The notes below the pieces were generated by a model. The model did not search any database. It was not told the DNA's origin and saw nothing but the letters and a program-made list of their open reading frames with translations. 64,000 bases of DNA from Fibrobacter sp. UWB10 (GTDB taxonomy: Bacteria; Fibrobacterota; Fibrobacteria; Fibrobacterales; Fibrobacteraceae): positions 620,001-684,000 of the forward strand of contig NZ_FXUE01000002.1 in NCBI RefSeq assembly GCF_900182935.1. The letters are read 5' to 3'. Of this stretch, positions 1 through 64,000 are shown in pieces. The translations under genes were made by a program, and so were the position numbers. Position 1 is the stretch's first letter. The number at the start of each line of letters is the position of its first letter.

Positions 1-327
1 GTCAAGCGCTTGGTGGCTCCTCCGGGAACGACGGGCGTCGAAGAACTTTCGGTCAAGGGAATTGCCGAAACGGTGGCTATGGAATTCGGAACTGACTTGA
101 ATGCGCTTGCAAGCAAGCGTCAAGATGCCGGTGTGGCACTTCCGCGTAAGGTGGCGATGTTCCTTTGCCGCGAATTGACGAATACGTCTCTTGTGAATGT
201 TGGCGAATTCTTTAACAGAGATTACTCTTCTGTTATCGCCGCAATCCGTTCACTTACAAAGCAGATGGATTCTGATGAAGACCTTGCCCGCAAGGTCAAG
301 GATATCCGCTATTTGCTGGAAGCCTAG
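1..327 (+). CDS. dnaA: DnaA-type replication initiator, C-terminal domain (partial, 5' end outside window)
   Basis: Only the last 108 codons are present; the frame is open from base 1, so the gene starts to the left. The visible part matches DnaA domain IV, the helix-turn-helix domain that binds DnaA boxes: a PRKVAMFLCRELT helix followed by RDYSSVIAAIRSL, the equivalent of the DnaA signature RDHSTVxxAxRxx. DnaA binds the origin and melts it to start replication. The downstream neighbour is a sugar-epimerase-like gene 2 bp away, not dnaN or recF, so either the origin region is rearranged or this is a DnaA paralogue. The AAA+ domain is not visible. Confidence 0.8.
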   Translation, partial: VKRLVAPPGTTGVEELSVKGIAETVAMEFGTDLNALASKRQDAGVALPRKVAMFLCRELTNTSLVNVGEFFNRDYSSVIAAIRSLTKQMDSDEDLARKVKDIRYLLEA

Positions 328-329
328 CA

Positions 330-1211
330 ATGATTGCTTTGGTGACGGGTGGCGCAGGCGTCGTAGGGACGGCGCTCTGTCGGGAACTTTTAGCGTGCGG
401 TGTGTGTGTACGTGTGCTTGTGCTCCCGGGCGATACCCAGGCTGGGTTTTTACCCGAGGGGGTGGAGGTCTTTTATGGGGATGTTACGGACGCTGATTCA
501 ATTCAAAAGGCGTTCGCTGGCGTAGACTTGGTGTATCACCTTGCCGCCATTCTTCTTTCTACAAAACCGGGAGCGTTTGACCGCATTAATGCGGGCGGCA
601 CGCGCAATGTCGTGAATGCGGCAAAGCAGGCGGGTGTCAAGCGCCTAGTCTATGTCTCTAGTATTTCGGTGACGTATCCCGTGCTTACGGAATACGGCAA
701 AAGCAAACTCGCAGGGGAGTCTTACGTCAAGGATTCCGGTTTGCAGTGGACCATTGTTCGCCCAACACTTGTCATCAGTTCGCCTATCGGTTCGGGCGGA
801 ATCGAATTCAACATGTTCGTGGCCTACGTAAAGCGCTTTCCGGTGTATTTTATGCCAGGGGGCGGCAAGTGCCTCAAGCGTCCTGTGAAAAGTACGGATT
901 TGGTCAAGGGAATCGCCCTTGCAGGCCTTTCGGAGCATGCAGTCGGTAAAACGTACGCCCTTGCGGGGGAGACTGTGCTTTCGATGGCGGATATGGCCAA
1001 GGCTGTCTTGAAACAGGTCGGCAAGCGCCATTGCATGATTCCTTTGCCGTGGTGGATTTCCAAGAAACTCGCTGTTCTTAAAAGCTGGATTGGCGGGCGC
1101 CCAGTGACAGCGGAGCAGGCTTTGGCGGGTTTTTTGTATGACGCCGCTCCCGATATCGAAAATGCGAAGGCCGATTTGGGCTATAATCCCGGTTCGCCCT
1201 TAAAAATTTGA
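330..1211 (+). CDS. NAD(P)-dependent epimerase/dehydratase (extended SDR family)
   Basis: This 293-residue protein has the N-terminal Rossmann nucleotide loop VTGGAGVVGTAL, an acidic residue region after the second strand, and the SDR catalytic YGKSK (YxxxK) near residue 130. These are hallmarks of extended short-chain dehydrogenases acting on nucleotide sugars, sterols or dihydroflavonol-like substrates. It starts 2 bp after the dnaA-type gene and is probably co-transcribed. The substrate cannot be told from the sequence. A weak hairpin with a long T tract follows at 1243-1269. Confidence 0.85.
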   Translation: MIALVTGGAGVVGTALCRELLACGVCVRVLVLPGDTQAGFLPEGVEVFYGDVTDADSIQKAFAGVDLVYHLAAILLSTKPGAFDRINAGGTRNVVNAAKQAGVKRLVYVSSISVTYPVLTEYGKSKLAGESYVKDSGLQWTIVRPTLVISSPIGSGGIEFNMFVAYVKRFPVYFMPGGGKCLKRPVKSTDLVKGIALAGLSEHAVGKTYALAGETVLSMADMAKAVLKQVGKRHCMIPLPWWISKKLAVLKSWIGGRPVTAEQALAGFLYDAAPDIENAKADLGYNPGSPLKI

Positions 1212-1242
1212 TAAAAAAGCCTTTTTTTATCACAAAAAATCA

Positions 1243-1269
1243 CCAATTATTTACATTGGCTTTTTTTTT
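1243..1269 (+). terminator. Probable rho-independent terminator (short stem)
   Basis: A 5-bp stem (CCAAT / ATTGG) with a 7-base loop is followed by nine T residues. It lies after the epimerase gene and before the lipoprotein gene. The stem is short, so the call is moderate. Confidence 0.45.
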
Positions 1270-1300
1270 GTATATATTCTATGCATAAAAAGAGGTATGT

Positions 1301-2461
1301 ATGAATTTTAAAGCGAAGTCAGCGGTATTCACTTCCGCCATTGCATTGTCCATGATGCTCGCCGCTTGTGGCAGCGACGACAATTCGTCGAACGTGGAAC
1401 GCGAAGAAGGCAGCTCTTCTAGCGTTCAAGAAACTTCCTCCTCGTCGGTGGAAGAATCGTCTTCTTCCGTGAAGTCGGATTTGCCCAAGGGAATGCGTGC
1501 TGCTACCCTGGATGATCTTGAAAAGAATTTAACCCTTGGATCCATGTTTGGAACCGAAGTTTATCTTGCTTCTGGCGCCAAGCAGGGGGTGTTCTCCATT
1601 TGGATTCCGGACACAGCATGGATTGCTGTTCGTTCGGACTTTGAAAACGGCGTGATTGAATATGGCCCCGAGAAAGGTTCGTTCATGGGTATCGATGCGG
1701 AGGCCGCCGACGAAATGAAGGCTTTCTTTGACAAGACCGGAAAAATGCAGTTTGTTGTGAAGGACGAAAAGAAGCTGCAGGTTTCTATCAATGGTGGTGA
1801 CTACATCGATGTCGAAAAGGCGAAGGTGCAGATATCCGCGAGCTGGATTTCGGACGGAACCGAACTGCACGGTGTTCAGCTTTCTTGCAAGAACGGCGAT
1901 ACCAAGCAGGTTTATTCGTTCTACAAGGGCCGCTACGTGGTTGAAGAAACGGTCAAGAAGGAAACAACTTGGTCGGCTGGTTACTACGATATCGAACGTA
2001 GCCACTTGCTGATGCTTCCGGTGTTCTTCAACGCACCTGTGTTCTCGATGGTTTCTGGCATGGTCAGCACCGACTTCGATATCCGTATGGATACGGGCGA
2101 TTCTCTGAAGTGCGAAAAGGAAACAATTAAGTATAAGGATATCGATTTTGAAGCAATTGCTGGCGAATGGGTTGCTCCTGAAAATGGTTACGATTGGACG
2201 CTCACTCTTAAGAAGTCGGGTGATTATTCTGTCGAAGCCAAGAAGGGTGCCAATACCGAAGACCTCAAGTCCGGCATTTGGGATGTTTACGGTGATGTTC
2301 TCTTGCTGAAGAACAAGAAATGCATGCATACGAGCGAATGTGCTTCGGCTGTCAAGGGAACCATCGAAGGCTTTGATGCTAAGAAGGGCTTCACCTTCAA
2401 TCATGACGACGATGATTCTCCAAAGGTGCCCACGACTTGGACTGTCCCGCAGTACGAATAA
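1301..2461 (+). CDS. Hypothetical lipoprotein with serine-rich linker
   Basis: This 386-residue protein starts with a lipoprotein signal peptide; the lipobox LAAC places the lipidated Cys near residue 23. A low-complexity linker of serine runs separated by charged residues follows (about residues 35-60), a style typical of Fibrobacter lipoproteins. The rest is a mixed alpha/beta region with no motif I recognise, and the last 90 residues read like a lipocalin-type lipoprotein repeat (ISGEW-like AGEWVAP, then beta strands). A GAGG ribosome-binding site lies just upstream of the ATG. A strong terminator follows. Function unknown; outer-membrane attachment is inferred. Confidence 0.8.
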   Translation: MNFKAKSAVFTSAIALSMMLAACGSDDNSSNVEREEGSSSSVQETSSSSVEESSSSVKSDLPKGMRAATLDDLEKNLTLGSMFGTEVYLASGAKQGVFSIWIPDTAWIAVRSDFENGVIEYGPEKGSFMGIDAEAADEMKAFFDKTGKMQFVVKDEKKLQVSINGGDYIDVEKAKVQISASWISDGTELHGVQLSCKNGDTKQVYSFYKGRYVVEETVKKETTWSAGYYDIERSHLLMLPVFFNAPVFSMVSGMVSTDFDIRMDTGDSLKCEKETIKYKDIDFEAIAGEWVAPENGYDWTLTLKKSGDYSVEAKKGANTEDLKSGIWDVYGDVLLLKNKKCMHTSECASAVKGTIEGFDAKKGFTFNHDDDDSPKVPTTWTVPQYE

Positions 2462-2485
2462 TTTCGGATAGACTCTTTAAAACAG

Positions 2486-2520
2486 AAACGCTCCGCCTTA
2501 GCGGAGCGTTTTAAATTTTT
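2486..2520. terminator. Bidirectional rho-independent terminator
   Basis: An 11-bp perfect stem (AAACGCTCCGC / GCGGAGCGTTT) with a CTTA loop has an A tract on the left and T-rich sequence on the right. It sits between two convergent genes (lipoprotein on plus, slyD on minus) and can serve both. Confidence 0.9.
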
Positions 2521-2538
2521 TAGATAGCTAAAAAATGA

Positions 2539-3117
2539 TTAGCCGTGGTGTTCGGCGTGGTGTTCGCAACCGCAACCGCCCTTGCCGTCGCAGTTTTCCT
2601 TGTTGCCATGGCCGCCACATTCGCATTCGTGGTCGCCTTCGCCCTTGCCGCCGCAGCAGCAGTGGTGACCCGGATTCAGTTCGTCTTCGGTGGCTTCGCG
2701 TACAGAAACGACTTCGATGGCGAAGTTCAGGTTCTGGCCGGCGAGTTCGTGGTTGGCGTCAATCACTGCCGTCTTTTCAGAAACGGACTTCACGCGGATA
2801 GGCATCGGGCCTGCGGGCGTCTGGGCGTAGAACATCATGCCTTCGACAACCTTGTCGACACCCTGGAAAACATCCAGCGGAACTTCCTGCGTCATTTCTT
2901 CGTTGTATTCGCCGTATCCTTCAGACGGAATCACCTTGACGTCGAACTTGTCGCCCACTTCGTGGCCGACCATTGCCTTTTCGAGACCCACGACGATCAT
3001 GTGGGCGCCCTGGATGTACTGGAGCGGTTCGCGGCCTTCGGAGGAGTCGATGACCTTGCCTTCGTCGGAGGTCAGGGTGTAGTGCATCTGGACAACGGTC
3101 TTGTCGGCAATCTTCAT
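2539..3117 (-). CDS. slyD: SlyD-type FKBP peptidyl-prolyl cis-trans isomerase with metal-binding tail
   Basis: The 192-residue protein has a split FKBP domain with an IF (insert-in-flap) chaperone segment: DEGKVIDSS near the N-terminus, PLQYIQG and GLEKAMVGHEVGDKF, as in SlyD. It catalyses prolyl isomerisation and acts as a holdase in the cytosol; in enterobacteria SlyD also delivers nickel to hydrogenase. The C-terminal 40 residues are dense in His and Cys (HHCCCGG, CECGGHG, GCGCEHHAEHH), fitting metal binding. AAAGGA lies upstream of the ATG. A TATATTTG promoter-like motif sits 47 nt upstream on the minus strand. Confidence 0.93.
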   Translation of the reverse strand: MKIADKTVVQMHYTLTSDEGKVIDSSEGREPLQYIQGAHMIVVGLEKAMVGHEVGDKFDVKVIPSEGYGEYNEEMTQEVPLDVFQGVDKVVEGMMFYAQTPAGPMPIRVKSVSEKTAVIDANHELAGQNLNFAIEVVSVREATEDELNPGHHCCCGGKGEGDHECECGGHGNKENCDGKGGCGCEHHAEHHG

Positions 3118-3164
3118 AGAAAATCCTTTGGTTGATTCGGCGTAGAGCCGTAAGAATGGAAGTG

Positions 3165-3172
3165 CAAATATA
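3165..3172 (-). promoter_or_regulatory. TAnnTTTG promoter-like motif upstream of slyD
   Basis: Read on the minus strand this is TATATTTG, 47 nt before the slyD start. It matches the -7 element known from Bacteroidota promoters, which is one of several such sites in this window. Confidence 0.5.
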
Positions 3173-3180
3173 GTAAAAAA

Positions 3181-5313
3181 CTATTGCTTCGAATTCTCGG
3201 GCGAAGGAATAAAGCGCACAACATCGGTGCTGCCGTTCTTTTGCGTGAGGGTTGGCGGCAATTTTTTACCGAATCCCTTGAACTTGAGGCGGTCTTCGCG
3301 GATACCTTTCTTGACCAGATAATTGTAGATGAATTCGGCGCGTTCGTTAGAGACCTGTTCGGCTCTGTCGGCCGAGACATCGCTTGCAGAACACTGGATT
3401 TCCAGGTTCATGGGGTATTGGCGCATGTAGTGCACGATATCGTTTAGCGATGTGTAGCTCGAATTCACAAGCACGGTGTCTTGACTGCCTTTAAAGTGGA
3501 TATGCTTTGCGAATACGTTGAAGTTGTGCCTCTGGTTTGTCGGACAGCCGGAATTGTCGATAAACATGTTCAGGGCTGTTCCCGGGCATTGGTCAGCCCA
3601 GTCTGCAACGCCGTCATGGTCAGAATCGAGCGGGCAGCCGAGACTGTCAATCGGGGCGCCTTCAGGCGAACCCGGGCACTTGTCGTCTTCGTCAAAGACT
3701 CCGTCGCCGTCTTGGTCTATACGGCAACCGTGAATATTTACTGTGACGCCTTCGGGCGTTTCTGCGCAGTCGTCTTTTGTGTCGGGCACACCGTCATTGT
3801 CTGAATCAAGCGGACAGCCCGATTCGCCAACGGTTTCGCCGAGCATACTGTTGGGGCATTTGTCTATGTCGTCGGGGACTCCGTCTCCGTCAAAGTCGAG
3901 GGGGCAACCGTTTTTGTCGATTGAAATTCCTTCGGGCGTGTCGGGGCATTGGTCGACATGGTTGGGAATACCATCGTTATCCTGGTCCAATGGGCAGCCG
4001 TCTTTTCCAACGGATTCGCCGCGAGGTGTACTTGGGCATTTGTCGTTATTGTTGTCAATGCCGTCGCCATCGGTGTCGAATGTACATCCCAGAGAGTCTA
4101 CAGCGAAACCGCTTGGGGTGTTGGGGCAAACGTCATTATAATCAGCAATGCCGTCACCATCTTGATCCAACGGGCAGCCGGTGTAATCCACAAGAATCCC
4201 TTCAGGGGTGCCCGGACACAAGTCGACGATGTTCAAGACTCCGTCCTGGTCTTCGTCAACGGGGCAACCACGTGAGTTCACAATTTGTCCGTTAAGCGTG
4301 TTCGGGCACATGTCCTTACGGTCGATAACGCCGTCGTTGTCGTTGTCATTCCAGCTAAAGTCAATCACCTTGCTTAATGTGATTGCGATTCCGACTTCGG
4401 GCGATCCTGTCATTGTGTAATGCAGGTTTTCTTTGCCCGATTGCAGGTTCACGGAGAGAGCGTCATCGGTGTCAAGTTTATTGAAGTAGTGGAATCCGAC
4501 ATCACCCGAAAGCGTAAGGTAGTATTCGTAAGGCAGGTGTACGCGCAAGCCCGGAGTCAGCCTTAAAGGACCATAAAGAAGGCTGTTTCCTTGCGGGGAT
4601 TCACGCATGGGTGTTTCGCCCGAAGCTTCGAAAATGGCCGTCACAATTTTCTGGGGGAAGATGTTGAAGCCTGCGCCCCAGAGAATATATTTTTCTTTGT
4701 CTCCGAAATCGTTCAGAACGCCGACGTAACTGTTTATGGTCAGAAGGTCTTCGATATCGAAGGAAAGGTGAAGGTTTAAATCTATGGCAAAGTCATCAGC
4801 AGTGTAGGCGTAGGCTTTATCGTCGGACTTGATGTACCAACGATGTCTCGGGCGGAATCCTTTTGTCTTGGAACCAGTCGGGAAAAGAAAATCGCTGCTA
4901 ATGCCTAGATAAAACCATTCGTAGACCGGGATGGAACCTTTTATGGAAAAGCGAAGGTCTCCGAATCCGGCTCCGTCTAGATCTGTTTTGTGGATAGTGC
5001 CGTCGTAATGGAACGGTAATGAAAGTCCGAGTTCAAGGTTGTCCAGTACAGAAAAACTAAAAAAGAAGGTCTCGTCGTTCGAAGGAGTATCTTTGCCGAG
5101 AGAAACAAATTCTCCGTCGGCATTCGTGTAGCCGCCTTCCATGCTCAAGGGGTTTCCGTCGCTGACCATTTCGAACGAACCCGAAATGTAAAGGAATCCT
5201 TGCGGAAGAGTTCTTGCCGAGGGCGCGTGAATGCCGCTAGTCGATTTTACGATTCCCACCTGTGCAAAGGCAGAAACCGCGAGTAGACATAATGCGGCAA
5301 AGAGCTTCTTCAT
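3181..5313 (-). CDS. OmpA-family outer-membrane protein with thrombospondin type 3 repeats
   Basis: The 710-residue protein has a signal peptide (cleavage after AFA, about residue 17) and an N-terminal region of about 300 residues rich in alternating aromatic beta strands, likely an outer-membrane barrel. Nine TSP3 calcium-binding repeats follow (DxDxDGxxDxxDxCPxTPxG pattern, about residues 320-590, each with two Cys), and then a C-terminal OmpA/MotB-like domain containing SNERAEFIYNYLVKKGI. The OmpA domain anchors the protein to peptidoglycan, and the TSP3 region is a stiff Ca2+-binding spacer. It is transcribed divergently from the small ORF at 5412. Strong match to family architecture; precise role unknown. 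Confidence 0.88.
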   Translation of the reverse strand: MKKLFAALCLLAVSAFAQVGIVKSTSGIHAPSARTLPQGFLYISGSFEMVSDGNPLSMEGGYTNADGEFVSLGKDTPSNDETFFFSFSVLDNLELGLSLPFHYDGTIHKTDLDGAGFGDLRFSIKGSIPVYEWFYLGISSDFLFPTGSKTKGFRPRHRWYIKSDDKAYAYTADDFAIDLNLHLSFDIEDLLTINSYVGVLNDFGDKEKYILWGAGFNIFPQKIVTAIFEASGETPMRESPQGNSLLYGPLRLTPGLRVHLPYEYYLTLSGDVGFHYFNKLDTDDALSVNLQSGKENLHYTMTGSPEVGIAITLSKVIDFSWNDNDNDGVIDRKDMCPNTLNGQIVNSRGCPVDEDQDGVLNIVDLCPGTPEGILVDYTGCPLDQDGDGIADYNDVCPNTPSGFAVDSLGCTFDTDGDGIDNNNDKCPSTPRGESVGKDGCPLDQDNDGIPNHVDQCPDTPEGISIDKNGCPLDFDGDGVPDDIDKCPNSMLGETVGESGCPLDSDNDGVPDTKDDCAETPEGVTVNIHGCRIDQDGDGVFDEDDKCPGSPEGAPIDSLGCPLDSDHDGVADWADQCPGTALNMFIDNSGCPTNQRHNFNVFAKHIHFKGSQDTVLVNSSYTSLNDIVHYMRQYPMNLEIQCSASDVSADRAEQVSNERAEFIYNYLVKKGIREDRLKFKGFGKKLPPTLTQKNGSTDVVRFIPSPENSKQ

Positions 5314-5411
5314 AATCCTAGCTATAACATAGAAATTTAATTCGGAATTCGGAATCGGGATTTCTGAATTAGCGGATAAAGAAATTACTATTTGTTATAT
5401 TTAAGCCCGCA

Positions 5412-5570
5412 ATGAAAGAATCGAACGAAAATCAGGAACTGCCGTCCTGGCATCGCAAGTCTCAAAAGGCCTATCGCATAAACCGAATTATCATTATTTT
5501 GCAAATGGTTGCCGCGTTTGTCTTGGCGGGTGTCATTTGGTTCGGAGTGGAACGCGTGACTGGCAATTAG
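5412..5570 (+). CDS. Small single-pass membrane protein (52 aa)
   Basis: ATG to TAG encodes 52 residues: a charged N-terminal half (about residues 1-25, with HRKSQKAYRINR) followed by one hydrophobic helix (about residues 26-45) ending in FGVERVTGN. The stop is 15 bp before the mltD ATG, so the two are probably co-transcribed. Topology by the positive-inside rule places the N-terminus in the cytosol. I recognise no family. The coding call rests on the clean TM profile and the tight spacing. Confidence 0.6.
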   Translation: MKESNENQELPSWHRKSQKAYRINRIIIILQMVAAFVLAGVIWFGVERVTGN

Positions 5571-5585
5571 GTGACTGGGATTTCA

Positions 5586-7844
5586 ATGAAAGGTTTCGTT
5601 TTTAGCATATTGTCGTTGTTCTTGTTGGTGCTTTCGGGCTGTGCAAGCAAACCTGATACCACGCCGAAGGTGGAACCAATTAATCCGCCTGAAACAGAAT
5701 CTTTTTCGGAACGCGCGCTTAAAGAAAAAATTTCGGATTCCCTTGCGATTCGTCCCTCGTGGACTTACTACCAGTATGCTTTGCAGGCAATGGATAACCA
5801 GGAATGGCTTTTGGCCAGGCATTACTTGGACGAATCCTTGCGTCAGTTGGTTTCTGAAAAATTTGATTCTACCTACAAGAATGTTTCGGCTGCAGAAGAT
5901 TCTGCATACCATGCCTCGATGCCGATTCGCATTGTGCGTGCGTTAGATGAAGTTTACCCCAATGTGGCTGAACTTGGTGAAAGTGCCGAAAATTTTGTCA
6001 GGAACGAAGTCTCTATCGAAGGTGTCGATGCCCTTGATGAAAGTGAAGCCGATAGCGCTGCTTTGCAGGTGATTGAAAGTTTCTTGGATACGCTCGATGT
6101 GTCGCAATTTACGCTCCCGGTTCGCTTTAATGAACGCGTGCTGCAAGAAATCTACTACATGACTAATTCGGCTCGCGCTTTTATGTCGGGCTCCTTGAAC
6201 CGTAAGACTGCTTACGATTCCTTGATTTATGCGCAGTTAGACGCCGCGAAAATGCCTCGCGACTTGATTTATTTGGCCTTGGTGGAATCGGGCTTCAAGC
6301 TCAAGGCCTACAGCCGCGCCAAGGCTTCTGGCATGTGGCAGTTCATTCCTGAAACGGGTAAACGTTACGGGCTCGAAGTGGATTACTGGGTCGACATGCG
6401 CCGTAATCCGGAACTTGCAACCAAGGCCGCCCTCAAGTACTTGAACCGCCTCCACGATGAATTTGATGACTGGCTTTTGGCGATGGCCGCCTACAACTGC
6501 GGCGAGGGCCGCGTGCGTCGCTTGCTTCGCGAAATGCAAGAAGATACAACCCGCGACACAACGATTGCCGTGACTTATTGGGATTTGGAACTCCCGAAAG
6601 AAACCATGCGTTATGTGCCGAGAATCTTGGCCGCCATGGTGATTGGACATTATCCGGAACAGTATGAAATGTCTGTTGAACAGACGTACCAGCCGGATTT
6701 TGATACGGTGACGGTTTTTGATTCGTTCCCGCTTGAAGAAGTCGCCAAACTTTTGAAGGTGACTGAAGATACTTTGCGTAGCCTGAATATGGAATTGGTA
6801 AAGTGGTGTACGCCGCCGAACAAGGAATCGTATTTGTTGCGCTTGCCGGTAGGCACTCGTAGTGCCTTTGTCGAGGGCTACGATAAAATGGAAAAGAACA
6901 ATTTCTCGAGCTGGCATCACCACAAGGTTCGCAAGGGTGAAAACCTGGGCATTATCGCTCGCCAGTATGGTATCAAAATCTCGGAATTGCAGCAGGCAAA
7001 CGACATGAAAAATACCCGCATTAGAGCCGGGCAGAGCTTGCTGATTCCGATCAAGGTGACGCCGAAACCGAAAGCCAATCGCGGCAAGAAACCTCAAAAG
7101 GTGCGCACCTATATCGTACAGTCCGGTGACGATGTCGCCGCAGTGGCTCGCAAGTTCGGAATTTCTCAAGATTCTGTTCGTGCATGGAATTCCTTGGATG
7201 TTGCAGCCGTCGTGAAGGCGGGCGATACTTTGGTCGTTTCTAAACCCGAACCGACACCCCAGGTCGAAAATGAAAGCGCTAAGAATCAGCCGTCTAAAAA
7301 TCGCCCGAAGCTTGCGAAGGGCGAAAAGTATGCGGTTCGTGAAGGTGATACCTATGCTGCCATCGCTAAGATTTTCGACATTCCGGTCGTGATGCTTATG
7401 CAGGCTAACCAAGGCTTTAACAAGCGCTTGATGGTGGGTGATTCCCTGGTTATTCCGGAATACGTGCGCAAGAAGGGCGAAAAGAAACAGGCTAAGTCTG
7501 AATCTTCTAAGCCGGCCGCCAAGAAGCCTTCGAACGAAAAGGTTTCCGTTTATATCGTGCAGCAGGGCGATAACCTGAGCTCGATTTCCCGCAAGTTCGG
7601 AACGTCTGTTGCAAAGCTTCAGGAACTCAACAACATGGGTTCGAATACGAATTTGAGCGTGGGCCAAAAGCTAAAGGTTGCTGGCGCCCCCGAAGTGGAA
7701 TACAAGATTCATACCGTCAAGAAAGGCGAGGGCCTTTGGGATATCGCTCGCCAGTACAAGGTGACCATTGAAGACATCGTCAAGTGGAACGATTTGCAGG
7801 ACACCAAAATCAAGATGGGTCAAAAACTGAAAATCAAGCGCTAG
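5586..7844 (+). CDS. mltD: Membrane-bound lytic murein transglycosylase D with five LysM domains
   Basis: I place the start at the ATG at 5586 rather than an in-frame GTG at 5571 because it gives a clean lipoprotein signal (lipobox LSGC). The 752-residue protein has a lysozyme-like SLT domain (about residues 190-340) with the catalytic Glu in ALVESGF, then KASGMWQFIPETG and MAAYNCGEGRV, the MltD-type motifs. Five LysM peptidoglycan-binding domains follow, starting near residues 440, 500, 575, 650 and 705; E. coli MltD has two. The enzyme cleaves glycan strands to 1,6-anhydromuropeptides in the periplasm. The 3' end overlaps the convergent gene by 3-4 bp. Confidence 0.93.
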   Translation: MKGFVFSILSLFLLVLSGCASKPDTTPKVEPINPPETESFSERALKEKISDSLAIRPSWTYYQYALQAMDNQEWLLARHYLDESLRQLVSEKFDSTYKNVSAAEDSAYHASMPIRIVRALDEVYPNVAELGESAENFVRNEVSIEGVDALDESEADSAALQVIESFLDTLDVSQFTLPVRFNERVLQEIYYMTNSARAFMSGSLNRKTAYDSLIYAQLDAAKMPRDLIYLALVESGFKLKAYSRAKASGMWQFIPETGKRYGLEVDYWVDMRRNPELATKAALKYLNRLHDEFDDWLLAMAAYNCGEGRVRRLLREMQEDTTRDTTIAVTYWDLELPKETMRYVPRILAAMVIGHYPEQYEMSVEQTYQPDFDTVTVFDSFPLEEVAKLLKVTEDTLRSLNMELVKWCTPPNKESYLLRLPVGTRSAFVEGYDKMEKNNFSSWHHHKVRKGENLGIIARQYGIKISELQQANDMKNTRIRAGQSLLIPIKVTPKPKANRGKKPQKVRTYIVQSGDDVAAVARKFGISQDSVRAWNSLDVAAVVKAGDTLVVSKPEPTPQVENESAKNQPSKNRPKLAKGEKYAVREGDTYAAIAKIFDIPVVMLMQANQGFNKRLMVGDSLVIPEYVRKKGEKKQAKSESSKPAAKKPSNEKVSVYIVQQGDNLSSISRKFGTSVAKLQELNNMGSNTNLSVGQKLKVAGAPEVEYKIHTVKKGEGLWDIARQYKVTIEDIVKWNDLQDTKIKMGQKLKIKR

Positions 7845-8611
7845 AACAGCGTGATTCCTAAGCTGACATAGGGCTGGAAGAATGTGTCGTAATCCAGCAT
7901 GAATTCGTCGCCGTCGCGGAATTCTCCAGTCTTGCGTTCGAAATAAGTGTGGAAATATTCGTGATTGTTGCGGAATCCGCCCGACAAGAAGAATCCGTGC
8001 CAGGCCATGCGTGCGCCAGCGCCGTAAGCGTAACCGTAAATGGCGGGCGAGGTGAACTTGGTGTCGTCGGCAAAGAAGGTCTTTCCGAATACGGCACCGC
8101 CGAATGCATAAAGCTTGAACATGAACTGGTGCTTGTAATTCATGACAATAGGTAGGGCAAAGTCAAAACCGAGTTGGAATAGGGCGGTGTGAATTTCGTG
8201 GCGGCCTTCGATGTCGCTTGTGTCGAACGGGGCTTCAAAGAAATCGTCGTATTCTTCAAAGTCTGCGTAGGCAGCTTTCTTATCTTGGGGCTCGTGGCTC
8301 ACTCCCAGGTACTGGTAGCCCGCCATAAGGTAAATGTCGAACCATTCGGTTAGGGGAAGACTACCCGAAGCTCCGTAAATAAAGGTGTTGTCGAGGGTGA
8401 TGTTGTGCTTTCGGCCGTTGACTTTGTAGGAGTAGTTCACATTTTTTGCTTTGATGTTGTTGAATTCTATGTAGGGACCGAACGATCCTCGGTCTTCGAA
8501 TTCCTTGTAGTCGCTGGCGGTGGAGGTTGCCATAGAGGTGTCTATGACAATCCTGTCGGCAAATGTGAGGGAGCAGCAAAGCAAAACCAGGGTAAAAATT
8601 TTCTTTCTCAT
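7841..8611 (-). CDS. Hypothetical outer-membrane beta-barrel protein
   Basis: The 256-residue protein has an N-terminal signal peptide (MRKKIF...LTFA) and a body of short amphipathic strands rich in Tyr, Phe and Gly, ending in an aromatic (QPYVSLGITLF), the C-terminal Phe typical of outer-membrane barrels. I do not recognise the family. Its stop codon overlaps the mltD stop in convergent orientation. A TATATTTG motif ends 4 nt before the ATG, so the transcript may be leaderless. Confidence 0.7.
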   Translation of the reverse strand: MRKKIFTLVLLCCSLTFADRIVIDTSMATSTASDYKEFEDRGSFGPYIEFNNIKAKNVNYSYKVNGRKHNITLDNTFIYGASGSLPLTEWFDIYLMAGYQYLGVSHEPQDKKAAYADFEEYDDFFEAPFDTSDIEGRHEIHTALFQLGFDFALPIVMNYKHQFMFKLYAFGGAVFGKTFFADDTKFTSPAIYGYAYGAGARMAWHGFFLSGGFRNNHEYFHTYFERKTGEFRDGDEFMLDYDTFFQPYVSLGITLF

Positions 8612-8615
8612 GCCT

Positions 8616-8623
8616 CAAATATA
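8616..8623 (-). promoter_or_regulatory. TAnnTTTG promoter-like motif, leaderless spacing
   Basis: TATATTTG on the minus strand ends 4 nt before the start codon at 8611, which would put the transcription start at or next to the ATG. Confidence 0.5.
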
Positions 8624-8779
8624 TATATGATTGTTGAAAAGAGAAAAAAGGGGCTGTGGAGGCGTGGGGGATATTTTGGTAAAAAAAAGTTCTAAATCGA
8701 GTTTTTTTGTATTTATTCCCCAAAAATTGATTATTTTTTAGACCAAAATTAAGAAAAACCTCATTTGGAGCAGAATTTT

Positions 8780-9517
8780 ATGAAAAAGCAGTTGTTGGCC
8801 CTTTGCGCCGCCGCATTGATGGTTTCCGTTACCGGTTGTAACGACAAGATGGATCCGAATGATCCGCAGTCCGTGCGTAAGTACCTGACCAAGCAACAGA
8901 TTCCCTTTACCCCGAACCAGTTCGTTTCTTATGCAGTGAACGGTGATACTGCCAAGATGACGCTCTTCTTGCAGGCTTCTTTCGAAATTGACGCTCCGGC
9001 CGACAACGGCAACAACGCTGTGGCTATCGCTGCCAACAAGGGCAACATGGTGGTGCTCAACTATTTGTTCGAACATGGTGCAAAGGCCGACGTGAAGAAC
9101 GGCAACGGCGAAGCTGTGCTCGACAACGCCGTGATGATGGGCAACAAGGAAGTGGTGAACCGCCTCTTGACCCAGCTCAAGGCCGAAGGTGCTGAAACCC
9201 AGACGCTCGGTACTGCAGTTCTCCTCGCCGCAAAGACTGGCAAGGTCGACATGCTCGAAGTTTTGGCCGAAGCCGGTGCACCGCTCGATTCCCGTAGCGC
9301 TGACGGTTACCTCCCGATCCACTGGACCGTGAAGAACGGTAACTACGACGCCATGATGTTCCTCATCAACAAGGGTGTCGATGTGAACGCCAAGTGCGGT
9401 CAGGGCTATTCTGTGCTCGACTGGGCTACCAACGAAGGCTATACCCGCCTGATCAAGGCCCTTAAGAAGGCTGGCGCCAAGAATACTCCGCAGTACTTCA
9501 AGGATTCCAAGAAGTAA
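8780..9517 (+). CDS. Ankyrin-repeat lipoprotein
   Basis: The chosen start is the ATG at 8780, with GGAG at 8767-8770; an in-frame TTG at 8765 overlaps that site. The 245-residue product begins with a lipoprotein signal (lipobox VTGC) and then carries five or six ankyrin repeats (motifs NGNNAVAIAANKGNMVVLN, DGYLPIHWTVKNGNYDAMM, GYSVLDWATNEGYTRLIK). Ankyrin repeats mediate protein-protein contacts; here they would act in the periplasm or at the outer membrane. The partner is unknown. A terminator follows. Confidence 0.85.
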   Translation: MKKQLLALCAAALMVSVTGCNDKMDPNDPQSVRKYLTKQQIPFTPNQFVSYAVNGDTAKMTLFLQASFEIDAPADNGNNAVAIAANKGNMVVLNYLFEHGAKADVKNGNGEAVLDNAVMMGNKEVVNRLLTQLKAEGAETQTLGTAVLLAAKTGKVDMLEVLAEAGAPLDSRSADGYLPIHWTVKNGNYDAMMFLINKGVDVNAKCGQGYSVLDWATNEGYTRLIKALKKAGAKNTPQYFKDSKK

Positions 9518-9556
9518 TTCTTGAATTTTACGCAAATTTCGCGATTTTCTCGCTTA

Positions 9557-9593
9557 GAACCGTGGTCTAGTGGCCGCGGTTCTTTGTATTTTT
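9557..9593 (+). terminator. Rho-independent terminator
   Basis: The stem GAACCGTGG / CCGCGGTTC (one G-T pair) is followed by TTTGTATTTTT. It ends the ankyrin lipoprotein transcript and lies just before the TonB-type operon. Confidence 0.75.
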
Positions 9594-9598
9594 CGCAT

Positions 9599-10393
9599 AT
9601 GAAATTTCATTTACTGACCAAGATATTCCTTTGCCTGAGCCTTGCGGGCGTTGTTTCGCAGGCGCAGGAAACGGTTGAAAGTGTCCGTCGCCAAATTAAG
9701 GCGGTTGAGGCTGAAACGGCTCGCGAAAAATCGCTCCATGAGGCTGAAAAGAAACGCCATGCCGAATTTGTCGAAGTGGGCCGCAAAAAAGTGCAGGCGC
9801 TTGCCACACAGAACAAGACCTTGAAGGCCGAAATCGATTCCTTGAAGGCGGAACTCCAGAATTTGGCTAACGTGCGCCAGAAATCCCTGGGCACAGTCAA
9901 GTACTTTGAAAACCGTAAGGCCAAGTACGGCGAATCGCTTGCCATGGTAATCGATTCCTTGGTGCCGGTATTTGAATCGGACTTTCCGTACCGCAACGAT
10001 GAAACTGTCAAGAGCATTCAAGAAATTGCAAACCAGCTCCATAAGGGCTTGATTGAAGCAGACGACGGCTTGAACCGTGCGCTCGAAGTCTTTTACGACC
10101 GCATTCGCCTGGGTTACACGACCGAAGTGTACAAAGGATTCTTGCAGGTGGATGCTCGCAATGTTCCGGGTACTTACTTGCGCTATGGTGCTGTCGCCTC
10201 GATTTTCGTGAGTAACGATGGCAACGATGTGCTGTGGCTTAGCCGGACGGCCGATGGCGGTTATGCCTGGAAGAACGTGTCCGATGACCTTGCCATGCGC
10301 ACGGCAATGAAGGATGTGATGAAGGTGGCCGAAGGTAAGACGGCTCCGAGACTTGTCATGATTCCGGTGACGATTCCGAAGGAGGGCAAGTAA
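9599..10393 (+). CDS. DUF3450-type periplasmic coiled-coil protein of a TonB operon
   Basis: The start is the ATG at 9599, giving a signal peptide (MKFHLLTKIFLCLSLAGVVSQA). The 264-residue protein has a long coiled coil (about residues 25-110, rich in Glu/Lys/Ala) followed by a compact C-terminal domain with LRYGAVASIFVSNDG and DVLWLSRTADGG, resembling the DUF3450 family that is encoded beside ExbB/TtpC-type genes. It probably works with the stator complex encoded immediately downstream (zero spacing). No clear Shine-Dalgarno is visible. Family call from architecture and context. Confidence 0.75.
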   Translation: MKFHLLTKIFLCLSLAGVVSQAQETVESVRRQIKAVEAETAREKSLHEAEKKRHAEFVEVGRKKVQALATQNKTLKAEIDSLKAELQNLANVRQKSLGTVKYFENRKAKYGESLAMVIDSLVPVFESDFPYRNDETVKSIQEIANQLHKGLIEADDGLNRALEVFYDRIRLGYTTEVYKGFLQVDARNVPGTYLRYGAVASIFVSNDGNDVLWLSRTADGGYAWKNVSDDLAMRTAMKDVMKVAEGKTAPRLVMIPVTIPKEGK

Positions 10394-11905
10394 ATGAAAT
10401 GTGAAATGTGGAATGTGAGATGTGGAGTGGCTTCTCTCGTTTTGGCGGCCTCTCTTGCAACATTGGCTCCGCTCTCTTACGCTCAGCAGAATGCCGATAT
10501 CGATGCCGTGAAGCAGCGTGCCGCGTTAAACAGCGCGAAGGCTGATTTGGAAGAAGCTCGCAAAAAGCGTGACATGGCCGTTGCTGCTCGCTGGAAGGAC
10601 CGCGAAACGGCCAACCAGGAACGCGAACTCTTTAATGAAAAGTATAACGAAAGCAAGGAAAAGGTCGACGCCTTGATGTCGGAACGTGCACGTCTGTTCG
10701 AAGATGTGCGCGTTGCTCGCGAAGACTTGGCTCAGGTGAAGCTGCAGGCCGAAAAGGCTCGCGCCGAATACTTGTCGCTGGCTGCTGGCCCTGAACGCTT
10801 GGAAACGCTTGCGAAGTTCAGCGAACAGGGAATTCCGTTCAAGATTGCTGAACGTGTCGAAGTGCAGAACAAGGTCAAAAAGGAAATGGGCTTGTACAGG
10901 GACGATCCCTTGCGCATTGCTCAAGCAGTTCTGAATGCAGCCAAGAATGAAATGGAATTCTCTCGCGAAGTCCAGGTAGAAAATGCCGAACTTGTTTTCG
11001 GAAACGCAGTGGCACAAGGTGGTCGCATGCGCCTGGGCGGACTTTACGCGATGCAGATGGCTAACGCTGTCGATATCAACGGCTTGCATCCGGCTGCTTT
11101 GATGCTCCCGGTGGCTGGCGAAAAGAAGCGCGTGTTCAGCTGGCAAGAAAACTTGACTCCCGATACCAAGTCTGAAATCAGCAAGGCTTTTGTCGAATCG
11201 AAGGATTCCGCCTACGTGATGGTACCGGTCGATGTACTCTTGAGTACAGAACTTTCGTCTGAAATGGCGAACCACCAGGAAACCACCTGGAAAGACGACT
11301 TGAGGGAATTCTTTAAGAACGGTGGTCTTTTGATGTACCCGCTGTCTGTGCTCTTTGCGCTGGGTCTTTTGATTGCCTTGTGGCGCTTTGTGTGGCTCTC
11401 TTATAGGGGCTTTGGTTCTATTGCCGCACACCGTGTGATTAAGGCTCTGAAGGCGGGCGATATCGAATCTGCTCGCAAGCTTGCCGTAAAGACTCACGGC
11501 GAAGTCGGTCGCGTGCTCAAGACGGTGCTGACCAAGAATTACAAGGACCGCGAAAGTGCAGAACGCGCCCTCGAAGAACTTTTCTCTGCTGAAGTTCCCA
11601 AGCTGGATTTTGGTCTGAACTGGATTTCTGTGTTTGCGGCTGTGGCTCCGTTGCTTGGCCTTTTGGGTACGGTGATGGGAATGATTGAACTTTTCGACGT
11701 GATTACCATGCACGGTACCTCTGACCCGAAACTTTTGGCAGGCGGTATTTCGATTGCTCTTGTCACGACGGAAACGGGTTTGATTGTTGCCATTCCGTTG
11801 CAGCTGATTCACACGTTCCTGGTGAACCGTTCTGAAGCCTTGCGCGGTCGCATGGAAAAGGCCGGTCTTGCCGTGTTGAATGCTCTTTGGATTAAGGAAA
11901 AGTAG
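10394..11905 (+). CDS. exbB: ExbB/TolQ-type stator protein with periplasmic coiled-coil extension (TtpC-like)
   Basis: The 503-residue protein has a signal-like N-terminus (cleavage after SYA, about residue 30), a predicted periplasmic coiled coil (about residues 35-135), a globular segment, and a C-terminal MotA/TolQ/ExbB domain. That domain has three membrane helices: GGLLMYPLSVLFALGLL, VAPLLGLLGTVMGMI and ISIALVTTETGLIVAIPL. It forms part of the proton-driven motor that powers TonB. The first codons are embedded in a TGTG/ATGTG-rich repeat like that at 40197. Its stop overlaps the next gene's GTG by one base. Confidence 0.88.
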   Translation: MKCEMWNVRCGVASLVLAASLATLAPLSYAQQNADIDAVKQRAALNSAKADLEEARKKRDMAVAARWKDRETANQERELFNEKYNESKEKVDALMSERARLFEDVRVAREDLAQVKLQAEKARAEYLSLAAGPERLETLAKFSEQGIPFKIAERVEVQNKVKKEMGLYRDDPLRIAQAVLNAAKNEMEFSREVQVENAELVFGNAVAQGGRMRLGGLYAMQMANAVDINGLHPAALMLPVAGEKKRVFSWQENLTPDTKSEISKAFVESKDSAYVMVPVDVLLSTELSSEMANHQETTWKDDLREFFKNGGLLMYPLSVLFALGLLIALWRFVWLSYRGFGSIAAHRVIKALKAGDIESARKLAVKTHGEVGRVLKTVLTKNYKDRESAERALEELFSAEVPKLDFGLNWISVFAAVAPLLGLLGTVMGMIELFDVITMHGTSDPKLLAGGISIALVTTETGLIVAIPLQLIHTFLVNRSEALRGRMEKAGLAVLNALWIKEK

Positions 11906-12567
11906 TGCCTGCAGTAGACCAAAATTCCGTACTTGAAGCGGCAATGGCCATTCTCTTTAGAGGTGGCTGGGTGCTTGCCCCGATCTTTGTGTTGGGGTGG
12001 TTCGGTTGGTTTTTAATGCTCGAACGCTACGCCTACTACTTTATGCTTCGCGGCGGTACCGTGAACGGCGTGGTGGGTGGATTCTGGAAGAATCTCGAAA
12101 AGAAGGGCGAAGATTTCGCTTTTGAAAAACTTTCGCACCACCGGTTCGGATATTTCTATGCGCTTGCCCGTGATGTCCGCAATTATCGCGACCAAGGGCC
12201 TACTGCGGTCCGCAACGCCATGGAAGAAACGCGCCACCGTATATCGCTCAATTTGTCTAGATCGCTCAAGACGATTTCGACATGCGCCGCTCTTTCTCCG
12301 ATGCTTGGCTTGTTGGGTACGGTTTCGGGCATGGTTCACACATTTGAAAACATTAAGCTTTTCGGTTTCGGAAACCCGGTGCTTTTTGCCGATGGTATTT
12401 CTGAAGCTTTGCTCACGACGCAGGCGGGACTTTTGATGTCGTTCCCGCTGATGCTTGCCTATAACTTCTTGGCAGGCCGTGTCGAAAAAATCGAGGAACT
12501 GGCCTGGAGCGAAGCGCTCAAGTACGAAAGCTACGTTTTTAAAGAAGGAAAGTTTGAGGTCAAATAA
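11905..12567 (+). CDS. exbB: ExbB/TolQ-type proton-channel protein
   Basis: The 220-residue protein begins at a GTG that overlaps the previous stop by one base. Three membrane helices are visible (VLAPIFVLGWFGWFLML; TCAALSPMLGLLGTVSGM; LLTTQAGLLMSFPLMLAYN), the conserved ExbB/TolQ arrangement. With ExbD it makes the inner-membrane proton channel that energises TonB. Two ExbB-type proteins in one operon, one with a periplasmic extension, is the known TtpC-ExbB-ExbD-TonB arrangement. Its stop overlaps the exbD ATG by one base. Confidence 0.93.
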   Translation: MPAVDQNSVLEAAMAILFRGGWVLAPIFVLGWFGWFLMLERYAYYFMLRGGTVNGVVGGFWKNLEKKGEDFAFEKLSHHRFGYFYALARDVRNYRDQGPTAVRNAMEETRHRISLNLSRSLKTISTCAALSPMLGLLGTVSGMVHTFENIKLFGFGNPVLFADGISEALLTTQAGLLMSFPLMLAYNFLAGRVEKIEELAWSEALKYESYVFKEGKFEVK

Positions 12568-12971
12568 TGAGTTTTATTCGTAAAAGAGTTCATGATACAG
12601 GAAAGATTGACGTGTCGCCGATGCTCGACTGCGTCTTTATCCTGCTTATCTTCTTTATTGTGACGTCGACTTTCACGCGCGAAACGGGCGTTGACGTTAC
12701 CAAGCCCAAGGCCAGTTCTGCAAAGGATTTGGCCAAGGAAAGCATTTTGATTGGCGTGACTCGCCAGGGTACGATTCACATTAACGAAACCCAGGTGAAT
12801 CTGACGACTTTGAATACGGTGCTCCGCCAGATGATGGCTGAAGCGCCTGACCGCCCGGTGATTATCGTGAGCGATCGCGATGCCCCTAACGGTGTCGTTG
12901 TCGATATTCTCGATGAATGCAACCTCGCCAAGGTCCGCAAAGTTTCTATCTCGGCGAATAAGGAAGAATAG
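12567..12971 (+). CDS. exbD: ExbD/TolR biopolymer transport protein
   Basis: The 134-residue protein has the single N-terminal membrane helix of ExbD/TolR with the essential proton-carrying Asp at residue 21 (SPMLDCVFILLIFF) and a periplasmic domain of about 95 residues (ILIGVTRQGTIHINE, PVIIVSDRDAPNGVVVDILD). It is the partner of the ExbB-type proteins upstream; proton flow through the complex drives conformational change in TonB. The start overlaps the exbB stop by one base. Confidence 0.95.
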   Translation: MSFIRKRVHDTGKIDVSPMLDCVFILLIFFIVTSTFTRETGVDVTKPKASSAKDLAKESILIGVTRQGTIHINETQVNLTTLNTVLRQMMAEAPDRPVIIVSDRDAPNGVVVDILDECNLAKVRKVSISANKEE

Positions 12972-12982
12972 CCCCGTTTTTT

Positions 12983-13624
12983 ATGCTTGATTTTGTTGGA
13001 AAATATCTCCGTTACCCGATTGCACTAGTGCTCTCCTTTGTGTTGAGCGCGGTGTTTTTCCTTGCGATTCCGGTGATTAATGCATTGATGTCTGATAAGG
13101 GCGTTAAAGGGCAAAAGGAATTGGAGGCCGTGACCGAGGTGGAAGTCCTGGTGAGTGAAAAGAAACCGGAAGTCAAGCAGAAGGTGATTCGCACAATTGT
13201 GAACCCGAATCCGTTCAAGATTACCTCGAACATGGGGGTGTCTCGCAGTCAGAATTTCCAGATGGATTTGTCGCTTGCCCGCGGTGCTGCTGGCGATGGC
13301 GTGGCTGTTGGTACGGGCTCCATGGAAAACGTGGTGTACGAAGCGGGCGAAGTGGACGAACAGGCCCAAGTTTTGCGTGAAATCCAGCCCAAGTTCCCCG
13401 AAAAGGCTAAGCGCATGGGCGTTTCGGGTTACGTAAAAGTCTTGATTGTGATTGATGTGAATGGCGATGTGGCGCAGGCTCAGGTGTTGACGCAGGATCC
13501 TGCCGGCTATGGATTTGATAACGAAGCCTTGAAGGCTGTAAGACAGTGGAAGTTTAGCCCGGCGCAGTTGGGCGGATTCCCCGTGGCACAGAAGGCCACA
13601 AAGGAGTTCCGCTTTGTTAATTGA
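12983..13624 (+). CDS. tonB: TonB family energy transducer
   Basis: The 213-residue protein has an N-terminal membrane anchor (IALVLSFVLSAVFFLAIPVI), a short charged spacer, and a C-terminal TonB domain (about residues 135-213: YVKVLIVIDVNGDV, GFDNEALKAVRQWKFSPA). TonB spans the periplasm and transmits energy from ExbBD to outer-membrane receptors. The spacer lacks the usual long Pro-Lys region, so its reach is modest. No TonB-dependent receptor is encoded in this window. Confidence 0.92.
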   Translation: MLDFVGKYLRYPIALVLSFVLSAVFFLAIPVINALMSDKGVKGQKELEAVTEVEVLVSEKKPEVKQKVIRTIVNPNPFKITSNMGVSRSQNFQMDLSLARGAAGDGVAVGTGSMENVVYEAGEVDEQAQVLREIQPKFPEKAKRMGVSGYVKVLIVIDVNGDVAQAQVLTQDPAGYGFDNEALKAVRQWKFSPAQLGGFPVAQKATKEFRFVN

Positions 13625-13658
13625 TTTTAATTACAAATTGTTTTTCTTTTTTAAAAAG

Positions 13659-14759
13659 ATGACAAAGGTTTTATGCGGGCGGGGCCCCAGCTCGGAGTTG
13701 CGAAGGCCGCACGGGCCCCTCCCTGCACCCTCCCCATCCTTGGCCGACGCTAATTCTGACAAAAAAAGTTATCTGCGGACAAAAAAATCTTTTTTTGTTA
13801 GTGTATTATTGTTTGCTGTTTCTGTTGAAAGTGCTTTTGCCGCTGAAGACTATTTCTTCAAGGCAAATGAGTTGTATGACCAGGGCAAGTTTAAGGAAGC
13901 GGTGCCGCTGTATCGTGCTGCGATTGATGATGGCCGCTATGAACCGTTTGCTTGGTTCAACTTGGGCAATGCTATGGTGCAACTTGACCGCAAGCAGGTG
14001 GCCATGGTCGCTTACAAGCGTACGGTAGAACTTTTGCCGACGTTTGAAAAGGCCTGGATGCTCCTTGGCGACCTTTACTACTTGGGCAATGATGTGGGTG
14101 AAGCCATTGCGGCTTACAATCGCGCCATTGAACTCGGCGTGGAATCGGATCATGTGCATTTTGCGCTGGCGGAATGCTACTTGAAGGGTCGAGACTGGAC
14201 GCTTGCACAGAAGAACTTTGAACGCGCTTTGCAGCTGAACCCGGACCGTATGGATGCTTGGTATGGCCTTGCTGAAGTCTACGAAAAATTGGGCGACTAC
14301 GAATACGCCATCAAGACGCTTCAGAATGCTTTGCAGATGACAGCTACCGCGGGCGCCGATGTTCATTTTACGATGGCTTATTACTACCGCAGCATGGATT
14401 CTGCGAGACAATCCTTGAACGAAATGGAAAATGGAATCTTGATGGATCCGGAAAATGTTTCGGCTCGCCGCTACTTGGCGCAAATGTATGTGCAGAACAA
14501 TTCTCCGTGGATGGCCATTTTTACGCTTGAAGAAGGACTTCGCCACAATAAGGGTAAGGCGGATTTGAACCTGGATTTGGGACAGATTTACTTTACCCAG
14601 AAACGCTATGACGAAGCGTTCGATTGCTACATGAAGGCTTGGCTTGCGGGCAATTCGCAAGGGCGTATCGGTGCTGAAAATGTAGGCCACGTATTCTCGA
14701 ATGCGGGTGATACCGAAAAAGCCGAAAGCCTGTACAAGCGCATTCGCGAGAAAAAGTAG
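13659..14759 (+). CDS. TPR-repeat protein, exported (start uncertain)
   Basis: The protein has a signal-peptide-like stretch (KKSFFVSVLLFAVSVESAFA) followed by about eight tetratricopeptide repeats, such as AEDYFFKANELYDQGKFKEA and AWFNLGNAMVQLDRKQVAM. The start is unclear: ATG at 13659 forces a roughly 50-residue G+C-rich leader before the signal peptide; TTG at 13740 would shorten it. The leader comes from a G+C-rich palindromic insert (13674-13745) unlike its surroundings. Last gene of the TonB operon; TPR proteins there are probably scaffolds in the periplasm. Confidence 0.8.
   Translation: MTKVLCGRGPSSELRRPHGPLPAPSPSLADANSDKKSYLRTKKSFFVSVLLFAVSVESAFAAEDYFFKANELYDQGKFKEAVPLYRAAIDDGRYEPFAWFNLGNAMVQLDRKQVAMVAYKRTVELLPTFEKAWMLLGDLYYLGNDVGEAIAAYNRAIELGVESDHVHFALAECYLKGRDWTLAQKNFERALQLNPDRMDAWYGLAEVYEKLGDYEYAIKTLQNALQMTATAGADVHFTMAYYYRSMDSARQSLNEMENGILMDPENVSARRYLAQMYVQNNSPWMAIFTLEEGLRHNKGKADLNLDLGQIYFTQKRYDEAFDCYMKAWLAGNSQGRIGAENVGHVFSNAGDTEKAESLYKRIREKK
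13674..13745. repeat. G+C-rich palindromic insert between tonB and the TPR gene
   Basis: About 70 bases with far higher G+C than the flanks, holding GGGGCCCC, CACGGGCCCCTCCC and CACCCTCCCC. The flanking sequence on both sides is A/T-rich. It looks like an intergenic repeat read through by the downstream frame. Confidence 0.4.
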
Positions 14760-14778
14760 ATTCTTCGTGGTGTAGCGC

Positions 14779-16092
14779 TTGCTTTTACTCGTTGTCATAT
14801 ATGCGGCCTTTATTGGCCTAGGGCTTCCTGATACGGTGCTTGGGGCGGCATGGCCCGTGATGCAGCATGACCTGAATGCGCCTCTTTCGGCAGCAGGGCT
14901 TTTGTCGATTATCGTCAGTGTGGGAACGATTGTTTCGAGTTTGTGGACGCCGGCACTTTTGCGCCTGATGGGAACGGGTAAGCTTGTCTTTGTGAGTATT
15001 GCGCTTACGGCGGTGGCTTCGTTTGGTTACGGATTTTCGACGACATTTTGGATGATGAGCCTGTTTGCGGTTCCCATGGGAATCGGGGCGGGTGCAATCG
15101 ATGTCGCGATGAACAACTTTGCGGCCATTTACTTGGAATCGAAACACACGAGTTGGCTGCATGCCAGTTGGGGCGTGGGCGCATGCCTTGGTCCAGCTCT
15201 GTTTTCTATCTCGGTGGTGACGGGTGTCGGTTGGCGTGGAGCCTACGACATAGTCGCCTTGTTGCTTGCGGTGATTGCCGCGATGATGCTTATAACGCTC
15301 CCGATTTGGAAAAAGACGGAAAAACGCGATGCTTTGCAGCAGGCGCCTGCGGTAAAGGATATCTCGCTGTGGGCGGCGCTCAAGGTGCCTGGAATGAAAC
15401 TTTCTTTCTGGGTGTTCTTCTTTTATTCGTCGCTTGAAATTTCCACAAGTCTTTGGTGCGGTACTTATTTGGTGGCTCGCGGTTTTGAACCTGAAATCGG
15501 GGCGATTGCGGTTTCGCTCATGTTTGCTTCTGTCATGATTGGCCGCATTTTGAGTGGCTTTTTTGCTATTAAGTTTACGGATATGCGCTTGGTGCATGCG
15601 GGTATTGCCATCGTGGTGCTAGGCTGTCTTGTTCTGGTATTGCCTTTGCCGCTCTGGTTTACGCCGGTGTGTATTTGTCTGCTTGGGCTCGGTTGTGCTC
15701 CGGTGTATCCGTCACTTATTCATGCGACCCCAGCACGATTTGGTGAAGAACTTTCGGGCCGCGCCATCAGTATTCAAATGGCTGGCTCTTATGTGGGGTC
15801 CATTCTGATGCCGCCAGCGTTTGGACTTGTTGCTATCAAGACATCTGTAATTGTGTGGCCGGTGGCGTTAGCGTTGTTTGTGGGTTGTCTTTTGCTGTGT
15901 GTATGCTTGCTCGATTATGTGACTCGCAAAAAGTTACATAATGCTTTCGCGACCGAGCGAATCAAGGACATTTTGCACCAAGTCGAGAAAATGGCGGAAC
16001 TGCGCCGAAGGCTCCGTAAGGAACGTCGTCGGGAACGCCGGAAAAACAAGCTGAAACAAGCGCGAATCAAACGAAAGCTGGACCGCCATTAA
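14779..16092 (+). CDS. Major facilitator superfamily transporter (FucP-like sugar MFS)
   Basis: The 437-residue protein starts at a TTG, the only in-frame start after the upstream stop at 14773. It has about 12 membrane helices and begins with FIGLGLPDTVLGAAWPVM, the first-helix signature of FucP-like and related MFS sugar permeases; HASWGVGACLGPALF lies in helix 4/5. Likely a proton-coupled importer or exporter of a sugar or small solute. The last 35 residues are an unusually basic tail (RRRLRKERRRERRKNK), presumably cytosolic. Nearest neighbours do not reveal the substrate. Confidence 0.85.
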   Translation: MLLLVVIYAAFIGLGLPDTVLGAAWPVMQHDLNAPLSAAGLLSIIVSVGTIVSSLWTPALLRLMGTGKLVFVSIALTAVASFGYGFSTTFWMMSLFAVPMGIGAGAIDVAMNNFAAIYLESKHTSWLHASWGVGACLGPALFSISVVTGVGWRGAYDIVALLLAVIAAMMLITLPIWKKTEKRDALQQAPAVKDISLWAALKVPGMKLSFWVFFFYSSLEISTSLWCGTYLVARGFEPEIGAIAVSLMFASVMIGRILSGFFAIKFTDMRLVHAGIAIVVLGCLVLVLPLPLWFTPVCICLLGLGCAPVYPSLIHATPARFGEELSGRAISIQMAGSYVGSILMPPAFGLVAIKTSVIVWPVALALFVGCLLLCVCLLDYVTRKKLHNAFATERIKDILHQVEKMAELRRRLRKERRRERRKNKLKQARIKRKLDRH

Positions 16093-16113
16093 ATAGGGTG
16101 CGGCGTCTTTTTC

Positions 16114-16121
16114 TACATTTG
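16114..16121 (+). promoter_or_regulatory. TAnnTTTG promoter-like motif, leaderless spacing
   Basis: TACATTTG ends 5 nt before the ATG at 16127. Confidence 0.45.
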
Positions 16122-16126
16122 GTTTC

Positions 16127-17245
16127 ATGGCAAAGAAGAAAAAGGTATGGAAATCTCCTGCCATGGCACAGGCCATGCGCAGCAAAGAAGACAAACTCCG
16201 TGAAACGCTTACGCAGATTGTGAGCGGACAGAGCAGACTTTTACACCGCCCCGAAGATTTGTACGAGGCGATTGCAAACGGCATTGACGATATCGAAAAC
16301 TTCAAGAATCCGAAAGACCAGCTGGAACTTTTAGCTTGGACTTTGCGTGCAGACTTTATTTCGTTCAAGGCCGATACCGACGAAGAAAAGGAATACTGGG
16401 ACAACCTCTTTTACGATGCGGGAACGTTTTTTGTGGAACTGGCATCGCAGTATACCGACAAGGATTATGTCGCAGACTTGATTCATGACCTCGCCATGCG
16501 CCATGTGGGTGGTGAAGGCCGCTCGGTGGTGTTCCTGAGTGTCGAAGAAATTTTGCCCAAGGAACGCGCGCAGGCCTTGCTCGAAGAATTGATCAACAAG
16601 GTCACCGAAGTCGACCAGGGCAACCGCGAAGATATTCTGGATGCCATTTGCGATATGGCTGATTCTATCAAGGATGCGGCGAACTTTGCGAAGGCTGCAC
16701 TCCTGAAGGATCCGGATAAGAGCAATGCAACGCTTATCGATATCGCCAACGCCCAGTTTATGGCAGGGAACATTGAACTTGCCAAGCAGTGGCTCGGCGA
16801 TGTTCGCAACCCCGGCTCCGAAGACGAAGAAGCGTATCTGGATTTGCAGGCCGCCATTGCCGACAAGGAAGGTCGCAAGTCCGATTGCATCAAGATTGCC
16901 CGTACCTTGTATGAGACTTTCCCGAAGGTGATGAACCTCGGGCGTTTGGCCGCCTTCTTGCCCGATGCTGAGGCCGACCGCGTGCTCAAGGAACATGAAC
17001 AGTTCCGTAACGGCAATACGGCGAATCTGGAATTTATGCAGTTGCTCGCCGGCATGAAGCGTTACAACCAGCTTTCGGGCTACGTGGACCGCTTTGAAAA
17101 GGACTTGACGACGCTCGATGCCGAAGAACTGACCGAGTTTGCAGACGCCGTTGAAAAGGACGGCCAGAAGGCTCTTGCCGACCACATTCGCGACTGGATT
17201 GTGGAAGAACCGGAAGACGCACAAGCCTTTGATGACAAGGATTAA
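16127..17245 (+). CDS. Hypothetical cytosolic helical-repeat protein
   Basis: The 372-residue protein has no signal peptide or membrane helix. It begins with a basic segment (MAKKKKVWKSPAMAQAMR), continues as acidic, helix-rich sequence with TPR-like or HEAT-like pairs (for example AATFANAKAALLKDPDKS-type helices around residues 180-250), and ends in an acidic tail (EEPEDAQAFDDKD). I recognise no catalytic motif. It lies 5 bp upstream of the tetrapyrrole genes and may share their transcript, but no functional link can be drawn. Confidence 0.7.
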   Translation: MAKKKKVWKSPAMAQAMRSKEDKLRETLTQIVSGQSRLLHRPEDLYEAIANGIDDIENFKNPKDQLELLAWTLRADFISFKADTDEEKEYWDNLFYDAGTFFVELASQYTDKDYVADLIHDLAMRHVGGEGRSVVFLSVEEILPKERAQALLEELINKVTEVDQGNREDILDAICDMADSIKDAANFAKAALLKDPDKSNATLIDIANAQFMAGNIELAKQWLGDVRNPGSEDEEAYLDLQAAIADKEGRKSDCIKIARTLYETFPKVMNLGRLAAFLPDAEADRVLKEHEQFRNGNTANLEFMQLLAGMKRYNQLSGYVDRFEKDLTTLDAEELTEFADAVEKDGQKALADHIRDWIVEEPEDAQAFDDKD

Positions 17246-17250
17246 GTCTG

Positions 17251-18777
17251 ATGGCGAATTTTGGTCATGTTTACTTGATTGGTGCAGGTCCTGGCGATCC
17301 GGGACTCTTGACGATTCGCGGAAAAGAAATTCTGGAATGCGCCGACGTGGTGGTGTACGACCGCCTGGTTTCTCCGGCGATTCTTGGAATGTGCAATTCA
17401 AAGGCGAAGATGGTCGATGTGGGCAAAATGCCGACGCACCACAAGGTGAAACAGTCTGAAATCAACAAACTCTTGGTGCAATTTGCGCAGGAATACCCGC
17501 AGGGCATTATTGCTCGCTTGAAGGGTGGTGATCCGTTCGTGTTCGGGCGTGGTGGCGAAGAAGCTTTGGAACTGGTGGCGGCTGGCGTTGAATTTGATGT
17601 GGTTCCGGGCATTACTTCGGCCATTTCGGTGCCAGCTTATGCGGGCATTCCCGTAAGCCATCGCGGCATTGCAACAAGTTTCCACATTATCACGGGCCAC
17701 GAAAAGGCTGAATCGAATGGCGAACTTTCGCTGGACTTTGAAAATCTCGCGAAGTGCCAGGGTACACTCATTTTCTTGATGGGCATTGCCAACATGGACT
17801 TTATCGCCAAGCGCCTTGTGGAATGCGGCAAGGACCCGAAAACTCCGCTTGCTTTTATCGAAAAGGGAACCACGCCGTACCAGCGCACGGTCGTGGCGAC
17901 GCTTGAAACAGCGGGGGAGACGATTGTTCGCGAAAATGTGACAGCTCCCGCGATTACGATTATGGGCGGTGTCGTTGAACTGGGCAAGACGCTCGCTTGG
18001 AAAAAGAATTTGCCGCTTTCGGGCAAACGCCTGGTGGTGACTCGCGCCGCCAAGCAGGCCAGCGGAATTACAGCCCGCCTTACGGCCCTCGGTGCCGAAG
18101 TCATCGAGACTCCGATGATTGAAACGCGCGCGGTTGAAGGCTCGTTCAATTGGGCTGACCTCGCGAATTTCGACATTCTCGCTTTCACAAGCACGAACGG
18201 TGTTGAATCTTTCTTTACGCAGTTGCTTGCTTCTGGCAATGACATTCGCATTCTAGCTGGCAAGAAAATTGCAAGTGTGGGGAAGATTACCGAAAAGAAA
18301 TTGCTGGAATATGGCATTCGCTGCGATTACGTGCCCGAAGACCATACCGGTGAAGGCCTTGGAAAACTGCTGCGAGATGTGGTTGATAAAGGCGAATTGG
18401 ACGCATCCCGCATCTTGTTGCTTCAAGGCAATCTCGCTGATGACACCCTGTTGAAACTTTTACCGCAGGCTGTGCGCTGGGTCGTTTACGAAACGCTCCC
18501 GGTGGCTGAACTCCCTGAATGGAAGCGTGAAGCGGTTGAATCTGCCGATGCCATCGTCTTTGCCAGCACCAGTGCCGTCGAGAATTACGTTAAACTCATG
18601 CCCCAAAGCACCGACGGTGCGACCTCATACCCCGTACCTCACACCTCTTTTTGCATCGGTCGTATGACGGAATCTGCAGCCCGCAAGCATGGTTTTGAAA
18701 CCGTTACCTCCGACGAAACCACCATGGATTCCCTCGTCAAGAAAATCGCGGAATATTACGCAGGGGAGCGCGCATAA
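17251..18777 (+). CDS. cobA-hemD: Bifunctional uroporphyrinogen-III C-methyltransferase / uroporphyrinogen-III synthase
   Basis: Residues 1-245 are SUMT/CobA: VYLIGAGPGDPGLLT, YDRLVS, LKGGDPFVFGRGGEE and the VPGITSAISVPAYAGIPVSHRG motif for S-adenosylmethionine-dependent methylation at C2 and C7. Residues 255-508 are HemD (KRLVVTRAAKQASGITARL..., AFTSTNGVESFF), closing hydroxymethylbilane to uroporphyrinogen III. The fused enzyme channels tetrapyrrole to precorrin-2, the siroheme branch point. The stop overlaps the next ATG (TAATGA). Confidence 0.95.
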   Translation: MANFGHVYLIGAGPGDPGLLTIRGKEILECADVVVYDRLVSPAILGMCNSKAKMVDVGKMPTHHKVKQSEINKLLVQFAQEYPQGIIARLKGGDPFVFGRGGEEALELVAAGVEFDVVPGITSAISVPAYAGIPVSHRGIATSFHIITGHEKAESNGELSLDFENLAKCQGTLIFLMGIANMDFIAKRLVECGKDPKTPLAFIEKGTTPYQRTVVATLETAGETIVRENVTAPAITIMGGVVELGKTLAWKKNLPLSGKRLVVTRAAKQASGITARLTALGAEVIETPMIETRAVEGSFNWADLANFDILAFTSTNGVESFFTQLLASGNDIRILAGKKIASVGKITEKKLLEYGIRCDYVPEDHTGEGLGKLLRDVVDKGELDASRILLLQGNLADDTLLKLLPQAVRWVVYETLPVAELPEWKREAVESADAIVFASTSAVENYVKLMPQSTDGATSYPVPHTSFCIGRMTESAARKHGFETVTSDETTMDSLVKKIAEYYAGERA

Positions 18778-19706
18778 TGAAGGCAATTCTGATTATCGCG
18801 CATCACTGCATTTTGCCGGGGGCTTACAAGGGCTTCGAAGAAATCATGGATAAATTGCACCATGATTTGCCCGGCACGCGCGTGGCAAGTACGAGCCTGT
18901 TGGATTTGGAAAATGACTTGCGTACGCTCTTGCGCGAAGATGTGGAATCGGTGACGCTTTTGCCGTACTTGTTGCTGAATGGTCAGCATACCAAGAACGA
19001 TGTGCCCAAGGTCGTGGCACACCTGCAGGCTGAATTCCCTCAGATTCCGATTACGCTTTTGCCTTGCCTCGGCGACTGGAAAGAATTTGCCGATATGGTG
19101 GTTGCTGGAGTCCGTAGCGCGCAAATAGACGAGAGAACGCCCGCTGATGCGGGCTACAGACGAAAGACGAAAGAAAATGAGTCTTGTCAGAATAATCTCT
19201 CGTCTCCCGCCTCTCGTCTCTCGTCTAAGCCAAACCTCTTCTCCATCGAACTGAATCTCGAAGGCAAGAATGTTCTGGTGGTAGGCGGTGGCCGCATTGC
19301 CCTTCGCAAGGTCAAAACGCTTTTGCCCACGGGGGCCCGCATTACCGTAGTCGCCCCGCAGTTCGACCCGGAATTCGCAACATTGTCGTCCGTAACCTTG
19401 ATTAATCGCCCATATGAGCAGCTCGACCTTCGCGGAATCTTTATGGTCTTTATTTGCACCGACCAGCCCGCGGTCAATGCTCAAGTGTCTAACGATGCTC
19501 ACGCCCGCCGTATTCTGGTGAATAATGCCTGCGACTACCTCGATGGCGACTTTATTGTGCCTGCCCGCATGGATTTTGGCGAAAATATCGCCGTTACGGT
19601 TTCTACGCAGGGCCGTGCCCCCTCGCTCGCCAAGAAACTTAAACAGAAAATCCAGACCGAATGGGCCGAAGGCCTTGAACAGATTGAGCGGGATTTTTTG
19701 TTATAA
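18777..19706 (+). CDS. CbiX-type chelatase fused to precorrin-2 dehydrogenase (SirC)
   Basis: Residues 1-116 resemble a single-domain CbiX/SirB chelatase (LIIAHHCILPG, LLPYLLLNGQHTKNDVP), which inserts Fe2+ or Co2+ into sirohydrochlorin. Residues 155-309 are the NAD-dependent precorrin-2 dehydrogenase (NVLVVGGGRIALRKVKTLL, MVFICTDQPAVN, DFIVPARMDFG). Together they convert precorrin-2 to siroheme, as CysG and SirABC do elsewhere. The roughly 35-residue linker is translated from a hairpin-bearing repeat insert (19127-19227). The ATG overlaps the cobA-hemD stop. Confidence 0.87.
   Translation: MKAILIIAHHCILPGAYKGFEEIMDKLHHDLPGTRVASTSLLDLENDLRTLLREDVESVTLLPYLLLNGQHTKNDVPKVVAHLQAEFPQIPITLLPCLGDWKEFADMVVAGVRSAQIDERTPADAGYRRKTKENESCQNNLSSPASRLSSKPNLFSIELNLEGKNVLVVGGGRIALRKVKTLLPTGARITVVAPQFDPEFATLSSVTLINRPYEQLDLRGIFMVFICTDQPAVNAQVSNDAHARRILVNNACDYLDGDFIVPARMDFGENIAVTVSTQGRAPSLAKKLKQKIQTEWAEGLEQIERDFLL
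19127..19227. repeat. Palindromic AGACGAGAGA-type repeat inserted in frame within the chelatase-dehydrogenase gene
   Basis: AGACGAGAGA at 19127-19136 is complemented by TCTCTCGTCT at 19196-19205, with further TCTCGTCT copies to 19226. Between them is a perfect hairpin GCCCGC-TGAT-GCGGGC at 19139-19154. The insert is read in frame as an inter-domain linker. Confidence 0.7.
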
Positions 19707-19726
19707 TTTAAAACGGAGGTGAAAAT

Positions 19727-20698
19727 ATGATTATCCGTCCTCGTCGTTTACGCAAGAATGTAACTATCCGCAACATGGTGGCCGAAACCGCCGTGAATCC
19801 CGATGCTCTCGTATACCCGATGTTCGTGGTCGAGGGGGAGAATGTCAAGGAAGAAATTCCTTCGATGCCGGGACAGTATCGTTTTTCGATTGACGCTATT
19901 CTGACTGAACTTGAAGAATGCGTTAAACTTGGAATCAAGTCGATTTTGTTGTTCGGTATTCCTAGCTTTAAAGATGAATTGGCTTCGTCTGCTTATGACG
20001 ATGATGGCATTGTGCAGCGTGCGGTTCGCTCAATTAAGGCGCATTTTCCGGACTTGTACGTGATTACGGATGTTTGCCTTTGTGAATACATGAGCCATGG
20101 TCACTGCGGAATTGTCAAAGAAGACGGCGATGTCGATAACGACCCGACACTTGAACTTTTGGCAAAGACAGCGCTTTCGCATGCTGAAGCCGGTGCCGAC
20201 ATGGTTGCCCCCTCTGACATGATGGATGGCCGTGTGGCTGCAATTCGTGAAAAACTGGATGAAAATGGTTTCACGAATTTGCCGATTATGGCGTACAGTG
20301 CCAAGTTTGCAAGTGCTTATTATGGCCCGTTCCGCGATGCCGCTGATTCTGCTCCGCATTTTGGTGACCGCAAGAGTTACCAGATGGATGTTCGCAATGG
20401 TCGCGAAGCCCTGCACGAAGTGGAACTTGATTTGGAAGAAGGAGCCGATATCGTGATGGTTAAGCCTGGGCTTGCCTTCCTCGATATTTTGCGTGAAACG
20501 GCTGAAATGAGCAATGTGCCAGTGGCCGTTTACAACGTGAGTGGCGAGTATTCCATGGTGAAGGCGGCGGCCCAAAATGGTTGGATCAATGAAGATGCGA
20601 TTATCCGTGAAAACTTGATTGCTTTCAAGCGTGCCGGTGCCGATATCATCATTACTTACCATGCCAAAGAAGCCCTTGAAAAGGGCCTTTTGAAATAG
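19727..20698 (+). CDS. hemB: Porphobilinogen synthase (delta-aminolevulinate dehydratase)
   Basis: The 323-residue enzyme condenses two 5-aminolevulinate molecules to porphobilinogen. Visible motifs are the cysteine-type zinc site [14 protein letters not shown], the active-site lysine regions [17 protein letters not shown] and [11 protein letters not shown], and [12 protein letters not shown] strong ribosome-binding site (GGAGGTG at 19713-19719) lies before the ATG. It follows the siroheme fusion gene by 20 bp and ends before a palindromic probable terminator, so it closes that operon. Confidence 0.97.
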
Positions 20699-20760
20699 AA
20701 TTTGTTCTAACTTATTGCTAAACAATAGTTTAGATAAATTTTTTCAAAAAAGTGCAATTA

Positions 20761-20782
20761 TGATATAAATCACACTTTTAAG
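20761..20782. promoter_or_regulatory. CRP/FNR-like palindrome (TATGA-N6-TCACA)
   Basis: TGATATAAATCA at 20761-20772 is identical to the site at 53549-53560. In context it is TATGA-TATAAA-TCACA, one mismatch from the CRP-type consensus TGTGA-N6-TCACA. It lies 62 nt upstream of the TATATTTG motif of the small lipoprotein gene. Confidence 0.35.
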
Positions 20783-20796
20783 TGTGATTTTGTAAT
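20767..20796 (+). terminator. Hairpin after hemB, probable terminator
   Basis: A perfect 11-bp inverted repeat (AAATCACACTT / AAGTGTGATTT) with a TT centre is followed by T-rich sequence. It lies 69 bp after the hemB stop. It overlaps the CRP/FNR-like site, so it could also be an operator. Confidence 0.55.
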
Positions 20797-20833
20797 TTGT
20801 TTAATTTTTATTAACTTTGTATAAAAATGGTAT

Positions 20834-20841
20834 TATATTTG
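20834..20841 (+). promoter_or_regulatory. TAnnTTTG promoter-like motif
   Basis: TATATTTG lies 47 nt upstream of the ATG at 20889; TTTG occurs 14 bp further upstream. Confidence 0.5.
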
Positions 20842-20888
20842 TAGTGTCGTTTTAGATAAAACGCACATAAATAAAAATGGAGAATAAA

Positions 20889-21272
20889 ATGAAAAAGTTG
20901 ATGCTCGCTGCCGCTTTCGGCGCTGCTGCTATCCTCACCGCTTGTGGCGATGATTCCTCTTCTAACGCTTCTGGTTCTTCCAAGACTCAGCTCGACGGCA
21001 AGTCTGTTGTTTCTTGCGACGTGGTTAGGACCATTGCTGGTATTGAAAGCCATTCTTGCCATGCTATCGCCGCTGATGACGCTGGCGTTGACGCTTTCTT
21101 GGCCAAGTGCGGCGCAAATAACGAATTCGACACGGCTGTTTATACTCCGGGTCAGGGTTGCACGGGTGCTGTGCTTGCTTGCGATACGCAGGAAGGCGGC
21201 CAGGTGGAATACTTCTACGATGACGCTTCCGCTCATTTCGGTTGCGAAGGCGTTGGCCCGCACAACTTCTAA
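20889..21272 (+). CDS. Small secreted lipoprotein, Cys-rich
   Basis: The chosen ATG (20889) has GGAG six bases upstream; another ATG at 20877 overlaps this site. The 127-residue protein has a lipoprotein signal (lipobox LTAC) followed by a Ser-rich DDSSSNASGSS linker and about 95 residues with six Cys, likely disulfide-bonded (VSCDVV, HSCHAI, AKCGANN, QGCTGAVLACDT, FGCEGVG). No known domain recognised. It stands alone between terminators with its own promoter-like motif, which suggests individual regulation. Confidence 0.8.
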   Translation: MKKLMLAAAFGAAAILTACGDDSSSNASGSSKTQLDGKSVVSCDVVRTIAGIESHSCHAIAADDAGVDAFLAKCGANNEFDTAVYTPGQGCTGAVLACDTQEGGQVEYFYDDASAHFGCEGVGPHNF

Positions 21273-21308
21273 TATCTATTGAGCATTAGGTATTTTTTTA
21301 CGGAAGGT

Positions 21309-21330
21309 CCGGCCCTCGGGTCGGATTTTC
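21309..21330 (+). terminator. Rho-independent terminator
   Basis: The stem TCCGGCCC / GGGTCGGA (one G-T pair) is followed directly by TTTTC and then TATTTTTG. The T tract merges with the promoter-like motif of hemL. Confidence 0.7.
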
Positions 21331-21338
21331 TATTTTTG
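21331..21338 (+). promoter_or_regulatory. TAnnTTTG promoter-like motif, leaderless spacing (hemL)
   Basis: TATTTTTG ends 5 nt before the hemL ATG at 21344. Confidence 0.4.
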
Positions 21339-21343
21339 GTGGC

Positions 21344-22630
21344 ATGAATCATTCTTTGAGTGAAAAACTTTTTGCCGAAGCCAAGAACTTAATGCCGGGT
21401 GGCGTGAATAGCCCGGTGCGTGCCTATAGCAATGTGGGGGCAACGCCTCCGTTTATCAAGCGTGCTAAGGGTAGCCACATTTATGATGTTGATGGTAACG
21501 ATTACATCGACTACGTGGGCAGTTGGGGCCCGATGCTTTTGGGACATGCTCATGAAGCCGTGATTAAGGCGGTGGCCGATACGGCCCAGAATGGCCTTAG
21601 CTTTGGTGCACCCTGCGGACTGGAATCGGAACTTGCGAAGCTCGTGATGGAGCTTGTGCCGAGTGTCGAGATGATTCGCATGGTGAACAGCGGCACCGAA
21701 GCCACCATGAGTGCGATTCGTGCGGCGCGTGGTTTCACGGGCCGCGACAAGATTGTCAAGTTTGAAGGTTGTTACCACGGCCATAGCGATAGCTTGCTGA
21801 TTAAGGCGGGCTCGGGGATGCTTACCACCGGTAAGCCGAGCAGCAAAGGTGTGCCGGCGGATTTGGCTAAGTATACGCTGACGCTGCAATACAATGACGT
21901 GGCCGGCGTCCATGAGTTATTCGATAAGATTGGCGACGAGATTGCAGGCGTCATTGTAGAACCCGTGGCCGGGAATATGGGCGTGGTGCCCGCGAAGCCG
22001 GAATTTTTGCAGGCGCTTTCCGAAGAAACCAAGAAGCATGGCGCGCTCTTGATTGTGGATGAAGTCATGACGGGTTTCCGCGTCGGAATTCACTGCGCTC
22101 AGGGCTTGTACGGAATTAAGCCGGATCTTACGACTTTCGGTAAGATTATCGGCGGTGGCATGCCGGTGGGCGCTTATGGCGGCCGCTTGGATGTGATGCA
22201 GCAGATTGCGCCTCTCGGTGGAATTTACCAGGCGGGTACGTTGTCGGGTAATCCGGTGGCGATGGCGGCAGGCCTTGCCACGATGCGCGAATTGAATTCG
22301 CACCCTGAATATTATGTTCGTGCCGAAAATAGCACTAAGAAGTTGATTGCAGGCCTTGAAGAGGCTGCAAAGTTGGCCGGAATTCCGCTGGCCACGAACC
22401 AGGTGGGTTCCATGGGTTGTATCTTCTTTACCGAAGGTCCCGTCACCTGCTTTGTCGATGTGCAAAAGTCCAACTTGGATTTGTTCCGCCGCTACTTCCT
22501 TGGAATGCTCGACGAAGGCATTTACCTTGCCCCGAGCCAGTTTGAGGCGATTTTCGTGAGTGCGGCTCATACCGACGATGATATCGACCGTACCATTGAA
22601 GCTGCCCGCAAGGTTTTCAAGTCGCTGTAA
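21344..22630 (+). CDS. hemL: Glutamate-1-semialdehyde 2,1-aminomutase
   Basis: The 428-residue PLP enzyme has the PLP-binding lysine in [18 protein letters not shown], the aminomutase signature [20 protein letters not shown] and EGCYHGHSD. It converts glutamate-1-semialdehyde to 5-aminolevulinate, the substrate of HemB, and marks the C5 pathway from glutamyl-tRNA. Glutamyl-tRNA reductase (hemA) and hemC are not in this window. No Shine-Dalgarno is seen; a promoter-like motif ends 5 nt before the ATG. Confidence 0.97.
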
Positions 22631-22634
22631 TTTC

Positions 22635-22642
22635 TATTTTTG
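22635..22642 (+). promoter_or_regulatory. TAnnTTTG promoter-like motif upstream of the radical SAM gene
   Basis: TATTTTTG begins 5 bp after the hemL stop and ends 24 nt before the ATG at 22667; a GAGG Shine-Dalgarno lies between. Confidence 0.4.
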
Positions 22643-22666
22643 GGCTCTGAAAAATTGAGGTTCTGA

Positions 22667-23656
22667 ATGATTGTATCTTGGATGACCACCAACAAGTGTA
22701 ACTTGACCTGCAAGCACTGCTACCAGGACGCAGGCGAGAACAAGGCTGCCGAACTCACGACCGCCGAGGCCATGAAGCTGATTGACGAAATCGCGAGGGC
22801 GGGGTTCAAGATTATGATCTTTAGCGGTGGCGAGCCCATGACCCGCCCAGACATTGTGGAGCTTGTCGCGCACGCCTCGAGCAAGGGACTTCGCCCGGTT
22901 TTTGGTACCAACGGTACGCTCATTACCCATGATTTGGCTTTTAAGCTGAAGGCTGCCGGTGCTATGGCTATGGGTATCAGCATTGACAGTATCGATCATG
23001 ACCGTCACAATGATTTTCGCGGCCTTCCGAATGCCTTCGAACTCACGATGATGGGTATCGAAAACTGCAAGGCTGCAGGCCTCCCGTTCCAGATTCATAC
23101 GACGATTATGGACTGGAACCAGAACGAAATTTTCGACATTATGGACTGGGTCAAAGAAATTGGTGCCGTAAACCACCAGATTTTCTTCTTGATTCCCGTG
23201 GGTCGCGGCAAGGAAATTGAAGGTCACGCTCTCCGCGTTGCTGAATACGAAGGTCTGCTCCGCAAGATTATGGAAAAGAGCCGCACCCTCGGCATCCCGG
23301 TGAAGCCCACTTGCGCTCCGCAGTTCCTGCGCATTGCTGACCAGCTCGATATCAAGACGCGTTACAGCCGTGGTTGCCTCGCTGGCTTGGATTACTGCAT
23401 CGTAAGCCCGATAGGTAAGGTGCGCCCCTGCGCCTACATGATGGAAGAAGCGGGCGATGTACACGACACGCCTTTCGATGAAATTTGGGCGAATGCCGAA
23501 GTGTTCAAGAAGCTCCGCACCAAGGCCTATGCCGGAGCCTGCGGCAAGTGCAAGTTCAACGACCGCTGTGGCGGTTGCCGCGCCCGTGCTGCCTACTATC
23601 ACGACGGCGACTACATGCAAGAAGACTCGTATTGCGCTTACGGGAGAGGCCTGTGA
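22667..23656 (+). CDS. Radical SAM/SPASM protein of the NirJ2/AhbD type (haem-related)
   Basis: The 329-residue protein opens with the radical SAM cluster motif CNLTCKHC and the SAM-binding FSGGEPMTRPD, and ends with a SPASM-like Cys set (CLAGLDYC, CGKCKFNDRCGGCRARAAYYH, DSYCAYG). This pattern matches NirJ2 and AhbD proteins, which remove or modify side chains of siroheme-derived tetrapyrroles (AhbD makes protohaem from iron-coproporphyrin). Neighbouring hemL and the siroheme genes support a haem role. The two families are close, so the exact reaction is open. Its stop overlaps the tadA GTG. Confidence 0.85.
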   Translation: MIVSWMTTNKCNLTCKHCYQDAGENKAAELTTAEAMKLIDEIARAGFKIMIFSGGEPMTRPDIVELVAHASSKGLRPVFGTNGTLITHDLAFKLKAAGAMAMGISIDSIDHDRHNDFRGLPNAFELTMMGIENCKAAGLPFQIHTTIMDWNQNEIFDIMDWVKEIGAVNHQIFFLIPVGRGKEIEGHALRVAEYEGLLRKIMEKSRTLGIPVKPTCAPQFLRIADQLDIKTRYSRGCLAGLDYCIVSPIGKVRPCAYMMEEAGDVHDTPFDEIWANAEVFKKLRTKAYAGACGKCKFNDRCGGCRARAAYYHDGDYMQEDSYCAYGRGL

Positions 23657-24147
23657 GTTTCACCGCCGACGATGAAAAATATATGCGCATGGCGCTTCGC
23701 GAGGCCGAAAAAGCCTTTGACGAAGGGGAAATCCCTATCGGTTGCGTCATCGTAAAAGATGGCGCTGTCATTGGTAAGGGCCATAACCAGATTGAAATGC
23801 TCAAGGATGCCACAGCCCATGCCGAAATCTTGTCGATTGGAACGGCTGCAAGTGCCCTCGACAATTGGCGCCTGGAAGGTTGTACTTTATATGTAACGCT
23901 AGAGCCTTGTCCGATGTGCGCAGGAGCTATTTTGAACAGCCGAATCAGCCGTGTGGTCTATGGTTCTCCGGATACCCGTTTTGGCGGCTGCGGCACGACA
24001 ATTGACGTCATTACGAATAACGCGCTCAAACGCGAAGTCGAAGTGGTTGGGGGACTCCTTGCCGACGAATGTTTGGGCATTTTGAAGGCTTTTTTCCAAA
24101 AGATGCGGCTACAAAAAGGTGATAGCGGCAACAAGGGAATTAGTTAA
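23653..24147 (+). CDS. tadA: tRNA-specific adenosine deaminase
   Basis: The GTG start (23653) overlaps the previous stop and is preceded by GGGAGAGG. The 164-residue protein has the cytidine-deaminase fold motifs HAE (residues 56-58, catalytic Glu) and PCPMC (85-89), which bind zinc, plus SRISRVVYGSPD. It deaminates A34 to inosine in tRNA-Arg(ACG). The tail after FFQKM (about residue 150) is a short basic extension. Confidence 0.95.
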   Translation: MSFTADDEKYMRMALREAEKAFDEGEIPIGCVIVKDGAVIGKGHNQIEMLKDATAHAEILSIGTAASALDNWRLEGCTLYVTLEPCPMCAGAILNSRISRVVYGSPDTRFGGCGTTIDVITNNALKREVEVVGGLLADECLGILKAFFQKMRLQKGDSGNKGIS

Positions 24148-24162
24148 TACTATATTCTGCAT

Positions 24163-24993
24163 ATGAATTTCTTTAAGTTTTTTGCGAGCGCTAGCGCTCT
24201 TTTTGCCCTGTGTGCCTGTGATGGTAATGAGTTCGTTCTTACGTTCAACACCCAGAACGCTCCCCAGCAGACATATTTCCTTGAATCTTCTTTGAATGCA
24301 ATCTTGCCGACGACGGATTCCGTGTCTGGAACGCCCGAAGCAATGAATACGCATCTCAGTGTTCGTGCGACCAATTCTCTTTTGACCGCTTACGACGATG
24401 GTTCTGCCAAGTTCCAGCTTAAAATTGACTCGGTAGACTACAAGTCTGATAAGCGTACGGTCGAAGAATTCAGCAGCATGGAACGCTACATGTCCACCGA
24501 ACATTTCCAGTTCAAGATGGCTAAAGATGGCGATATTCGCGATGCTGTTATCGAAGACTCCGTGATGCTCGGAACCGAGGCTCTGGATTTGATTCGCATT
24601 TTCCTCAAAGTCCAGCCGCTTTTGCCGGGCAAACCGGTCAAACTGGGCGAAACTTGGGACCGTCAGGTCGAAATTCCGGGTACATCTAAAAAGACGGTGG
24701 TGTACAAGTCCTTTACGCTCGAAGACCATTATGTTCATGATGGTGTCCAGATGGCCAAGATTGGCATGAACATCAAGTACAAGGAACTTGCTGATTCGAC
24801 CTCTGACTTGCGCATGGAAAGCAAAGGCTTTATCGTGGGTACGGGTACAATCCTGTTCGACATGACGCATGGTGCTATTTCGAATGTGAAAATGGAATTG
24901 ACTGGCGACCTGAGTGTAAACGATATTGTTGCCGACAACGTGATTCCCGATATGCATGTGATTCAGAAAATCAAGCTGAGGAGTGAATTTTGA
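24163..24993 (+). CDS. Hypothetical lipoprotein, first gene of the stator operon
   Basis: The 276-residue protein has a lipoprotein signal (MNFFKFFASASALFALCAC; lipobox LCAC, Cys near 19). The mature part is beta-rich with even charge (FQLKIDSVDYKSD, GFIVGTGTILFDM, NVKMELTGDLSV) and resembles periplasmic beta-sandwich lipoproteins, but I cannot name the family. It overlaps the next start by 4 bp (TTGA), which ties it to the downstream operon. No Shine-Dalgarno; TATATTCT lies just upstream. Confidence 0.75.
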   Translation: MNFFKFFASASALFALCACDGNEFVLTFNTQNAPQQTYFLESSLNAILPTTDSVSGTPEAMNTHLSVRATNSLLTAYDDGSAKFQLKIDSVDYKSDKRTVEEFSSMERYMSTEHFQFKMAKDGDIRDAVIEDSVMLGTEALDLIRIFLKVQPLLPGKPVKLGETWDRQVEIPGTSKKTVVYKSFTLEDHYVHDGVQMAKIGMNIKYKELADSTSDLRMESKGFIVGTGTILFDMTHGAISNVKMELTGDLSVNDIVADNVIPDMHVIQKIKLRSEF

Positions 24994-25715
24994 TTTTAGA
25001 CTTTAAGAAATGGTCAGGACTTGCCTTAGCGACGTTCTTATTTGTTGGTGCCGCGGTTGCGGGGGAGATGCCTTTCCCGCCGATTGAAAATGGCAAGGTA
25101 AAACTAGTGGTGGCGGATAGCCCTTATTTGCTGGAACAGGGTGCTGTTTTTTCGGCAAAGGATACCTTGGAAATTGAACCGGGTGTAACGGTCTTGATGG
25201 GCGAATATGCAAAGCTCATGTTCCGTGGCTCCGTCAAAATTATCGGTACCGACGCTGCTCCCGTGGTGTTCAAGAGCGCTGATTCGCTCAAGAGCTGGAA
25301 CGGTCTTCATTTTGTGTCGGCGAACAAGCCGTTTGAAATCAAGAACCTGGTTGTTGAAAATGCATTCCGCAATACGGTGTTCCGCTCTAAGGGCATTTTC
25401 GAAAACGTGAAGTTCGTGAACAACTACTACGGCCTTTGGATTGACGATGTGCCCGAAGTATTCCTTGCTCGTTGCGAATTCGTGCGCAACCGCTTTGCCC
25501 TTTCGATTCGCGCCGGCCAGGTGGTGTCTGCCGATACCAAGATCAGCGACAACGTTTATGGCCTTTACCTGGAACCGGGTGGAAAGTTCGATGGCGACAA
25601 GAGCTTGATTAAGGATAATCTTGAAGCCGATGTGCGTAACGAAGCCGAAGAACTTGCCGCACAGGGCAAGCGCGTGAACAGGAATATCTGGCACCGTATC
25701 GAAACCTCTTTCTAA
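24990..25715 (+). CDS. Exported right-handed beta-helix-like protein
   Basis: The TTG start is preceded by GAGGAG at good spacing and overlaps the upstream stop. The 241-residue protein has a signal peptide (cleavage after AVAG, about residue 25) and then repeated short strands typical of parallel beta-helix proteins (IEPGVTVLMGEYAKLMFRG, GIFENVKFVNNYYGLWIDD, VFLARCEFVRNRFALSI, TKISDNVYGLYLE). Likely periplasmic or surface exposed; ligand unknown. It lies 10 bp before the cytosolic gene of the stator cluster. Confidence 0.72.
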   Translation: MILDFKKWSGLALATFLFVGAAVAGEMPFPPIENGKVKLVVADSPYLLEQGAVFSAKDTLEIEPGVTVLMGEYAKLMFRGSVKIIGTDAAPVVFKSADSLKSWNGLHFVSANKPFEIKNLVVENAFRNTVFRSKGIFENVKFVNNYYGLWIDDVPEVFLARCEFVRNRFALSIRAGQVVSADTKISDNVYGLYLEPGGKFDGDKSLIKDNLEADVRNEAEELAAQGKRVNRNIWHRIETSF

Positions 25716-25725
25716 GGAATCTTTA

Positions 25726-26634
25726 GTGCAAGAGTCGTTCCGCAGATCCATTCGCAAGATGACGGATAGTAGCGTCCGTCTTTCGGTGCGACCGAATCGC
25801 TCCACCATGATGGCGACGCTTTCGCAGTCGATGATGGTGACTTGGTCGATTGTGTTGCACGAACACTTGGATGCCATGCTGAACGATCCGGCGGTAAATG
25901 TCGGTACGACAGAACTGATTTCTTTTAGCGAAACCGCTTGGAAATTGGCCGATTCCAGTTTCCCGCAGATTGTGGCTGATGCCAACAAGCTTTACGATGA
26001 ATTTCGCACCAAGTGGATGCAGCGTTTTTCGACAGACGAAGTGATGCGCCTGCTTCTGGAAGGCGGAGACTTCTTGCATCACGACGAAGAAAAGGGCTGG
26101 GCGCTGACGGTCAAGAACAACAAGCAAGACATTAATGCTTTTTATTCCGCGACGATTCACTTGCTGGTGAGCGACGCCGAACCGTTGTTCGTCCGCATGC
26201 ACGGCCGCGTCATGCAGTTGCAGGAAAAGTTGTGCAAGTATTGGCATTCCGAAAGCGCCGTGGATGCGGTTTCCAAACTGCTCCCCAGTTTGGAAGCGTC
26301 GCTCCGCGATAAGGAAAACGCCTTGGTCGTTTCGCTCCGTAGCTCGCTGAATGCTTTGGCAAAGAAACGTTTTGCGGCTGCTTTCAATACCAAGAATCCG
26401 CCGCACTACTACAGCTCGGCTGCTTCTTGCGCACGTAATGTGGGCCGTTACTGGAATCCGCATTATGCTTATGAAAACGGATTCCTCGCCTTTACTGATG
26501 ACTTTTGTGATTACGCCCGCGGGCTTACCCTTCAGATTATTGAATGGTACCAGAGCAAGTGGGCTCTGTTTTTGCGCGGTTTCTCGCGCGGTCAATTGAA
26601 TTTGTTTGAAACAACGGGCCCTTCGAGGTCCTAA
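25726..26634 (+). CDS. Unrecognised cytosolic protein upstream of the MotA-like gene
   Basis: The GTG start has AAGGAA upstream. The 302-residue protein has no signal peptide or membrane helix. Its N-terminus is basic (MQESFRRSIRKMTDSSVRLS), the rest mostly helical with many aromatic residues (FLHHDEEKGWAL, YYSSAASCARNVGRYWNPHY, IIEWYQSKWALFLRGF). I see no nuclease, helicase, ATPase or kinase motif. Position 16 bp before the stator gene suggests a cytosolic partner of the motor. Confidence 0.7.
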   Translation: MQESFRRSIRKMTDSSVRLSVRPNRSTMMATLSQSMMVTWSIVLHEHLDAMLNDPAVNVGTTELISFSETAWKLADSSFPQIVADANKLYDEFRTKWMQRFSTDEVMRLLLEGGDFLHHDEEKGWALTVKNNKQDINAFYSATIHLLVSDAEPLFVRMHGRVMQLQEKLCKYWHSESAVDAVSKLLPSLEASLRDKENALVVSLRSSLNALAKKRFAAAFNTKNPPHYYSSAASCARNVGRYWNPHYAYENGFLAFTDDFCDYARGLTLQIIEWYQSKWALFLRGFSRGQLNLFETTGPSRS

Positions 26635-26650
26635 AAGATGCAGGTATGAA

Positions 26651-28396
26651 ATGAAAAATGCATTCCAAATCATTTTAGCGCTTACCATTGTGGGACTCCT
26701 TGCCTTGGTGATTGCCGCCTTCTATTTTGGCGCACCGCTCTTTGGCTGGGTTATTATGGCTGCTATTTTTGCCGTGTTTATCGGAGAACAACTTGTTGCC
26801 CTCAAGACGGTAAAGCAGATTGCTGCTGAAACGGAAATTCTGGAAACCTGCGAAAAGCGTGGTGGCTATGTGGCTGGCGATGGCGTTGTCGCAAAGCGTG
26901 TCGCTCTTGCTCGTAACCTGATTGCTAAAAATATTCGCCTTGATTCTTCGATGGCCTACGAAGTCCTTTCGAACAGCGTTCAAATTGCTGTTCCGAAGAG
27001 TGCTGGTGGTACGGTGATTCTCCTTGGCCTTATGGGTACGTTCTTTGGCCTTATGTATTCTGTGGCAACGGCCGGCGGTGCAATCGACAATTCGACAACG
27101 CAGGGTACGCTCGATACCATTCAGCTTTTGTTCCTGAACATGAAGGGTATTTTCGGCACGAGCCTTTGCGGTTTGTTCGCCGCTTTGATTTTGAACGCTA
27201 GCCGCAACATGATGGTGTCTGCCCGCGATACTTTTGTGGCTCGCCTTGATGCTTTGACTCTCGACTTGCAGGGTGCTGCAAATGGCGAAAGCGAAGAAGC
27301 CCAGGCTCAGACGGAACTGGAACGCCTGTTCGATTCTGTCGAAAAGAATTTGGCCGTTGTGGCATCTTCTGTAAAGGACGGCCTTTCCGGCGTTGTGTCC
27401 ATGGTGGGCGACGAACTTTCTGCCATGACATCTAAGCTCAATGATTCGCTTGCCAACGTTTCTCAGAACATGAACAAGGCTGTCGAAAACTTGGGCCCCT
27501 CTGTCAAGGATTCTCTGTCGGGCGCATTCACTCCGATGGAACAGAACATCAAGACGCTTTCTGCTTCTGTGGAATCGATTCCGGGTAAGCTCGACGAAAA
27601 GTTGAACGGTATTTCTACGACGCTCAAGAGCTCTCTCGAAGGCGTGTCTGGAAACGTCGAAACGGCTCTTGCCAAGGTGGCATCCGATGTGAAGGCTGGC
27701 CTCGATGGCGTTGCTTCTGCAACGGAATCGGCTATGAATGATTCTACGAAGAATATCGCTGCTGCTGTGGCCGATCAGGTCAAACAGTCCGACGAACAGT
27801 GGAAATCTTTCATGGAACGCCTTTCTGCCGAAACGCTCAAAAATGTGGACAGCCAGAAAGAAGGCCTCGAAACGCTCAAGAATGTGGCTTTGCAGGTGGC
27901 CGAAAAGGCTCAGGCCGGTTCTGCCGAACTCAGCAATTCCGTGGCCGAAAAACTCTCTGCTCTCTCTTCGGATATTCTCGGCGCATTCCAGAAACTTTCC
28001 GAAACTTCTGCCGTGCTGCTTGAAGCCCAGAAGGCTCTTACCGAAAGTATCGACAACCGCGTGGTCAAGGAAAAAGAAGCAACCGACGCCTTGGGCGGAA
28101 ACATTGTGGAAACCGCAGAACTTATGCGCGTGAACCAGTCCGAACTCAGCGCAAACCTCGAAATGCTTCGCGCAGGCCTCGAAACGATTCTCGAAAAGCT
28201 CTCTGGCGATACCGCCGAACGCGACGACGAAGAAAACTTTGTGGAGCACCTCAACCAGTCTCTGGAAGCCTTCCACGAACGCGCAAGCGAAGTGCTTATG
28301 GAAAATGCGGTCAAGACGCAGGAAATTTTGCTCGAAGTCTTGGAACAGACGCAACGTTCTTCCATTCAGCAGCATAAATCCGATGTTGAGGGCTAA
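26651..28396 (+). CDS. MotA/TolQ/ExbB-family stator protein with long coiled-coil tail (ZorA-like architecture)
   Basis: The 581-residue protein has about four membrane helices in the first 190 residues: two N-terminal (IILALTIVGLLALVIAAFYF; GWVIMAAIFAVFIGE) and two with the MotA/ExbB signature (GGTVILLGLMGTFFGLMYSV; GIFGTSLCGLFAALIL). Residues 200-560 are a long alpha-helical region with heptad-like and repeated VKDGLSGV / LEGVSGNVE elements, predicted coiled coil in the cytosol. This matches ZorA: stator plus long cytosolic tail. The partner is the OmpA-type gene 2 bp downstream. Confidence 0.87.
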   Translation: MKNAFQIILALTIVGLLALVIAAFYFGAPLFGWVIMAAIFAVFIGEQLVALKTVKQIAAETEILETCEKRGGYVAGDGVVAKRVALARNLIAKNIRLDSSMAYEVLSNSVQIAVPKSAGGTVILLGLMGTFFGLMYSVATAGGAIDNSTTQGTLDTIQLLFLNMKGIFGTSLCGLFAALILNASRNMMVSARDTFVARLDALTLDLQGAANGESEEAQAQTELERLFDSVEKNLAVVASSVKDGLSGVVSMVGDELSAMTSKLNDSLANVSQNMNKAVENLGPSVKDSLSGAFTPMEQNIKTLSASVESIPGKLDEKLNGISTTLKSSLEGVSGNVETALAKVASDVKAGLDGVASATESAMNDSTKNIAAAVADQVKQSDEQWKSFMERLSAETLKNVDSQKEGLETLKNVALQVAEKAQAGSAELSNSVAEKLSALSSDILGAFQKLSETSAVLLEAQKALTESIDNRVVKEKEATDALGGNIVETAELMRVNQSELSANLEMLRAGLETILEKLSGDTAERDDEENFVEHLNQSLEAFHERASEVLMENAVKTQEILLEVLEQTQRSSIQQHKSDVEG

Positions 28397-28398
28397 GC

Positions 28399-29037
28399 AT
28401 GCGCTTTAAGAAAGACGAAAACAGCAATCCTTGGATGGCGTACACGGACTTGGGTGTTGCCCTGGTTTCGTTGTTCATCCTTGCGTTTGTGGCGATGGCT
28501 ACCCTTAAGGAACAGAAGGCCGAAGACCTTACCCGTACTGAAGAAGAAGTGCTCAGCTGTCAGGAACAGATGCGTAAAATTGCGGCCGAACGCAACGCGC
28601 TTTTGTCCAAGAGCTTGCAGACTTCTATTGAAGCGGGCCTTATCGCTCTCGAAGACGGTAAAATTCAGATTCAGGCCAGTTTCCTTTTCCCGATTAACGG
28701 TGCCGACCTTACCAAAGAAGGCGAAGGCGTGATTCGTGGTATTAGCAAGGGCCTTTTGGAAGCTCTTGATTCTACCGACGTGATTATGGTGAGCGGATTT
28801 ACCGATGATACTCCGGTGAAGTCCAAGACTTACACCAACTGGAATCTTTCTACCGAACGCGCGGTGAACGTGGTCAAGACTTTGATTGCGCAAGGGTTTC
28901 CGCCTGATAGACTTTTTGCCGCAGGCTTTGGCGAACATATGCCCAAGTATCCTAACGACAGCGAAGAACATCGCCGTTTGAATCGTCGCGTGGAAATCGG
29001 TGTAACGCCGCTTCAGAAAACGGGTAAAGAAAACTAA
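28399..29037 (+). CDS. MotB/ZorB-like stator protein with OmpA peptidoglycan-binding domain
   Basis: The 212-residue protein has one membrane helix near the N-terminus with an Asp at residue 17 (AYTDLGVALVSLFILAF), the position of the proton-carrying Asp in MotB/ZorB/TolR proteins. An OmpA/MotB domain follows (about residues 90-205: VSGFTDDTPVKSKTYTNWNLSTERA, DRLFAAGFGE, RRLNRRVEIG), which anchors to peptidoglycan. Together with the upstream protein it should form a proton-driven motor. A GAGG site overlaps the previous stop. Confidence 0.9.
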   Translation: MRFKKDENSNPWMAYTDLGVALVSLFILAFVAMATLKEQKAEDLTRTEEEVLSCQEQMRKIAAERNALLSKSLQTSIEAGLIALEDGKIQIQASFLFPINGADLTKEGEGVIRGISKGLLEALDSTDVIMVSGFTDDTPVKSKTYTNWNLSTERAVNVVKTLIAQGFPPDRLFAAGFGEHMPKYPNDSEEHRRLNRRVEIGVTPLQKTGKEN

Positions 29038-29694
29038 ATGCAGGAACGCTTAGAAACATTACGTACAGGGATTGATGCTATCCGCAAGAGCGGAAAGCTG
29101 CCTCATTGGCGTATGGTCTATGCCGAAAACCTGCTGAACCGTGCTGGAGAATACTTGGCTGTCGACAGGCTCCCGGAAGCGGGCATGGTGGCCGATAAAT
29201 TGGAACGCTGGATCAAGACGCATACTCCGCGTGTCGATTCTTCGGAACGATTTGCGGATAATCCGATGGTCTTCTGGAATGCGGACATGCTTATGGCGAT
29301 GTCTGCGAAGTTGAAACAGACACTTTTGGAAAAACGCCAGCTTGTCCCGGGCACGGAACGTGAATCGATTGTACGTCGCTTGACGCTTGTGGAAGGTTGG
29401 ATTCGCGAGGGCCAACTGTTGCAGGCTCACGAGGAACTCTTGTCGCTTAGAACGGCGCTTATTGCTCGCTTAAGGCGTAGCTTGCGTGCACGCTTGGTGG
29501 CAACAGACCTTTATCGTGGAACGGCTTCGGTGCCGGCTGGGAGCCTGGTGGGCCCCTATAATGCTTTGCATACGCTCGAAGAAACATTCCATGTGGTGGG
29601 CGAGCGTGACCCGATTTGGATTGAAGACTTCCTTGAAATCTATAATGACTTGTTTCGCGTGGTAGAACGCCTCGTTCCTCAAGACAAAAAGTGA
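29038..29694 (+). CDS. Unrecognised cytosolic protein, last gene of the stator operon
   Basis: The 218-residue protein starts immediately after the previous stop. It is helical, with no signal peptide or membrane helix, and has TPR-like helical hairpins in the first 130 residues (AENLLNRAGEYLAVDRLPEAGMVADKLERWI). It ends in an acidic/aromatic helix (DPIWIEDFLEIYNDLFRVVERLV). No catalytic motif is recognised. Operon position suggests it binds or regulates the motor tail. Confidence 0.7.
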   Translation: MQERLETLRTGIDAIRKSGKLPHWRMVYAENLLNRAGEYLAVDRLPEAGMVADKLERWIKTHTPRVDSSERFADNPMVFWNADMLMAMSAKLKQTLLEKRQLVPGTERESIVRRLTLVEGWIREGQLLQAHEELLSLRTALIARLRRSLRARLVATDLYRGTASVPAGSLVGPYNALHTLEETFHVVGERDPIWIEDFLEIYNDLFRVVERLVPQDKK

Positions 29695-29701
29695 CACGTA
29701 G

Positions 29702-29727
29702 TGTCATCCTGAGCTTGTCGAAGGATC
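29702..29727. repeat. GTCATCCTGAGC..GAAGGATC intergenic repeat
   Basis: A single copy of a short sequence of the GTCATCCTGAGC(N)nGAAGGATC type, recurrent in many bacterial genomes, lies between the stator operon and a terminator. Confidence 0.5.
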
Positions 29728-29730
29728 TAA

Positions 29731-29765
29731 AAAAAGAACTCCCGAAGGAGTTCTTTTAAATTTTA
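29731..29765. terminator. Bidirectional rho-independent terminator
   Basis: The stem GAACTCC / GGAGTTC with a CGAA loop is flanked by A5 on the left and T4 on the right. It sits between convergent transcripts. Confidence 0.88.
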
Positions 29766-29777
29766 TTATCGGGCAAT

Positions 29778-31028
29778 TTAGAAGCCGATACTCAACTGGC
29801 CCATGTAAATACGTTCTTCGTCTTGGCCGGTGTAGTAGCCGAGTTCTTCGGCCCAGGTGGCGAATTCAACCGTAATGAAGCGCAGCGCTTCGATGGCGAA
29901 ACCGGCAGAGGGGTAGCCGCCTTTGAAACCGCCCGAAAGACGCAATGCGAGAATACGGATTTCATTGTTGTAGCCGGGCCATGCGAGCAAGTTTTGTTCA
30001 ATTTCGAAACCCATGTTCAAGTGTGAAAACACCTTATAGTTTCTTTCGCTATTGAAGGCATCGGCATAGTCGAATGCAATATTGAACTTTCTTGCATAAC
30101 CGGTATTCTTGTTAAAGAATCGGGGGCTATAGTTGAAACCGGCTGTGAAGTTCGGCGTAATCTTGTCGCCGGCAAGATCTTTAAAGTAAACATCGCGCAG
30201 AGACATACCGACCCTGAATTCGCGTGTGAGCTGGTAGAGAATACCGAAGTCCAAGCCTGCAGAAACAGATTCGAAATCGAAAATGTTGTCGGTTGCATCG
30301 TGGTAACGGTCTTCAAGGGTGTCTTGCAAAGCGTCATAGTTTAATACGTCGACGGTAATCATTTCGACCTTTTGACGCTTGGCGAATTTGATGCCGATAC
30401 CTGCAGAGAAATTGTTGGTGAATCCGTACGAAAAACCCATCTGTGCAACGCCATCGACATAGAAAGTATCTACGACGAGGAAGGGGAGGATTAGGCCTGC
30501 ATCCATGTAAGGAGCTACGTTTCCATCTACCCAAATTGCTCCACCGAAACCATGGAATGCCATTTCAGCATCCATCTTGATTTTCATGGTTAGGTATTTG
30601 TGGTCGTAGTTGTTGATTTTGTGAATCATTTCAGGGTGCTTTGACAGCGAATCCAGAAGGACGTTTGAAGAACTCAGTCCTGCCTGTTCTGCCTCTTTGG
30701 TTGCGCCCTTGTACATTTTTTGCAGGTCTTTGGCAACATTGTAGGTCGAGAAATAGGTTTCGAACGGACCCGCACCGCCTAAGTTCAAGCGCATATCGCC
30801 AATGAAGTTGCGGGGATAGTAGCCCTGCTCGGGGCGCAGTTCATAGTTGCCCAAACGGTTAATCTGGCTCAAACCGGCGTAGTTAAAGTAGATGGCTTCT
30901 TTGTCGTCGACCAAGGCAACATGGGCGTTACCCATGGCTTCGGCACGAATCGAGCGGTGTGTCGGAGCTTTGGCTGCAAAAGAGGCAACTGCTAAAACGC
31001 AAATCAAAAATATGAGAATTTTTTTCAT
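29778..31028 (-). CDS. Outer-membrane beta-barrel protein (TraF/PorV-like)
   Basis: The 416-residue protein has a signal peptide (MKKILIFLICVLAVASFAAK) and the sequence AMGNAHVALVDDKEAIYFNYAGLSQI, the first strand and plug motif (MGNAxxA..D) shared by PorV, FadL and TraF-like barrels. The body has regular aromatic strands and ends in MGQLSIGF, with a terminal Phe for BAM recognition. It is 3 bp downstream of the Asp-rich lipoprotein gene, forming a two-gene operon. Cargo unknown; PorV-like proteins often serve as surface shuttles or porins. Confidence 0.78.
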   Translation of the reverse strand: MKKILIFLICVLAVASFAAKAPTHRSIRAEAMGNAHVALVDDKEAIYFNYAGLSQINRLGNYELRPEQGYYPRNFIGDMRLNLGGAGPFETYFSTYNVAKDLQKMYKGATKEAEQAGLSSSNVLLDSLSKHPEMIHKINNYDHKYLTMKIKMDAEMAFHGFGGAIWVDGNVAPYMDAGLILPFLVVDTFYVDGVAQMGFSYGFTNNFSAGIGIKFAKRQKVEMITVDVLNYDALQDTLEDRYHDATDNIFDFESVSAGLDFGILYQLTREFRVGMSLRDVYFKDLAGDKITPNFTAGFNYSPRFFNKNTGYARKFNIAFDYADAFNSERNYKVFSHLNMGFEIEQNLLAWPGYNNEIRILALRLSGGFKGGYPSAGFAIEALRFITVEFATWAEELGYYTGQDEERIYMGQLSIGF

Positions 31029-31031
31029 TGC

Positions 31032-32429
31032 TTAGTTCCTCCCCTCAAACCATTGCATAAAGCGTTCTTCGTTATAGTTTACCCAACATCCGCCAATGAA
31101 TTGCTTTCTGAAGGTCAGGTTGTATTGGATATTGTTGATGTCTGTATCCTTGGCAACGGCCTTTTTGTATGCCGCGTATTCTTCGGGAGGCAGGTTCTGC
31201 GGGTTGAATACAAGTTCGAATGCGAATACAAGGCGGTGGTCGCTTGTGGCTTTACGGTTCTTGTATTCAGGGTAAATAAATGCCCATTCGCGACTCAATT
31301 CTTTTTGATCATTGGATGGGTCGTTTGCAACGGTTATTCCGTTCATGTCGATGTCGACCTTCTTGTACTTTTCGTTCGGTCCAATTGATTTGACAACGCG
31401 GAGATCCTTAATATCGGTATTGCCTTTAGTAATATTTTTCAGGATAAGGTCATTGTCGTATTCGATTTCGTTTGTCTTGTCGCTGATATCTTCGTCAATT
31501 TCTCCGTCGCCGTCGTTGTCTTCGCCGTCGTAGATTTCTTCGTCAACGCAGCCATCGCCGTCGTCATCGAGAATATCGCTGTAGCCGAACTGTCCAATGA
31601 TAATGTTCAATGTCTTTGTCTGTTGATCTTCGGTTTCCTTGGCGTGTTCGGCTTCCTTGGCCAAAGCGCCACACATGCTGCTCACGGCATTCTTTTGAGA
31701 TTCTTCTTTTAGATCGCCGAAACCTTGCAGGTAGCTGTCAAACATCTTGGACATGCTTTCGGGGTTGTCTTCGCAGGTAGTAAAGACGGCGTGGAACGCT
31801 TCGACAGTTTCGGTCGGATCGTTTTTGAGATTATTCAAGACGGTACCCATGTCGCAAGAATTGTCTTTGCCCTTTGTCAATGAGCAACCTTGCATGCTTG
31901 CTGTTGTTTTGCGCAGAATCAACATGGTTTTCATCATCTGGAGAATCATGTAACCTTCAGAAATCGTCTTGTAGGTCACGACGCTGTCGGTTTTGCCTTC
32001 TTTATCGCGACTAATAAAAATATCTGCAATGGCGTTTACGGTGTCAATTGCTTCTTGAAGCTTGTTTGCGACATTGTCAGACATTCCGGTAAAGGGAACT
32101 TTGCTGTCTCGGCTCGCGTTTATGTAAGAAAGGAGCGAAAAAATGTTTGTGGAATCGCCATTCAGTTTGCGGTTCAGTGTGGACTTCATCAGGCCGAACC
32201 ATGCTTTCGAATGGTTCGAGTCGGCGGCAATAGCTTTGTTGAAATAGTACTCCGCTTCAGAGTATTCGTTGTCTCGGATTCTCTTGTAGCCTTCGTAGGT
32301 GAGGGCTTCGGCGTCATCGTCCTTGATGTTGATGCTTTCGGTTGGGTTAAAGATGTTACATCCGGCTATGCCTAAAGAAAGCAATAATGCCGTTGCCCAT
32401 AAAATTTTGGATTGAAGTATGCGTTTCAT
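31032..32429 (-). CDS. Lipoprotein with TPR-like helices and Asp-rich calcium-binding-like segment
   Basis: The ATG at 32429 is chosen; upstream in-frame sequence would add a non-signal leader. GGGGAACG lies before it. The 465-residue protein has a lipoprotein signal (lipobox IAGC, Cys near 24), a TPR-like region (AEYYFNKAIAADSNHSKAWFGLMK, about residues 60-110), a long helical region, and an Asp-rich run (DDDGDGCVDEEIYDGEDN, about 290-325) of the DxDxDG type that binds Ca2+. The C-terminal part is beta-rich. Operon with the barrel gene downstream on the minus strand. Confidence 0.78.
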   Translation of the reverse strand: MKRILQSKILWATALLLSLGIAGCNIFNPTESINIKDDDAEALTYEGYKRIRDNEYSEAEYYFNKAIAADSNHSKAWFGLMKSTLNRKLNGDSTNIFSLLSYINASRDSKVPFTGMSDNVANKLQEAIDTVNAIADIFISRDKEGKTDSVVTYKTISEGYMILQMMKTMLILRKTTASMQGCSLTKGKDNSCDMGTVLNNLKNDPTETVEAFHAVFTTCEDNPESMSKMFDSYLQGFGDLKEESQKNAVSSMCGALAKEAEHAKETEDQQTKTLNIIIGQFGYSDILDDDGDGCVDEEIYDGEDNDGDGEIDEDISDKTNEIEYDNDLILKNITKGNTDIKDLRVVKSIGPNEKYKKVDIDMNGITVANDPSNDQKELSREWAFIYPEYKNRKATSDHRLVFAFELVFNPQNLPPEEYAAYKKAVAKDTDINNIQYNLTFRKQFIGGCWVNYNEERFMQWFEGRN

Positions 32430-32568
32430 GACACGTTCCCCATTTGCGTAAAAGATAACATTATTCTTACGAAAAGTATGTATCAATCTGTTTTTTGCCG
32501 GAATTTTGAAAAATTAAGTGATTATTGTCGCTTTTTTCAGGTACTTTTTCTTAGAAACCTAAAATATC

Positions 32569-32576
32569 TATCTTTG
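32569..32576 (+). promoter_or_regulatory. TAnnTTTG promoter-like motif, leaderless spacing
   Basis: TATCTTTG ends 4 nt before the ATG at 32581. Confidence 0.45.
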
Positions 32577-32580
32577 GGGT

Positions 32581-33357
32581 ATGGAATCATATCGAGAGTA
32601 TTTTCCGACAAAGGCGTTTCGTGTAGCAGAAATGCGCCTTGCGACCCTGTTGAGGGCGGAAAGGGACCGTTTAGATGCGATTGCAATGTCGCTTGGTCGA
32701 GAATCGGCAATCGGTCCTGATAATTTACTCGAAGAACTTCCTAAAATTAAGGAGTTTACGCGGGAATACCACCGGCTTTTTTCGGAGTATTTAGAGGCGG
32801 TTTTGCCGCAACAGCCGCGACCTATCCAGTGCAGGCCCGCTTGTGGTAATTGCTGCCACCATTACCCGATGTCGGTGGAACCCTTTGAACTTGTGACTTT
32901 GTATTGTGACCTCCGGGGGCGGAATGACTTGCTCGATATTATGGAAGCGTGCCAGGTAAGGTCGTCGCTGTTTAGCAAGTTTTTTGAGACGAGGCGTGCC
33001 GAGGGAGCAGTCCCTGACCAGATGGATTTGGACGACTACGCCGAAGACAAAGCCCTGCACGACTATTTTAGCGCCTGGAATCCGTGCCCGTTTTCGGATA
33101 AGAAGGGCGATTGCACGGTCTACCCGCTGCGCCCGGTTTCTTGCCGCATGTATTTTAGCGAAACAGATCCGAAGTTTTGTACGCCGGAGCATTTACAGAC
33201 TCCCGAGAACGATAGCTATATTGTGTACTTGCCCGATAGCATCGAAGATGCCGTTTACGGAATTTCGGAGCATTATGCCCTATTGGATTTGCCCGAAAGT
33301 TACTTTGGCGGACTTTTGGCCGTAAACCGCTTTGAAGGCTTGATTGGCGGAAATTAG
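32581..33357 (+). CDS. YkgJ family cysteine-cluster protein
   Basis: The 258-residue protein carries the UPF0153/YkgJ Cys pattern: CRPACGNCCHHYP near residue 82 and CPFSDKKGDCTVYPLRPVSCRMY near 178, which is thought to bind iron or zinc. The N-terminal 75 residues are helical. No transport or redox partner is evident; the next gene starts 2 bp downstream. A promoter-like motif with leaderless spacing lies upstream. Confidence 0.85.
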   Translation: MESYREYFPTKAFRVAEMRLATLLRAERDRLDAIAMSLGRESAIGPDNLLEELPKIKEFTREYHRLFSEYLEAVLPQQPRPIQCRPACGNCCHHYPMSVEPFELVTLYCDLRGRNDLLDIMEACQVRSSLFSKFFETRRAEGAVPDQMDLDDYAEDKALHDYFSAWNPCPFSDKKGDCTVYPLRPVSCRMYFSETDPKFCTPEHLQTPENDSYIVYLPDSIEDAVYGISEHYALLDLPESYFGGLLAVNRFEGLIGGN

Positions 33358-33359
33358 AA

Positions 33360-34157
33360 ATGAATCTGTTTGGAATGCAACTCGACCTGTTCGGGAACAA
33401 TACCGATGCGCCCAAGGAACCGGCAAAGCCGAAAGTTCCGGCTTCGGTTTCGCAGAATGGGTTGGTGCATTTCAAGTACAATTCGCAATTAAAGAAGAGT
33501 ATCCGTTGCAAGGGGGGAGTGCTGTTTGGCCACCCCGAGGTGATTTTACCGGCCTACATGAAGGAGCCAGAATTTGCGCCTGCGCGTGAGCTTGCCGCCG
33601 AATGGGCGGAACACGCCATAAAACGCAAAACGGCAAAGAACAAGGCCATTATCAAGGATTTGGTTAGCCGCTTTTGGACGCTGGTGGAGCAGATTCTGGC
33701 AGATCGTGGCGATGAATCTTTGTCGACTAAGGGTAGGCTCCCGCCGATTAAGCCGCAAGGCAAGTACCACAATTTGAACGATGTGCTTGCCGCAATCAAC
33801 AGCACTTATTTTGAAGATAAATTAACTTGCCGTATCACTTGGAGTAACCGCGTTGGCGGACTCAGTTTCCATTCAGTGCGTCAGGACCCTGTGACCGGCG
33901 AAGAATTTCATTTGATCAGCATCAGCAAGGGTTACGATGCCGCGAATTGCCCGGAATATGCCGTGGCCGGTGTCGTGTACCATGAATGCCTGCACATTGC
34001 CATTCCGGTTGAAGTCAAGAATGGCCGCCGCATTGTGCATGGCCGTAACTTTAGACGCCGCGAACGCCAGTACATCTATTACGACGAATGGATTCACTGG
34101 CACAATCACGTGCTTCCGCAGAATATCCGCAAGATGCGCCGCCATGGCGAACTCTAA
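33360..34157 (+). CDS. SprT-like metallopeptidase-fold protein
   Basis: The 265-residue protein has a zinc-metallopeptidase motif HECLHI (HExxH) near residue 210 followed by a downstream His-rich region (EWIHWHNHVLP), and LNDVLAAINSTYFEDKLTCRITWS upstream, as in SprT-like/SPRTN domains. The N-terminal 60 residues are unrelated and low in complexity (PKEPAKPKVPA). It may be a cytosolic protease or a pseudo-enzyme. It follows the YkgJ gene by 2 bp. Confidence 0.75.
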   Translation: MNLFGMQLDLFGNNTDAPKEPAKPKVPASVSQNGLVHFKYNSQLKKSIRCKGGVLFGHPEVILPAYMKEPEFAPARELAAEWAEHAIKRKTAKNKAIIKDLVSRFWTLVEQILADRGDESLSTKGRLPPIKPQGKYHNLNDVLAAINSTYFEDKLTCRITWSNRVGGLSFHSVRQDPVTGEEFHLISISKGYDAANCPEYAVAGVVYHECLHIAIPVEVKNGRRIVHGRNFRRRERQYIYYDEWIHWHNHVLPQNIRKMRRHGEL

Positions 34158-34213
34158 AATTTCTATCTTTCTGCCGTAAATTTTAAACGTGATTTAATCA
34201 CAGGATAAATACT

Positions 34214-35719
34214 ATGGCAATGCAAGATATGAACGACCAGGTGCAAGCGCGCCTCGCTAAGCTCGACAAGTTCAAGGAAATGGGTGTGGAAGCTTATCCG
34301 CACAAGTTCAACCGCACGCATGATTCCAAGGTTTTGAAAGAAAATAAGGAAGCCCTGATGGCTTCTGGCGAAGAAATCGCTTTCGCTGGCCGCGTGGTTC
34401 GCTTTAACCGCAAGGGCAAAATGTGCTTTATGCACCTCAAGGACCGTTACGGTCGCTTGCAGGTGGTGGTCGCCCGTGACGAAGTGGGCGAGGAGAACTA
34501 CGAAATCGTCAAGATGACCGACCTCGGTGACTTTATCGGCGTGAACGGTTCCATGTTCGAAACCCAAACGGGTGAATACTCCGTGCACGTGAAGAAGGTG
34601 ACCATGCTTTCGAAGGCCGTGCGTCCGCTTCCGGTCGCCAAGGAAAAGGTCGACGAAAATGGCAACAAGGTCGTGTTCAACGAATTTGCCGACGTGGATA
34701 CCCGTTACCGCCAGCGCTATATCGATATGGCTTTGAACGACGATGTGAAGGAAGTCTTCATCAAGCGTTCCAAGATTATGCAGGCTATCCGTGAATACCT
34801 GATCGAAAAGGGCTTCATCGAAGTCGAAACCCCGACGCTCCAGCCGATTTACGGCGGTGCAAACGCCCGTCCGTTTACCACGCACCACAACGCTTGCGAC
34901 ATGACGCTTTACCTGCGCGTGGCTCCGGAACTTTACCTGAAGCGCTGCATCGTGGGCGGCATGGAAAAGGTGTTCGAATTCTCCAAGAACTTCCGTAACG
35001 AAGGTATGGATCGCACCCACAGCCCAGAATTCACCGGCCTCGAATTCTACGAAGCTTACGCCGACTACAACGACATGATGGTGCACTTCGAAAACATCTA
35101 CGAACGCGCCTGCATTGCCGCTAACGGCACCACCAAGATTGAATACCAGGGCAAGGAAATCGACTTCAAGGCCCCGTGGCCGCGCTACAGCATGATCGAA
35201 GCCATTGAAAAGTTTGGCGGCCTCAAGGTCAACGAAATGAGCGACGATGAAATCAAGGCCAAGATGGAAGAACTCGGCGGACACTTGGACGGCGAATTCA
35301 GCCGCGGCCGCGGTATCCTCGAACTGTTCGAGCTCACCGTGGAAGACAAGCTCATCCAGCCGACCTTCATCAAGGACATGCCGACCGAAAGTACGCCGCT
35401 CTGCAAGAAGCATCGCACCATCGAAGGCCTTATCGAACAGTTCGAGCCGTACGCTAACGGATGGGAACTGGGTAACGCCTATACCGAACTTAATGACCCC
35501 ATCCGTCAGCGTGAGCTCCTGGAAGACCAGGTGCGCCGCGGCCGTGGTGGCGAAGGTGAAACTCACCCGATGGACGAAAACTTCATGCACGCCATTGAAT
35601 CTGGCTTGCCGCCTACCGGTGGCGTGGGCTTTGGCATCGACCGCATGGTCATGCTCCTCACCAACCAGCAGACCATCCGCGACGTGCAACTCTTCCCGCT
35701 CATGAAGCCGGAGACCTAA
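34214..35719 (+). CDS. lysS: Lysyl-tRNA synthetase, class II
   Basis: The 501-residue enzyme has an N-terminal OB-fold anticodon-binding domain (GRVVRFNRKGKMCFMHLKD) and a class II core with motif 2 (FRNEGMDRTHSPEFTGLEFYEAY) and motif 3 (GVGFGIDRMVMLLTNQQTIRDVQLFP). It charges tRNA-Lys. A small palindrome (GTGATTTAATCAC at 34191-34203) lies in the leader about 10 bp before the ATG. lolC/E follows after 6 bp. Confidence 0.97.
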   Translation: MAMQDMNDQVQARLAKLDKFKEMGVEAYPHKFNRTHDSKVLKENKEALMASGEEIAFAGRVVRFNRKGKMCFMHLKDRYGRLQVVVARDEVGEENYEIVKMTDLGDFIGVNGSMFETQTGEYSVHVKKVTMLSKAVRPLPVAKEKVDENGNKVVFNEFADVDTRYRQRYIDMALNDDVKEVFIKRSKIMQAIREYLIEKGFIEVETPTLQPIYGGANARPFTTHHNACDMTLYLRVAPELYLKRCIVGGMEKVFEFSKNFRNEGMDRTHSPEFTGLEFYEAYADYNDMMVHFENIYERACIAANGTTKIEYQGKEIDFKAPWPRYSMIEAIEKFGGLKVNEMSDDEIKAKMEELGGHLDGEFSRGRGILELFELTVEDKLIQPTFIKDMPTESTPLCKKHRTIEGLIEQFEPYANGWELGNAYTELNDPIRQRELLEDQVRRGRGGEGETHPMDENFMHAIESGLPPTGGVGFGIDRMVMLLTNQQTIRDVQLFPLMKPET

Positions 35720-35725
35720 TTATCG

Positions 35726-36973
35726 ATGAATAAACTTGAGTGGCTCATCGCCTGGCGTTACTTAGGGGCTCAACGTAAGAGTCTCTTTGTTTCGCTTATC
35801 GGTATCTTTAGTATGCTGGGAGTCTCCATTGGCGTGTTTGCGCTGGTGGTGGCCCTTGCCGCAGTAAATGGTTTCGAAGAAGAAGTCACCGCTCAAATGA
35901 TCGGCAAAGATGCTCACTTCGAAGTGATGGCGTACAATGGCGAATTCATTGCGCCGTATGATAGCCTCATTAAAGAAGTGCGCAGCCGCGATTCCCGCGT
36001 GGTCGCCTCGTCTCCGTTTATCATTTACAAGGTGGGCGTGAGTTCCAAGAAGGTAAACGACGGTATCGTAATCTACGGTATCGAAACCGAAACGGCGAAG
36101 GGCGTTACCGACATTCACAAGTACATCAAGTTTGGAAACTACTCGGTGGACAGCCTGGAAGACTTGAGCGGAACGCTCCGCCCCGGAATCATTTTGGGTT
36201 CGGGCCTTGCCAATAGGCTTCGTGTGGTGGTCGGCGACAAGCTTGTGTTGCAGACATTCCAAAGCCCCGACGCCATGGTCACAAGTGGTGGCCCGAAAAT
36301 GATGATGTGCGTGGTGAGCGGCATCTTCGAAACGGGTACCTACGAATACGACGGTAACCTTGCTTACGTGGGCATTCCGGAACTCCAGAAGTTGCTTGGC
36401 CTTGAAGATGTCGTAACCGGTATCCAGTTCCGCTTGAATAACCATTGGCTTGCGGGCGAGGCGGTGGATAGCCTTGCCACTTGGCTCGGTTATCCGTATT
36501 ATGCCATGGACTGGAAGACGAAAAACATTACGCTCCTCAAGTGGATGAACTACGAAAAGTTCATTGTTGCTGCGGTGATTTGCCTCATCATTTTGGTGGC
36601 TGCATTCAATATCATCAGTAGCTTGATCATGGTCGTTATCGACAAGACCAAGGAAATCGGAATCCTCCGCAGCATGGGCTTGAGCAAAGGCAGCGTGATG
36701 CGTGTCTTTATGCTTATGGGTAGCTTTATTGGCGTGGGCGGCACGATTGTTGGTGGCACCATTGGCTTGGTGCTTTGCAAGCTGCAAGAGGCCTACCACT
36801 TTATCAAGCTCCCGGGTGATGTTTACGTGATTCCGTACTTCCCGATTTCGGTGCACATTCTTGACGTGATTTTGATTTTTGTAATTGGCATTGCGCTTTG
36901 CGTGGCGGCCACTTTGCTGCCTGCCTGGAAGGCTAGCCGCTTGGATCCGGTGGGGGCAATTAGACATGAGTAG
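35726..36973 (+). CDS. lolC: LolC/E-type lipoprotein-releasing ABC permease
   Basis: The 415-residue protein has an N-terminal membrane helix (LFVSLIGIFSMLGVSIGVFALVVAL), a periplasmic domain of about 210 residues (MacB-like), and three C-terminal membrane helices (AAVICLIILVAAFNIISSLI; FIGVGGTIVGGTIGLVLC; ILDVILIFVIGIALCVAATLL). This is the LolC/LolE architecture, extracting outer-membrane lipoproteins from the inner membrane. A single permease gene suggests a LolF-like homodimer. It overlaps lolD by 8 bp. Confidence 0.92.
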   Translation: MNKLEWLIAWRYLGAQRKSLFVSLIGIFSMLGVSIGVFALVVALAAVNGFEEEVTAQMIGKDAHFEVMAYNGEFIAPYDSLIKEVRSRDSRVVASSPFIIYKVGVSSKKVNDGIVIYGIETETAKGVTDIHKYIKFGNYSVDSLEDLSGTLRPGIILGSGLANRLRVVVGDKLVLQTFQSPDAMVTSGGPKMMMCVVSGIFETGTYEYDGNLAYVGIPELQKLLGLEDVVTGIQFRLNNHWLAGEAVDSLATWLGYPYYAMDWKTKNITLLKWMNYEKFIVAAVICLIILVAAFNIISSLIMVVIDKTKEIGILRSMGLSKGSVMRVFMLMGSFIGVGGTIVGGTIGLVLCKLQEAYHFIKLPGDVYVIPYFPISVHILDVILIFVIGIALCVAATLLPAWKASRLDPVGAIRHE

Positions 36974-37637
36974 TTTGCTTGAAACAGTTGACCTCCGTCG
37001 AGAATTCTCTGAAACGGGCGAAAAGCTTGAAATCCTCAAGGGCGTGAACTTCTCGATGGAAGAAGGCGAACTTGTGGCCCTTACGGGTTCTTCGGGTTCG
37101 GGTAAGTCGACCTTCTTGAATTTGGTGGGAATGCTTGATACACCGACTTCTGGCGAAATCCTTTTTAAGGGCAAGGCGCTTTCCAAGTTTAACGATTCTG
37201 AACGCGACCGCTACCATCGTGTACAGGTGGGGTTTGTGTTCCAGTTCCATCACCTGTTGAGCGAATTTACCGCGATTGAAAACGTGTGCGTGCCGGGCCG
37301 CATTCTTGGAACGTCTGAAAAGGAATGCCGTGAACGCGCTGCAATGCTTTTGGAAACGGTGGGACTCAAGGACCGCCTCAAGCACTTGCCGCGTGAACTT
37401 TCCGGTGGTGAACGCCAGCGTGTGGCTATTGCCCGTGCGCTCATGAACCATCCGGACTTGGTGCTGGCTGACGAACCGAGCGGTAACTTGGATGAAGCAA
37501 ATTCCGCGATGCTGAACGAATTGATTGGCGAACTTAACGAAAAGTTTAATCAGGCTTTCTTGATTGTGACGCACGACGAAAAATTGGCTAGTTTTGCAAA
37601 ACGCCGTGTTGTAATGCATGGCGGCGTCATTCAGTAG
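36966..37637 (+). CDS. lolD: LolD-type lipoprotein-releasing ABC ATPase
   Basis: The 223-residue ATPase has Walker A (GSSGSGKST), the signature LSGGERQRVAIARAL, Walker B (LVLADEPSG) and the H-loop (LIVTHDEKLA). It powers LolC/E. The ATG at 36966 overlaps the lolC 3' end by 8 bp. An alternative upstream start would run deep into lolC and is not used. Confidence 0.95.
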   Translation: MSSLLETVDLRREFSETGEKLEILKGVNFSMEEGELVALTGSSGSGKSTFLNLVGMLDTPTSGEILFKGKALSKFNDSERDRYHRVQVGFVFQFHHLLSEFTAIENVCVPGRILGTSEKECRERAAMLLETVGLKDRLKHLPRELSGGERQRVAIARALMNHPDLVLADEPSGNLDEANSAMLNELIGELNEKFNQAFLIVTHDEKLASFAKRRVVMHGGVIQ

Positions 37638-37651
37638 CTTAAGGAGAAAAT

Positions 37652-40192
37652 ATGTCTGATATCAACGGTATTTTTTCGAAGAAAGCGAAGGCTGTTTTAC
37701 AGGCGGCACGCATTGCTGCCCGTAATTTAGGTAGCGATAGTGTTACGACCGAACATTTGCTGCTCGGCCTGGTACGCGAAGATTCCGGCTTTGCCGCCGA
37801 AACCTTGCGTGCGCTTAAGATCAATTTGAATGAACTTGGCGAAAATGTGCAGCGCTCGCTGACCACAAATGGTGGCATTATGACCGTGGGCGATGCCCAT
37901 GGTGCGTTGCTCTCTTTTACGACTCGTTGTAAGGCTGCTCTTTTTAATGCGGCAAAGATTGCTAAAGAAGAAGGGGACCAGTATATTGGCCCCGAACACT
38001 TGATGCTTGCCATTTTGCAGCAGGCTGAATCTCCGGCTGCAGGCACTCTTTCGACCTTTGGCGTAACCTACGAAAATTTTGAAAACACCTTGCAGCAGAT
38101 CAAGCGCGAGGCCATGAATGGTCAGCCCTCTGGCGAAGAAGGCGATGGCATGGACGGCGATGACCGCTTTATGGGACAGGGCCGCGGTGGCGATACCCGC
38201 CAGCAGGTGCGTAGCCAGAGTCGTTCCAAGACGCCGATTCTCGATCACTTTGGTCGCGACTTGACGGCGCTTGCCAAGCAGGGTAAGCTTGATCCGATTA
38301 TCGGTCGCGGTCGCGAAATTGAACGTTTGATTCAGATTCTTTGCCGCCGCAAAAAGAATAACCCCGCCCTCATTGGTGAACCGGGCGTGGGCAAGACGGC
38401 GATTATTGAAGGCCTTGCTCAGAAGATTGTCCAGAAGAAGATTCCGGAACTCTTGATGAACAAGCGCGTAGTCACGCTTGATGTGGCTGCTATGGTGGCA
38501 GGCACTAAGTACCGTGGCCAGTTCGAAGAACGCGTGAAGGGCCTGATTATGGAACTCCAGCGCGTGGACAATTCGGTGATTCTCTTTATCGATGAATTGC
38601 ATACGATTGTGGGCGCGGGCGGTTCCGAGGGTAGCCTTGATGCCAGCAATATCTTTAAGCCGGCGCTCGCCCGAGGCGAACTCCAGTGCATTGGAGCCAC
38701 GACGATCGATGAATACCGCAAGTACATCGAAAAAGATGCCGCACTTGAACGCCGTTTCCAGACGATTGTCGTGAATCCGCCTAATTCCGAAGATTCTATC
38801 CAGATTTTGGAAGGGCTGCGCCCGAAGTACGAGCAACACCATAAGGTGCATTACACGCCCGAAGCCATTCGAGCTGCGGTGACGCTTGCCGAACGCTACA
38901 TTACCGACCGATTCCTGCCGGACAAAGCTATCGACGTGCTTGACGAAGCCGGTGCCCGCGTGCGTTTGAATTCGATTCGTACGCCGCAAGACCTTAAGGA
39001 AATGGAAGACGAACTTGCCGCGACCATGCAAAAGAAGGAAGAGGCCATTGCCGATCAGCAGTATGAAACGGCAGCCACTCTCCGCGACAAGATTGAAGAT
39101 TTGACGAACCGCATCGCTGAACGCCGCGAAGCCTTGAATAAAGAAGACTCTGCGGATTTCCCGATTGTTGATGAAAACGAAATTCGCGATTGCATCAGCA
39201 AGATGACGGGTATCCCCGTCAGTCGCCTCGCTGGTGAAGAAACGCAGAAGCTCCTGAAGCTCGGCGACGAAATCAAGGAACGCGTGATTGGCCAGGACCA
39301 GGCTGTAGACGCCGTGGTGAAAGCCATTCGCCGTACTCGCGCAGGCATTCGCGATACTAAGCGCCCCATGGGTAGCTTCTTGTTCCTCGGTCCCACAGGT
39401 GTCGGTAAGACGGAACTGGCGAAGGTTCTCAGTCAGAGCCTGTTCGGCAGCGAAGATTCCATGATCCGTATCGACATGAGCGAATACATGGAAAAGCACA
39501 GCGTGAGCCGCTTGATCGGTGCGCCTCCGGGATACGTAGGCTTCGAAGATAACGGTGGCCAGCTCAGCGAAAAGGTGCGTAAGCGCCCCTACTGCGTGGT
39601 GCTTCTCGACGAAATCGAGAAGGCTCATCCGGACATTTACAACTTGCTCTTGCAGATTTTGGACGACGGTATCCTTACGGATAGCTACGGCCGCAAAATC
39701 AACTTCAAGAATACGATAATCATCATGACGAGTAACGCAGGCGCTCGCGAAGTGCGCCACAGCAGCGGCATGGGATTCACCAAGATGGGCGAGACCGACG
39801 ACTACGAACGTATGGAAACGGCTATCCGCGAAGAAGTCAAGCGAGTGTTCTCTCCGGAATTCTTGAACCGTGTGGACGAGCAGATTGTGTTCCGTCCGCT
39901 GACCAAGAAGGATCTCTCTTCTGTCGTAGACATTCAGCTGACCTTCTTGCAGAAGAACTTGTCTGAACGCGGAATCCTTCTGGAAGTTTCCGAAGCCGCC
40001 AAGGAATTCATCGTTTCGCACAACTACGATTCTGCACTCGGCGCGCGCCCGATTCGCCGCTCCATTCAGAACCTGGTCGAAGACGAAATTGCCGAAGGCC
40101 TGTTGCTTGGAATCTACAAGGACTTCACGACAATTTCGATTGATGTCGAAAACAACAAGCTCAAGTTCACATCCGAGGCGTTACCAAGCTAG
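37652..40192 (+). CDS. clpC: ClpC-type AAA+ unfoldase
   Basis: The 846-residue protein has a Clp_N repeat domain (residues 1-150), a first AAA+ (GEPGVGKTA), a UVR-type M domain (EEAIADQQYETAATLRDKIEDL) and a second AAA+ (GPTGVGKTE, MTGIPVSRL before it). The MGF tripeptide in HSSGMGFTKMG is the ClpP-docking loop. It unfolds substrates for ClpP in the cytosol. GGAG precedes the ATG. clpP is not in this window. Confidence 0.96.
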   Translation: MSDINGIFSKKAKAVLQAARIAARNLGSDSVTTEHLLLGLVREDSGFAAETLRALKINLNELGENVQRSLTTNGGIMTVGDAHGALLSFTTRCKAALFNAAKIAKEEGDQYIGPEHLMLAILQQAESPAAGTLSTFGVTYENFENTLQQIKREAMNGQPSGEEGDGMDGDDRFMGQGRGGDTRQQVRSQSRSKTPILDHFGRDLTALAKQGKLDPIIGRGREIERLIQILCRRKKNNPALIGEPGVGKTAIIEGLAQKIVQKKIPELLMNKRVVTLDVAAMVAGTKYRGQFEERVKGLIMELQRVDNSVILFIDELHTIVGAGGSEGSLDASNIFKPALARGELQCIGATTIDEYRKYIEKDAALERRFQTIVVNPPNSEDSIQILEGLRPKYEQHHKVHYTPEAIRAAVTLAERYITDRFLPDKAIDVLDEAGARVRLNSIRTPQDLKEMEDELAATMQKKEEAIADQQYETAATLRDKIEDLTNRIAERREALNKEDSADFPIVDENEIRDCISKMTGIPVSRLAGEETQKLLKLGDEIKERVIGQDQAVDAVVKAIRRTRAGIRDTKRPMGSFLFLGPTGVGKTELAKVLSQSLFGSEDSMIRIDMSEYMEKHSVSRLIGAPPGYVGFEDNGGQLSEKVRKRPYCVVLLDEIEKAHPDIYNLLLQILDDGILTDSYGRKINFKNTIIIMTSNAGAREVRHSSGMGFTKMGETDDYERMETAIREEVKRVFSPEFLNRVDEQIVFRPLTKKDLSSVVDIQLTFLQKNLSERGILLEVSEAAKEFIVSHNYDSALGARPIRRSIQNLVEDEIAEGLLLGIYKDFTTISIDVENNKLKFTSEALPS

Positions 40193-40196
40193 TGAT

Positions 40197-40265
40197 AATG
40201 TGAAGAGTGTTGTGTGTAATGTGTAATGAATTTAATTTCACATTCCACACTACACATCCCACATT
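40197..40265. repeat. TGTG-rich imperfect inverted repeat
   Basis: Left arm from AATGTGAAGAGTG and right arm ending ACACATCCCACATT form an imperfect hairpin of ATGTG/CACAT units. The same ATGTGGAATGTG units occur at the start of the gene at 10394. Confidence 0.5.
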
Positions 40266-40317
40266 TTTTATATTTACCCGCGAAAAAATTCAACAATCAA
40301 ACCCAAGAGGTTATACA

Positions 40318-40962
40318 ATGGCTAAAATTCCTGCAGTTCTTATCTTTGGCGCACCGGGTTCCGGCAAGGGTACCGTTGGCGCAAAGCTCGCTGCTACTAC
40401 GTCCCTCAAGCACATTTCCACGGGTGACATCTTCCGTGGCATTGCTCCTTCCAGCGAATCTGGCAAGCTCCTCGCTTCTTATTCCAGCAAGGGCCTCTTG
40501 GTTCCGGACGAAGCCACTGTCGAAATTTTCGGCCGTTTCATCGAAGGCCTCATCAATACGAACAAGGTGAACCCGGATAAGGATACCCTCCTCCTCGACG
40601 GTATTCCTCGCACGGTTGCTCAGGTCAAGCTCATCGAATCCGTGGTCGACGTGAAGCACATCTTCGTGCTCGACATCAAGGACGAAAAGACCATCGTAGC
40701 CCGTCTCCTCAACCGCGCGAAAATCGAAGGCCGCAAGGACGACGCCGACGAAGCCGTGATCAAGAACCGTCTCAAGGTTTACAAGGAATCTACCGCCAAG
40801 GTTCTCGGCAAGTACAGCAAGTCCATCATCAGCCGCATCAATGGCGATAACACTCCGGACGAAGTGTTCTGCGACACTCTCGCTGCCTACGTGAAGTTCT
40901 GCAAGGCTTCTAATAAGACCGCAAAGGCCAAAAAGCCGGCAGCAAAGAAGGCTAAGAAGTAA
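40318..40962 (+). CDS. adk: Adenylate kinase, short-LID form with Lys/Ala-rich tail
   Basis: The ATG at 40318 has GAGG upstream. The 214-residue protein has the P-loop GAPGSGKGT, the NMP-binding region (HISTGDIFRG), LDGIPRT (Adk-type DGFPR variant), and a short LID (RAKIEGRKDDADEAVIKNR). It catalyses ATP + AMP = 2 ADP. The last 20 residues are a Lys/Ala-rich, histone-like tail; its coding sequence has been tandemly duplicated downstream (40917-41250). The UMP/CMP kinase family is the alternative. Confidence 0.88.
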   Translation: MAKIPAVLIFGAPGSGKGTVGAKLAATTSLKHISTGDIFRGIAPSSESGKLLASYSSKGLLVPDEATVEIFGRFIEGLINTNKVNPDKDTLLLDGIPRTVAQVKLIESVVDVKHIFVLDIKDEKTIVARLLNRAKIEGRKDDADEAVIKNRLKVYKESTAKVLGKYSKSIISRINGDNTPDEVFCDTLAAYVKFCKASNKTAKAKKPAAKKAKK

Positions 40963-40990
40963 TAGTCGACGGGCCTTTGCTCTCGCAATC

Positions 40991-41017
40991 GCGACCGGTT
41001 AATACCGGTCGCTTTTT
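40991..41017 (+). terminator. adk terminator, copy 1
   Basis: A 9-bp perfect stem with loop TAAT followed by five T. Confidence 0.9.
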
Positions 41018-41101
41018 GCTCACGGAAGACCGCAAAGGCCAAAAAGCCTGCTGCAAAGAAGGCTAAGAAGTAATAGTCGACGGGCCTTTGCTCTCGCAAT
41101 C

Positions 41102-41129
41102 GCGACCGGTTAATACCGGTCGCTTTTTT
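41102..41129 (+). terminator. adk terminator, copy 2
   Basis: Same stem and loop as copy 1, followed by six T. Confidence 0.88.
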
Positions 41130-41213
41130 GCTCACGGAAGACCGCAAAGGCCAAAAAGCCTGCTGCAAAGAAGGCTAAGAAGTAATAGTCGACGGGCCTT
41201 TGCTCTCGCAACC

Positions 41214-41238
41214 ACGCCTCGTTAATACGAGGCGTTTG
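41214..41238 (+). terminator. adk terminator, copy 3 (different stem)
   Basis: Stem ACGCCTCGT / ACGAGGCGT with loop TAAT, then TTGTTG; pairing kept but sequence changed. Confidence 0.75.
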
Positions 41239-41285
41239 TTGCTCACGGAACAAGTGCTCCAAGGCTTGCATCATAAAGCTTAAAG

Positions 41286-41316
41286 AGACCGTGGATAAAT
41301 CCGCGGTCTTTTTGTT
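41286..41316 (+). terminator. Rho-independent terminator
   Basis: Stem GACCGTGGAT / ATCCGCGGTC with a short AA loop, then TTTTTG and T6. Confidence 0.82.
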
Positions 41317-41321
41317 TTTTC

Positions 41322-41329
41322 TATTTTTG
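41322..41329 (+). promoter_or_regulatory. TAnnTTTG promoter-like motif upstream of the tyrosine kinase gene
   Basis: TATTTTTG ends 26 nt before the ATG at 41356. Confidence 0.4.
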
Positions 41330-41355
41330 GAGCATAAAATCTAGAAAGGATGAAA

Positions 41356-43518
41356 ATGGAACCAAACAATCAGTATAATTCAGTGGGAAATTCTTCCTCA
41401 GCTAAGAACAATAAGGACGATGACGAAATCGATATCCTCGAAGTTCTTAGTTTGCTGTTGAAGCATAAATTCTTTTTAGCTTGTTGTATCGTTGCTGGCT
41501 GTGCGCTTGGTTTCTTGGCTTCGAACTGGATGCGCCCGCAATATACGAGCGATGCTCTTTTGCAGATTGATGTGAAGGGAAATAAGGCTGGTAAGGCCAT
41601 GGGTGAAATGGGTGCCCTTTTGGATGTGGCATCTCCGGCCGAAGCTGAAATTGAACTTTTGAAGAGCCGCATGGTTCTGACTTATGTTGTTGAACAAGAA
41701 CGCCTGTGCTTTAATGCCTTCCCGAAGGGTGCAATCGATCGCTTGCTCCATACGGAAGGTCGCATGGATCTTGAAGACCTTTACATTCCTGAAATTGCCC
41801 GCATTGAAAAGTGGACTGCAGAAGTTGTCGGTGAAGATGAATTTGCCGTGTATACGCCTGAAGGTGTAAAGCTTTTGCAGGGTAAGGTGGGTGAGTCGCT
41901 GTCGGCCCCTTATGGTGGCGATACGCTTAGAATCCACGTGAAGCACTTGCTCGCAAGACCGGGTCAGCAGTTCGTAATTGCGCAGTCCGAACCGCTAGAT
42001 GCAGTCCGAGGCTTGGTCAAGAAACTTGATGTGGCCGAAAAGGGTAAGCAGACGGGTATCATTGGTGTGTCCTATACGGATCGCTATGCTGACAAGGCTG
42101 CATCTGTCTTGAACACCATCGCAAATATCTACCTGCGCCAGAATGTGGAAATGCGCAGTGCCGAAGCTGAAAAGACTTTGGAATTCCTTGAATCGCAGTT
42201 GCCTGGTGTTAAGGCCAAGTTGGACAGTTCTGAAAAGAAACTGGCTGACTATCGTCTGAAAATCGGTTCTGTGGACATGACGGGTGAAACTAGGTCGCAC
42301 TTGGAAAAAGTGGCTCAACTTGAAAAACAGATTCTGGAATTGGATCAGCAGCGTCAAGAAGCGACCCGTTTGTTCAAAGAAGAACACCCTGCTGTCCAGA
42401 CGATTGTGCAACAGCAGAGCCGTTTGCGTTCGGAACTTTCGAGGCTCAAAAAGTCTGCTGAAAATATGCCTCGTACTCAGCAAGACGTGATGAGCTTGCA
42501 GGAAGAAGTGGCTGTGAACAATGCTCAGTACACGGCAATGCTTAACAACATCCAGCAGCTCCGCGTGGTGCGTGCCGGTGAAGTCGGTAACGTGCGTATT
42601 GTGGACTATGCTCAGATTGAACGTGCGCCTTCTAAGCCGAACAAGAAGCTTATCTTTGCCGGTTGTGTTGGCGGCGCATTCCTTTTGGGTGCCTTGCTGA
42701 TTTACTTGTTGCAGATGACCAAGCGCGGTGTGCGCAGCTCTCTTGAAATTGAACGTGAAACGGGTATTAGCGTTTACGCCAAGATTCCGAAGGCTGAAAA
42801 TGCAATTCTCTTGAAGCGCAATAAGGGTAAGAATACCAAGCCTTTGGTGGAAGATGATCCCGATTCTCCATCAAGCGAAGCGCTCCGTTCTCTTTATACG
42901 GCTATTGAATTTGCAACGACCGATTTGCGCGTCATGATGGTGACGGGTATGATTCCGGGCGTGGGCAAGTCCTTTGTTTCTAAGAATGTTTCTGCCCTTT
43001 TTGCTGGCTCTGGCAAGAAGACTTTGCTCATCGATGCTGACATGCGTCGCGGCGTGGTGTACAGCCACCGCAAGCAGGGCCTGGGCGATGTGCTCGAAGG
43101 CAAGTGCTCTCTGGATAACGCTGTGGCCGATTCCATTACCAAGAACCTGTATGTGCTTGGTGCCGGTAAGACCGACGTTTCTCCTAGCGAACTCTTGCGC
43201 GGCGAAACCTTCAAGAACCTTTTGGAAGAAGCCAAGTCCAAGTTTGATATTGTTATCGTGGACACGCCTCCTCTGGAACTCGTAACCGATTCCGAACTCA
43301 TTTACCCGATTGTGGACTTCGCCTTGTTCGTGCTCCATTACGGCAAGCATTCCATGGACCAGATTAAGGAATCCATGATGAAGCTGGATCGTTGCTGCGA
43401 AGGCAAGGCCCGCGCGTTCGTGATGAACCATTGCGAATCTGACGGCCATGGATATGGCTATGGCAGCTATGGTTACGGTAAGTACAGCTATTACGGTAAA
43501 GACAAAAAGAAAAAGTAA
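41356..43518 (+). CDS. Wzc-like polysaccharide co-polymerase with BY-kinase domain
   Basis: ATG at 41350 and 41356 are both possible; AAAGGA overlaps the first, so the second is preferred. The roughly 720-residue protein has two membrane helices flanking a Wzz domain (residues about 35-435, with coiled coil), then a tyrosine-kinase ATPase: Walker A IPGVGKSF, Walker A' LLIDADMRRG, Walker B VIVDTPP. It ends in a Tyr cluster (YGYGSYGYGKYSYYG), the autophosphorylation tail. It controls polysaccharide chain length. No other polysaccharide genes are in the window. Confidence 0.92.
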   Translation: MEPNNQYNSVGNSSSAKNNKDDDEIDILEVLSLLLKHKFFLACCIVAGCALGFLASNWMRPQYTSDALLQIDVKGNKAGKAMGEMGALLDVASPAEAEIELLKSRMVLTYVVEQERLCFNAFPKGAIDRLLHTEGRMDLEDLYIPEIARIEKWTAEVVGEDEFAVYTPEGVKLLQGKVGESLSAPYGGDTLRIHVKHLLARPGQQFVIAQSEPLDAVRGLVKKLDVAEKGKQTGIIGVSYTDRYADKAASVLNTIANIYLRQNVEMRSAEAEKTLEFLESQLPGVKAKLDSSEKKLADYRLKIGSVDMTGETRSHLEKVAQLEKQILELDQQRQEATRLFKEEHPAVQTIVQQQSRLRSELSRLKKSAENMPRTQQDVMSLQEEVAVNNAQYTAMLNNIQQLRVVRAGEVGNVRIVDYAQIERAPSKPNKKLIFAGCVGGAFLLGALLIYLLQMTKRGVRSSLEIERETGISVYAKIPKAENAILLKRNKGKNTKPLVEDDPDSPSSEALRSLYTAIEFATTDLRVMMVTGMIPGVGKSFVSKNVSALFAGSGKKTLLIDADMRRGVVYSHRKQGLGDVLEGKCSLDNAVADSITKNLYVLGAGKTDVSPSELLRGETFKNLLEEAKSKFDIVIVDTPPLELVTDSELIYPIVDFALFVLHYGKHSMDQIKESMMKLDRCCEGKARAFVMNHCESDGHGYGYGSYGYGKYSYYGKDKKKK

Positions 43519-43527
43519 TTACAACTC

Positions 43528-45231
43528 ATGAAAGTTTTTCTCTACGACACGACTCTCCGCGACGGTAACCAGGACCGTAAAATCAGCCTTTCTCTTGCAG
43601 ACAAGCTGCAGATTGCGCGCATTCTGGACCATTTCGGCTTTGACTACATCGAAGGCGGCTGGCCGAATCCCAGCAACCCCACCGACGAAGAATTCTTCCA
43701 GAAGATTAAGGAAGTCAAGCTGAAGCATGCGAAGATTGCTGCCTTTGGTTCTACTCGTCGCCCCAAGGTGTTGCCTGAAAAGGACCCGCTGTTGCAGGCT
43801 CTTGTAAAGTCTGGCGCTCCGGTGAAGACTATTTTCGGTAAGAGCTGGGACCTGCATGTGACCGACGTGATTCGCACGACGCTCGAAGAAAACCTCGACA
43901 TGATCGAGTCTTCTGTGGCATACCTCAAGGAACATTCCGAAGAGGTGATTTACGATGCCGAACATTTCTTTGACGGCTACAAGGCGAACCCGCAGTATGC
44001 TCTGGAAACTCTGAGAGCTGCAGAACTGGGCCATGCCGACTTTATCGTGCTTTGCGATACCAATGGCGGTACCATGCCGTGGGAACTCGAAGAGATTGTG
44101 AAGGACGTGAAGAAACACGTTTCTACGCCGATTGGAATTCATGTGCATAACGATGCCGGCCTTGGCGTGTGCAACAGCATTTACGCTGTGAAGAGCGGTG
44201 CGACCATGGTGCAGGGCGTGGTGAACGGTTACGGTGAACGTTGTGGTAACGCAAACCTCACGACCATCGCTGCCGACCTCCATTTCAAAATGGGTGCCAA
44301 GTTCTTTGCTGCCAAGAAGATTGCTCGCCTCCGCCAGTTGAGCAGCAATGTGGACCAGATTGTGAACCTTCCGAGTGATGCTCACGCCCCGTATGTAGGC
44401 GATGCTGCCTTTGCCCATAAGGGTGGCGCTCATATCGATGGCGTCATGAAGGTGTCTCGCAGCTTTGAACACATTGACCCGCATGCTGTGGGTAACGACC
44501 GCGTGTTTGTGACCAGCGACCAGGCCGGAGGCTCTCTCGTTGTCGAAAAGCTCAAGGCTATTAAGCCGGGCATCGACAAGAAGGATCCGGTGGTGGCAAG
44601 TCTGCTTTCTTTGATCAAGGAACGCGAAAATGCCGGATGGCATTTCGACAGCGCCGAAGCAAGCTTCAAGATGCTTGTGTACCGCCACTTGGGCATGGTC
44701 AAGGAACCGTTCAAGGTGTTGAACTACCGCGTTATTGAAGACAAGACCCCGCAGGGTGTTTCTGTTTCGCAGGCCACAGTTAAGCTCCAGATTGGCGACA
44801 AGATTAGCCATCAGGTGAGCGAAGGCGATGGCCCGGTGAACGCTTTGGATGCCGCCCTCCGCAAGGCTTTGCTCCCGTTCTTCCCGAACATGGCGAAGGT
44901 CAAGCTCGACGACTATAAGGTGCGCGTGCTCGGTTCCAAGGTTGCCTCTGATGCGACGGTTCGCGTGTGGACAACCTTCGGCGATGAAAAGGGCTACTGG
45001 AATGTGGTGGGCGTTTCGAGCAACATCATCGAAGCTTCTTGGATGGCTTTTGTTGATGGCTTGACCTATAAGATTCTGGTGGACGATAAAGTCATCGAAA
45101 GCGCATACAAGCATTTGGACGTGAAGCCTGTTGAACCGGTCAAGGCAAAAGAAGAGGCTGCGCCTGAGAAAGCGAAAAAATTGACTGCTCGCAAGGTTCG
45201 TAATCTCGCGGGTGTTTCAAGGAAAAAGTAA
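43528..45231 (+). CDS. cimA: Citramalate synthase
   Basis: The 567-residue protein has the HMGL-like TIM barrel of the LeuA family (YDTTLRDGNQ, EGGWPNPSNP, HVHNDAGLGVCNS, GYGERCGNANL) and a C-terminal LeuA allosteric domain (about residues 385-520). GGWPNPSNP is characteristic of CimA. It condenses pyruvate and acetyl-CoA to (R)-citramalate for isoleucine synthesis. The last 35 residues are a Lys/Ala/Glu-rich tail. hisD starts 3 bp downstream. Confidence 0.93.
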   Translation: MKVFLYDTTLRDGNQDRKISLSLADKLQIARILDHFGFDYIEGGWPNPSNPTDEEFFQKIKEVKLKHAKIAAFGSTRRPKVLPEKDPLLQALVKSGAPVKTIFGKSWDLHVTDVIRTTLEENLDMIESSVAYLKEHSEEVIYDAEHFFDGYKANPQYALETLRAAELGHADFIVLCDTNGGTMPWELEEIVKDVKKHVSTPIGIHVHNDAGLGVCNSIYAVKSGATMVQGVVNGYGERCGNANLTTIAADLHFKMGAKFFAAKKIARLRQLSSNVDQIVNLPSDAHAPYVGDAAFAHKGGAHIDGVMKVSRSFEHIDPHAVGNDRVFVTSDQAGGSLVVEKLKAIKPGIDKKDPVVASLLSLIKERENAGWHFDSAEASFKMLVYRHLGMVKEPFKVLNYRVIEDKTPQGVSVSQATVKLQIGDKISHQVSEGDGPVNALDAALRKALLPFFPNMAKVKLDDYKVRVLGSKVASDATVRVWTTFGDEKGYWNVVGVSSNIIEASWMAFVDGLTYKILVDDKVIESAYKHLDVKPVEPVKAKEEAAPEKAKKLTARKVRNLAGVSRKK

Positions 45232-45234
45232 GTC

Positions 45235-46524
45235 ATGCAAATTGTAAAAGTTACTCCGAAATCTGCTGAAATTGAACGCATTTGCGGGCGCGAAGTCGCT
45301 CCGTCTAGGGAAATTCACGACAAGGTGTTGAGCATTCTTGCCGACATCAAGAAGGGTGGCATTGCGAAGGCTACTGAATACGCCCAGAAGTTCGACGGCC
45401 TCAAGGGCAAGAACATTCGCGTGCCGGCTTCCGCCATTGCAAAGTCTGCTGCCAAGTGCCCCAAGGAACTCCAAAAGGCCCTGAAGCAGGCCATCAAGAA
45501 CGTTCGTGACTTCCACAAGAACCAGATGGAAGAATCTTGGCTGATGGAAGGTGCCGACGGCGTGGTGCTCGGCCAGCGCATTCGTCCGATGAAGCGCGTG
45601 GGCCTTTATGTGCCGGGTGGTGCAGGCATTTATCCGAGTACCGTGATTATGAATGCGGTTCCGGCTCTCGTAGCTGGCGTGCAAGACATCGTGGTGGTGA
45701 CCCCGATTAAGGGCGAAATCAACCGCGCTGTGGCCTTTGTGCTGCAAGAACTCGGTATTGATGAAGTCTACCACATTGGTGGCGCTCAGGCTATCGGCTT
45801 GCTCGCTTATGGCGCTAAGGATGCCAAGGGCAAGACTGTTGTGGAACGCGTCGACAAGATTGTGGGCCCGGGTAACGTGTTTGCTGCCATCGCCAAGAAA
45901 GAAGTCTTTGGCGTTGTCGATATTGACATGGTCGCAGGCCCCTCCGAAGTGCTCGTAATGGCTGACAACACTTGCGATCCGGACTTTGTCGCTGCTGACC
46001 TTTTGAGCCAGGCTGAACACGGTTCCGGCTTTGAAGCTGCTATCTGCATTACCGACAACATGGAAACCGCCCAGATGATTTCTGCCTGCGTCGATGTGCA
46101 GGTCGAAAATTCTCCGAAGCGTGAACTTCTCGAAAAGGTGCTCGGCAACTTTGGCCGCATCTTGGTGGTGAAGGACTGGTTCGACGGCGTGGAAATCGCC
46201 AACCGTATTGCTCCAGAACACTTGGAAGTGATGACTGCTGAAGCTGAATCCATGGCTGCTCAGATTGAAAATGCTGGCGCCGTGTTTATCGGTCCGTGGT
46301 CCAGCGAACCGGTGGGTGACTACTTTGCCGGCCCGAACCACGTGCTGCCTACCAACGGAACGGGCCGCTTCTTCAGCCCGCTCGGCGTGTACGACTTCTT
46401 GAAGCGCATGAGCATCATCCGCTACAGCGAAAAGGCCATCAAGAAGAATGCGAAGGCAATTGCTGCCGTCGCTACCGAAGAAGGCTTTATCCATCACGCT
46501 GCAGCTGTGCTGAAGCGCCTCTAA
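45235..46524 (+). CDS. hisD: Histidinol dehydrogenase
   Basis: The 429-residue enzyme catalyses the last two steps of histidine synthesis (histidinol to histidine, NAD-linked). Visible motifs are MKRVGLYVPGGAGIYPSTV, IVGPGNVFAAIAKKEVFG, DMVAGPSEVLV and AEHGSGFEA, EPVGDYFAGPNHVLPT. It lies right after cimA; no other his genes are near. A strong terminator follows. Confidence 0.97.
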   Translation: MQIVKVTPKSAEIERICGREVAPSREIHDKVLSILADIKKGGIAKATEYAQKFDGLKGKNIRVPASAIAKSAAKCPKELQKALKQAIKNVRDFHKNQMEESWLMEGADGVVLGQRIRPMKRVGLYVPGGAGIYPSTVIMNAVPALVAGVQDIVVVTPIKGEINRAVAFVLQELGIDEVYHIGGAQAIGLLAYGAKDAKGKTVVERVDKIVGPGNVFAAIAKKEVFGVVDIDMVAGPSEVLVMADNTCDPDFVAADLLSQAEHGSGFEAAICITDNMETAQMISACVDVQVENSPKRELLEKVLGNFGRILVVKDWFDGVEIANRIAPEHLEVMTAEAESMAAQIENAGAVFIGPWSSEPVGDYFAGPNHVLPTNGTGRFFSPLGVYDFLKRMSIIRYSEKAIKKNAKAIAAVATEEGFIHHAAAVLKRL

Positions 46525-46547
46525 TATTCAATAAAATTTTTGAAGAA

Positions 46548-46573
46548 AGGCTCCTCGTTCGAGGAGCCTTTTC
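46548..46573 (+). terminator. Rho-independent terminator after hisD
   Basis: Stem AGGCTCCTC / GAGGAGCCT with loop GTTC followed by TTTT. Confidence 0.9.
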
Positions 46574-46603
46574 TACTTTTATAGAAAAATGGTGAGATAA
46601 TTT

Positions 46604-47863
46604 ATGGCTAAAACGATTCTTCAATCTGTATTGTTCCAAGGAAAAAAACAAGATATTTTGATTTCTGGCAAAAAGTTTGCCAAGGTCGGTCGTAAACTTT
46701 CCAAGAGTGATTATGCAAATGCCGAAATCGTTAAATGCGATGGCTTGGCCATTATCCCGCCTTTTTACAACGGACACACGCATGCTGCAATGACTTTGCT
46801 GCGAGGCTATGCCGACGATATGCCGCTTCAGAAGTGGCTGCAGGAATACATTTGGCCGTTCGAGGCTAAGCTCACTGCTAAGGATATCGAAATCGGATCG
46901 CGTCTTGCCGTGCTTGAAATGATTAAGTCCGGGACGGTCTTTTTCTCGGATATGTACTGGCGTCGCGAAGTCACCATGAAGGTGGTGAAGGAAATGGGAA
47001 TCCGTGCGACCATTGGTGTGACGATTGCTGAAAATCTGGATACGCCCGAACATATTGAAGAAAATTTCAAGTTTTTGCAGGATCACCGTTTTGAATCGGA
47101 CCGCGTGAAGCTAGCCGTGATGCCGCATTCCATTTATACTGTTGGCGAAAAGATTTTCAAGCGCTGCGCTAAGGTGGCCCGCGAAGAAAACTATATCTTG
47201 CATACTCATTTGTCTGAAACACTCAAGGAAGTCAAGGACTGCAAAAAACAGTATGGTTGCTCTCCCGTAGAACTCCTCGACAAGTGGGGAATCTTGGGTG
47301 GAAATTTTGTGGGAGCACACTGCGTTCACTTGAATGAATATGAAATGTCATTGATGGCTGAATCGGAATCGGCTGCGATTCTGAATCCGTGTTCGAACTT
47401 GAAACTCGGTAGCGGCATTCCGAAGGTGAATGCGCTACTCGATAGCGGCGTGCTTGTAGGCCTTGGTACTGACGGCGCTTCGTCTAACAATAACCTCGAC
47501 ATGCACGAAGAAATGAAGATGATTTCTCTCCTTGCAAAGGTGGAACCGAAGACCGGCAAGGCCGAATCTTTGCCGGCGATAGAGGCGCTTGAAATGGCGA
47601 CTTGGAATACGGCGCTTGCCTATGGAATTCCTGCGGGTCTGATTGCCGACGACTTCTTGGCAGACGCCTTGCTGCTCGATTTAAAGAATGAACGCTTGGT
47701 TCCGAACTATAACCTGGTAAGCAATTGGGTGTACGCTGCGGATTCTAGCGCCATTCATTCGGTTATCTGTAATGGTAAATTTGTGATGCGCAATCATCAC
47801 GTCGATGGCGAAGAAGATATCATTAAAGAAGCGCGTAAATACGCAACTAAGTATGTCCGCTAA
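46604..47863 (+). CDS. mtaD: 5'-methylthioadenosine/S-adenosylhomocysteine deaminase
   Basis: The 419-residue amidohydrolase has NGHTHAAMTLLRGYADDMPLQ, SGTVFFSDMYW, HTHLSET, GAHCVHLN and GTDGASSNNNLDMHEEM, the metal-binding and SahD/MtaD-type motifs. It deaminates MTA or SAH as part of methionine/SAM salvage. It is monocistronic, between the hisD terminator and a convergent gene. Confidence 0.92.
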   Translation: MAKTILQSVLFQGKKQDILISGKKFAKVGRKLSKSDYANAEIVKCDGLAIIPPFYNGHTHAAMTLLRGYADDMPLQKWLQEYIWPFEAKLTAKDIEIGSRLAVLEMIKSGTVFFSDMYWRREVTMKVVKEMGIRATIGVTIAENLDTPEHIEENFKFLQDHRFESDRVKLAVMPHSIYTVGEKIFKRCAKVAREENYILHTHLSETLKEVKDCKKQYGCSPVELLDKWGILGGNFVGAHCVHLNEYEMSLMAESESAAILNPCSNLKLGSGIPKVNALLDSGVLVGLGTDGASSNNNLDMHEEMKMISLLAKVEPKTGKAESLPAIEALEMATWNTALAYGIPAGLIADDFLADALLLDLKNERLVPNYNLVSNWVYAADSSAIHSVICNGKFVMRNHHVDGEEDIIKEARKYATKYVR

Positions 47864-47872
47864 TTAAAATCG

Positions 47873-48574
47873 CTATTTCGCGACTTGCTTCGCTGTATTT
47901 TTCAGAGAATCGACAGCGTTTTTGACTGATTCTTTGGCAACTTCGGTTGCTTTGTCAGCGGCGTCCTTTGCGGATTCCTTGACCGCTTCTGTAGCCTTGT
48001 CTGCCGCTTCCTTGGCGGCCTCGGACGCCTTTTCAGCAGCCTTGTCTGTAATGGACTTGGTGATTTCGCTTGCTTTTTGTTCGGCAACCTCAAGCAGGTT
48101 CACCGGTTGCGAAGAATAGCCCATCATTTCAAGCGTACATTTGTAGGAGTCGTAAGCAAAAGAGGTGTCGCGGACTTCGGGAATGATTCCGCCGAAGGGG
48201 AACAAGTGCAAAATTGTGAGCAGTACAAAGCAAATGAGCAGAGCCTTGACGACTCCAAAAATTCCACCAAGGATTCGGTCCACTTTTCCGACGGTTGTTG
48301 CTTCGGTCAGGTGCTGGAGAAAGTGCCCGATAAATCGGAACAGCAAGAAGGGTACTAAAAATCCGATGCACATGCAAACGAGTTTGGTCGAAAAGGCGCT
48401 AGACTGCAATGTGCTTGAAATGAAATCAGAAAGCAGGTCGCATGCGAAATAGGCTCCAATAATACCACTTGCCCAGGCAATCAGTCGGAAAATTCCGCGG
48501 AAAAAACCGTGCCATAAACCGAGCAACATTAGAAAAAGGATGATGACGAGGCAGACGATGTCTATTGCGTTCAT
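47873..48574 (-). CDS. CvpA-family membrane protein with amphipathic repeat tail
   Basis: The 233-residue protein has four hydrophobic helices in the first 125 residues (IDIVCLVIILFLMLLGLWHGFF, LIAWASGIIGAYFACDLL, LVCMCIGFLVPFLLFRFIG, GVVKALLICFVLLTILHLF) as in CvpA. The last 75 residues are a lysine/alanine/glutamate-rich helix of 11-residue repeats (AAEKASEAAKEAADKATEA...), similar to apolipoprotein or LEA-type helices. CvpA proteins are linked to envelope stress; the tail role is unknown. Confidence 0.82.
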   Translation of the reverse strand: MNAIDIVCLVIILFLMLLGLWHGFFRGIFRLIAWASGIIGAYFACDLLSDFISSTLQSSAFSTKLVCMCIGFLVPFLLFRFIGHFLQHLTEATTVGKVDRILGGIFGVVKALLICFVLLTILHLFPFGGIIPEVRDTSFAYDSYKCTLEMMGYSSQPVNLLEVAEQKASEITKSITDKAAEKASEAAKEAADKATEAVKESAKDAADKATEVAKESVKNAVDSLKNTAKQVAK

Positions 48575-48599
48575 GAGATTCTATTTCTAAAAGGTTCTT

Positions 48600-49661
48600 C
48601 TAAATAAATCGTGTTACGATAAAACTAATTAAAAATCCGATAAGTACGCCAGCGGCAAGTCCCTTGAAAAAGTGGAACTTGACATGAGTCGGATAAATCG
48701 GGGGTTCGGTATAAAGCGTTTCGTCGATGGATTCCGTCTTTTGCTTGATAGAATCCTTGATGGCAAAAATCCACATGGCCGTGTAAGGAACCATATCGCG
48801 CGGGTAATTGCGCATAATCAGCGAGACCTGTTCTGCGGCATCGAATGCGGTGAGCGGGCGCTTGCGCGGATCCTTGTTCAGCATTTTGACTATCAACTTC
48901 TTTAAGCGGCGGGGGAGATCCTTGTCGAATGCTTTTTCTGTCACTCGAAGTTTTTGGATTCTCTGGAGCGTGTCGCTAAAGTTGCTACCGCGGAAAATAT
49001 TTTGACCCAGGAGCATTTCGCTTGCGACAATGCCGACGGCGAAAAGGTCCGATGCCGGCGTGGCTTCTTCGCCAACGGTCTGCTCGGGACTCATGTAGGT
49101 GACGGTGCCGAGAATTGCGCCTGTTTGCGTGAGGCGTTCTGCATCTTCGCCTTTGTTGAACTGGAGCAAGTTTTCCGAATGAGCGATGCCGAAATCAAGC
49201 AAGTGGATTCGTCCGTCGTTATCAATCATGATATTGGCGGGCTTGATATCGCGATGCACGATTCCTTTGCGGTGGGCTTCTCCCAAGGCACAAAGAATTT
49301 CGTGCAAGATATTCAAGACAATCCACAGAGGCGGCTGCTTTACTTTATCGAGAATCTGGCGGAGCGTAAGGCCGTGTACGAATTCCATAGAAAGCGAAAG
49401 CTTGCCGTCTTTTTCTTTCCACAAGGCGTAGGGCTTGGTAATAGCGGGGTGGTTTAAGTGGGCGAGAATGTTGCCCTCTTGCATAAAGCGGCGAATGTTG
49501 ACATCGCTGTCTTCGATGTCTTGCTGCATCTGCTTGACAACCACCATGCGGTCAAGCGACTTATCGTGACAAAGCCACAATTGACCCATGGCGCCGGAAC
49601 CGAGTTCCTGCGTCGGCGTGTATCCGCCAATTTTAGAGGGCTTTTTTGTTTCGCTTGACAC
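48600..49661 (-). CDS. Membrane-anchored eukaryotic-like Ser/Thr protein kinase
   Basis: The GTG at 49661 is chosen, with AGGAAG upstream; a TTG six bases earlier is an alternative. The protein (about 353 residues) has the kinase domain: glycine loop LGSGAMGQLWLCHD, Lys in VVVKQM, catalytic HRDIKPANIMID, DFGIAH and MSPEQT. A C-terminal membrane helix (AAGVLIGFLISFIVTRFI) follows. It would phosphorylate cytosolic or envelope targets. It is 34 bp downstream of nadB on the same strand. Confidence 0.9.
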   Translation of the reverse strand: MSSETKKPSKIGGYTPTQELGSGAMGQLWLCHDKSLDRMVVVKQMQQDIEDSDVNIRRFMQEGNILAHLNHPAITKPYALWKEKDGKLSLSMEFVHGLTLRQILDKVKQPPLWIVLNILHEILCALGEAHRKGIVHRDIKPANIMIDNDGRIHLLDFGIAHSENLLQFNKGEDAERLTQTGAILGTVTYMSPEQTVGEEATPASDLFAVGIVASEMLLGQNIFRGSNFSDTLQRIQKLRVTEKAFDKDLPRRLKKLIVKMLNKDPRKRPLTAFDAAEQVSLIMRNYPRDMVPYTAMWIFAIKDSIKQKTESIDETLYTEPPIYPTHVKFHFFKGLAAGVLIGFLISFIVTRFI

Positions 49662-49695
49662 TTCCAACTTCCTACAATCACCAACCGAAATTTAC

Positions 49696-51279
49696 TTATT
49701 TTTTTCCATCTAAGTAAATCGTGTGGTGCTTCGTCTTGGGGTCCAAATTCGGATAATCCAGAATGTAGTGGAGACCGCGAGATTCCTTACGGTGGAGTGC
49801 TGCAATCAGAATCATCTTGGAGACCTGCAAGGCGTTCAAGAATTCAATGAAGTACAGATTTTCTGTTTCCTTGTTCTTGATGGCGGCGTCGACATCTTTT
49901 TCAAGTTCTTCGACAACCTTGAGACCCTGATTCAGGCCTGCGGTCGTGCGTACGATACCGCAATGAGTCCACATCATGTCCTGCAGAATCTTCTTGCGCT
50001 TGCGCCAGTAGGCAGACTTGGTGAACGAAATCTTTTCGCTCTTGCTCGACTTGCTTGTTGCAATCTTTTCTTTCAAGAGACCGCTTTCGCTAATGTTGTC
50101 GACGGCGCGAATGGCAAAGACAACGCTTTCCAGAAGCGAGTTAGAAGCCAGACGGTTAGCTCCATGGACGCCCGTCGCGGCGACTTCGCCGCAGGCGTAC
50201 AGGCCCTTAATCTCGGTGCGAGACCATGTGTCGACCAGTACGCCTCCGCACATGTAATGTGCGGCGGGCACCACCGGAATCCACTGCTTGGTGATGTCGA
50301 TGCCTGCTTCCAGGCACTTGGCGTAAATGTTCGGGAAATGGCTCTTGATGTCTTTCGGCGTGCGGCCAGAAAGATCGATAAACATGTTGGGCTTGCCCAA
50401 GCGCTGCATTTCGCTGTGAATGGCGCGGGCCACAATGTCGCGCGGTGCAAGCGAATGGAGCGGGTGCACCTGGTTCATGAATTCTTCGCCCTTGAAATTC
50501 TTAAGAATGCCGCCGAAGCCGCGCACTGCTTCCGAAATCAGGAACGGCTTCTTGAGGCTCGGAGCATAAAGGCTCGTGGGGTGGAACTGCATGAATTCAA
50601 TATCTTGGAGTGCTGCGCCTGCGCGGGCTGCAATGGCCATGCCATCGCCGCAGCTATCGGGCGGGCAAACGGTGTACTGCCAGATTCGACCGGCACCGCC
50701 AGTAGAAAGGATAGAAGCCTTTGCATAAAGGTTTTCGACAAGGCCAGTCTTTTGGTGAATAATCTTTGCACCAATGCAGCGCTTGTTCTTGCCTTCACCC
50801 TTGCAAATCAAATCCTTGATGTAGCAGTTTTCGATGTAGTGAATGTTTTCGTGCTTGTGCAGTTCGCAAAGCAATGCGCGCATGATTTCTTTACCGGTCA
50901 GGTCTGCGGCATGCAAAATGCGGTGGTGGCTGTGTCCGCCTTCCAAGTGCAAGTCGAACTGAGTCTTATCGGCGGGCGAGGGGGTGAACTGCACTCCCCA
51001 TTTGACCAACTGCTGAATGGTGGCTGGACCGCTCTTGGTCAGAATGTTCACGGGTTCCTTTTTGCAGAGACCAGCGCCTGCTTCCAGCGTGTCGTCGATA
51101 TGGAATTTGAACTTGTCTGTTTTTTCGGTGACGGTTGCGATTCCGCCTTGTGCGTAGTTCGATGAGCCGTCCGGCTTGGCTCCTTTAGTGAGGATAACAA
51201 CCGAAAAGCCTTTTTCTGCTGCATGGAGTGCTGCACTCAAGCCAGAAATGCCTGCACCCAGGACCAAAATGTCGTACAT
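49696..51279 (-). CDS. nadB: L-aspartate oxidase
   Basis: The 527-residue flavoprotein begins with the FAD motif ILVLGAGISGLSAAL and has the NadB-type SSNYAQGGIA, PGGGAGRI-like LSTGGAGRIWQYTV, and HGANRLASNSLLE motifs. It oxidises aspartate to iminoaspartate, with fumarate as likely acceptor under anaerobiosis, for NAD synthesis. nadA and nadC are not in this window. CGGAG lies upstream of the start. Confidence 0.96.
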   Translation of the reverse strand: MYDILVLGAGISGLSAALHAAEKGFSVVILTKGAKPDGSSNYAQGGIATVTEKTDKFKFHIDDTLEAGAGLCKKEPVNILTKSGPATIQQLVKWGVQFTPSPADKTQFDLHLEGGHSHHRILHAADLTGKEIMRALLCELHKHENIHYIENCYIKDLICKGEGKNKRCIGAKIIHQKTGLVENLYAKASILSTGGAGRIWQYTVCPPDSCGDGMAIAARAGAALQDIEFMQFHPTSLYAPSLKKPFLISEAVRGFGGILKNFKGEEFMNQVHPLHSLAPRDIVARAIHSEMQRLGKPNMFIDLSGRTPKDIKSHFPNIYAKCLEAGIDITKQWIPVVPAAHYMCGGVLVDTWSRTEIKGLYACGEVAATGVHGANRLASNSLLESVVFAIRAVDNISESGLLKEKIATSKSSKSEKISFTKSAYWRKRKKILQDMMWTHCGIVRTTAGLNQGLKVVEELEKDVDAAIKNKETENLYFIEFLNALQVSKMILIAALHRKESRGLHYILDYPNLDPKTKHHTIYLDGKK

Positions 51280-51426
51280 GACCGAACTCCGTTGAGTAAA
51301 CTTTGTCTTTGTGTAATGTATAGATAGAAAAAAACGGCTATTTCGGCATTATTTGAATGCAAAATAAAAGTAATTGAATTTTTTTGCTACATTTTGCCCG
51401 ACAAAAATTTCTATGGAGTCTACTCT

Positions 51427-53373
51427 ATGTTAACGTGGATTAATGAAAAAGCCAAGTGGATTATCGTTATCTTTGCCGCGGGTATCGTGGTTGGCCTTTT
51501 GGCCATGGACCGCGTCCCGAACCAAGGACACAGCTATCCGGTCGGCGTTGTAAACGATAAGAAGATTACTTACGCCGAATTCGACTCCCGTATCAAGAAT
51601 ATCGTGCAGAACCAGTACCAGGGTCAGCACCTCGAAGACGAACAGTACAACCAGTTGCGCTCCGAAGTGTTCCGCAGCTTCGTTCGCCAGATTCTCTTGA
51701 ACGAACAGTTTGAAAAAGCCGAACTGAGCGCCTCGGTTGCCGAACTCGAATCCGAATTCAGCCGCAATCCGGATGCCGTGCGTGGCCGCTTGGTGCAGGA
51801 AGCTCAGCGCCGTCTGTACATGATTCAGCAGCAGGCTACCAGCCAGGAAGACCTGATGCAGCGCACTCAGGCTTACATTGCTAGCCTCCCGAAGTTCCTT
51901 ACCGATTCGACTTTCAACAAGGCTGAATATGACGCTTGGCTCAAGACTCCCGAAGCATTCCGCTGGGGTGTGATGCTTCAGCTCGAAGAAGACCTGAAGA
52001 CCAACACGATTCCGGCTCGCCAACTGCAGGTGCTGGTTGGGGCTTCTGTTCACCCGACTTCTCTCGAAGCCAACTGGAATGTCAATCGTCGCATGACCGA
52101 CTACGAACTGCAGGTGGCGGTTGCCAATGGCGCAAACTTTAAGGTCGATGAAAATACCGTGGACAGCGTGATGGTCGCTGGTTACTTCAATGCACATCGC
52201 GACAGCTTCTTTGTCAAGAAGGACATGGCTCAGTTCGAATTTGCTTACCTCCCGGTCGAAGCAACTGCCGGCGACGATGCCCGCATTCGTGAATACGCCA
52301 TGACGCTTTACTACCAGCTGACCGATTCCTCTTCGACCACCACGTTCGAAGATATGGCCCGTATTTCTTCTGAAGATGCTTCTACCGCTGAAAAGGGTGG
52401 TGTCTTGAGCGATGACTATGTGGGTCGTGGCGTGTATGTGAAGGAATTCGAAGATGTCGCATTCGCTCTCGATTCCGGTGCTGTTTCTGAACCGGTTCGT
52501 ACCCGTTTTGGCTACCACATTATCAAGAGCAATGGCAAGTCTAAGGACTCTACCGGTGCTGACCTCGTGAAGGTAAGCCACATTCTCTTGGTTGTGAACG
52601 CTTCTTCTGAAACGATCGATAGCCTCGAAGGCATTCTGACCAAGGTTAAGGCTTCTGTGGATGCTGGCAAGACCTTTGCCGATGCTGCCAAGGAACAGAA
52701 CCTCGACGTTCATACCTCTAACTGGATTTCTCGTGGCGAAAACATCGACGGTGTCGGTTACCTCAAGGGTCTCGCCGCCTACGCTTGGCCGAACGAAAAC
52801 CTCCCGGACGAAGCCAGCAAGGTTTCTCCGATCATGAAGAACAACAAGTGGGTGGTGGTCGCTCTCAAGTCTAAGGAACTGAAGGCTGGCGAACGTAGCC
52901 TCGACCTGTACTTCAACAACATCAAGAGCACTCTGCTCCGCAACAAGTCTGCCGCCGCTGCTGAAGCTTACCTCGCTTCTGTTGCTGACAAGGTTAAGGC
53001 TTGGGCTCCGGCTGATAGCGCAGACACTGCCGCTTCTGCCAACAAGATTGAAAATGTGAGCATGGAAAAGGTGACCGCCTCTGTTGACGGCTTTGTGCCG
53101 GGCTTCGGCTATGGCAGCAACTTGATTTCCAAGGTTCTTGAAAATGCCAAGGAAGGCGAATGGTCCTCTGCTGTTGCAACCGAAAACGGTGCTGTGATGG
53201 TGAAGGTTGTTTCCAAGAAGGCTCCTGAAGAAGCTGCCGTCAAGGAAGCCGTGAAGACCGAAGTTGCTAATACCTCGAGCTATGTTGCTATGACCTTGTT
53301 CACTGAATTTGTGAACAACCTCGAAAATTCGACTCCGGTCGAAAGCAACCTCGACCTCTACTATAGGGACTAA
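51427..53373 (+). CDS. PpiD/SurA-like periplasmic peptidyl-prolyl isomerase
   Basis: The ATG at 51427 has GGAG eight bases upstream; upstream in-frame TTG is not needed. The 648-residue protein has an N-terminal membrane anchor (WIIVIFAAGIVVGLLAM), a SurA_N-like helical region (about residues 40-190), a parvulin domain (about 290-375: SAEKGGVLSDDYV, SEPVRTRFGYHIIK) and a second parvulin-like region (VKVSHILLVV, about 385-490). It chaperones proteins crossing the inner membrane. Monocistronic. Confidence 0.88.
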   Translation: MLTWINEKAKWIIVIFAAGIVVGLLAMDRVPNQGHSYPVGVVNDKKITYAEFDSRIKNIVQNQYQGQHLEDEQYNQLRSEVFRSFVRQILLNEQFEKAELSASVAELESEFSRNPDAVRGRLVQEAQRRLYMIQQQATSQEDLMQRTQAYIASLPKFLTDSTFNKAEYDAWLKTPEAFRWGVMLQLEEDLKTNTIPARQLQVLVGASVHPTSLEANWNVNRRMTDYELQVAVANGANFKVDENTVDSVMVAGYFNAHRDSFFVKKDMAQFEFAYLPVEATAGDDARIREYAMTLYYQLTDSSSTTTFEDMARISSEDASTAEKGGVLSDDYVGRGVYVKEFEDVAFALDSGAVSEPVRTRFGYHIIKSNGKSKDSTGADLVKVSHILLVVNASSETIDSLEGILTKVKASVDAGKTFADAAKEQNLDVHTSNWISRGENIDGVGYLKGLAAYAWPNENLPDEASKVSPIMKNNKWVVVALKSKELKAGERSLDLYFNNIKSTLLRNKSAAAAEAYLASVADKVKAWAPADSADTAASANKIENVSMEKVTASVDGFVPGFGYGSNLISKVLENAKEGEWSSAVATENGAVMVKVVSKKAPEEAAVKEAVKTEVANTSSYVAMTLFTEFVNNLENSTPVESNLDLYYRD

Positions 53374-53400
53374 TTCCTAGACAGAATTTGTACGCTTTGC

Positions 53401-53408
53401 TATATTTG
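53401..53408 (+). promoter_or_regulatory. TAnnTTTG promoter-like motif upstream of tRNA-Glu
   Basis: TATATTTG lies 34 nt before the mature tRNA; it is a strong candidate because a tRNA gene must have its own promoter here. Confidence 0.55.
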
Positions 53409-53442
53409 GCGTCGCTTGTTTAGCACGCTAAATAAGCAATTC

Positions 53443-53515
53443 GGTGCCATCGTCTAGTGGTCCAGGACACTGGCCTCTCACGCCGGTAACAAGGGTTCGA
53501 GTCCCTTTGGCACTA
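53443..53515 (+). tRNA. tRNA-Glu (CTC)
   Basis: A full cloverleaf is visible: acceptor GGTGCCA / TGGCACT (first pair G-T), D arm GTCTAGTGGTCCAGGAC, anticodon arm CTGGC-CTCTCAC-GCCGG with anticodon CTC, T arm AAGGG-TTCGAGT-CCCTT. The discriminator is A and no CCA is encoded. It reads GAG codons. A terminator follows directly. Confidence 0.97.
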
Positions 53516-53517
53516 TT

Positions 53518-53547
53518 AAAACAGACCCGCTTGGGCCTGTTTTTTTT
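53518..53547 (+). terminator. Rho-independent terminator after tRNA-Glu
   Basis: Stem ACAG-A-CCC / GGG-C-CTGT with loop GCTT, followed by T7. Confidence 0.9.
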
Positions 53548-53564
53548 GTGATATAAATCAAATT
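53547..53564. promoter_or_regulatory. CRP/FNR-like palindrome (TGTGA-N6-TCAAA)
   Basis: TGATATAAATCA at 53549-53560 is the same 12 bases found at 20761; in context TGTGA-TATAAA-TCAAA is one mismatch from a CRP-type site. It lies 75 nt upstream of the TATATTTG motif of the GGDEF/EAL gene. Confidence 0.4.
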
Positions 53565-53634
53565 GTAATGCGTTGTATACACTGCTTATGAAAAAAAACA
53601 TAAATATTTTAGCATATTTGTTAACAAAAAGTTA

Positions 53635-53642
53635 TATATTTG
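53635..53642 (+). promoter_or_regulatory. TAnnTTTG promoter-like motif upstream of the GGDEF/EAL gene
   Basis: TATATTTG ends 18 nt before the ATG at 53661; TTTG occurs 14 bp further upstream. Confidence 0.5.
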
Positions 53643-53660
53643 GGGCATACGGATGGGTAA

Positions 53661-55706
53661 ATGAGATTATTTGACGAAAAAGTGGTGTTGCGGTTCTTGC
53701 TGGTGATTGCAAGCGTTTTTTTCGCAGCCTTTATTCCAGAAATTTTATCAGGTAGGGAACGTCTAATTTGGGCGATTCCCTATATTCTTGCAGATTTCTT
53801 CCTGGTTGTCGTGGCAGTCCTGTACAGGTTCCCGATTATCGGTAACCGCAAGCGCATGCGCGAAGACGTGAATATTGAGCCTCCTGCCACCGAATCTGTA
53901 CCTATTCGCGATTTTAAGAAAGACCTCATGGAACGCGATGAAATCTTCCAGATGATGGTCGATATTTCTGCTAGCGGCTTCTGGACCTTTGATGTGATTA
54001 CCGGAAAGGTATACTGGTCCCACCGCGCTATTAAGCTTTTGAAGGCCGAAGCCAGCACCATGCTCGATTCCTTTGATCTGCTCAAGGAACGCATTGTCGA
54101 AAGTGACTGGTTGCAGTTCAAGAAGGCTTTGAAGTCTGCTCTCGAAAACGGCGAAAAATTCAACATGATGGTCAATCTGTTGGATTCCAAGTCGGCCGAT
54201 GGCCGCTTGATGCTTTCGGGTCATGTGCAGATGAACGATTCCGGACACCCGATTCGTATTGTCGGTGCCTTGAACGAATACACCGATAAGCAGGCCCAGG
54301 CCAAGCAGAGCTACTATTACGCCTACCAGGATGCACTTACGGGCGTTTATAACCGCAAGTTCTTCTTGGAAAAGCTCAAAGTCGATGTCGATATGGCCTT
54401 AAAGCGCCCCGATTACCTGTTTGCGGTGGCCCTGTTGGATATCGACCGATTCGGAACTATCAATACCTCTTATTCTATTAATGTCGGCGACAGTGTCTTG
54501 AAGGTGGTTGCCGACCGTATCAAGGCCCAGTGCCGTATTGACGATACCATTGCACGTATTGGCCCCGACGTGTTTGCGATTATTCTGCACGATATCAAGT
54601 TCAATGATGACGATAACGATATCAAGGCGATTGTCCGCAGAATTCATAGCGCTGTCAAGCAGCCGATCCAGTTGGAAGGCCGTGAACTTTATATCGGCGT
54701 GTCGATGGCGGTAGCCCTGAACCGCGAAGTCGACTGCGTCGAAGACATTATGGCGAACGTGACCTCGAGCCTGCGCGAAATGAAAAAGAGCGTGGCTCAT
54801 GGTGGTATCCAGTTCTTTAGCGGTGGTATCCGCGAAAAGGCCATGAAGCTTTACAAGCTCGAATTCGATATCCGTAGGGCCATTCAGGCTCGTGAATTCG
54901 TGCTGTTCTACCAGCCGATTGTCGATATTGCGAACGGAAATCGCGTGGCTGCATTCGAGGCGCTTGTTCGCTGGAACCAGTCTGAAAACAAGTTTATTTC
55001 GCCAGCAGAATTTATCCCGATTGCCGAAGAAACGGGTCTCATTATCCCGATGGGTGCCCAGATTCTGAGAATGGCATGCTTGCAGGCGAAGGCTTGGGCC
55101 GATCAGGGCTATACCGACTTGCAGGTGGCCGTGAACTTCTCGGCAAAGCAGTTTGCGCTCGACAACATGATCGACGATATCAAGCAGGTGTTGCTTGAAA
55201 CTCATTTGAACCCGAAAAACCTGAAGCTGGAAATTACTGAATACACGGCGGTTTGCGAAGCCGAAAAGACGGTTAAGATTATGAACGCCCTTTCGGGAAT
55301 GGGTATCCAGATTTCGATTGATGACTTCGGCACGGGTTACAGCAGCCTTTCTTACCTCAAGCAGTTCCCGATTCATACGCTCAAGATGGACAAGTCCTTC
55401 ATTGATCATGTGACCGACGACGAAGAAGACGCCTCGTTTGCCCGCATGGTGATTGGCATTGCGAAGTCCTTGAATCTTGACTTGATTGCCGAAGGTGTTG
55501 AAAGCGAAGAACAGCTCGAATTCTTGAAGTCCGAAGGCTGCAAGCTGATTCAGGGATTCTATTTCAGCAAGCCTCTTTCTGCCGACAAGGCGCAGGAATA
55601 CTTGAAGCAGCATTATCTGCCGGCCTCAAAGGCTTCTGCACAAAAGCCTGCAAAAGAAATTCCGATAATTGAAAGAGGTTACGTCGGAGAAAGTTATATT
55701 CCGTAA
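53661..55706 (+). CDS. Membrane PAS-GGDEF-EAL protein; likely c-di-GMP phosphodiesterase
   Basis: The 681-residue protein has two N-terminal membrane helices (LRFLLVIASVFFAAFIPEIL; IWAIPYILADFFLVVVAVLY), a PAS-like domain (about 95-210), a GGDEF domain (about 220-385) and an EAL domain (about 395-640). The GGDEF motif reads GPDVF (near residue 302), so cyclase activity is probably lost. EAL motifs are intact: EALVRW (433), LKLEITEYT, DDFGTGYSSLSYLKQFP and IAEGVES. It should hydrolyse c-di-GMP. A CRP/FNR-like site lies upstream. The 3' end overlaps tatD by 13 bp (convergent). Confidence 0.92.
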   Translation: MRLFDEKVVLRFLLVIASVFFAAFIPEILSGRERLIWAIPYILADFFLVVVAVLYRFPIIGNRKRMREDVNIEPPATESVPIRDFKKDLMERDEIFQMMVDISASGFWTFDVITGKVYWSHRAIKLLKAEASTMLDSFDLLKERIVESDWLQFKKALKSALENGEKFNMMVNLLDSKSADGRLMLSGHVQMNDSGHPIRIVGALNEYTDKQAQAKQSYYYAYQDALTGVYNRKFFLEKLKVDVDMALKRPDYLFAVALLDIDRFGTINTSYSINVGDSVLKVVADRIKAQCRIDDTIARIGPDVFAIILHDIKFNDDDNDIKAIVRRIHSAVKQPIQLEGRELYIGVSMAVALNREVDCVEDIMANVTSSLREMKKSVAHGGIQFFSGGIREKAMKLYKLEFDIRRAIQAREFVLFYQPIVDIANGNRVAAFEALVRWNQSENKFISPAEFIPIAEETGLIIPMGAQILRMACLQAKAWADQGYTDLQVAVNFSAKQFALDNMIDDIKQVLLETHLNPKNLKLEITEYTAVCEAEKTVKIMNALSGMGIQISIDDFGTGYSSLSYLKQFPIHTLKMDKSFIDHVTDDEEDASFARMVIGIAKSLNLDLIAEGVESEEQLEFLKSEGCKLIQGFYFSKPLSADKAQEYLKQHYLPASKASAQKPAKEIPIIERGYVGESYIP

Positions 55707-56497
55707 CAACGGCGAGTGTTTTCACGGCAGTCCCTGTAGAGTTGTTCTACAGGGATTTCTTTTACCTGGGCAAGTGCCTGCGCAATGTAGGGAATATAGC
55801 CCGAATGGCAGGGCTTTCCGCGGTAAGGAATAGGGGCCATGTAAGGGGAGTCCGTTTCTAGGAGCATCTGGTTCATGGGCACGAGTGCTGCGGCATCGCG
55901 CACGTTTTGCGCATTTTTGAACGTCACGATTCCTGTAAAGCCTACGAAAATGCTTGCGCCGCGGTATTTCAAGTCCAGCAATTGCGCACAGAATTTGGGC
56001 GAGCCCGTAAAGCAGTGAACGTGAATCTTGCTTCCGCGAAGGTCGGCATTCCGGAGCACGGCGAGCGCATCGTCGTCGGCTTCTCGCAAGTGCAAAACCA
56101 GCGGCTTGCCCGATTTGAGCCCGAGTTCCAGGTGACGCTCGAAAAGCTTGACCTGTTCGGCCTTGGTGTCAGAACCATAGTGGTAATCCAGCCCGAATTC
56201 GCCACAAGCCACGCACTTGGGGTGCTTCAGATATTCCAGCATGCGGGCTTCGTCTTCGGCAGTTTCTGTCAGAACATATTCCGGATGAATCCCGTAGGCG
56301 GCGTAGACATTCGGAAATTTCTCTGAAAGTTCCTGGGCGCGGCTAAAATCCGTCGGATCGCATGCCACATGAATATAGGCTTCGGGCGCCTGGACGTTTT
56401 GGTCTGGGTCGTGGGCGAGGCGTGAAAACAGATCGCCGACGGCTTCGCCGGAATGCTGTTCGTAGGAATCCAAATGACAATGCGTATCGATAAACAT
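55694..56497 (-). CDS. tatD: TatD family metal-dependent hydrolase
   Basis: The 267-residue protein begins with FIDTHCHLDSY (metal-binding HxH) and has CGEFGLDYHYG, HLREADDD, HCFTGS and LLETDSPYMAP, the TatD signatures. TatD proteins are Mg2+-dependent 3'-5' DNA/RNA exonucleases or aminoacyl-related hydrolases. It is 3 bp downstream of greA and co-transcribed. Confidence 0.95.
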   Translation of the reverse strand: MFIDTHCHLDSYEQHSGEAVGDLFSRLAHDPDQNVQAPEAYIHVACDPTDFSRAQELSEKFPNVYAAYGIHPEYVLTETAEDEARMLEYLKHPKCVACGEFGLDYHYGSDTKAEQVKLFERHLELGLKSGKPLVLHLREADDDALAVLRNADLRGSKIHVHCFTGSPKFCAQLLDLKYRGASIFVGFTGIVTFKNAQNVRDAAALVPMNQMLLETDSPYMAPIPYRGKPCHSGYIPYIAQALAQVKEIPVEQLYRDCRENTRRCYGI

Positions 56498-56500
56498 GAG

Positions 56501-56968
56501 TTAATACTTAACTTCTACAATCTCGTATGTAATCAGTCCCTTCGGAGCTTGTACCTGTACCTGGTCACCCTGCTTCTTACCCATCAGGGCTTCGCCAACG
56601 GGGGACTTCATGCTGATGCGGCCCTGCAACGGGTCGATTTCTTTTTCGCCCACGATGCTGTAGGTACGTTCGCGCTTGGTCTTGATGTCTTTCATCTTGA
56701 CTGTAGCGCCAAAGCGGACTGTACCGTCGTCGCTTGCCTGTGATTCAACCACCTGCGCACCGTCTAGAATGCGGTCCAATTCACGGAGCCTGCGGTCGAT
56801 TTCGCGCACGCGCATGCGTCCGTACGTGTAGGCCGCATTTTCGCTGCGGTCACCTTCGGCTGCTGCCGCCTGCACCTGGTTGATCATGGCGGGGCGTTCC
56901 ACGTATTTCAAGTGTTCCCATTCCGCCTTGAACTTTTCAAAGCCTTCTTTAGAAATCAAGTGTTTCAT
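56501..56968 (-). CDS. greA: Transcription elongation factor GreA
   Basis: The 155-residue protein has the N-terminal coiled-coil hairpin with EGDRSENAAYTYGRMRVREIDRR, carrying the acidic tip residues used for transcript cleavage, and a C-terminal FKBP-like domain (SVVGEKE-type YSIVGEKEIDPLQGRIS, GEALMGKKQGDQVQVQAPKG). It rescues backtracked RNA polymerase. First gene of the greA-tatD operon. Confidence 0.96.
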   Translation of the reverse strand: MKHLISKEGFEKFKAEWEHLKYVERPAMINQVQAAAAEGDRSENAAYTYGRMRVREIDRRLRELDRILDGAQVVESQASDDGTVRFGATVKMKDIKTKRERTYSIVGEKEIDPLQGRISMKSPVGEALMGKKQGDQVQVQAPKGLITYEIVEVKY

Positions 56969-57019
56969 CGCCGTAAATGTAGCAAATTACAGTCCTTGCT
57001 GAGGATAGGGGATAAAGGA

Positions 57020-57329
57020 CCACACGGATTGTACTAAAGTACTAAAAGTGTGCAAGGTTATGACGCAGCAGAAAACTTGTTTTCTGTTATGGCATAACCG
57101 TAGCCACGAACGCCAACGGCGTTAAATGCTAGGCTCGGAAAGTCTCGAAAAGCGAATGAAGCAGTCAAATTTATTTGACTATTTCTGAGCTCAAGAGACA
57201 ACGCTTTAGCGTTAAATAGGCTTGCAAGCAATCCTGCTTCACTCGCCTTACGCATTTATCGAAAATCACTAACGTAAAATCAGTTTATTTTTTCTTAAAA
57301 TGCCGTTAGGCATTTACAACCCGTGTGGC
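57020..57329 (-). repeat. Palindrome-array repeat, copy A (CCACACGG / CCGTGTGG ends)
   Basis: CCACACGGATT at 57020-57030 and CCGTGTGG at 57321-57328 are inverted. Inside are palindromes: AGAAAAC/GTTTTCT within GGTTATG/CATAACC (57056-57099), AACGCC-AAC-GGCGTT (57109), AGTCAAAT/ATTTGACT (57163), AACGC-TTTA-GCGTT (57200) and AAATGCC-GTTA-GGCATTT (57298-57315). Read on the minus strand its first 35 bases match copy B. Occupies most of the 412-bp greA-FISUMP gap. Confidence 0.85.
57058..57255 (-). CDS. Possible 65-aa ORF inside palindrome-array repeat (doubtful)
   Basis: An ATG-started 65-residue frame lies wholly inside copy A on the minus strand and uses its palindromes as codons (FNAKALSLELRN, FNAVGVRGYGY). 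No Shine-Dalgarno and no domain. It may be only a by-product of the repeat. Confidence 0.15.
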   Translation of the reverse strand: MRKASEAGLLASLFNAKALSLELRNSQINLTASFAFRDFPSLAFNAVGVRGYGYAITENKFSAAS

Positions 57330-57380
57330 AAAAAATTAAATTTGCTTTGTCGGAATTCTTGAGGTTTCAGGAGGTTTTCT

Positions 57381-58421
57381 GTGAAATATTTTGCTGCGTT
57401 GTTGCTTTCTGCGGTTTTATTTGTTGCCTGCGGTGATGAATCTAGTAGCTCTGCGCCTGCTCCGGACCCGAGCGAAGAATCTTCTTCATCGGTGGAAAAG
57501 ACGAAGGAATCCAGTTCCTCTGTAAAGCCGACTTCTGGCGAAGACAAACAGTCTTCATCTTCTGCGAAAAAAGAAGACTCTAGCAGCAGCGCGGTGAAGG
57601 CTTCTTCTTCAAGCGTTACGCCGAAGTCTAGCAGCAGCGGAGAAGTTAAGCAGTCTTCTTCGAGTGTTGTTGCATCGAGCAGTAGCGTTACCTCTTCTGA
57701 AACGGTGAAGTCGAGCTCGAGTTTGTCCAGCAGCAGCGAGTATGTGCCGTTTGACCACTCAAAAGCTTTTGATGGTCCTCTTTGGCGGGCTGGTGCGTAT
57801 AAAACTTTTGTTGATGCACGAAATGGACGAGAATATTATTATCTCGAAATGGACGCGAACGGCAAGTCGCTAAAAGTTATGGCCGAGAACCTTAACATCG
57901 GTGAAATGGTTTGGGGCTTTAAAGACCAGAAAGATGACTCTAAGATCGAGCGTTATTGTTATGATGACGATACCACGAAGTGCGACCGCTATGGAGCCCT
58001 GTATCAGTGGGCCGAGATGATGCAACTGCCGAGCGAATGCAATACCAAAAGTTGTGCCGACCAGATCAAGCCGAACCATCAGGGAATCTGCCCGGATGGC
58101 TGGCGCTTGCTGACTTACGACGATTTCAAATTTATCATAAACAGCAATGGAAATACGCATGGTGTAGAAGGAACCCGCTCGACATTCGGTTTCGGCGGGT
58201 ACAATACAACTGGTTTCAGCCTAGTCGGTGCTGGGAGTAATTGGGATTATAATTTTACATCTTTGAATAGTGCTACCTATTGGCATTATCCTGAAGAATC
58301 TTCTCAATATACGAACGAGGGTTCTTTCTATTCGTCTCAAGGAACAAATTCAACAAAGAATCCTAGACTAGAAACTATGAAAATCCATGGTTTCTCCGTC
58401 CGCTGCGTGATGGTTGAATAA
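57381..58421 (+). CDS. FISUMP-domain lipoprotein with serine-rich linker
   Basis: A GTG start with a strong AGGAGG at good spacing. The 346-residue product has a lipoprotein signal (lipobox FVAC), a roughly 100-residue linker of Ser runs interspersed with Lys/Glu/Thr, then a domain (about residues 130-346) with YYLEMDANGKSLKVMAENLN, YGALYQWAEMMQLP, CPDGWRLLTYDDF and GFSVRCVM: the Fibrobacter major paralogous (FISUMP) domain, sulfatase-modifying-like fold. Surface exposed; ligand unknown, perhaps fibre adhesion. Confidence 0.92.
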   Translation: MKYFAALLLSAVLFVACGDESSSSAPAPDPSEESSSSVEKTKESSSSVKPTSGEDKQSSSSAKKEDSSSSAVKASSSSVTPKSSSSGEVKQSSSSVVASSSSVTSSETVKSSSSLSSSSEYVPFDHSKAFDGPLWRAGAYKTFVDARNGREYYYLEMDANGKSLKVMAENLNIGEMVWGFKDQKDDSKIERYCYDDDTTKCDRYGALYQWAEMMQLPSECNTKSCADQIKPNHQGICPDGWRLLTYDDFKFIINSNGNTHGVEGTRSTFGFGGYNTTGFSLVGAGSNWDYNFTSLNSATYWHYPEESSQYTNEGSFYSSQGTNSTKNPRLETMKIHGFSVRCVMVE

Positions 58422-58917
58422 TCGTCTTTTTTCTCGGGTCTGAAATGCTGATGCTGACCTTCGTCAGCATGACAACTGGCGGAACAGGGACAACGCGACA
58501 GCAGAAGAGCAATTGCTAAGGAATGCGGAGGCGAGTGCCTGACCGCTAAGCGGACAGTAAAGGCCGAAGGCCGTAATTTGTCCGCGTGCGGTGCAGGCAG
58601 AGACGAAGCGTTCCTTTTTCAGGCATCAAAGGAGATCCCGCACCGAGTGCGGGAAGACATCTAGAGTGGCATGCCCAAAGGCGGAGGAAAGTAAGTCGGT
58701 GAGCGAACATTAGAGGCCGAAGGCCGAATCCATGTGAGCGAAGCGAGCTCACTTTCAGGAGCCGTGGGCGCTACAATCGGGGCGTTGCGGGGTGTCCCCG
58801 CTAGAGAGGGTGGAGAGTAACGGAGTGCGAACCAGGGGGAGGCTTCCCCCCTTTTTAGGGGAGGGGTATTCTGCGCTTAAAGATGCGATTCCATCTAGGA
58901 TTTTTTGTAAAAAAAAC
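58422..58917. repeat. Palindrome-dense, purine-rich intergenic region
   Basis: About 500 bp without a credible gene. Hairpins include TGCTGAC-CTTC-GTCAGCA, CCGC-TAA-GCGG, GGCC-GAA-GGCC (twice), TCCCGCAC-CGA-GTGCGGGA, GCGGGG-TGT-CCCCGC and GGGGGAGGCTTCCCCC. It may be a cluster of intergenic repeats or a structured RNA. Confidence 0.55.
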
Positions 58918-58925
58918 TATATTTG
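58918..58925 (+). promoter_or_regulatory. TAnnTTTG promoter-like motif, near-leaderless spacing
   Basis: TATATTTG ends 7 nt before the ATG at 58933. Confidence 0.5.
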
Positions 58926-58932
58926 GCTCGCA

Positions 58933-60774
58933 ATGATTCGTTTTAAGCATAAGCCTATCGACAAGTCTGAGTCCAAGTACAAGAGACTGAGTCGCATCTA
59001 TTACAACCGCATGTTCCCCAAGCGCCAAGATGCGCTCAAGGTGGCATGGTCGGTTGCTGCCGGTGTGTTTATCGGCATTTGGCCAACCATCGGTGTCGCC
59101 ATCATTTTGACGGTTGCATTTTGCGCCTTGTTCAGACTTCCGAAGGTGCCTGGGATTGTTTCTTCTTTCGTTGCTAACCCTCTTACCCAGTTCGGTTTCT
59201 TTTACCCCACGGGTTATGCCATCGGTTGCAAGATTTTAAACCCCGAAAAGATCAATTTTGACTTCCTTTCGGAATTCGAAGGCCTTTCGTTCAAGAACTG
59301 CCTTTCCGTGATTTCGCACCTGTGGCACGATGCGGCGGGGCACTTGGCCGCCTTTATGATAGGAATCACGATTGTGGCTGCCATTGGCGGTGCAATCTTC
59401 TTTTTCCTGGCCTATTTTATTGTAAATTATCGCAAGAAAAAGTGGCTGGATGCAAAGACTAGTTACATCCAGAGCTTGATTGCCGAAGACGAAGCTTTAA
59501 TTAAAGCAGCACACAAAGGAAAACACCCTATGATGCACATTTACCCGTTCAAGGCGCTGCGCCCGGTTAATCCGGCCGAAGCCGAAACGATTTCCGCCCT
59601 CCCGTACGACGTGATGAACCGCGCCGAAGCAAAGGCCATGGCCGAAGGGCTCCCGCATTCCTACCTGCGCGTGACCCGTGCCGAACTGGAACTTCCTGAT
59701 TCCGTGGATGCCTACGACCCGAAGGTCTATGCACATGCCCGCGAAAATCTGGACAAGATGATTGAAGAAGGCGTGATTGCTTACGACAAGAAGCCGTGCC
59801 TTTACGTTTATCGCCAGACCATGAACGGTCGCGAACAGTACGGTCTCGTTTGCTGCGTGCCCGCTGCTGACTACTTCAACGGCATTATCAAGAAGCACGA
59901 ACTCACTCGCGCCGACAAGGAAGAAGACCGTCTGCGCCACGTGCTTGCTACCAATGCCAACACCGGTCCGGTGTTCCTGACCTACCGCGATCAGGGCCAG
60001 TTCGACGTGTTCGGTGCCGTGACCAAGCGTAAGCCTGTGTATGACTTCGTGAGCAAGGGCGATGGCTTTGGTCATACCGTGTGGATTATCGACGATGACG
60101 CCGAAATTGAAGCTATCCGCAAGTCTTTCGAAGCCGTTCCGGTGAGCTACATTGCCGACGGTCACCACCGCAGTGCTGCCGGTGCTCGCGCCGCAAGCTT
60201 CCGCGCTGAACAGAACCCGAACAACACTGGCGACGAAGAATACAATCGTTACCTCGCCATTCTCTTCCCGAGCACCCAGCTCAAGATCCTCGACTACAAC
60301 CGCGTGCTCAAGGATTTGAACGGCCGTACTCCGGAACAGCTCATGGACGAAATGAAGAAGGTGTTCGACATCGAAGCCCTCGACAAGATGCAGAGCCCGA
60401 CCAAGCAGAACCAGGTGAACTTCTACATGGGCGGCAAGTGGTATGCTTGCACGTTCAAGGCTGAATTCCTCAAGAACCTCGGCCCGGTCGACAGCCTCGA
60501 TGTGGCTCTCCTCCAGAAGCTTATCCTCAAGCCGCTCTTCGATATCGACGATCCGCGTACTTCCAAGCGTATCGACTTTGTCGGTGGCATTCGCGGTCTC
60601 GGCGAACTCGTGAAGCGCGTTGACAGCGGTGAATGCGCCTGCGCCTTCGCTATGTATCCGACGACTCTCGATCAGCTCATGAATATTGCCGACGCTGGCG
60701 AAATCATGCCGCCGAAGAGCACTTGGTTTGAACCCAAGCTCCGCGATGGTCTGCTGGTTCACTCGCTGGACTAA
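58933..60774 (+). CDS. DUF2062 membrane domain fused to DUF1015 protein
   Basis: The ATG at 58933 is chosen; an upstream extension reads through the palindromic region. Residues 1-190 are a DUF2062 membrane module with three helices (KVAWSVAAGVFIGIWPTIGVA...). Residues 200-613 are a DUF1015 protein (MMHIYPFKALRPV, YIADGHHRSAAGARAA near 415, FVGGIRGLGELV, AMYPTTLDQLM). An internal AAAGGA (59515) with ATG at 59530 could start the second domain alone. DUF1015 proteins often sit by serine-synthesis genes and carry a GHHR motif like ParB/SerK; role unproven. Confidence 0.85.
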   Translation: MIRFKHKPIDKSESKYKRLSRIYYNRMFPKRQDALKVAWSVAAGVFIGIWPTIGVAIILTVAFCALFRLPKVPGIVSSFVANPLTQFGFFYPTGYAIGCKILNPEKINFDFLSEFEGLSFKNCLSVISHLWHDAAGHLAAFMIGITIVAAIGGAIFFFLAYFIVNYRKKKWLDAKTSYIQSLIAEDEALIKAAHKGKHPMMHIYPFKALRPVNPAEAETISALPYDVMNRAEAKAMAEGLPHSYLRVTRAELELPDSVDAYDPKVYAHARENLDKMIEEGVIAYDKKPCLYVYRQTMNGREQYGLVCCVPAADYFNGIIKKHELTRADKEEDRLRHVLATNANTGPVFLTYRDQGQFDVFGAVTKRKPVYDFVSKGDGFGHTVWIIDDDAEIEAIRKSFEAVPVSYIADGHHRSAAGARAASFRAEQNPNNTGDEEYNRYLAILFPSTQLKILDYNRVLKDLNGRTPEQLMDEMKKVFDIEALDKMQSPTKQNQVNFYMGGKWYACTFKAEFLKNLGPVDSLDVALLQKLILKPLFDIDDPRTSKRIDFVGGIRGLGELVKRVDSGECACAFAMYPTTLDQLMNIADAGEIMPPKSTWFEPKLRDGLLVHSLD

Positions 60775-60794
60775 TTGCTGAGCAATAGAAATTC

Positions 60795-60830
60795 AAAAGG
60801 TCGCGACAATATCGCGACCTTTTCTGTATT
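60795..60830 (+). terminator. Rho-independent terminator
   Basis: Perfect 12-bp stem AAAAGGTCGCGA / TCGCGACCTTTT with loop CAATA and T-rich tail. Confidence 0.92.
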
Positions 60831-60861
60831 GTATCAATCAGGCGTGAAGATCTTAGATGTT

Positions 60862-61000
60862 GCCACACGGATTAGAAATGCCTAACGGCATTTTTTAACA
60901 ATAAAATTGTCACACTGATTGGGAATCACTAACGTGATTCCTGTTATAAAAACAAATCATTATATATAATTTTGCGTTAGCAAAATCAGATCCGTGTGGC
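60862..61000 (+). repeat. Palindrome-array repeat, copy B (139 bp)
   Basis: GCCACACGGAT (60862-60872) and ATCCGTGTGGC (60990-61000) are a perfect 11-bp inverted repeat. Inside are three hairpins with the same loop: AAATGCC-TAAC-GGCATTT (60876-60893), GGAATCAC-TAAC-GTGATTCC (60922-60941) and TTTTGC-GTTA-GCAAAA (60970-60985). A partial end motif (TCACACTGATT) lies at 60910. The right end touches the lepB-like stop region. Confidence 0.88.
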
Positions 61001-61011
61001 GAAAAAAGATT

Positions 61012-62211
61012 TTACTTTGTGGAATTGCTCTTGTTTTCGGCTTCTTCATTGTCTGAAGTATTCTCTTCTGAATCTTCTTCTGGAGTCAAGAGCGAAAGAA
61101 CGTATTCGATTGATTTGTCAAGGATTTTCTTGGCTGGAACGATGATTCGGTTTTGGAAGCGGTCCGGCCATTCCAAGTAGCGTCCGATAAAGTCGTTGTG
61201 CGTAAAGTAGCCGAGTTCGCGTGAATCAGGGCAGCTAGAGCCCTTCAAGCATGTCACGTAATAGCAGTCTTCTTCAATCACAATCTTGTTCAGAGGCTCG
61301 TCCAAATATTGCTCCGGCTCTTCTTTTGCGGGCGCCGGTTTTGCAGGTGCTGCAACGGCAGAATCCTTTTTCGTTGTGTCTTTTTGAGTTGTGTCAGCCT
61401 TTGCGGTTTTGCTAGAATCGGTGAGAGCGACTTTCACAGAATCTGTCTTGACGGAATCGCTTGCGGTAAAATCTGCAGAAGCACTTGGCGGGGGATTGAG
61501 TTCGAGCTTGGCTGGCTTCAAGCGGAACAGTTCGCGCTTGATTTTAATCGGGGCGTTGCCCGGTTCCGCCTGACGAATCTGGAGCTCGATCAGGTAGCGG
61601 TCTTGCCACGGCAAATAGTCGACTTCTTTAAGGCTAACCTGGCGGTTTGCAATCTTGGTTGCGCCTACGCGGTCAATGTTGATTTCGCGGTCGCCCTGCC
61701 AGAGAGTTGACTTGACAGCAATCTTTTCGCCATGCGTATGCAGGTAGGCCAAAATGTAGTCCTGCTCCACGTCGTTTAATTTGTCAAAATAGAGCGTGTC
61801 GCCGGCTTTAGGAACGTAAATCGTTTGGCTTTGAATAAAGGCGTCTTCGCCTTTCCATTTAAAATTGCGGTGCGGCGTACGCACGCGGCCTTTGTCCGTG
61901 ATTTCAATGGAGTCACCCGGCATGGCAAGCACCCTGCGCACCATGGTTTCGCCGCTTTTGAGCGAAAGCCAGACAATGTCTTGGTCCTTGATTTCAGAAA
62001 GACACTGCGGGAGTTTGCACATCCAGTGGGTGGACTGTTCCTTGAACTTGGGCGTCATCGAGGCGTCCATAATTTTGACGGGCGCGAGTGCGTAAATGCG
62101 TGCGACAAAAGCGAGTCCGCCAACAAACAGCAAGAACAGGAACAAGAGAAAGATATGGCTTTGCGAATTCTTTCGCTGCAGCCTTTTCACCTTTCTCGAA
62201 AGTCTGGACAT
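61012..62211 (-). CDS. lepB: Signal peptidase I-like protein (S26) with Arg at the catalytic Lys position
   Basis: The 399-residue protein has one N-terminal membrane helix (IFLLFLFLLFVGGLAFVARI), the S26 Ser motif ASMTP (Ser51), the box D region MVRRVLAMPGDSIEI where the usual KR is RR (Arg92 for Lys), and box E PDSRELGYFTHNDFIGR. An insert of Lys/Thr/Ser/Ala repeats (about residues 240-300) and a long C-terminal acidic tail are unusual. It lies 5 bp downstream of lepA, as in the classic lepA-lepB pair. Catalytic competence is uncertain. Confidence 0.82.
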   Translation of the reverse strand: MSRLSRKVKRLQRKNSQSHIFLLFLFLLFVGGLAFVARIYALAPVKIMDASMTPKFKEQSTHWMCKLPQCLSEIKDQDIVWLSLKSGETMVRRVLAMPGDSIEITDKGRVRTPHRNFKWKGEDAFIQSQTIYVPKAGDTLYFDKLNDVEQDYILAYLHTHGEKIAVKSTLWQGDREINIDRVGATKIANRQVSLKEVDYLPWQDRYLIELQIRQAEPGNAPIKIKRELFRLKPAKLELNPPPSASADFTASDSVKTDSVKVALTDSSKTAKADTTQKDTTKKDSAVAAPAKPAPAKEEPEQYLDEPLNKIVIEEDCYYVTCLKGSSCPDSRELGYFTHNDFIGRYLEWPDRFQNRIIVPAKKILDKSIEYVLSLLTPEEDSEENTSDNEEAENKSNSTK

Positions 62212-62216
62212 TAGAC

Positions 62217-64000
62217 TTAGTCCCCGTTGTTGGTGGAGTTGTCGGAAAGCGAAAGCACGGCGAGGAACGCCTTCTGCGGCACTTCGACAGAGCCGATGCT
62301 TTTCATGCGCTTCTTACCTTCTTTCTGCTTTTCGAGGAGCTTGCGCTTACGGGTAATGTCACCGCCATAGCACTTGGCAAGCACGTCCTTACGCACAGCC
62401 TTCACGGTGGAACGGCTAATGATCTTGCCGCCAATAGCACCCTGGATTGCCACGTCGAATTGCTGGCGCGGAATAAGGTCTTTAAGCTTCACGCAAATAG
62501 CGTTTGCATAAGTGTGAGCCTTGTCCTTGTGAATAATCACCGAGAAGGCGTCCACCGGGTCGCCGTTCAAAAGAATGTCGAGCTTCACCAGGTTGTTTCT
62601 GCGATATTCGCTCGGGGCGTAGTCGAGGCCTGCATAGCCGCGGCTCACAGATTTCAGACGGTCGTAGAAGTCGAACATGATTTCGGCGAGAGGCAGGTTG
62701 TACTTAAGAATCACCTTTTCTTCGTCGAGGTATTCCATGGTCTCGAATTCGCCACGCTTTTCTTCGCAGAGCGTCATGAGTGCGCCAACGAATTCCTTGG
62801 GCGTAAAGATCTGCGCCTTCACGTAGGGTTCTTCAATGTGGTCGTAACGGCTGGCATCGGGGAGCTTGGACGGGCTTTCGATTTTCACCATCGTGCCATC
62901 ACTCATGTACACGTGGTATTCCACGTTCGGCACCGTCGTAATGATGTCCACGTTAAATTCGCGGTCCAAGCGTTCCTGCACGATTTCCATGTGCAGGAGT
63001 CCCAGGAACCCAGTGCGGAAACCGAAACCCAGGGCTTCAGAAGTTTCCGGTTCCCAGCTGATAGCGGAATCGTTCAGACGGAGCTTTTCCAAAGCTTCGC
63101 GCAAGTCCTTGTAGTCTTCCGGATTGATGGGGTAGATACCGGAATAGATCATCGGTAGAATGTCTTTGTAGCCCGGGAGCGGCTCGGTTGCCGGATTGGC
63201 GGAATCGGTCAGAGTGTCGCCGATTTTCACGTCGCTAATCGTCTTCACGTTTGCGAGCACGTAACCGACCATGCCTTCCGAAAGTTCGGGGCGCGGATCG
63301 CGGCGCATGCTGAATGTACCGACTTCTGTGACCATGTATTCGCCACCGGTTTTCATCATCTTGATTTTCATGCCGGCTTTGAGGGTGCCTTCGACAATGC
63401 GGATGTAGTTAATCACGCCGCGGTAGGAGTCGTAAACGGAATCGAAGATGAGAGCCTTGAGAGGCTTTCCGCTGTCGCCCTTGGGGGCCGGAATTTCGTC
63501 GACAATCTTGTCGAGAACTTGGTCCACGTTCAGGCCCGTCTTTGCCGAAATGCGCGGAATCTTGTCGGGGTCGTAACCGAGAAGGTCGCCCACAAGTTGT
63601 GCCACATGGTCGGGCTGTGCACCCGGAAGGTCCACCTTGTTCAGCACCGGGATAATTTCGAGGTCGTTTTCAAGCGCGAGGTAGAGGTTCGAAAGCGTCT
63701 GGGCTTCGATACCTTGGCTTGCGTCCACCACCAGAATGGCTCCTTCGCAAGCGGCCAGGGAGCGGCTGACTTCGTAGGTGAAGTCCACGTGCCCCGGCGT
63801 ATCGATCATATTCAGAATGTATTCCTTGCCATCTTTTTCGTACACCATGCGGATGGCGTGCGCCTTGATGGTAATGCCGCGTTCGCGTTCCAGGTCCATG
63901 TCGTCCAAGAGCTGATTTGTCATTTCGTTTTTGGCGACAGTCTTGGTCAGTTCGATCATGCGGTCGGCAAGCGTCGATTTGCCGTGGTCGATATGGGCGA
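62217..64000 (-). CDS. lepA: Elongation factor 4 (partial, 5' end outside window)
   Basis: The frame is open to base 64000, so only the first few codons are missing. Visible are G1 HIDHGKST at the very end of the window, the G2/switch region with [11 protein letters not shown]3 DTPGHVDF, G4 NKVD, and the LepA-specific C-terminal domain ([45 protein letters not shown]). EF-4 back-translocates ribosomes. Its stop lies 5 bp before the lepB-like ATG. Confidence 0.97.

What the first reader, a model, noticed from the sequence alone, without database searches (positions are those of the whole stretch)
24163..29694. Operon for a ZorAB-like proton motor with two unknown cytosolic partners
Gene 26651-28396 has a MotA/ExbB membrane core and about 360 residues of coiled coil, gene 28399-29037 has the stator Asp and an OmpA domain; this is the ZorA/ZorB architecture. 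They are flanked at 16, 2 and 0 bp by two helical cytosolic proteins (302 and 218 aa) in which I see no nuclease, helicase or ATPase motif, and preceded by a lipoprotein and a beta-helix protein. The known Zorya effectors (ZorC, ZorD, ZorE) are absent. It may be a new envelope motor rather than phage defence. The cytosolic partners could bind the tail.
Basis: partly seen in the sequence, partly recalled or inferred. Interest (0 to 1): 0.82.

Follow-up and report, generated by a model that had tools for sequence, protein, structure and literature searches.

The report
Core Zorya III-like complex, motor optional
Rumen Fibrobacter bacteria and their relatives carry a distant version of the type III Zorya anti-phage machine as ordinary core genes, and in many relatives the rotary motor is missing while its tail tip and two soluble partner proteins remain, so those parts and not the motor look like the working core.

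Summary
The genes are real and placed as described. ZorA and ZorB match the PADLOC models of TYPE III Zorya best (ZorB3 147 bits against 71 for ZorB1). The gene order here, 302 aa - ZorA - ZorB - 218 aa, is that of Burkholderiales type III loci (ZorF-ZorA-ZorB-ZorG). No family model recognises the two partners, but profile-profile tests give remote homology: 218 aa to ZorG P=5e-4, 302 aa to ZorF P=0.014, each above all 150 column-shuffled controls.

Two things are unexpected. (1) The operon is core: syntenic across the family, and the 302-aa family is in every genome of the class that is at least 90% complete, except one. No defence genes were found among the neighbours scanned. (2) In 25 genomes of six genera the motor is absent, yet 302 aa, the last ~85 residues of the ZorA tail, and 218 aa persist side by side. 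Whole-genome searches of 18 of them found no such motor elsewhere. Within Fibrobacter the tail tip is the most constrained part of ZorA.

So the conserved unit is tail tip plus partners. Phage defence or envelope role is not shown; I favour an envelope-tethered core function.

The parts
24163..24993 (+). DUF6263-like lipoprotein (276 aa), just upstream of the operon core; a relative also sits beside the motor-less loci of family f4, genus g14
24990..25715 (+). beta-helix protein (241 aa) with signal sequence; conserved at this place in most Fibrobacteraceae genera, not found beyond
25726..26634 (+). ZorF-like cytosolic all-helical protein (302 aa, GTG start)
   Evidence: profile vs ZorF P=0.014, 0/150 shuffles reach it; AlphaFold pLDDT 81.5; omega 0.069
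26651..28396 (+). ZorA-like stator/rotor protein (581 aa): MotA-type core, coiled-coil tail, conserved tail tip
   Evidence: ZorA3 1.1e-12; core vs ZorA3 core 1.1e-8
26651..27295 (+). ZorA residues 1-215, ion-motor membrane core; absent in motor-less relatives
27296..28120 (+). ZorA residues 216-490, variable tail spacer (omega 0.21); in relatives replaced by other coils or by PKIEIP-type proline repeats
28121..28375 (+). ZorA residues 491-575, conserved tail tip (omega 0.08), presumed docking site of the two soluble partners
28399..29037 (+). ZorB-like protein (212 aa): TM with ion-carrying Asp17 and OmpA peptidoglycan-binding domain
   Evidence: ZorB3 1.2e-43, PF00691 5e-16, D17 invariant
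29038..29694 (+). ZorG-like cytosolic helical protein (218 aa) with C-terminal GPYN...GERDPIWxEDFLELY motif
   Evidence: profile vs ZorG P=4.6e-4, 0/150 shuffles reach it; motif region poorly ordered in the model alone
29551..29652 (+). GPYN motif region of the 218-aa protein, aligned to the GPLN motif of DUF2894
29732..29757 (+). intrinsic terminator-like hairpin at the operon end

Best explanation
A divergent, vertically inherited relative of type III Zorya (order F-A-B-G). By family knowledge, five ZorA and two ZorB form an ion-driven rotary unit in the inner membrane, held to peptidoglycan by the OmpA domains of ZorB, with a bundled ZorA tail reaching into the cytosol (inferred from the architecture, not shown here). 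The last ~85 residues of the tail are the docking site for the F- and G-like proteins; the GPYN region of G, poorly ordered in the model alone, may fold on binding (inferred). Tail tip, F and G are the conserved working unit; membrane anchor, spacer and motor are exchangeable, since several lineages have a plain membrane tether in place of the motor (the distribution is shown, the binding inferred). Most likely role: a constitutive envelope-tethered complex that reports or acts on envelope state, with the motor as an added energy or sensing input. Use as an anti-phage system, as for type III Zorya, is possible but not required by the evidence.
For: ZorA3/ZorB3 are the best PADLOC models. Gene order matches the annotated Burkholderiales loci. 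Core profile 1.1e-8; G/ZorG 4.6e-4 and F/ZorF 0.014, both 0/150 shuffles; tip/tip 0.059, 1/150; mismatched pairs 7/150. Class-wide presence and family synteny. Motor-less trios and no such motor elsewhere in those genomes. Tip omega 0.08 against 0.17 for the motor and 0.21 for the spacer. No PADLOC hit for seven of ten flanking genes; hits of the other three are weak or look like housekeeping AAA/LolE-type genes.
Against: No Pfam, PADLOC or NCBIfam model recognises F or G, so their link to ZorF/ZorG rests on remote scores, and the tail-tip link to ZorA3 is marginal. No interaction, rotation or phenotype was measured. Type III Zorya from Stenotrophomonas does protect E. coli from phage (PMC8565338). 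That the motor was lost rather than gained is uncertain: forcing all motor-less F proteins into one clade is not rejected (p-AU 0.17).
Confidence: 0.58

Rival explanations
1. A working anti-phage Zorya type III system that happens to be fixed in the class. Infection disturbs the envelope, ZorAB senses it, and F and G carry out or relay the response through the tail.
For: Homology and identical gene order to type III Zorya, which lowers phage plaquing in E. coli (PMC8565338); tail, ion flow and peptidoglycan binding are needed in types I and II (PMC11890865).
Against: Present in nearly every genome of the class, syntenic across the family, low dN/dS, no defence genes found nearby; motor absent in many lineages with F and G kept.
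Confidence: 0.25
2. F and G are unrelated to ZorF and ZorG; a type III ZorAB motor was recruited by a Fibrobacteria-specific tether complex, and the similar operon order is chance or convergence.
For: No family model hits; F-ZorF P only 0.014; motor-less forms dominate outside the order.
Against: Both cognate pairs beat all 150 shuffles and the mismatched pairs do not; same order and same position of each gene; the shared GP[LY]N motif lies in the same C-terminal place.
Confidence: 0.13
3. A Tol/Exb or flagellar-type stator with unrelated neighbours.
For: General MotB/OmpA resemblance of ZorB.
Against: MotA_ExbB not detected in ZorA; ZorB3 far ahead of ZorB1; partner is OmpA-type, not ExbD/TolR-type; tail tip and partners conserved together.
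Confidence: 0.04

Closest known systems
Zorya type III (ZorF DUF3348 - ZorA - ZorB - ZorG DUF2894), Payne et al. 2021, PMC8565338
   Same: Four genes in the same order; ZorA core and ZorB match its models best; remote profile similarity of F to ZorF and of G to ZorG; GP[LY]N motif at the same place.
   Different: Partners are not recognised by any family model; core and syntenic in a bacterial class outside Pseudomonadota; upstream lipoprotein and beta-helix genes; motor-less versions exist.
Zorya types I and II (ZorABCD, ZorABE), PMC11890865
   Same: ZorA5B2-type motor with long tail and peptidoglycan-binding ZorB.
   Different: No ZorC, ZorD or ZorE partner; ZorB scores half as high with the ZorB1 models.
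MotAB / TolQR / ExbBD stators
   Same: General ion-driven stator design with Asp in the B subunit.
   Different: Cytosolic tail of about 360 residues, tail-tip module and two soluble partners; no flagellar or Ton/Tol partner genes in the operon.

Membership tests
Zorya type III | ZorA: MotA-like core plus long cytosolic tail | tested here: met
   ZorA3 1.1e-12; core profile vs Burkholderiales ZorA 1.1e-8
Zorya type III | ZorB of the type III kind with TM Asp and OmpA domain | tested here: met
   ZorB3 147 bits against 71 for ZorB1; Asp17 invariant in Fibrobacteraceae, f2 and Burkholderiales copies
Zorya type III | ZorF recognised as DUF3348 (family model) | tested here: not met
   no hit in PADLOC, Pfam or NCBIfam; none in 28 relatives
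Zorya type III | ZorF homology by profile comparison | tested here: inconclusive
   P=0.014 over 189 columns, 0/150 shuffles reach it
Zorya type III | ZorG recognised as DUF2894 (family model) | tested here: not met
Zorya type III | ZorG homology by profile comparison | tested here: met
   P=4.6e-4, 0/150 shuffles, motif aligned; 154 collinear columns with the Fibrobacterales-only profile
Zorya type III | gene order F-A-B-G | tested here: met
Zorya type III | protects against phage | not testable with these tools
   needs an experiment
Zorya types I and II | ZorC/ZorD or ZorE present | tested here: not met
   no such model hits the operon genes
TolQR/ExbBD | MotA_ExbB family core with ExbD/TolR partner | tested here: not met
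   no PF01618 match for ZorA; partner has an OmpA domain

The most novel reading that the evidence does not exclude
ZorF, ZorG and the ZorA tail tip form an ancient envelope-tethered complex with a core cellular role; the rotary motor is an optional add-on, and type III Zorya is either a defence offshoot of it or partly misread as dedicated defence.
Probability: 0.35. Interest if true: 0.82.

Novelty: new variant of a known kind. Interest (0 to 1): 0.62.

Why it matters
How Zorya motors pass a signal to their soluble partners is open, and I found no study of what ZorF and ZorG do. Natural motor-less versions show which parts evolution keeps together (tail tip, F, G) and which it drops (ion channel, ZorB), giving a small complex that can be purified and tested. 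A Zorya-like system that is core and vertically inherited in a bacterial class also challenges the habit of reading every Zorya gene set as mobile phage defence.

Tried and rejected
Pfam, PADLOC and NCBIfam scans of F and G, and Pfam scans of 28 members of each family: nothing consistent. Foldseek against PDB with both models: no match at E<=0.001. VIA-align: F resembles dynamin-stalk and designed helical bundles (Z up to 11.3, rmsd 4.2 over 191 residues), G small three-helix bundles (Z up to 9.7, rmsd 2.3 over 75); both lie in the range of common helical arrangements, so no function is drawn from them. One genome-contig scan gave only Fibrobacteraceae loci, but its patterns were tuned to that family. 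A scan with the class-wide F alignment was not possible, nor were searches centred on other phyla. Motor loss inside the order: the F tree and the family placement say so, but the AU test does not exclude one motor-less clade. Kept TM1-TM2 hairpin in the motor-less f4 proteins: suggestive only (2/100 shuffles as good).

Full report
WHAT IS THERE. The six ORFs are present as described. The operon ends at a hairpin with T-rich tail, 29732-29757. The window lies in the 3.48-Mb genome G000; a MAG of the same species with an identical operon is named Fibrobacter succinogenes in its record. Median dN/dS between Fibrobacter species: F 0.07, ZorA 0.18, ZorB 0.08, G 0.12, against 0.03-0.07 for the neighbouring housekeeping genes tadA, hemL and the radical-SAM gene.

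WHICH MOTOR. PADLOC models: ZorA3 1.1e-12 and ZorB3 1.2e-43 (147 bits), ahead of ZorB1 (71 bits). The membrane core of ZorA aligns with Burkholderiales type III ZorA cores at 1.1e-8, including the LGTFxG and FGTSxxG segments; the ZorB aspartate is invariant in 65 Fibrobacteraceae copies. The general MotA_ExbB model does not find this ZorA. So this is a type III Zorya motor, not a Tol/Exb one.

THE TWO PARTNERS. Type III Zorya has ZorF (DUF3348) and ZorG (DUF2894) instead (PMC8565338, PMC11890865). Burkholderiales type III loci have the order DUF3348 - ZorA (annotated DUF802) - OmpA - DUF2894, the same order as here. No family model recognises the 302-aa or 218-aa protein, and Pfam finds nothing consistent in 28 members of each family. 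Profile-profile comparison with 13 Burkholderiales loci gives: 218 aa vs ZorG P=4.6e-4, centred on GPYN/GPLN and the following helix; 302 aa vs ZorF P=0.014 over 189 columns; tail tip vs ZorA3 tail tip P=0.059. Column-shuffled controls reach the observed score in 0/150, 0/150 and 1/150 cases; mismatched pairs in 7/150 each. I take these as remote homologues, firmly for G, probably for F, and call the system type-III-Zorya-like rather than a certified member.

DISTRIBUTION. ZorB has orthologues in nearly all Fibrobacter species and in other genera of the family and order. A profile of the 302-aa family finds it in 119 of 168 genomes of the phylum; by the listed rows, every genome of the class that is at least 90% complete has it except G165, and no match is listed outside the class. 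In Fibrobacteraceae the block tadA - lipoprotein - beta-helix - F - ZorA - ZorB - G is syntenic across genera, with single exceptions for the beta-helix gene or for tadA. Ten flanking genes gave no convincing defence hit. This is the pattern of a core gene set, not of a mobile defence island. The annotated Burkholderiales type III loci I read also sit among metabolic genes.

MOTOR-LESS VERSIONS. In two genera of the same family (g2, g4) and in families f3, f4 and f5 the F-like and G-like genes flank a different middle gene: one or two TM segments near the N-terminus, then either a coiled coil or, in g2/g4, proline-rich PKIEIP-type repeats, and then the same tail tip; no ZorB lies there. By presence of the F-like gene and absence of a close ZorB, 25 genomes of six genera belong here; 17 of the loci were read in detail. 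Whole-genome searches with the ZorA-core profile gave 1.6e-67 or better in the motor-bearing genomes tested (except G042, whose ZorA is cut by a contig end) and nothing better than 6e-6 in 19 without (18 with the trio, plus G165); the ZorB profile gave 5e-92 or better against 3e-27 or weaker. So the motor is absent from these genomes, not moved. Within Fibrobacter the tail tip is the most constrained part of ZorA: omega 0.08, motor 0.17, spacer 0.21. The F tree nests g2/g4 inside the motor-bearing order (95/85) and needs two changes of state, but a single motor-less clade is not rejected (p-AU 0.17).

FOLDS. F: all-helical, pLDDT 81.5. G: helical, pLDDT 74.6, with the conserved GPYN region poorly predicted alone, as could be expected for a part that folds on a partner (inference). 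No enzyme fold was found; dynamin-stalk-like and three-helix-bundle hits are within the range of common helical arrangements.

MECHANISM. Shown: co-conservation of tip, F and G with and without the motor; conserved ion-path Asp and peptidoglycan-binding domain where the motor exists. Inferred: tip-F-G binding; a ZorA5B2 assembly as in types I and II (PMC11890865); signal or force passing along the tail. Since the trio persists without a motor, the motor is probably a regulatory or energising input and not the source of the basic activity. Core inheritance favours an envelope-linked core role; the phage protection shown for a type III Zorya in E. coli (PMC8565338) keeps defence open.

NOVELTY. 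The kind is known (type III Zorya). New here, as far as I could find in the literature held: a divergent, class-wide core version outside Pseudomonadota, and motor-less forms that single out tip plus F plus G.

Noticed in passing
window 10394-12971: Two adjacent MotA_ExbB genes (Pfam hits at 11507-11857 and 12184-12495), a separate Ton/Tol-type energiser cluster about 14 kb upstream; it is not part of the ZorAB operon.
   Followed up: no
L057 8311-8991; L084 698-1375: Another ZorB1/MotB-like gene of about 225 aa, with genes of about 265-271 aa nearby, in G044 and G165; similar hits in f3/f4 genomes. A different, unexamined motor family in the phylum.
   Followed up: partly
L066 6519-7061 and L065, L067-L069: In genera g2/g4 the tail spacer is replaced by proline-rich repeats of the type PKIEIPKIE, an unusual spacer of varying length between a membrane anchor and the tail tip.
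   Followed up: partly
L058, L059, L060, L061, L063, L154: Annotated Burkholderiales type III Zorya loci on megaplasmids lie among transport and metabolic genes with no obvious defence neighbours.
   Followed up: no
window 37652-40192: 846-aa AAA protein, probably a ClpB-type chaperone; its PADLOC hits (PDC-M37B, DolB) look like shared AAA domains.
   Followed up: no
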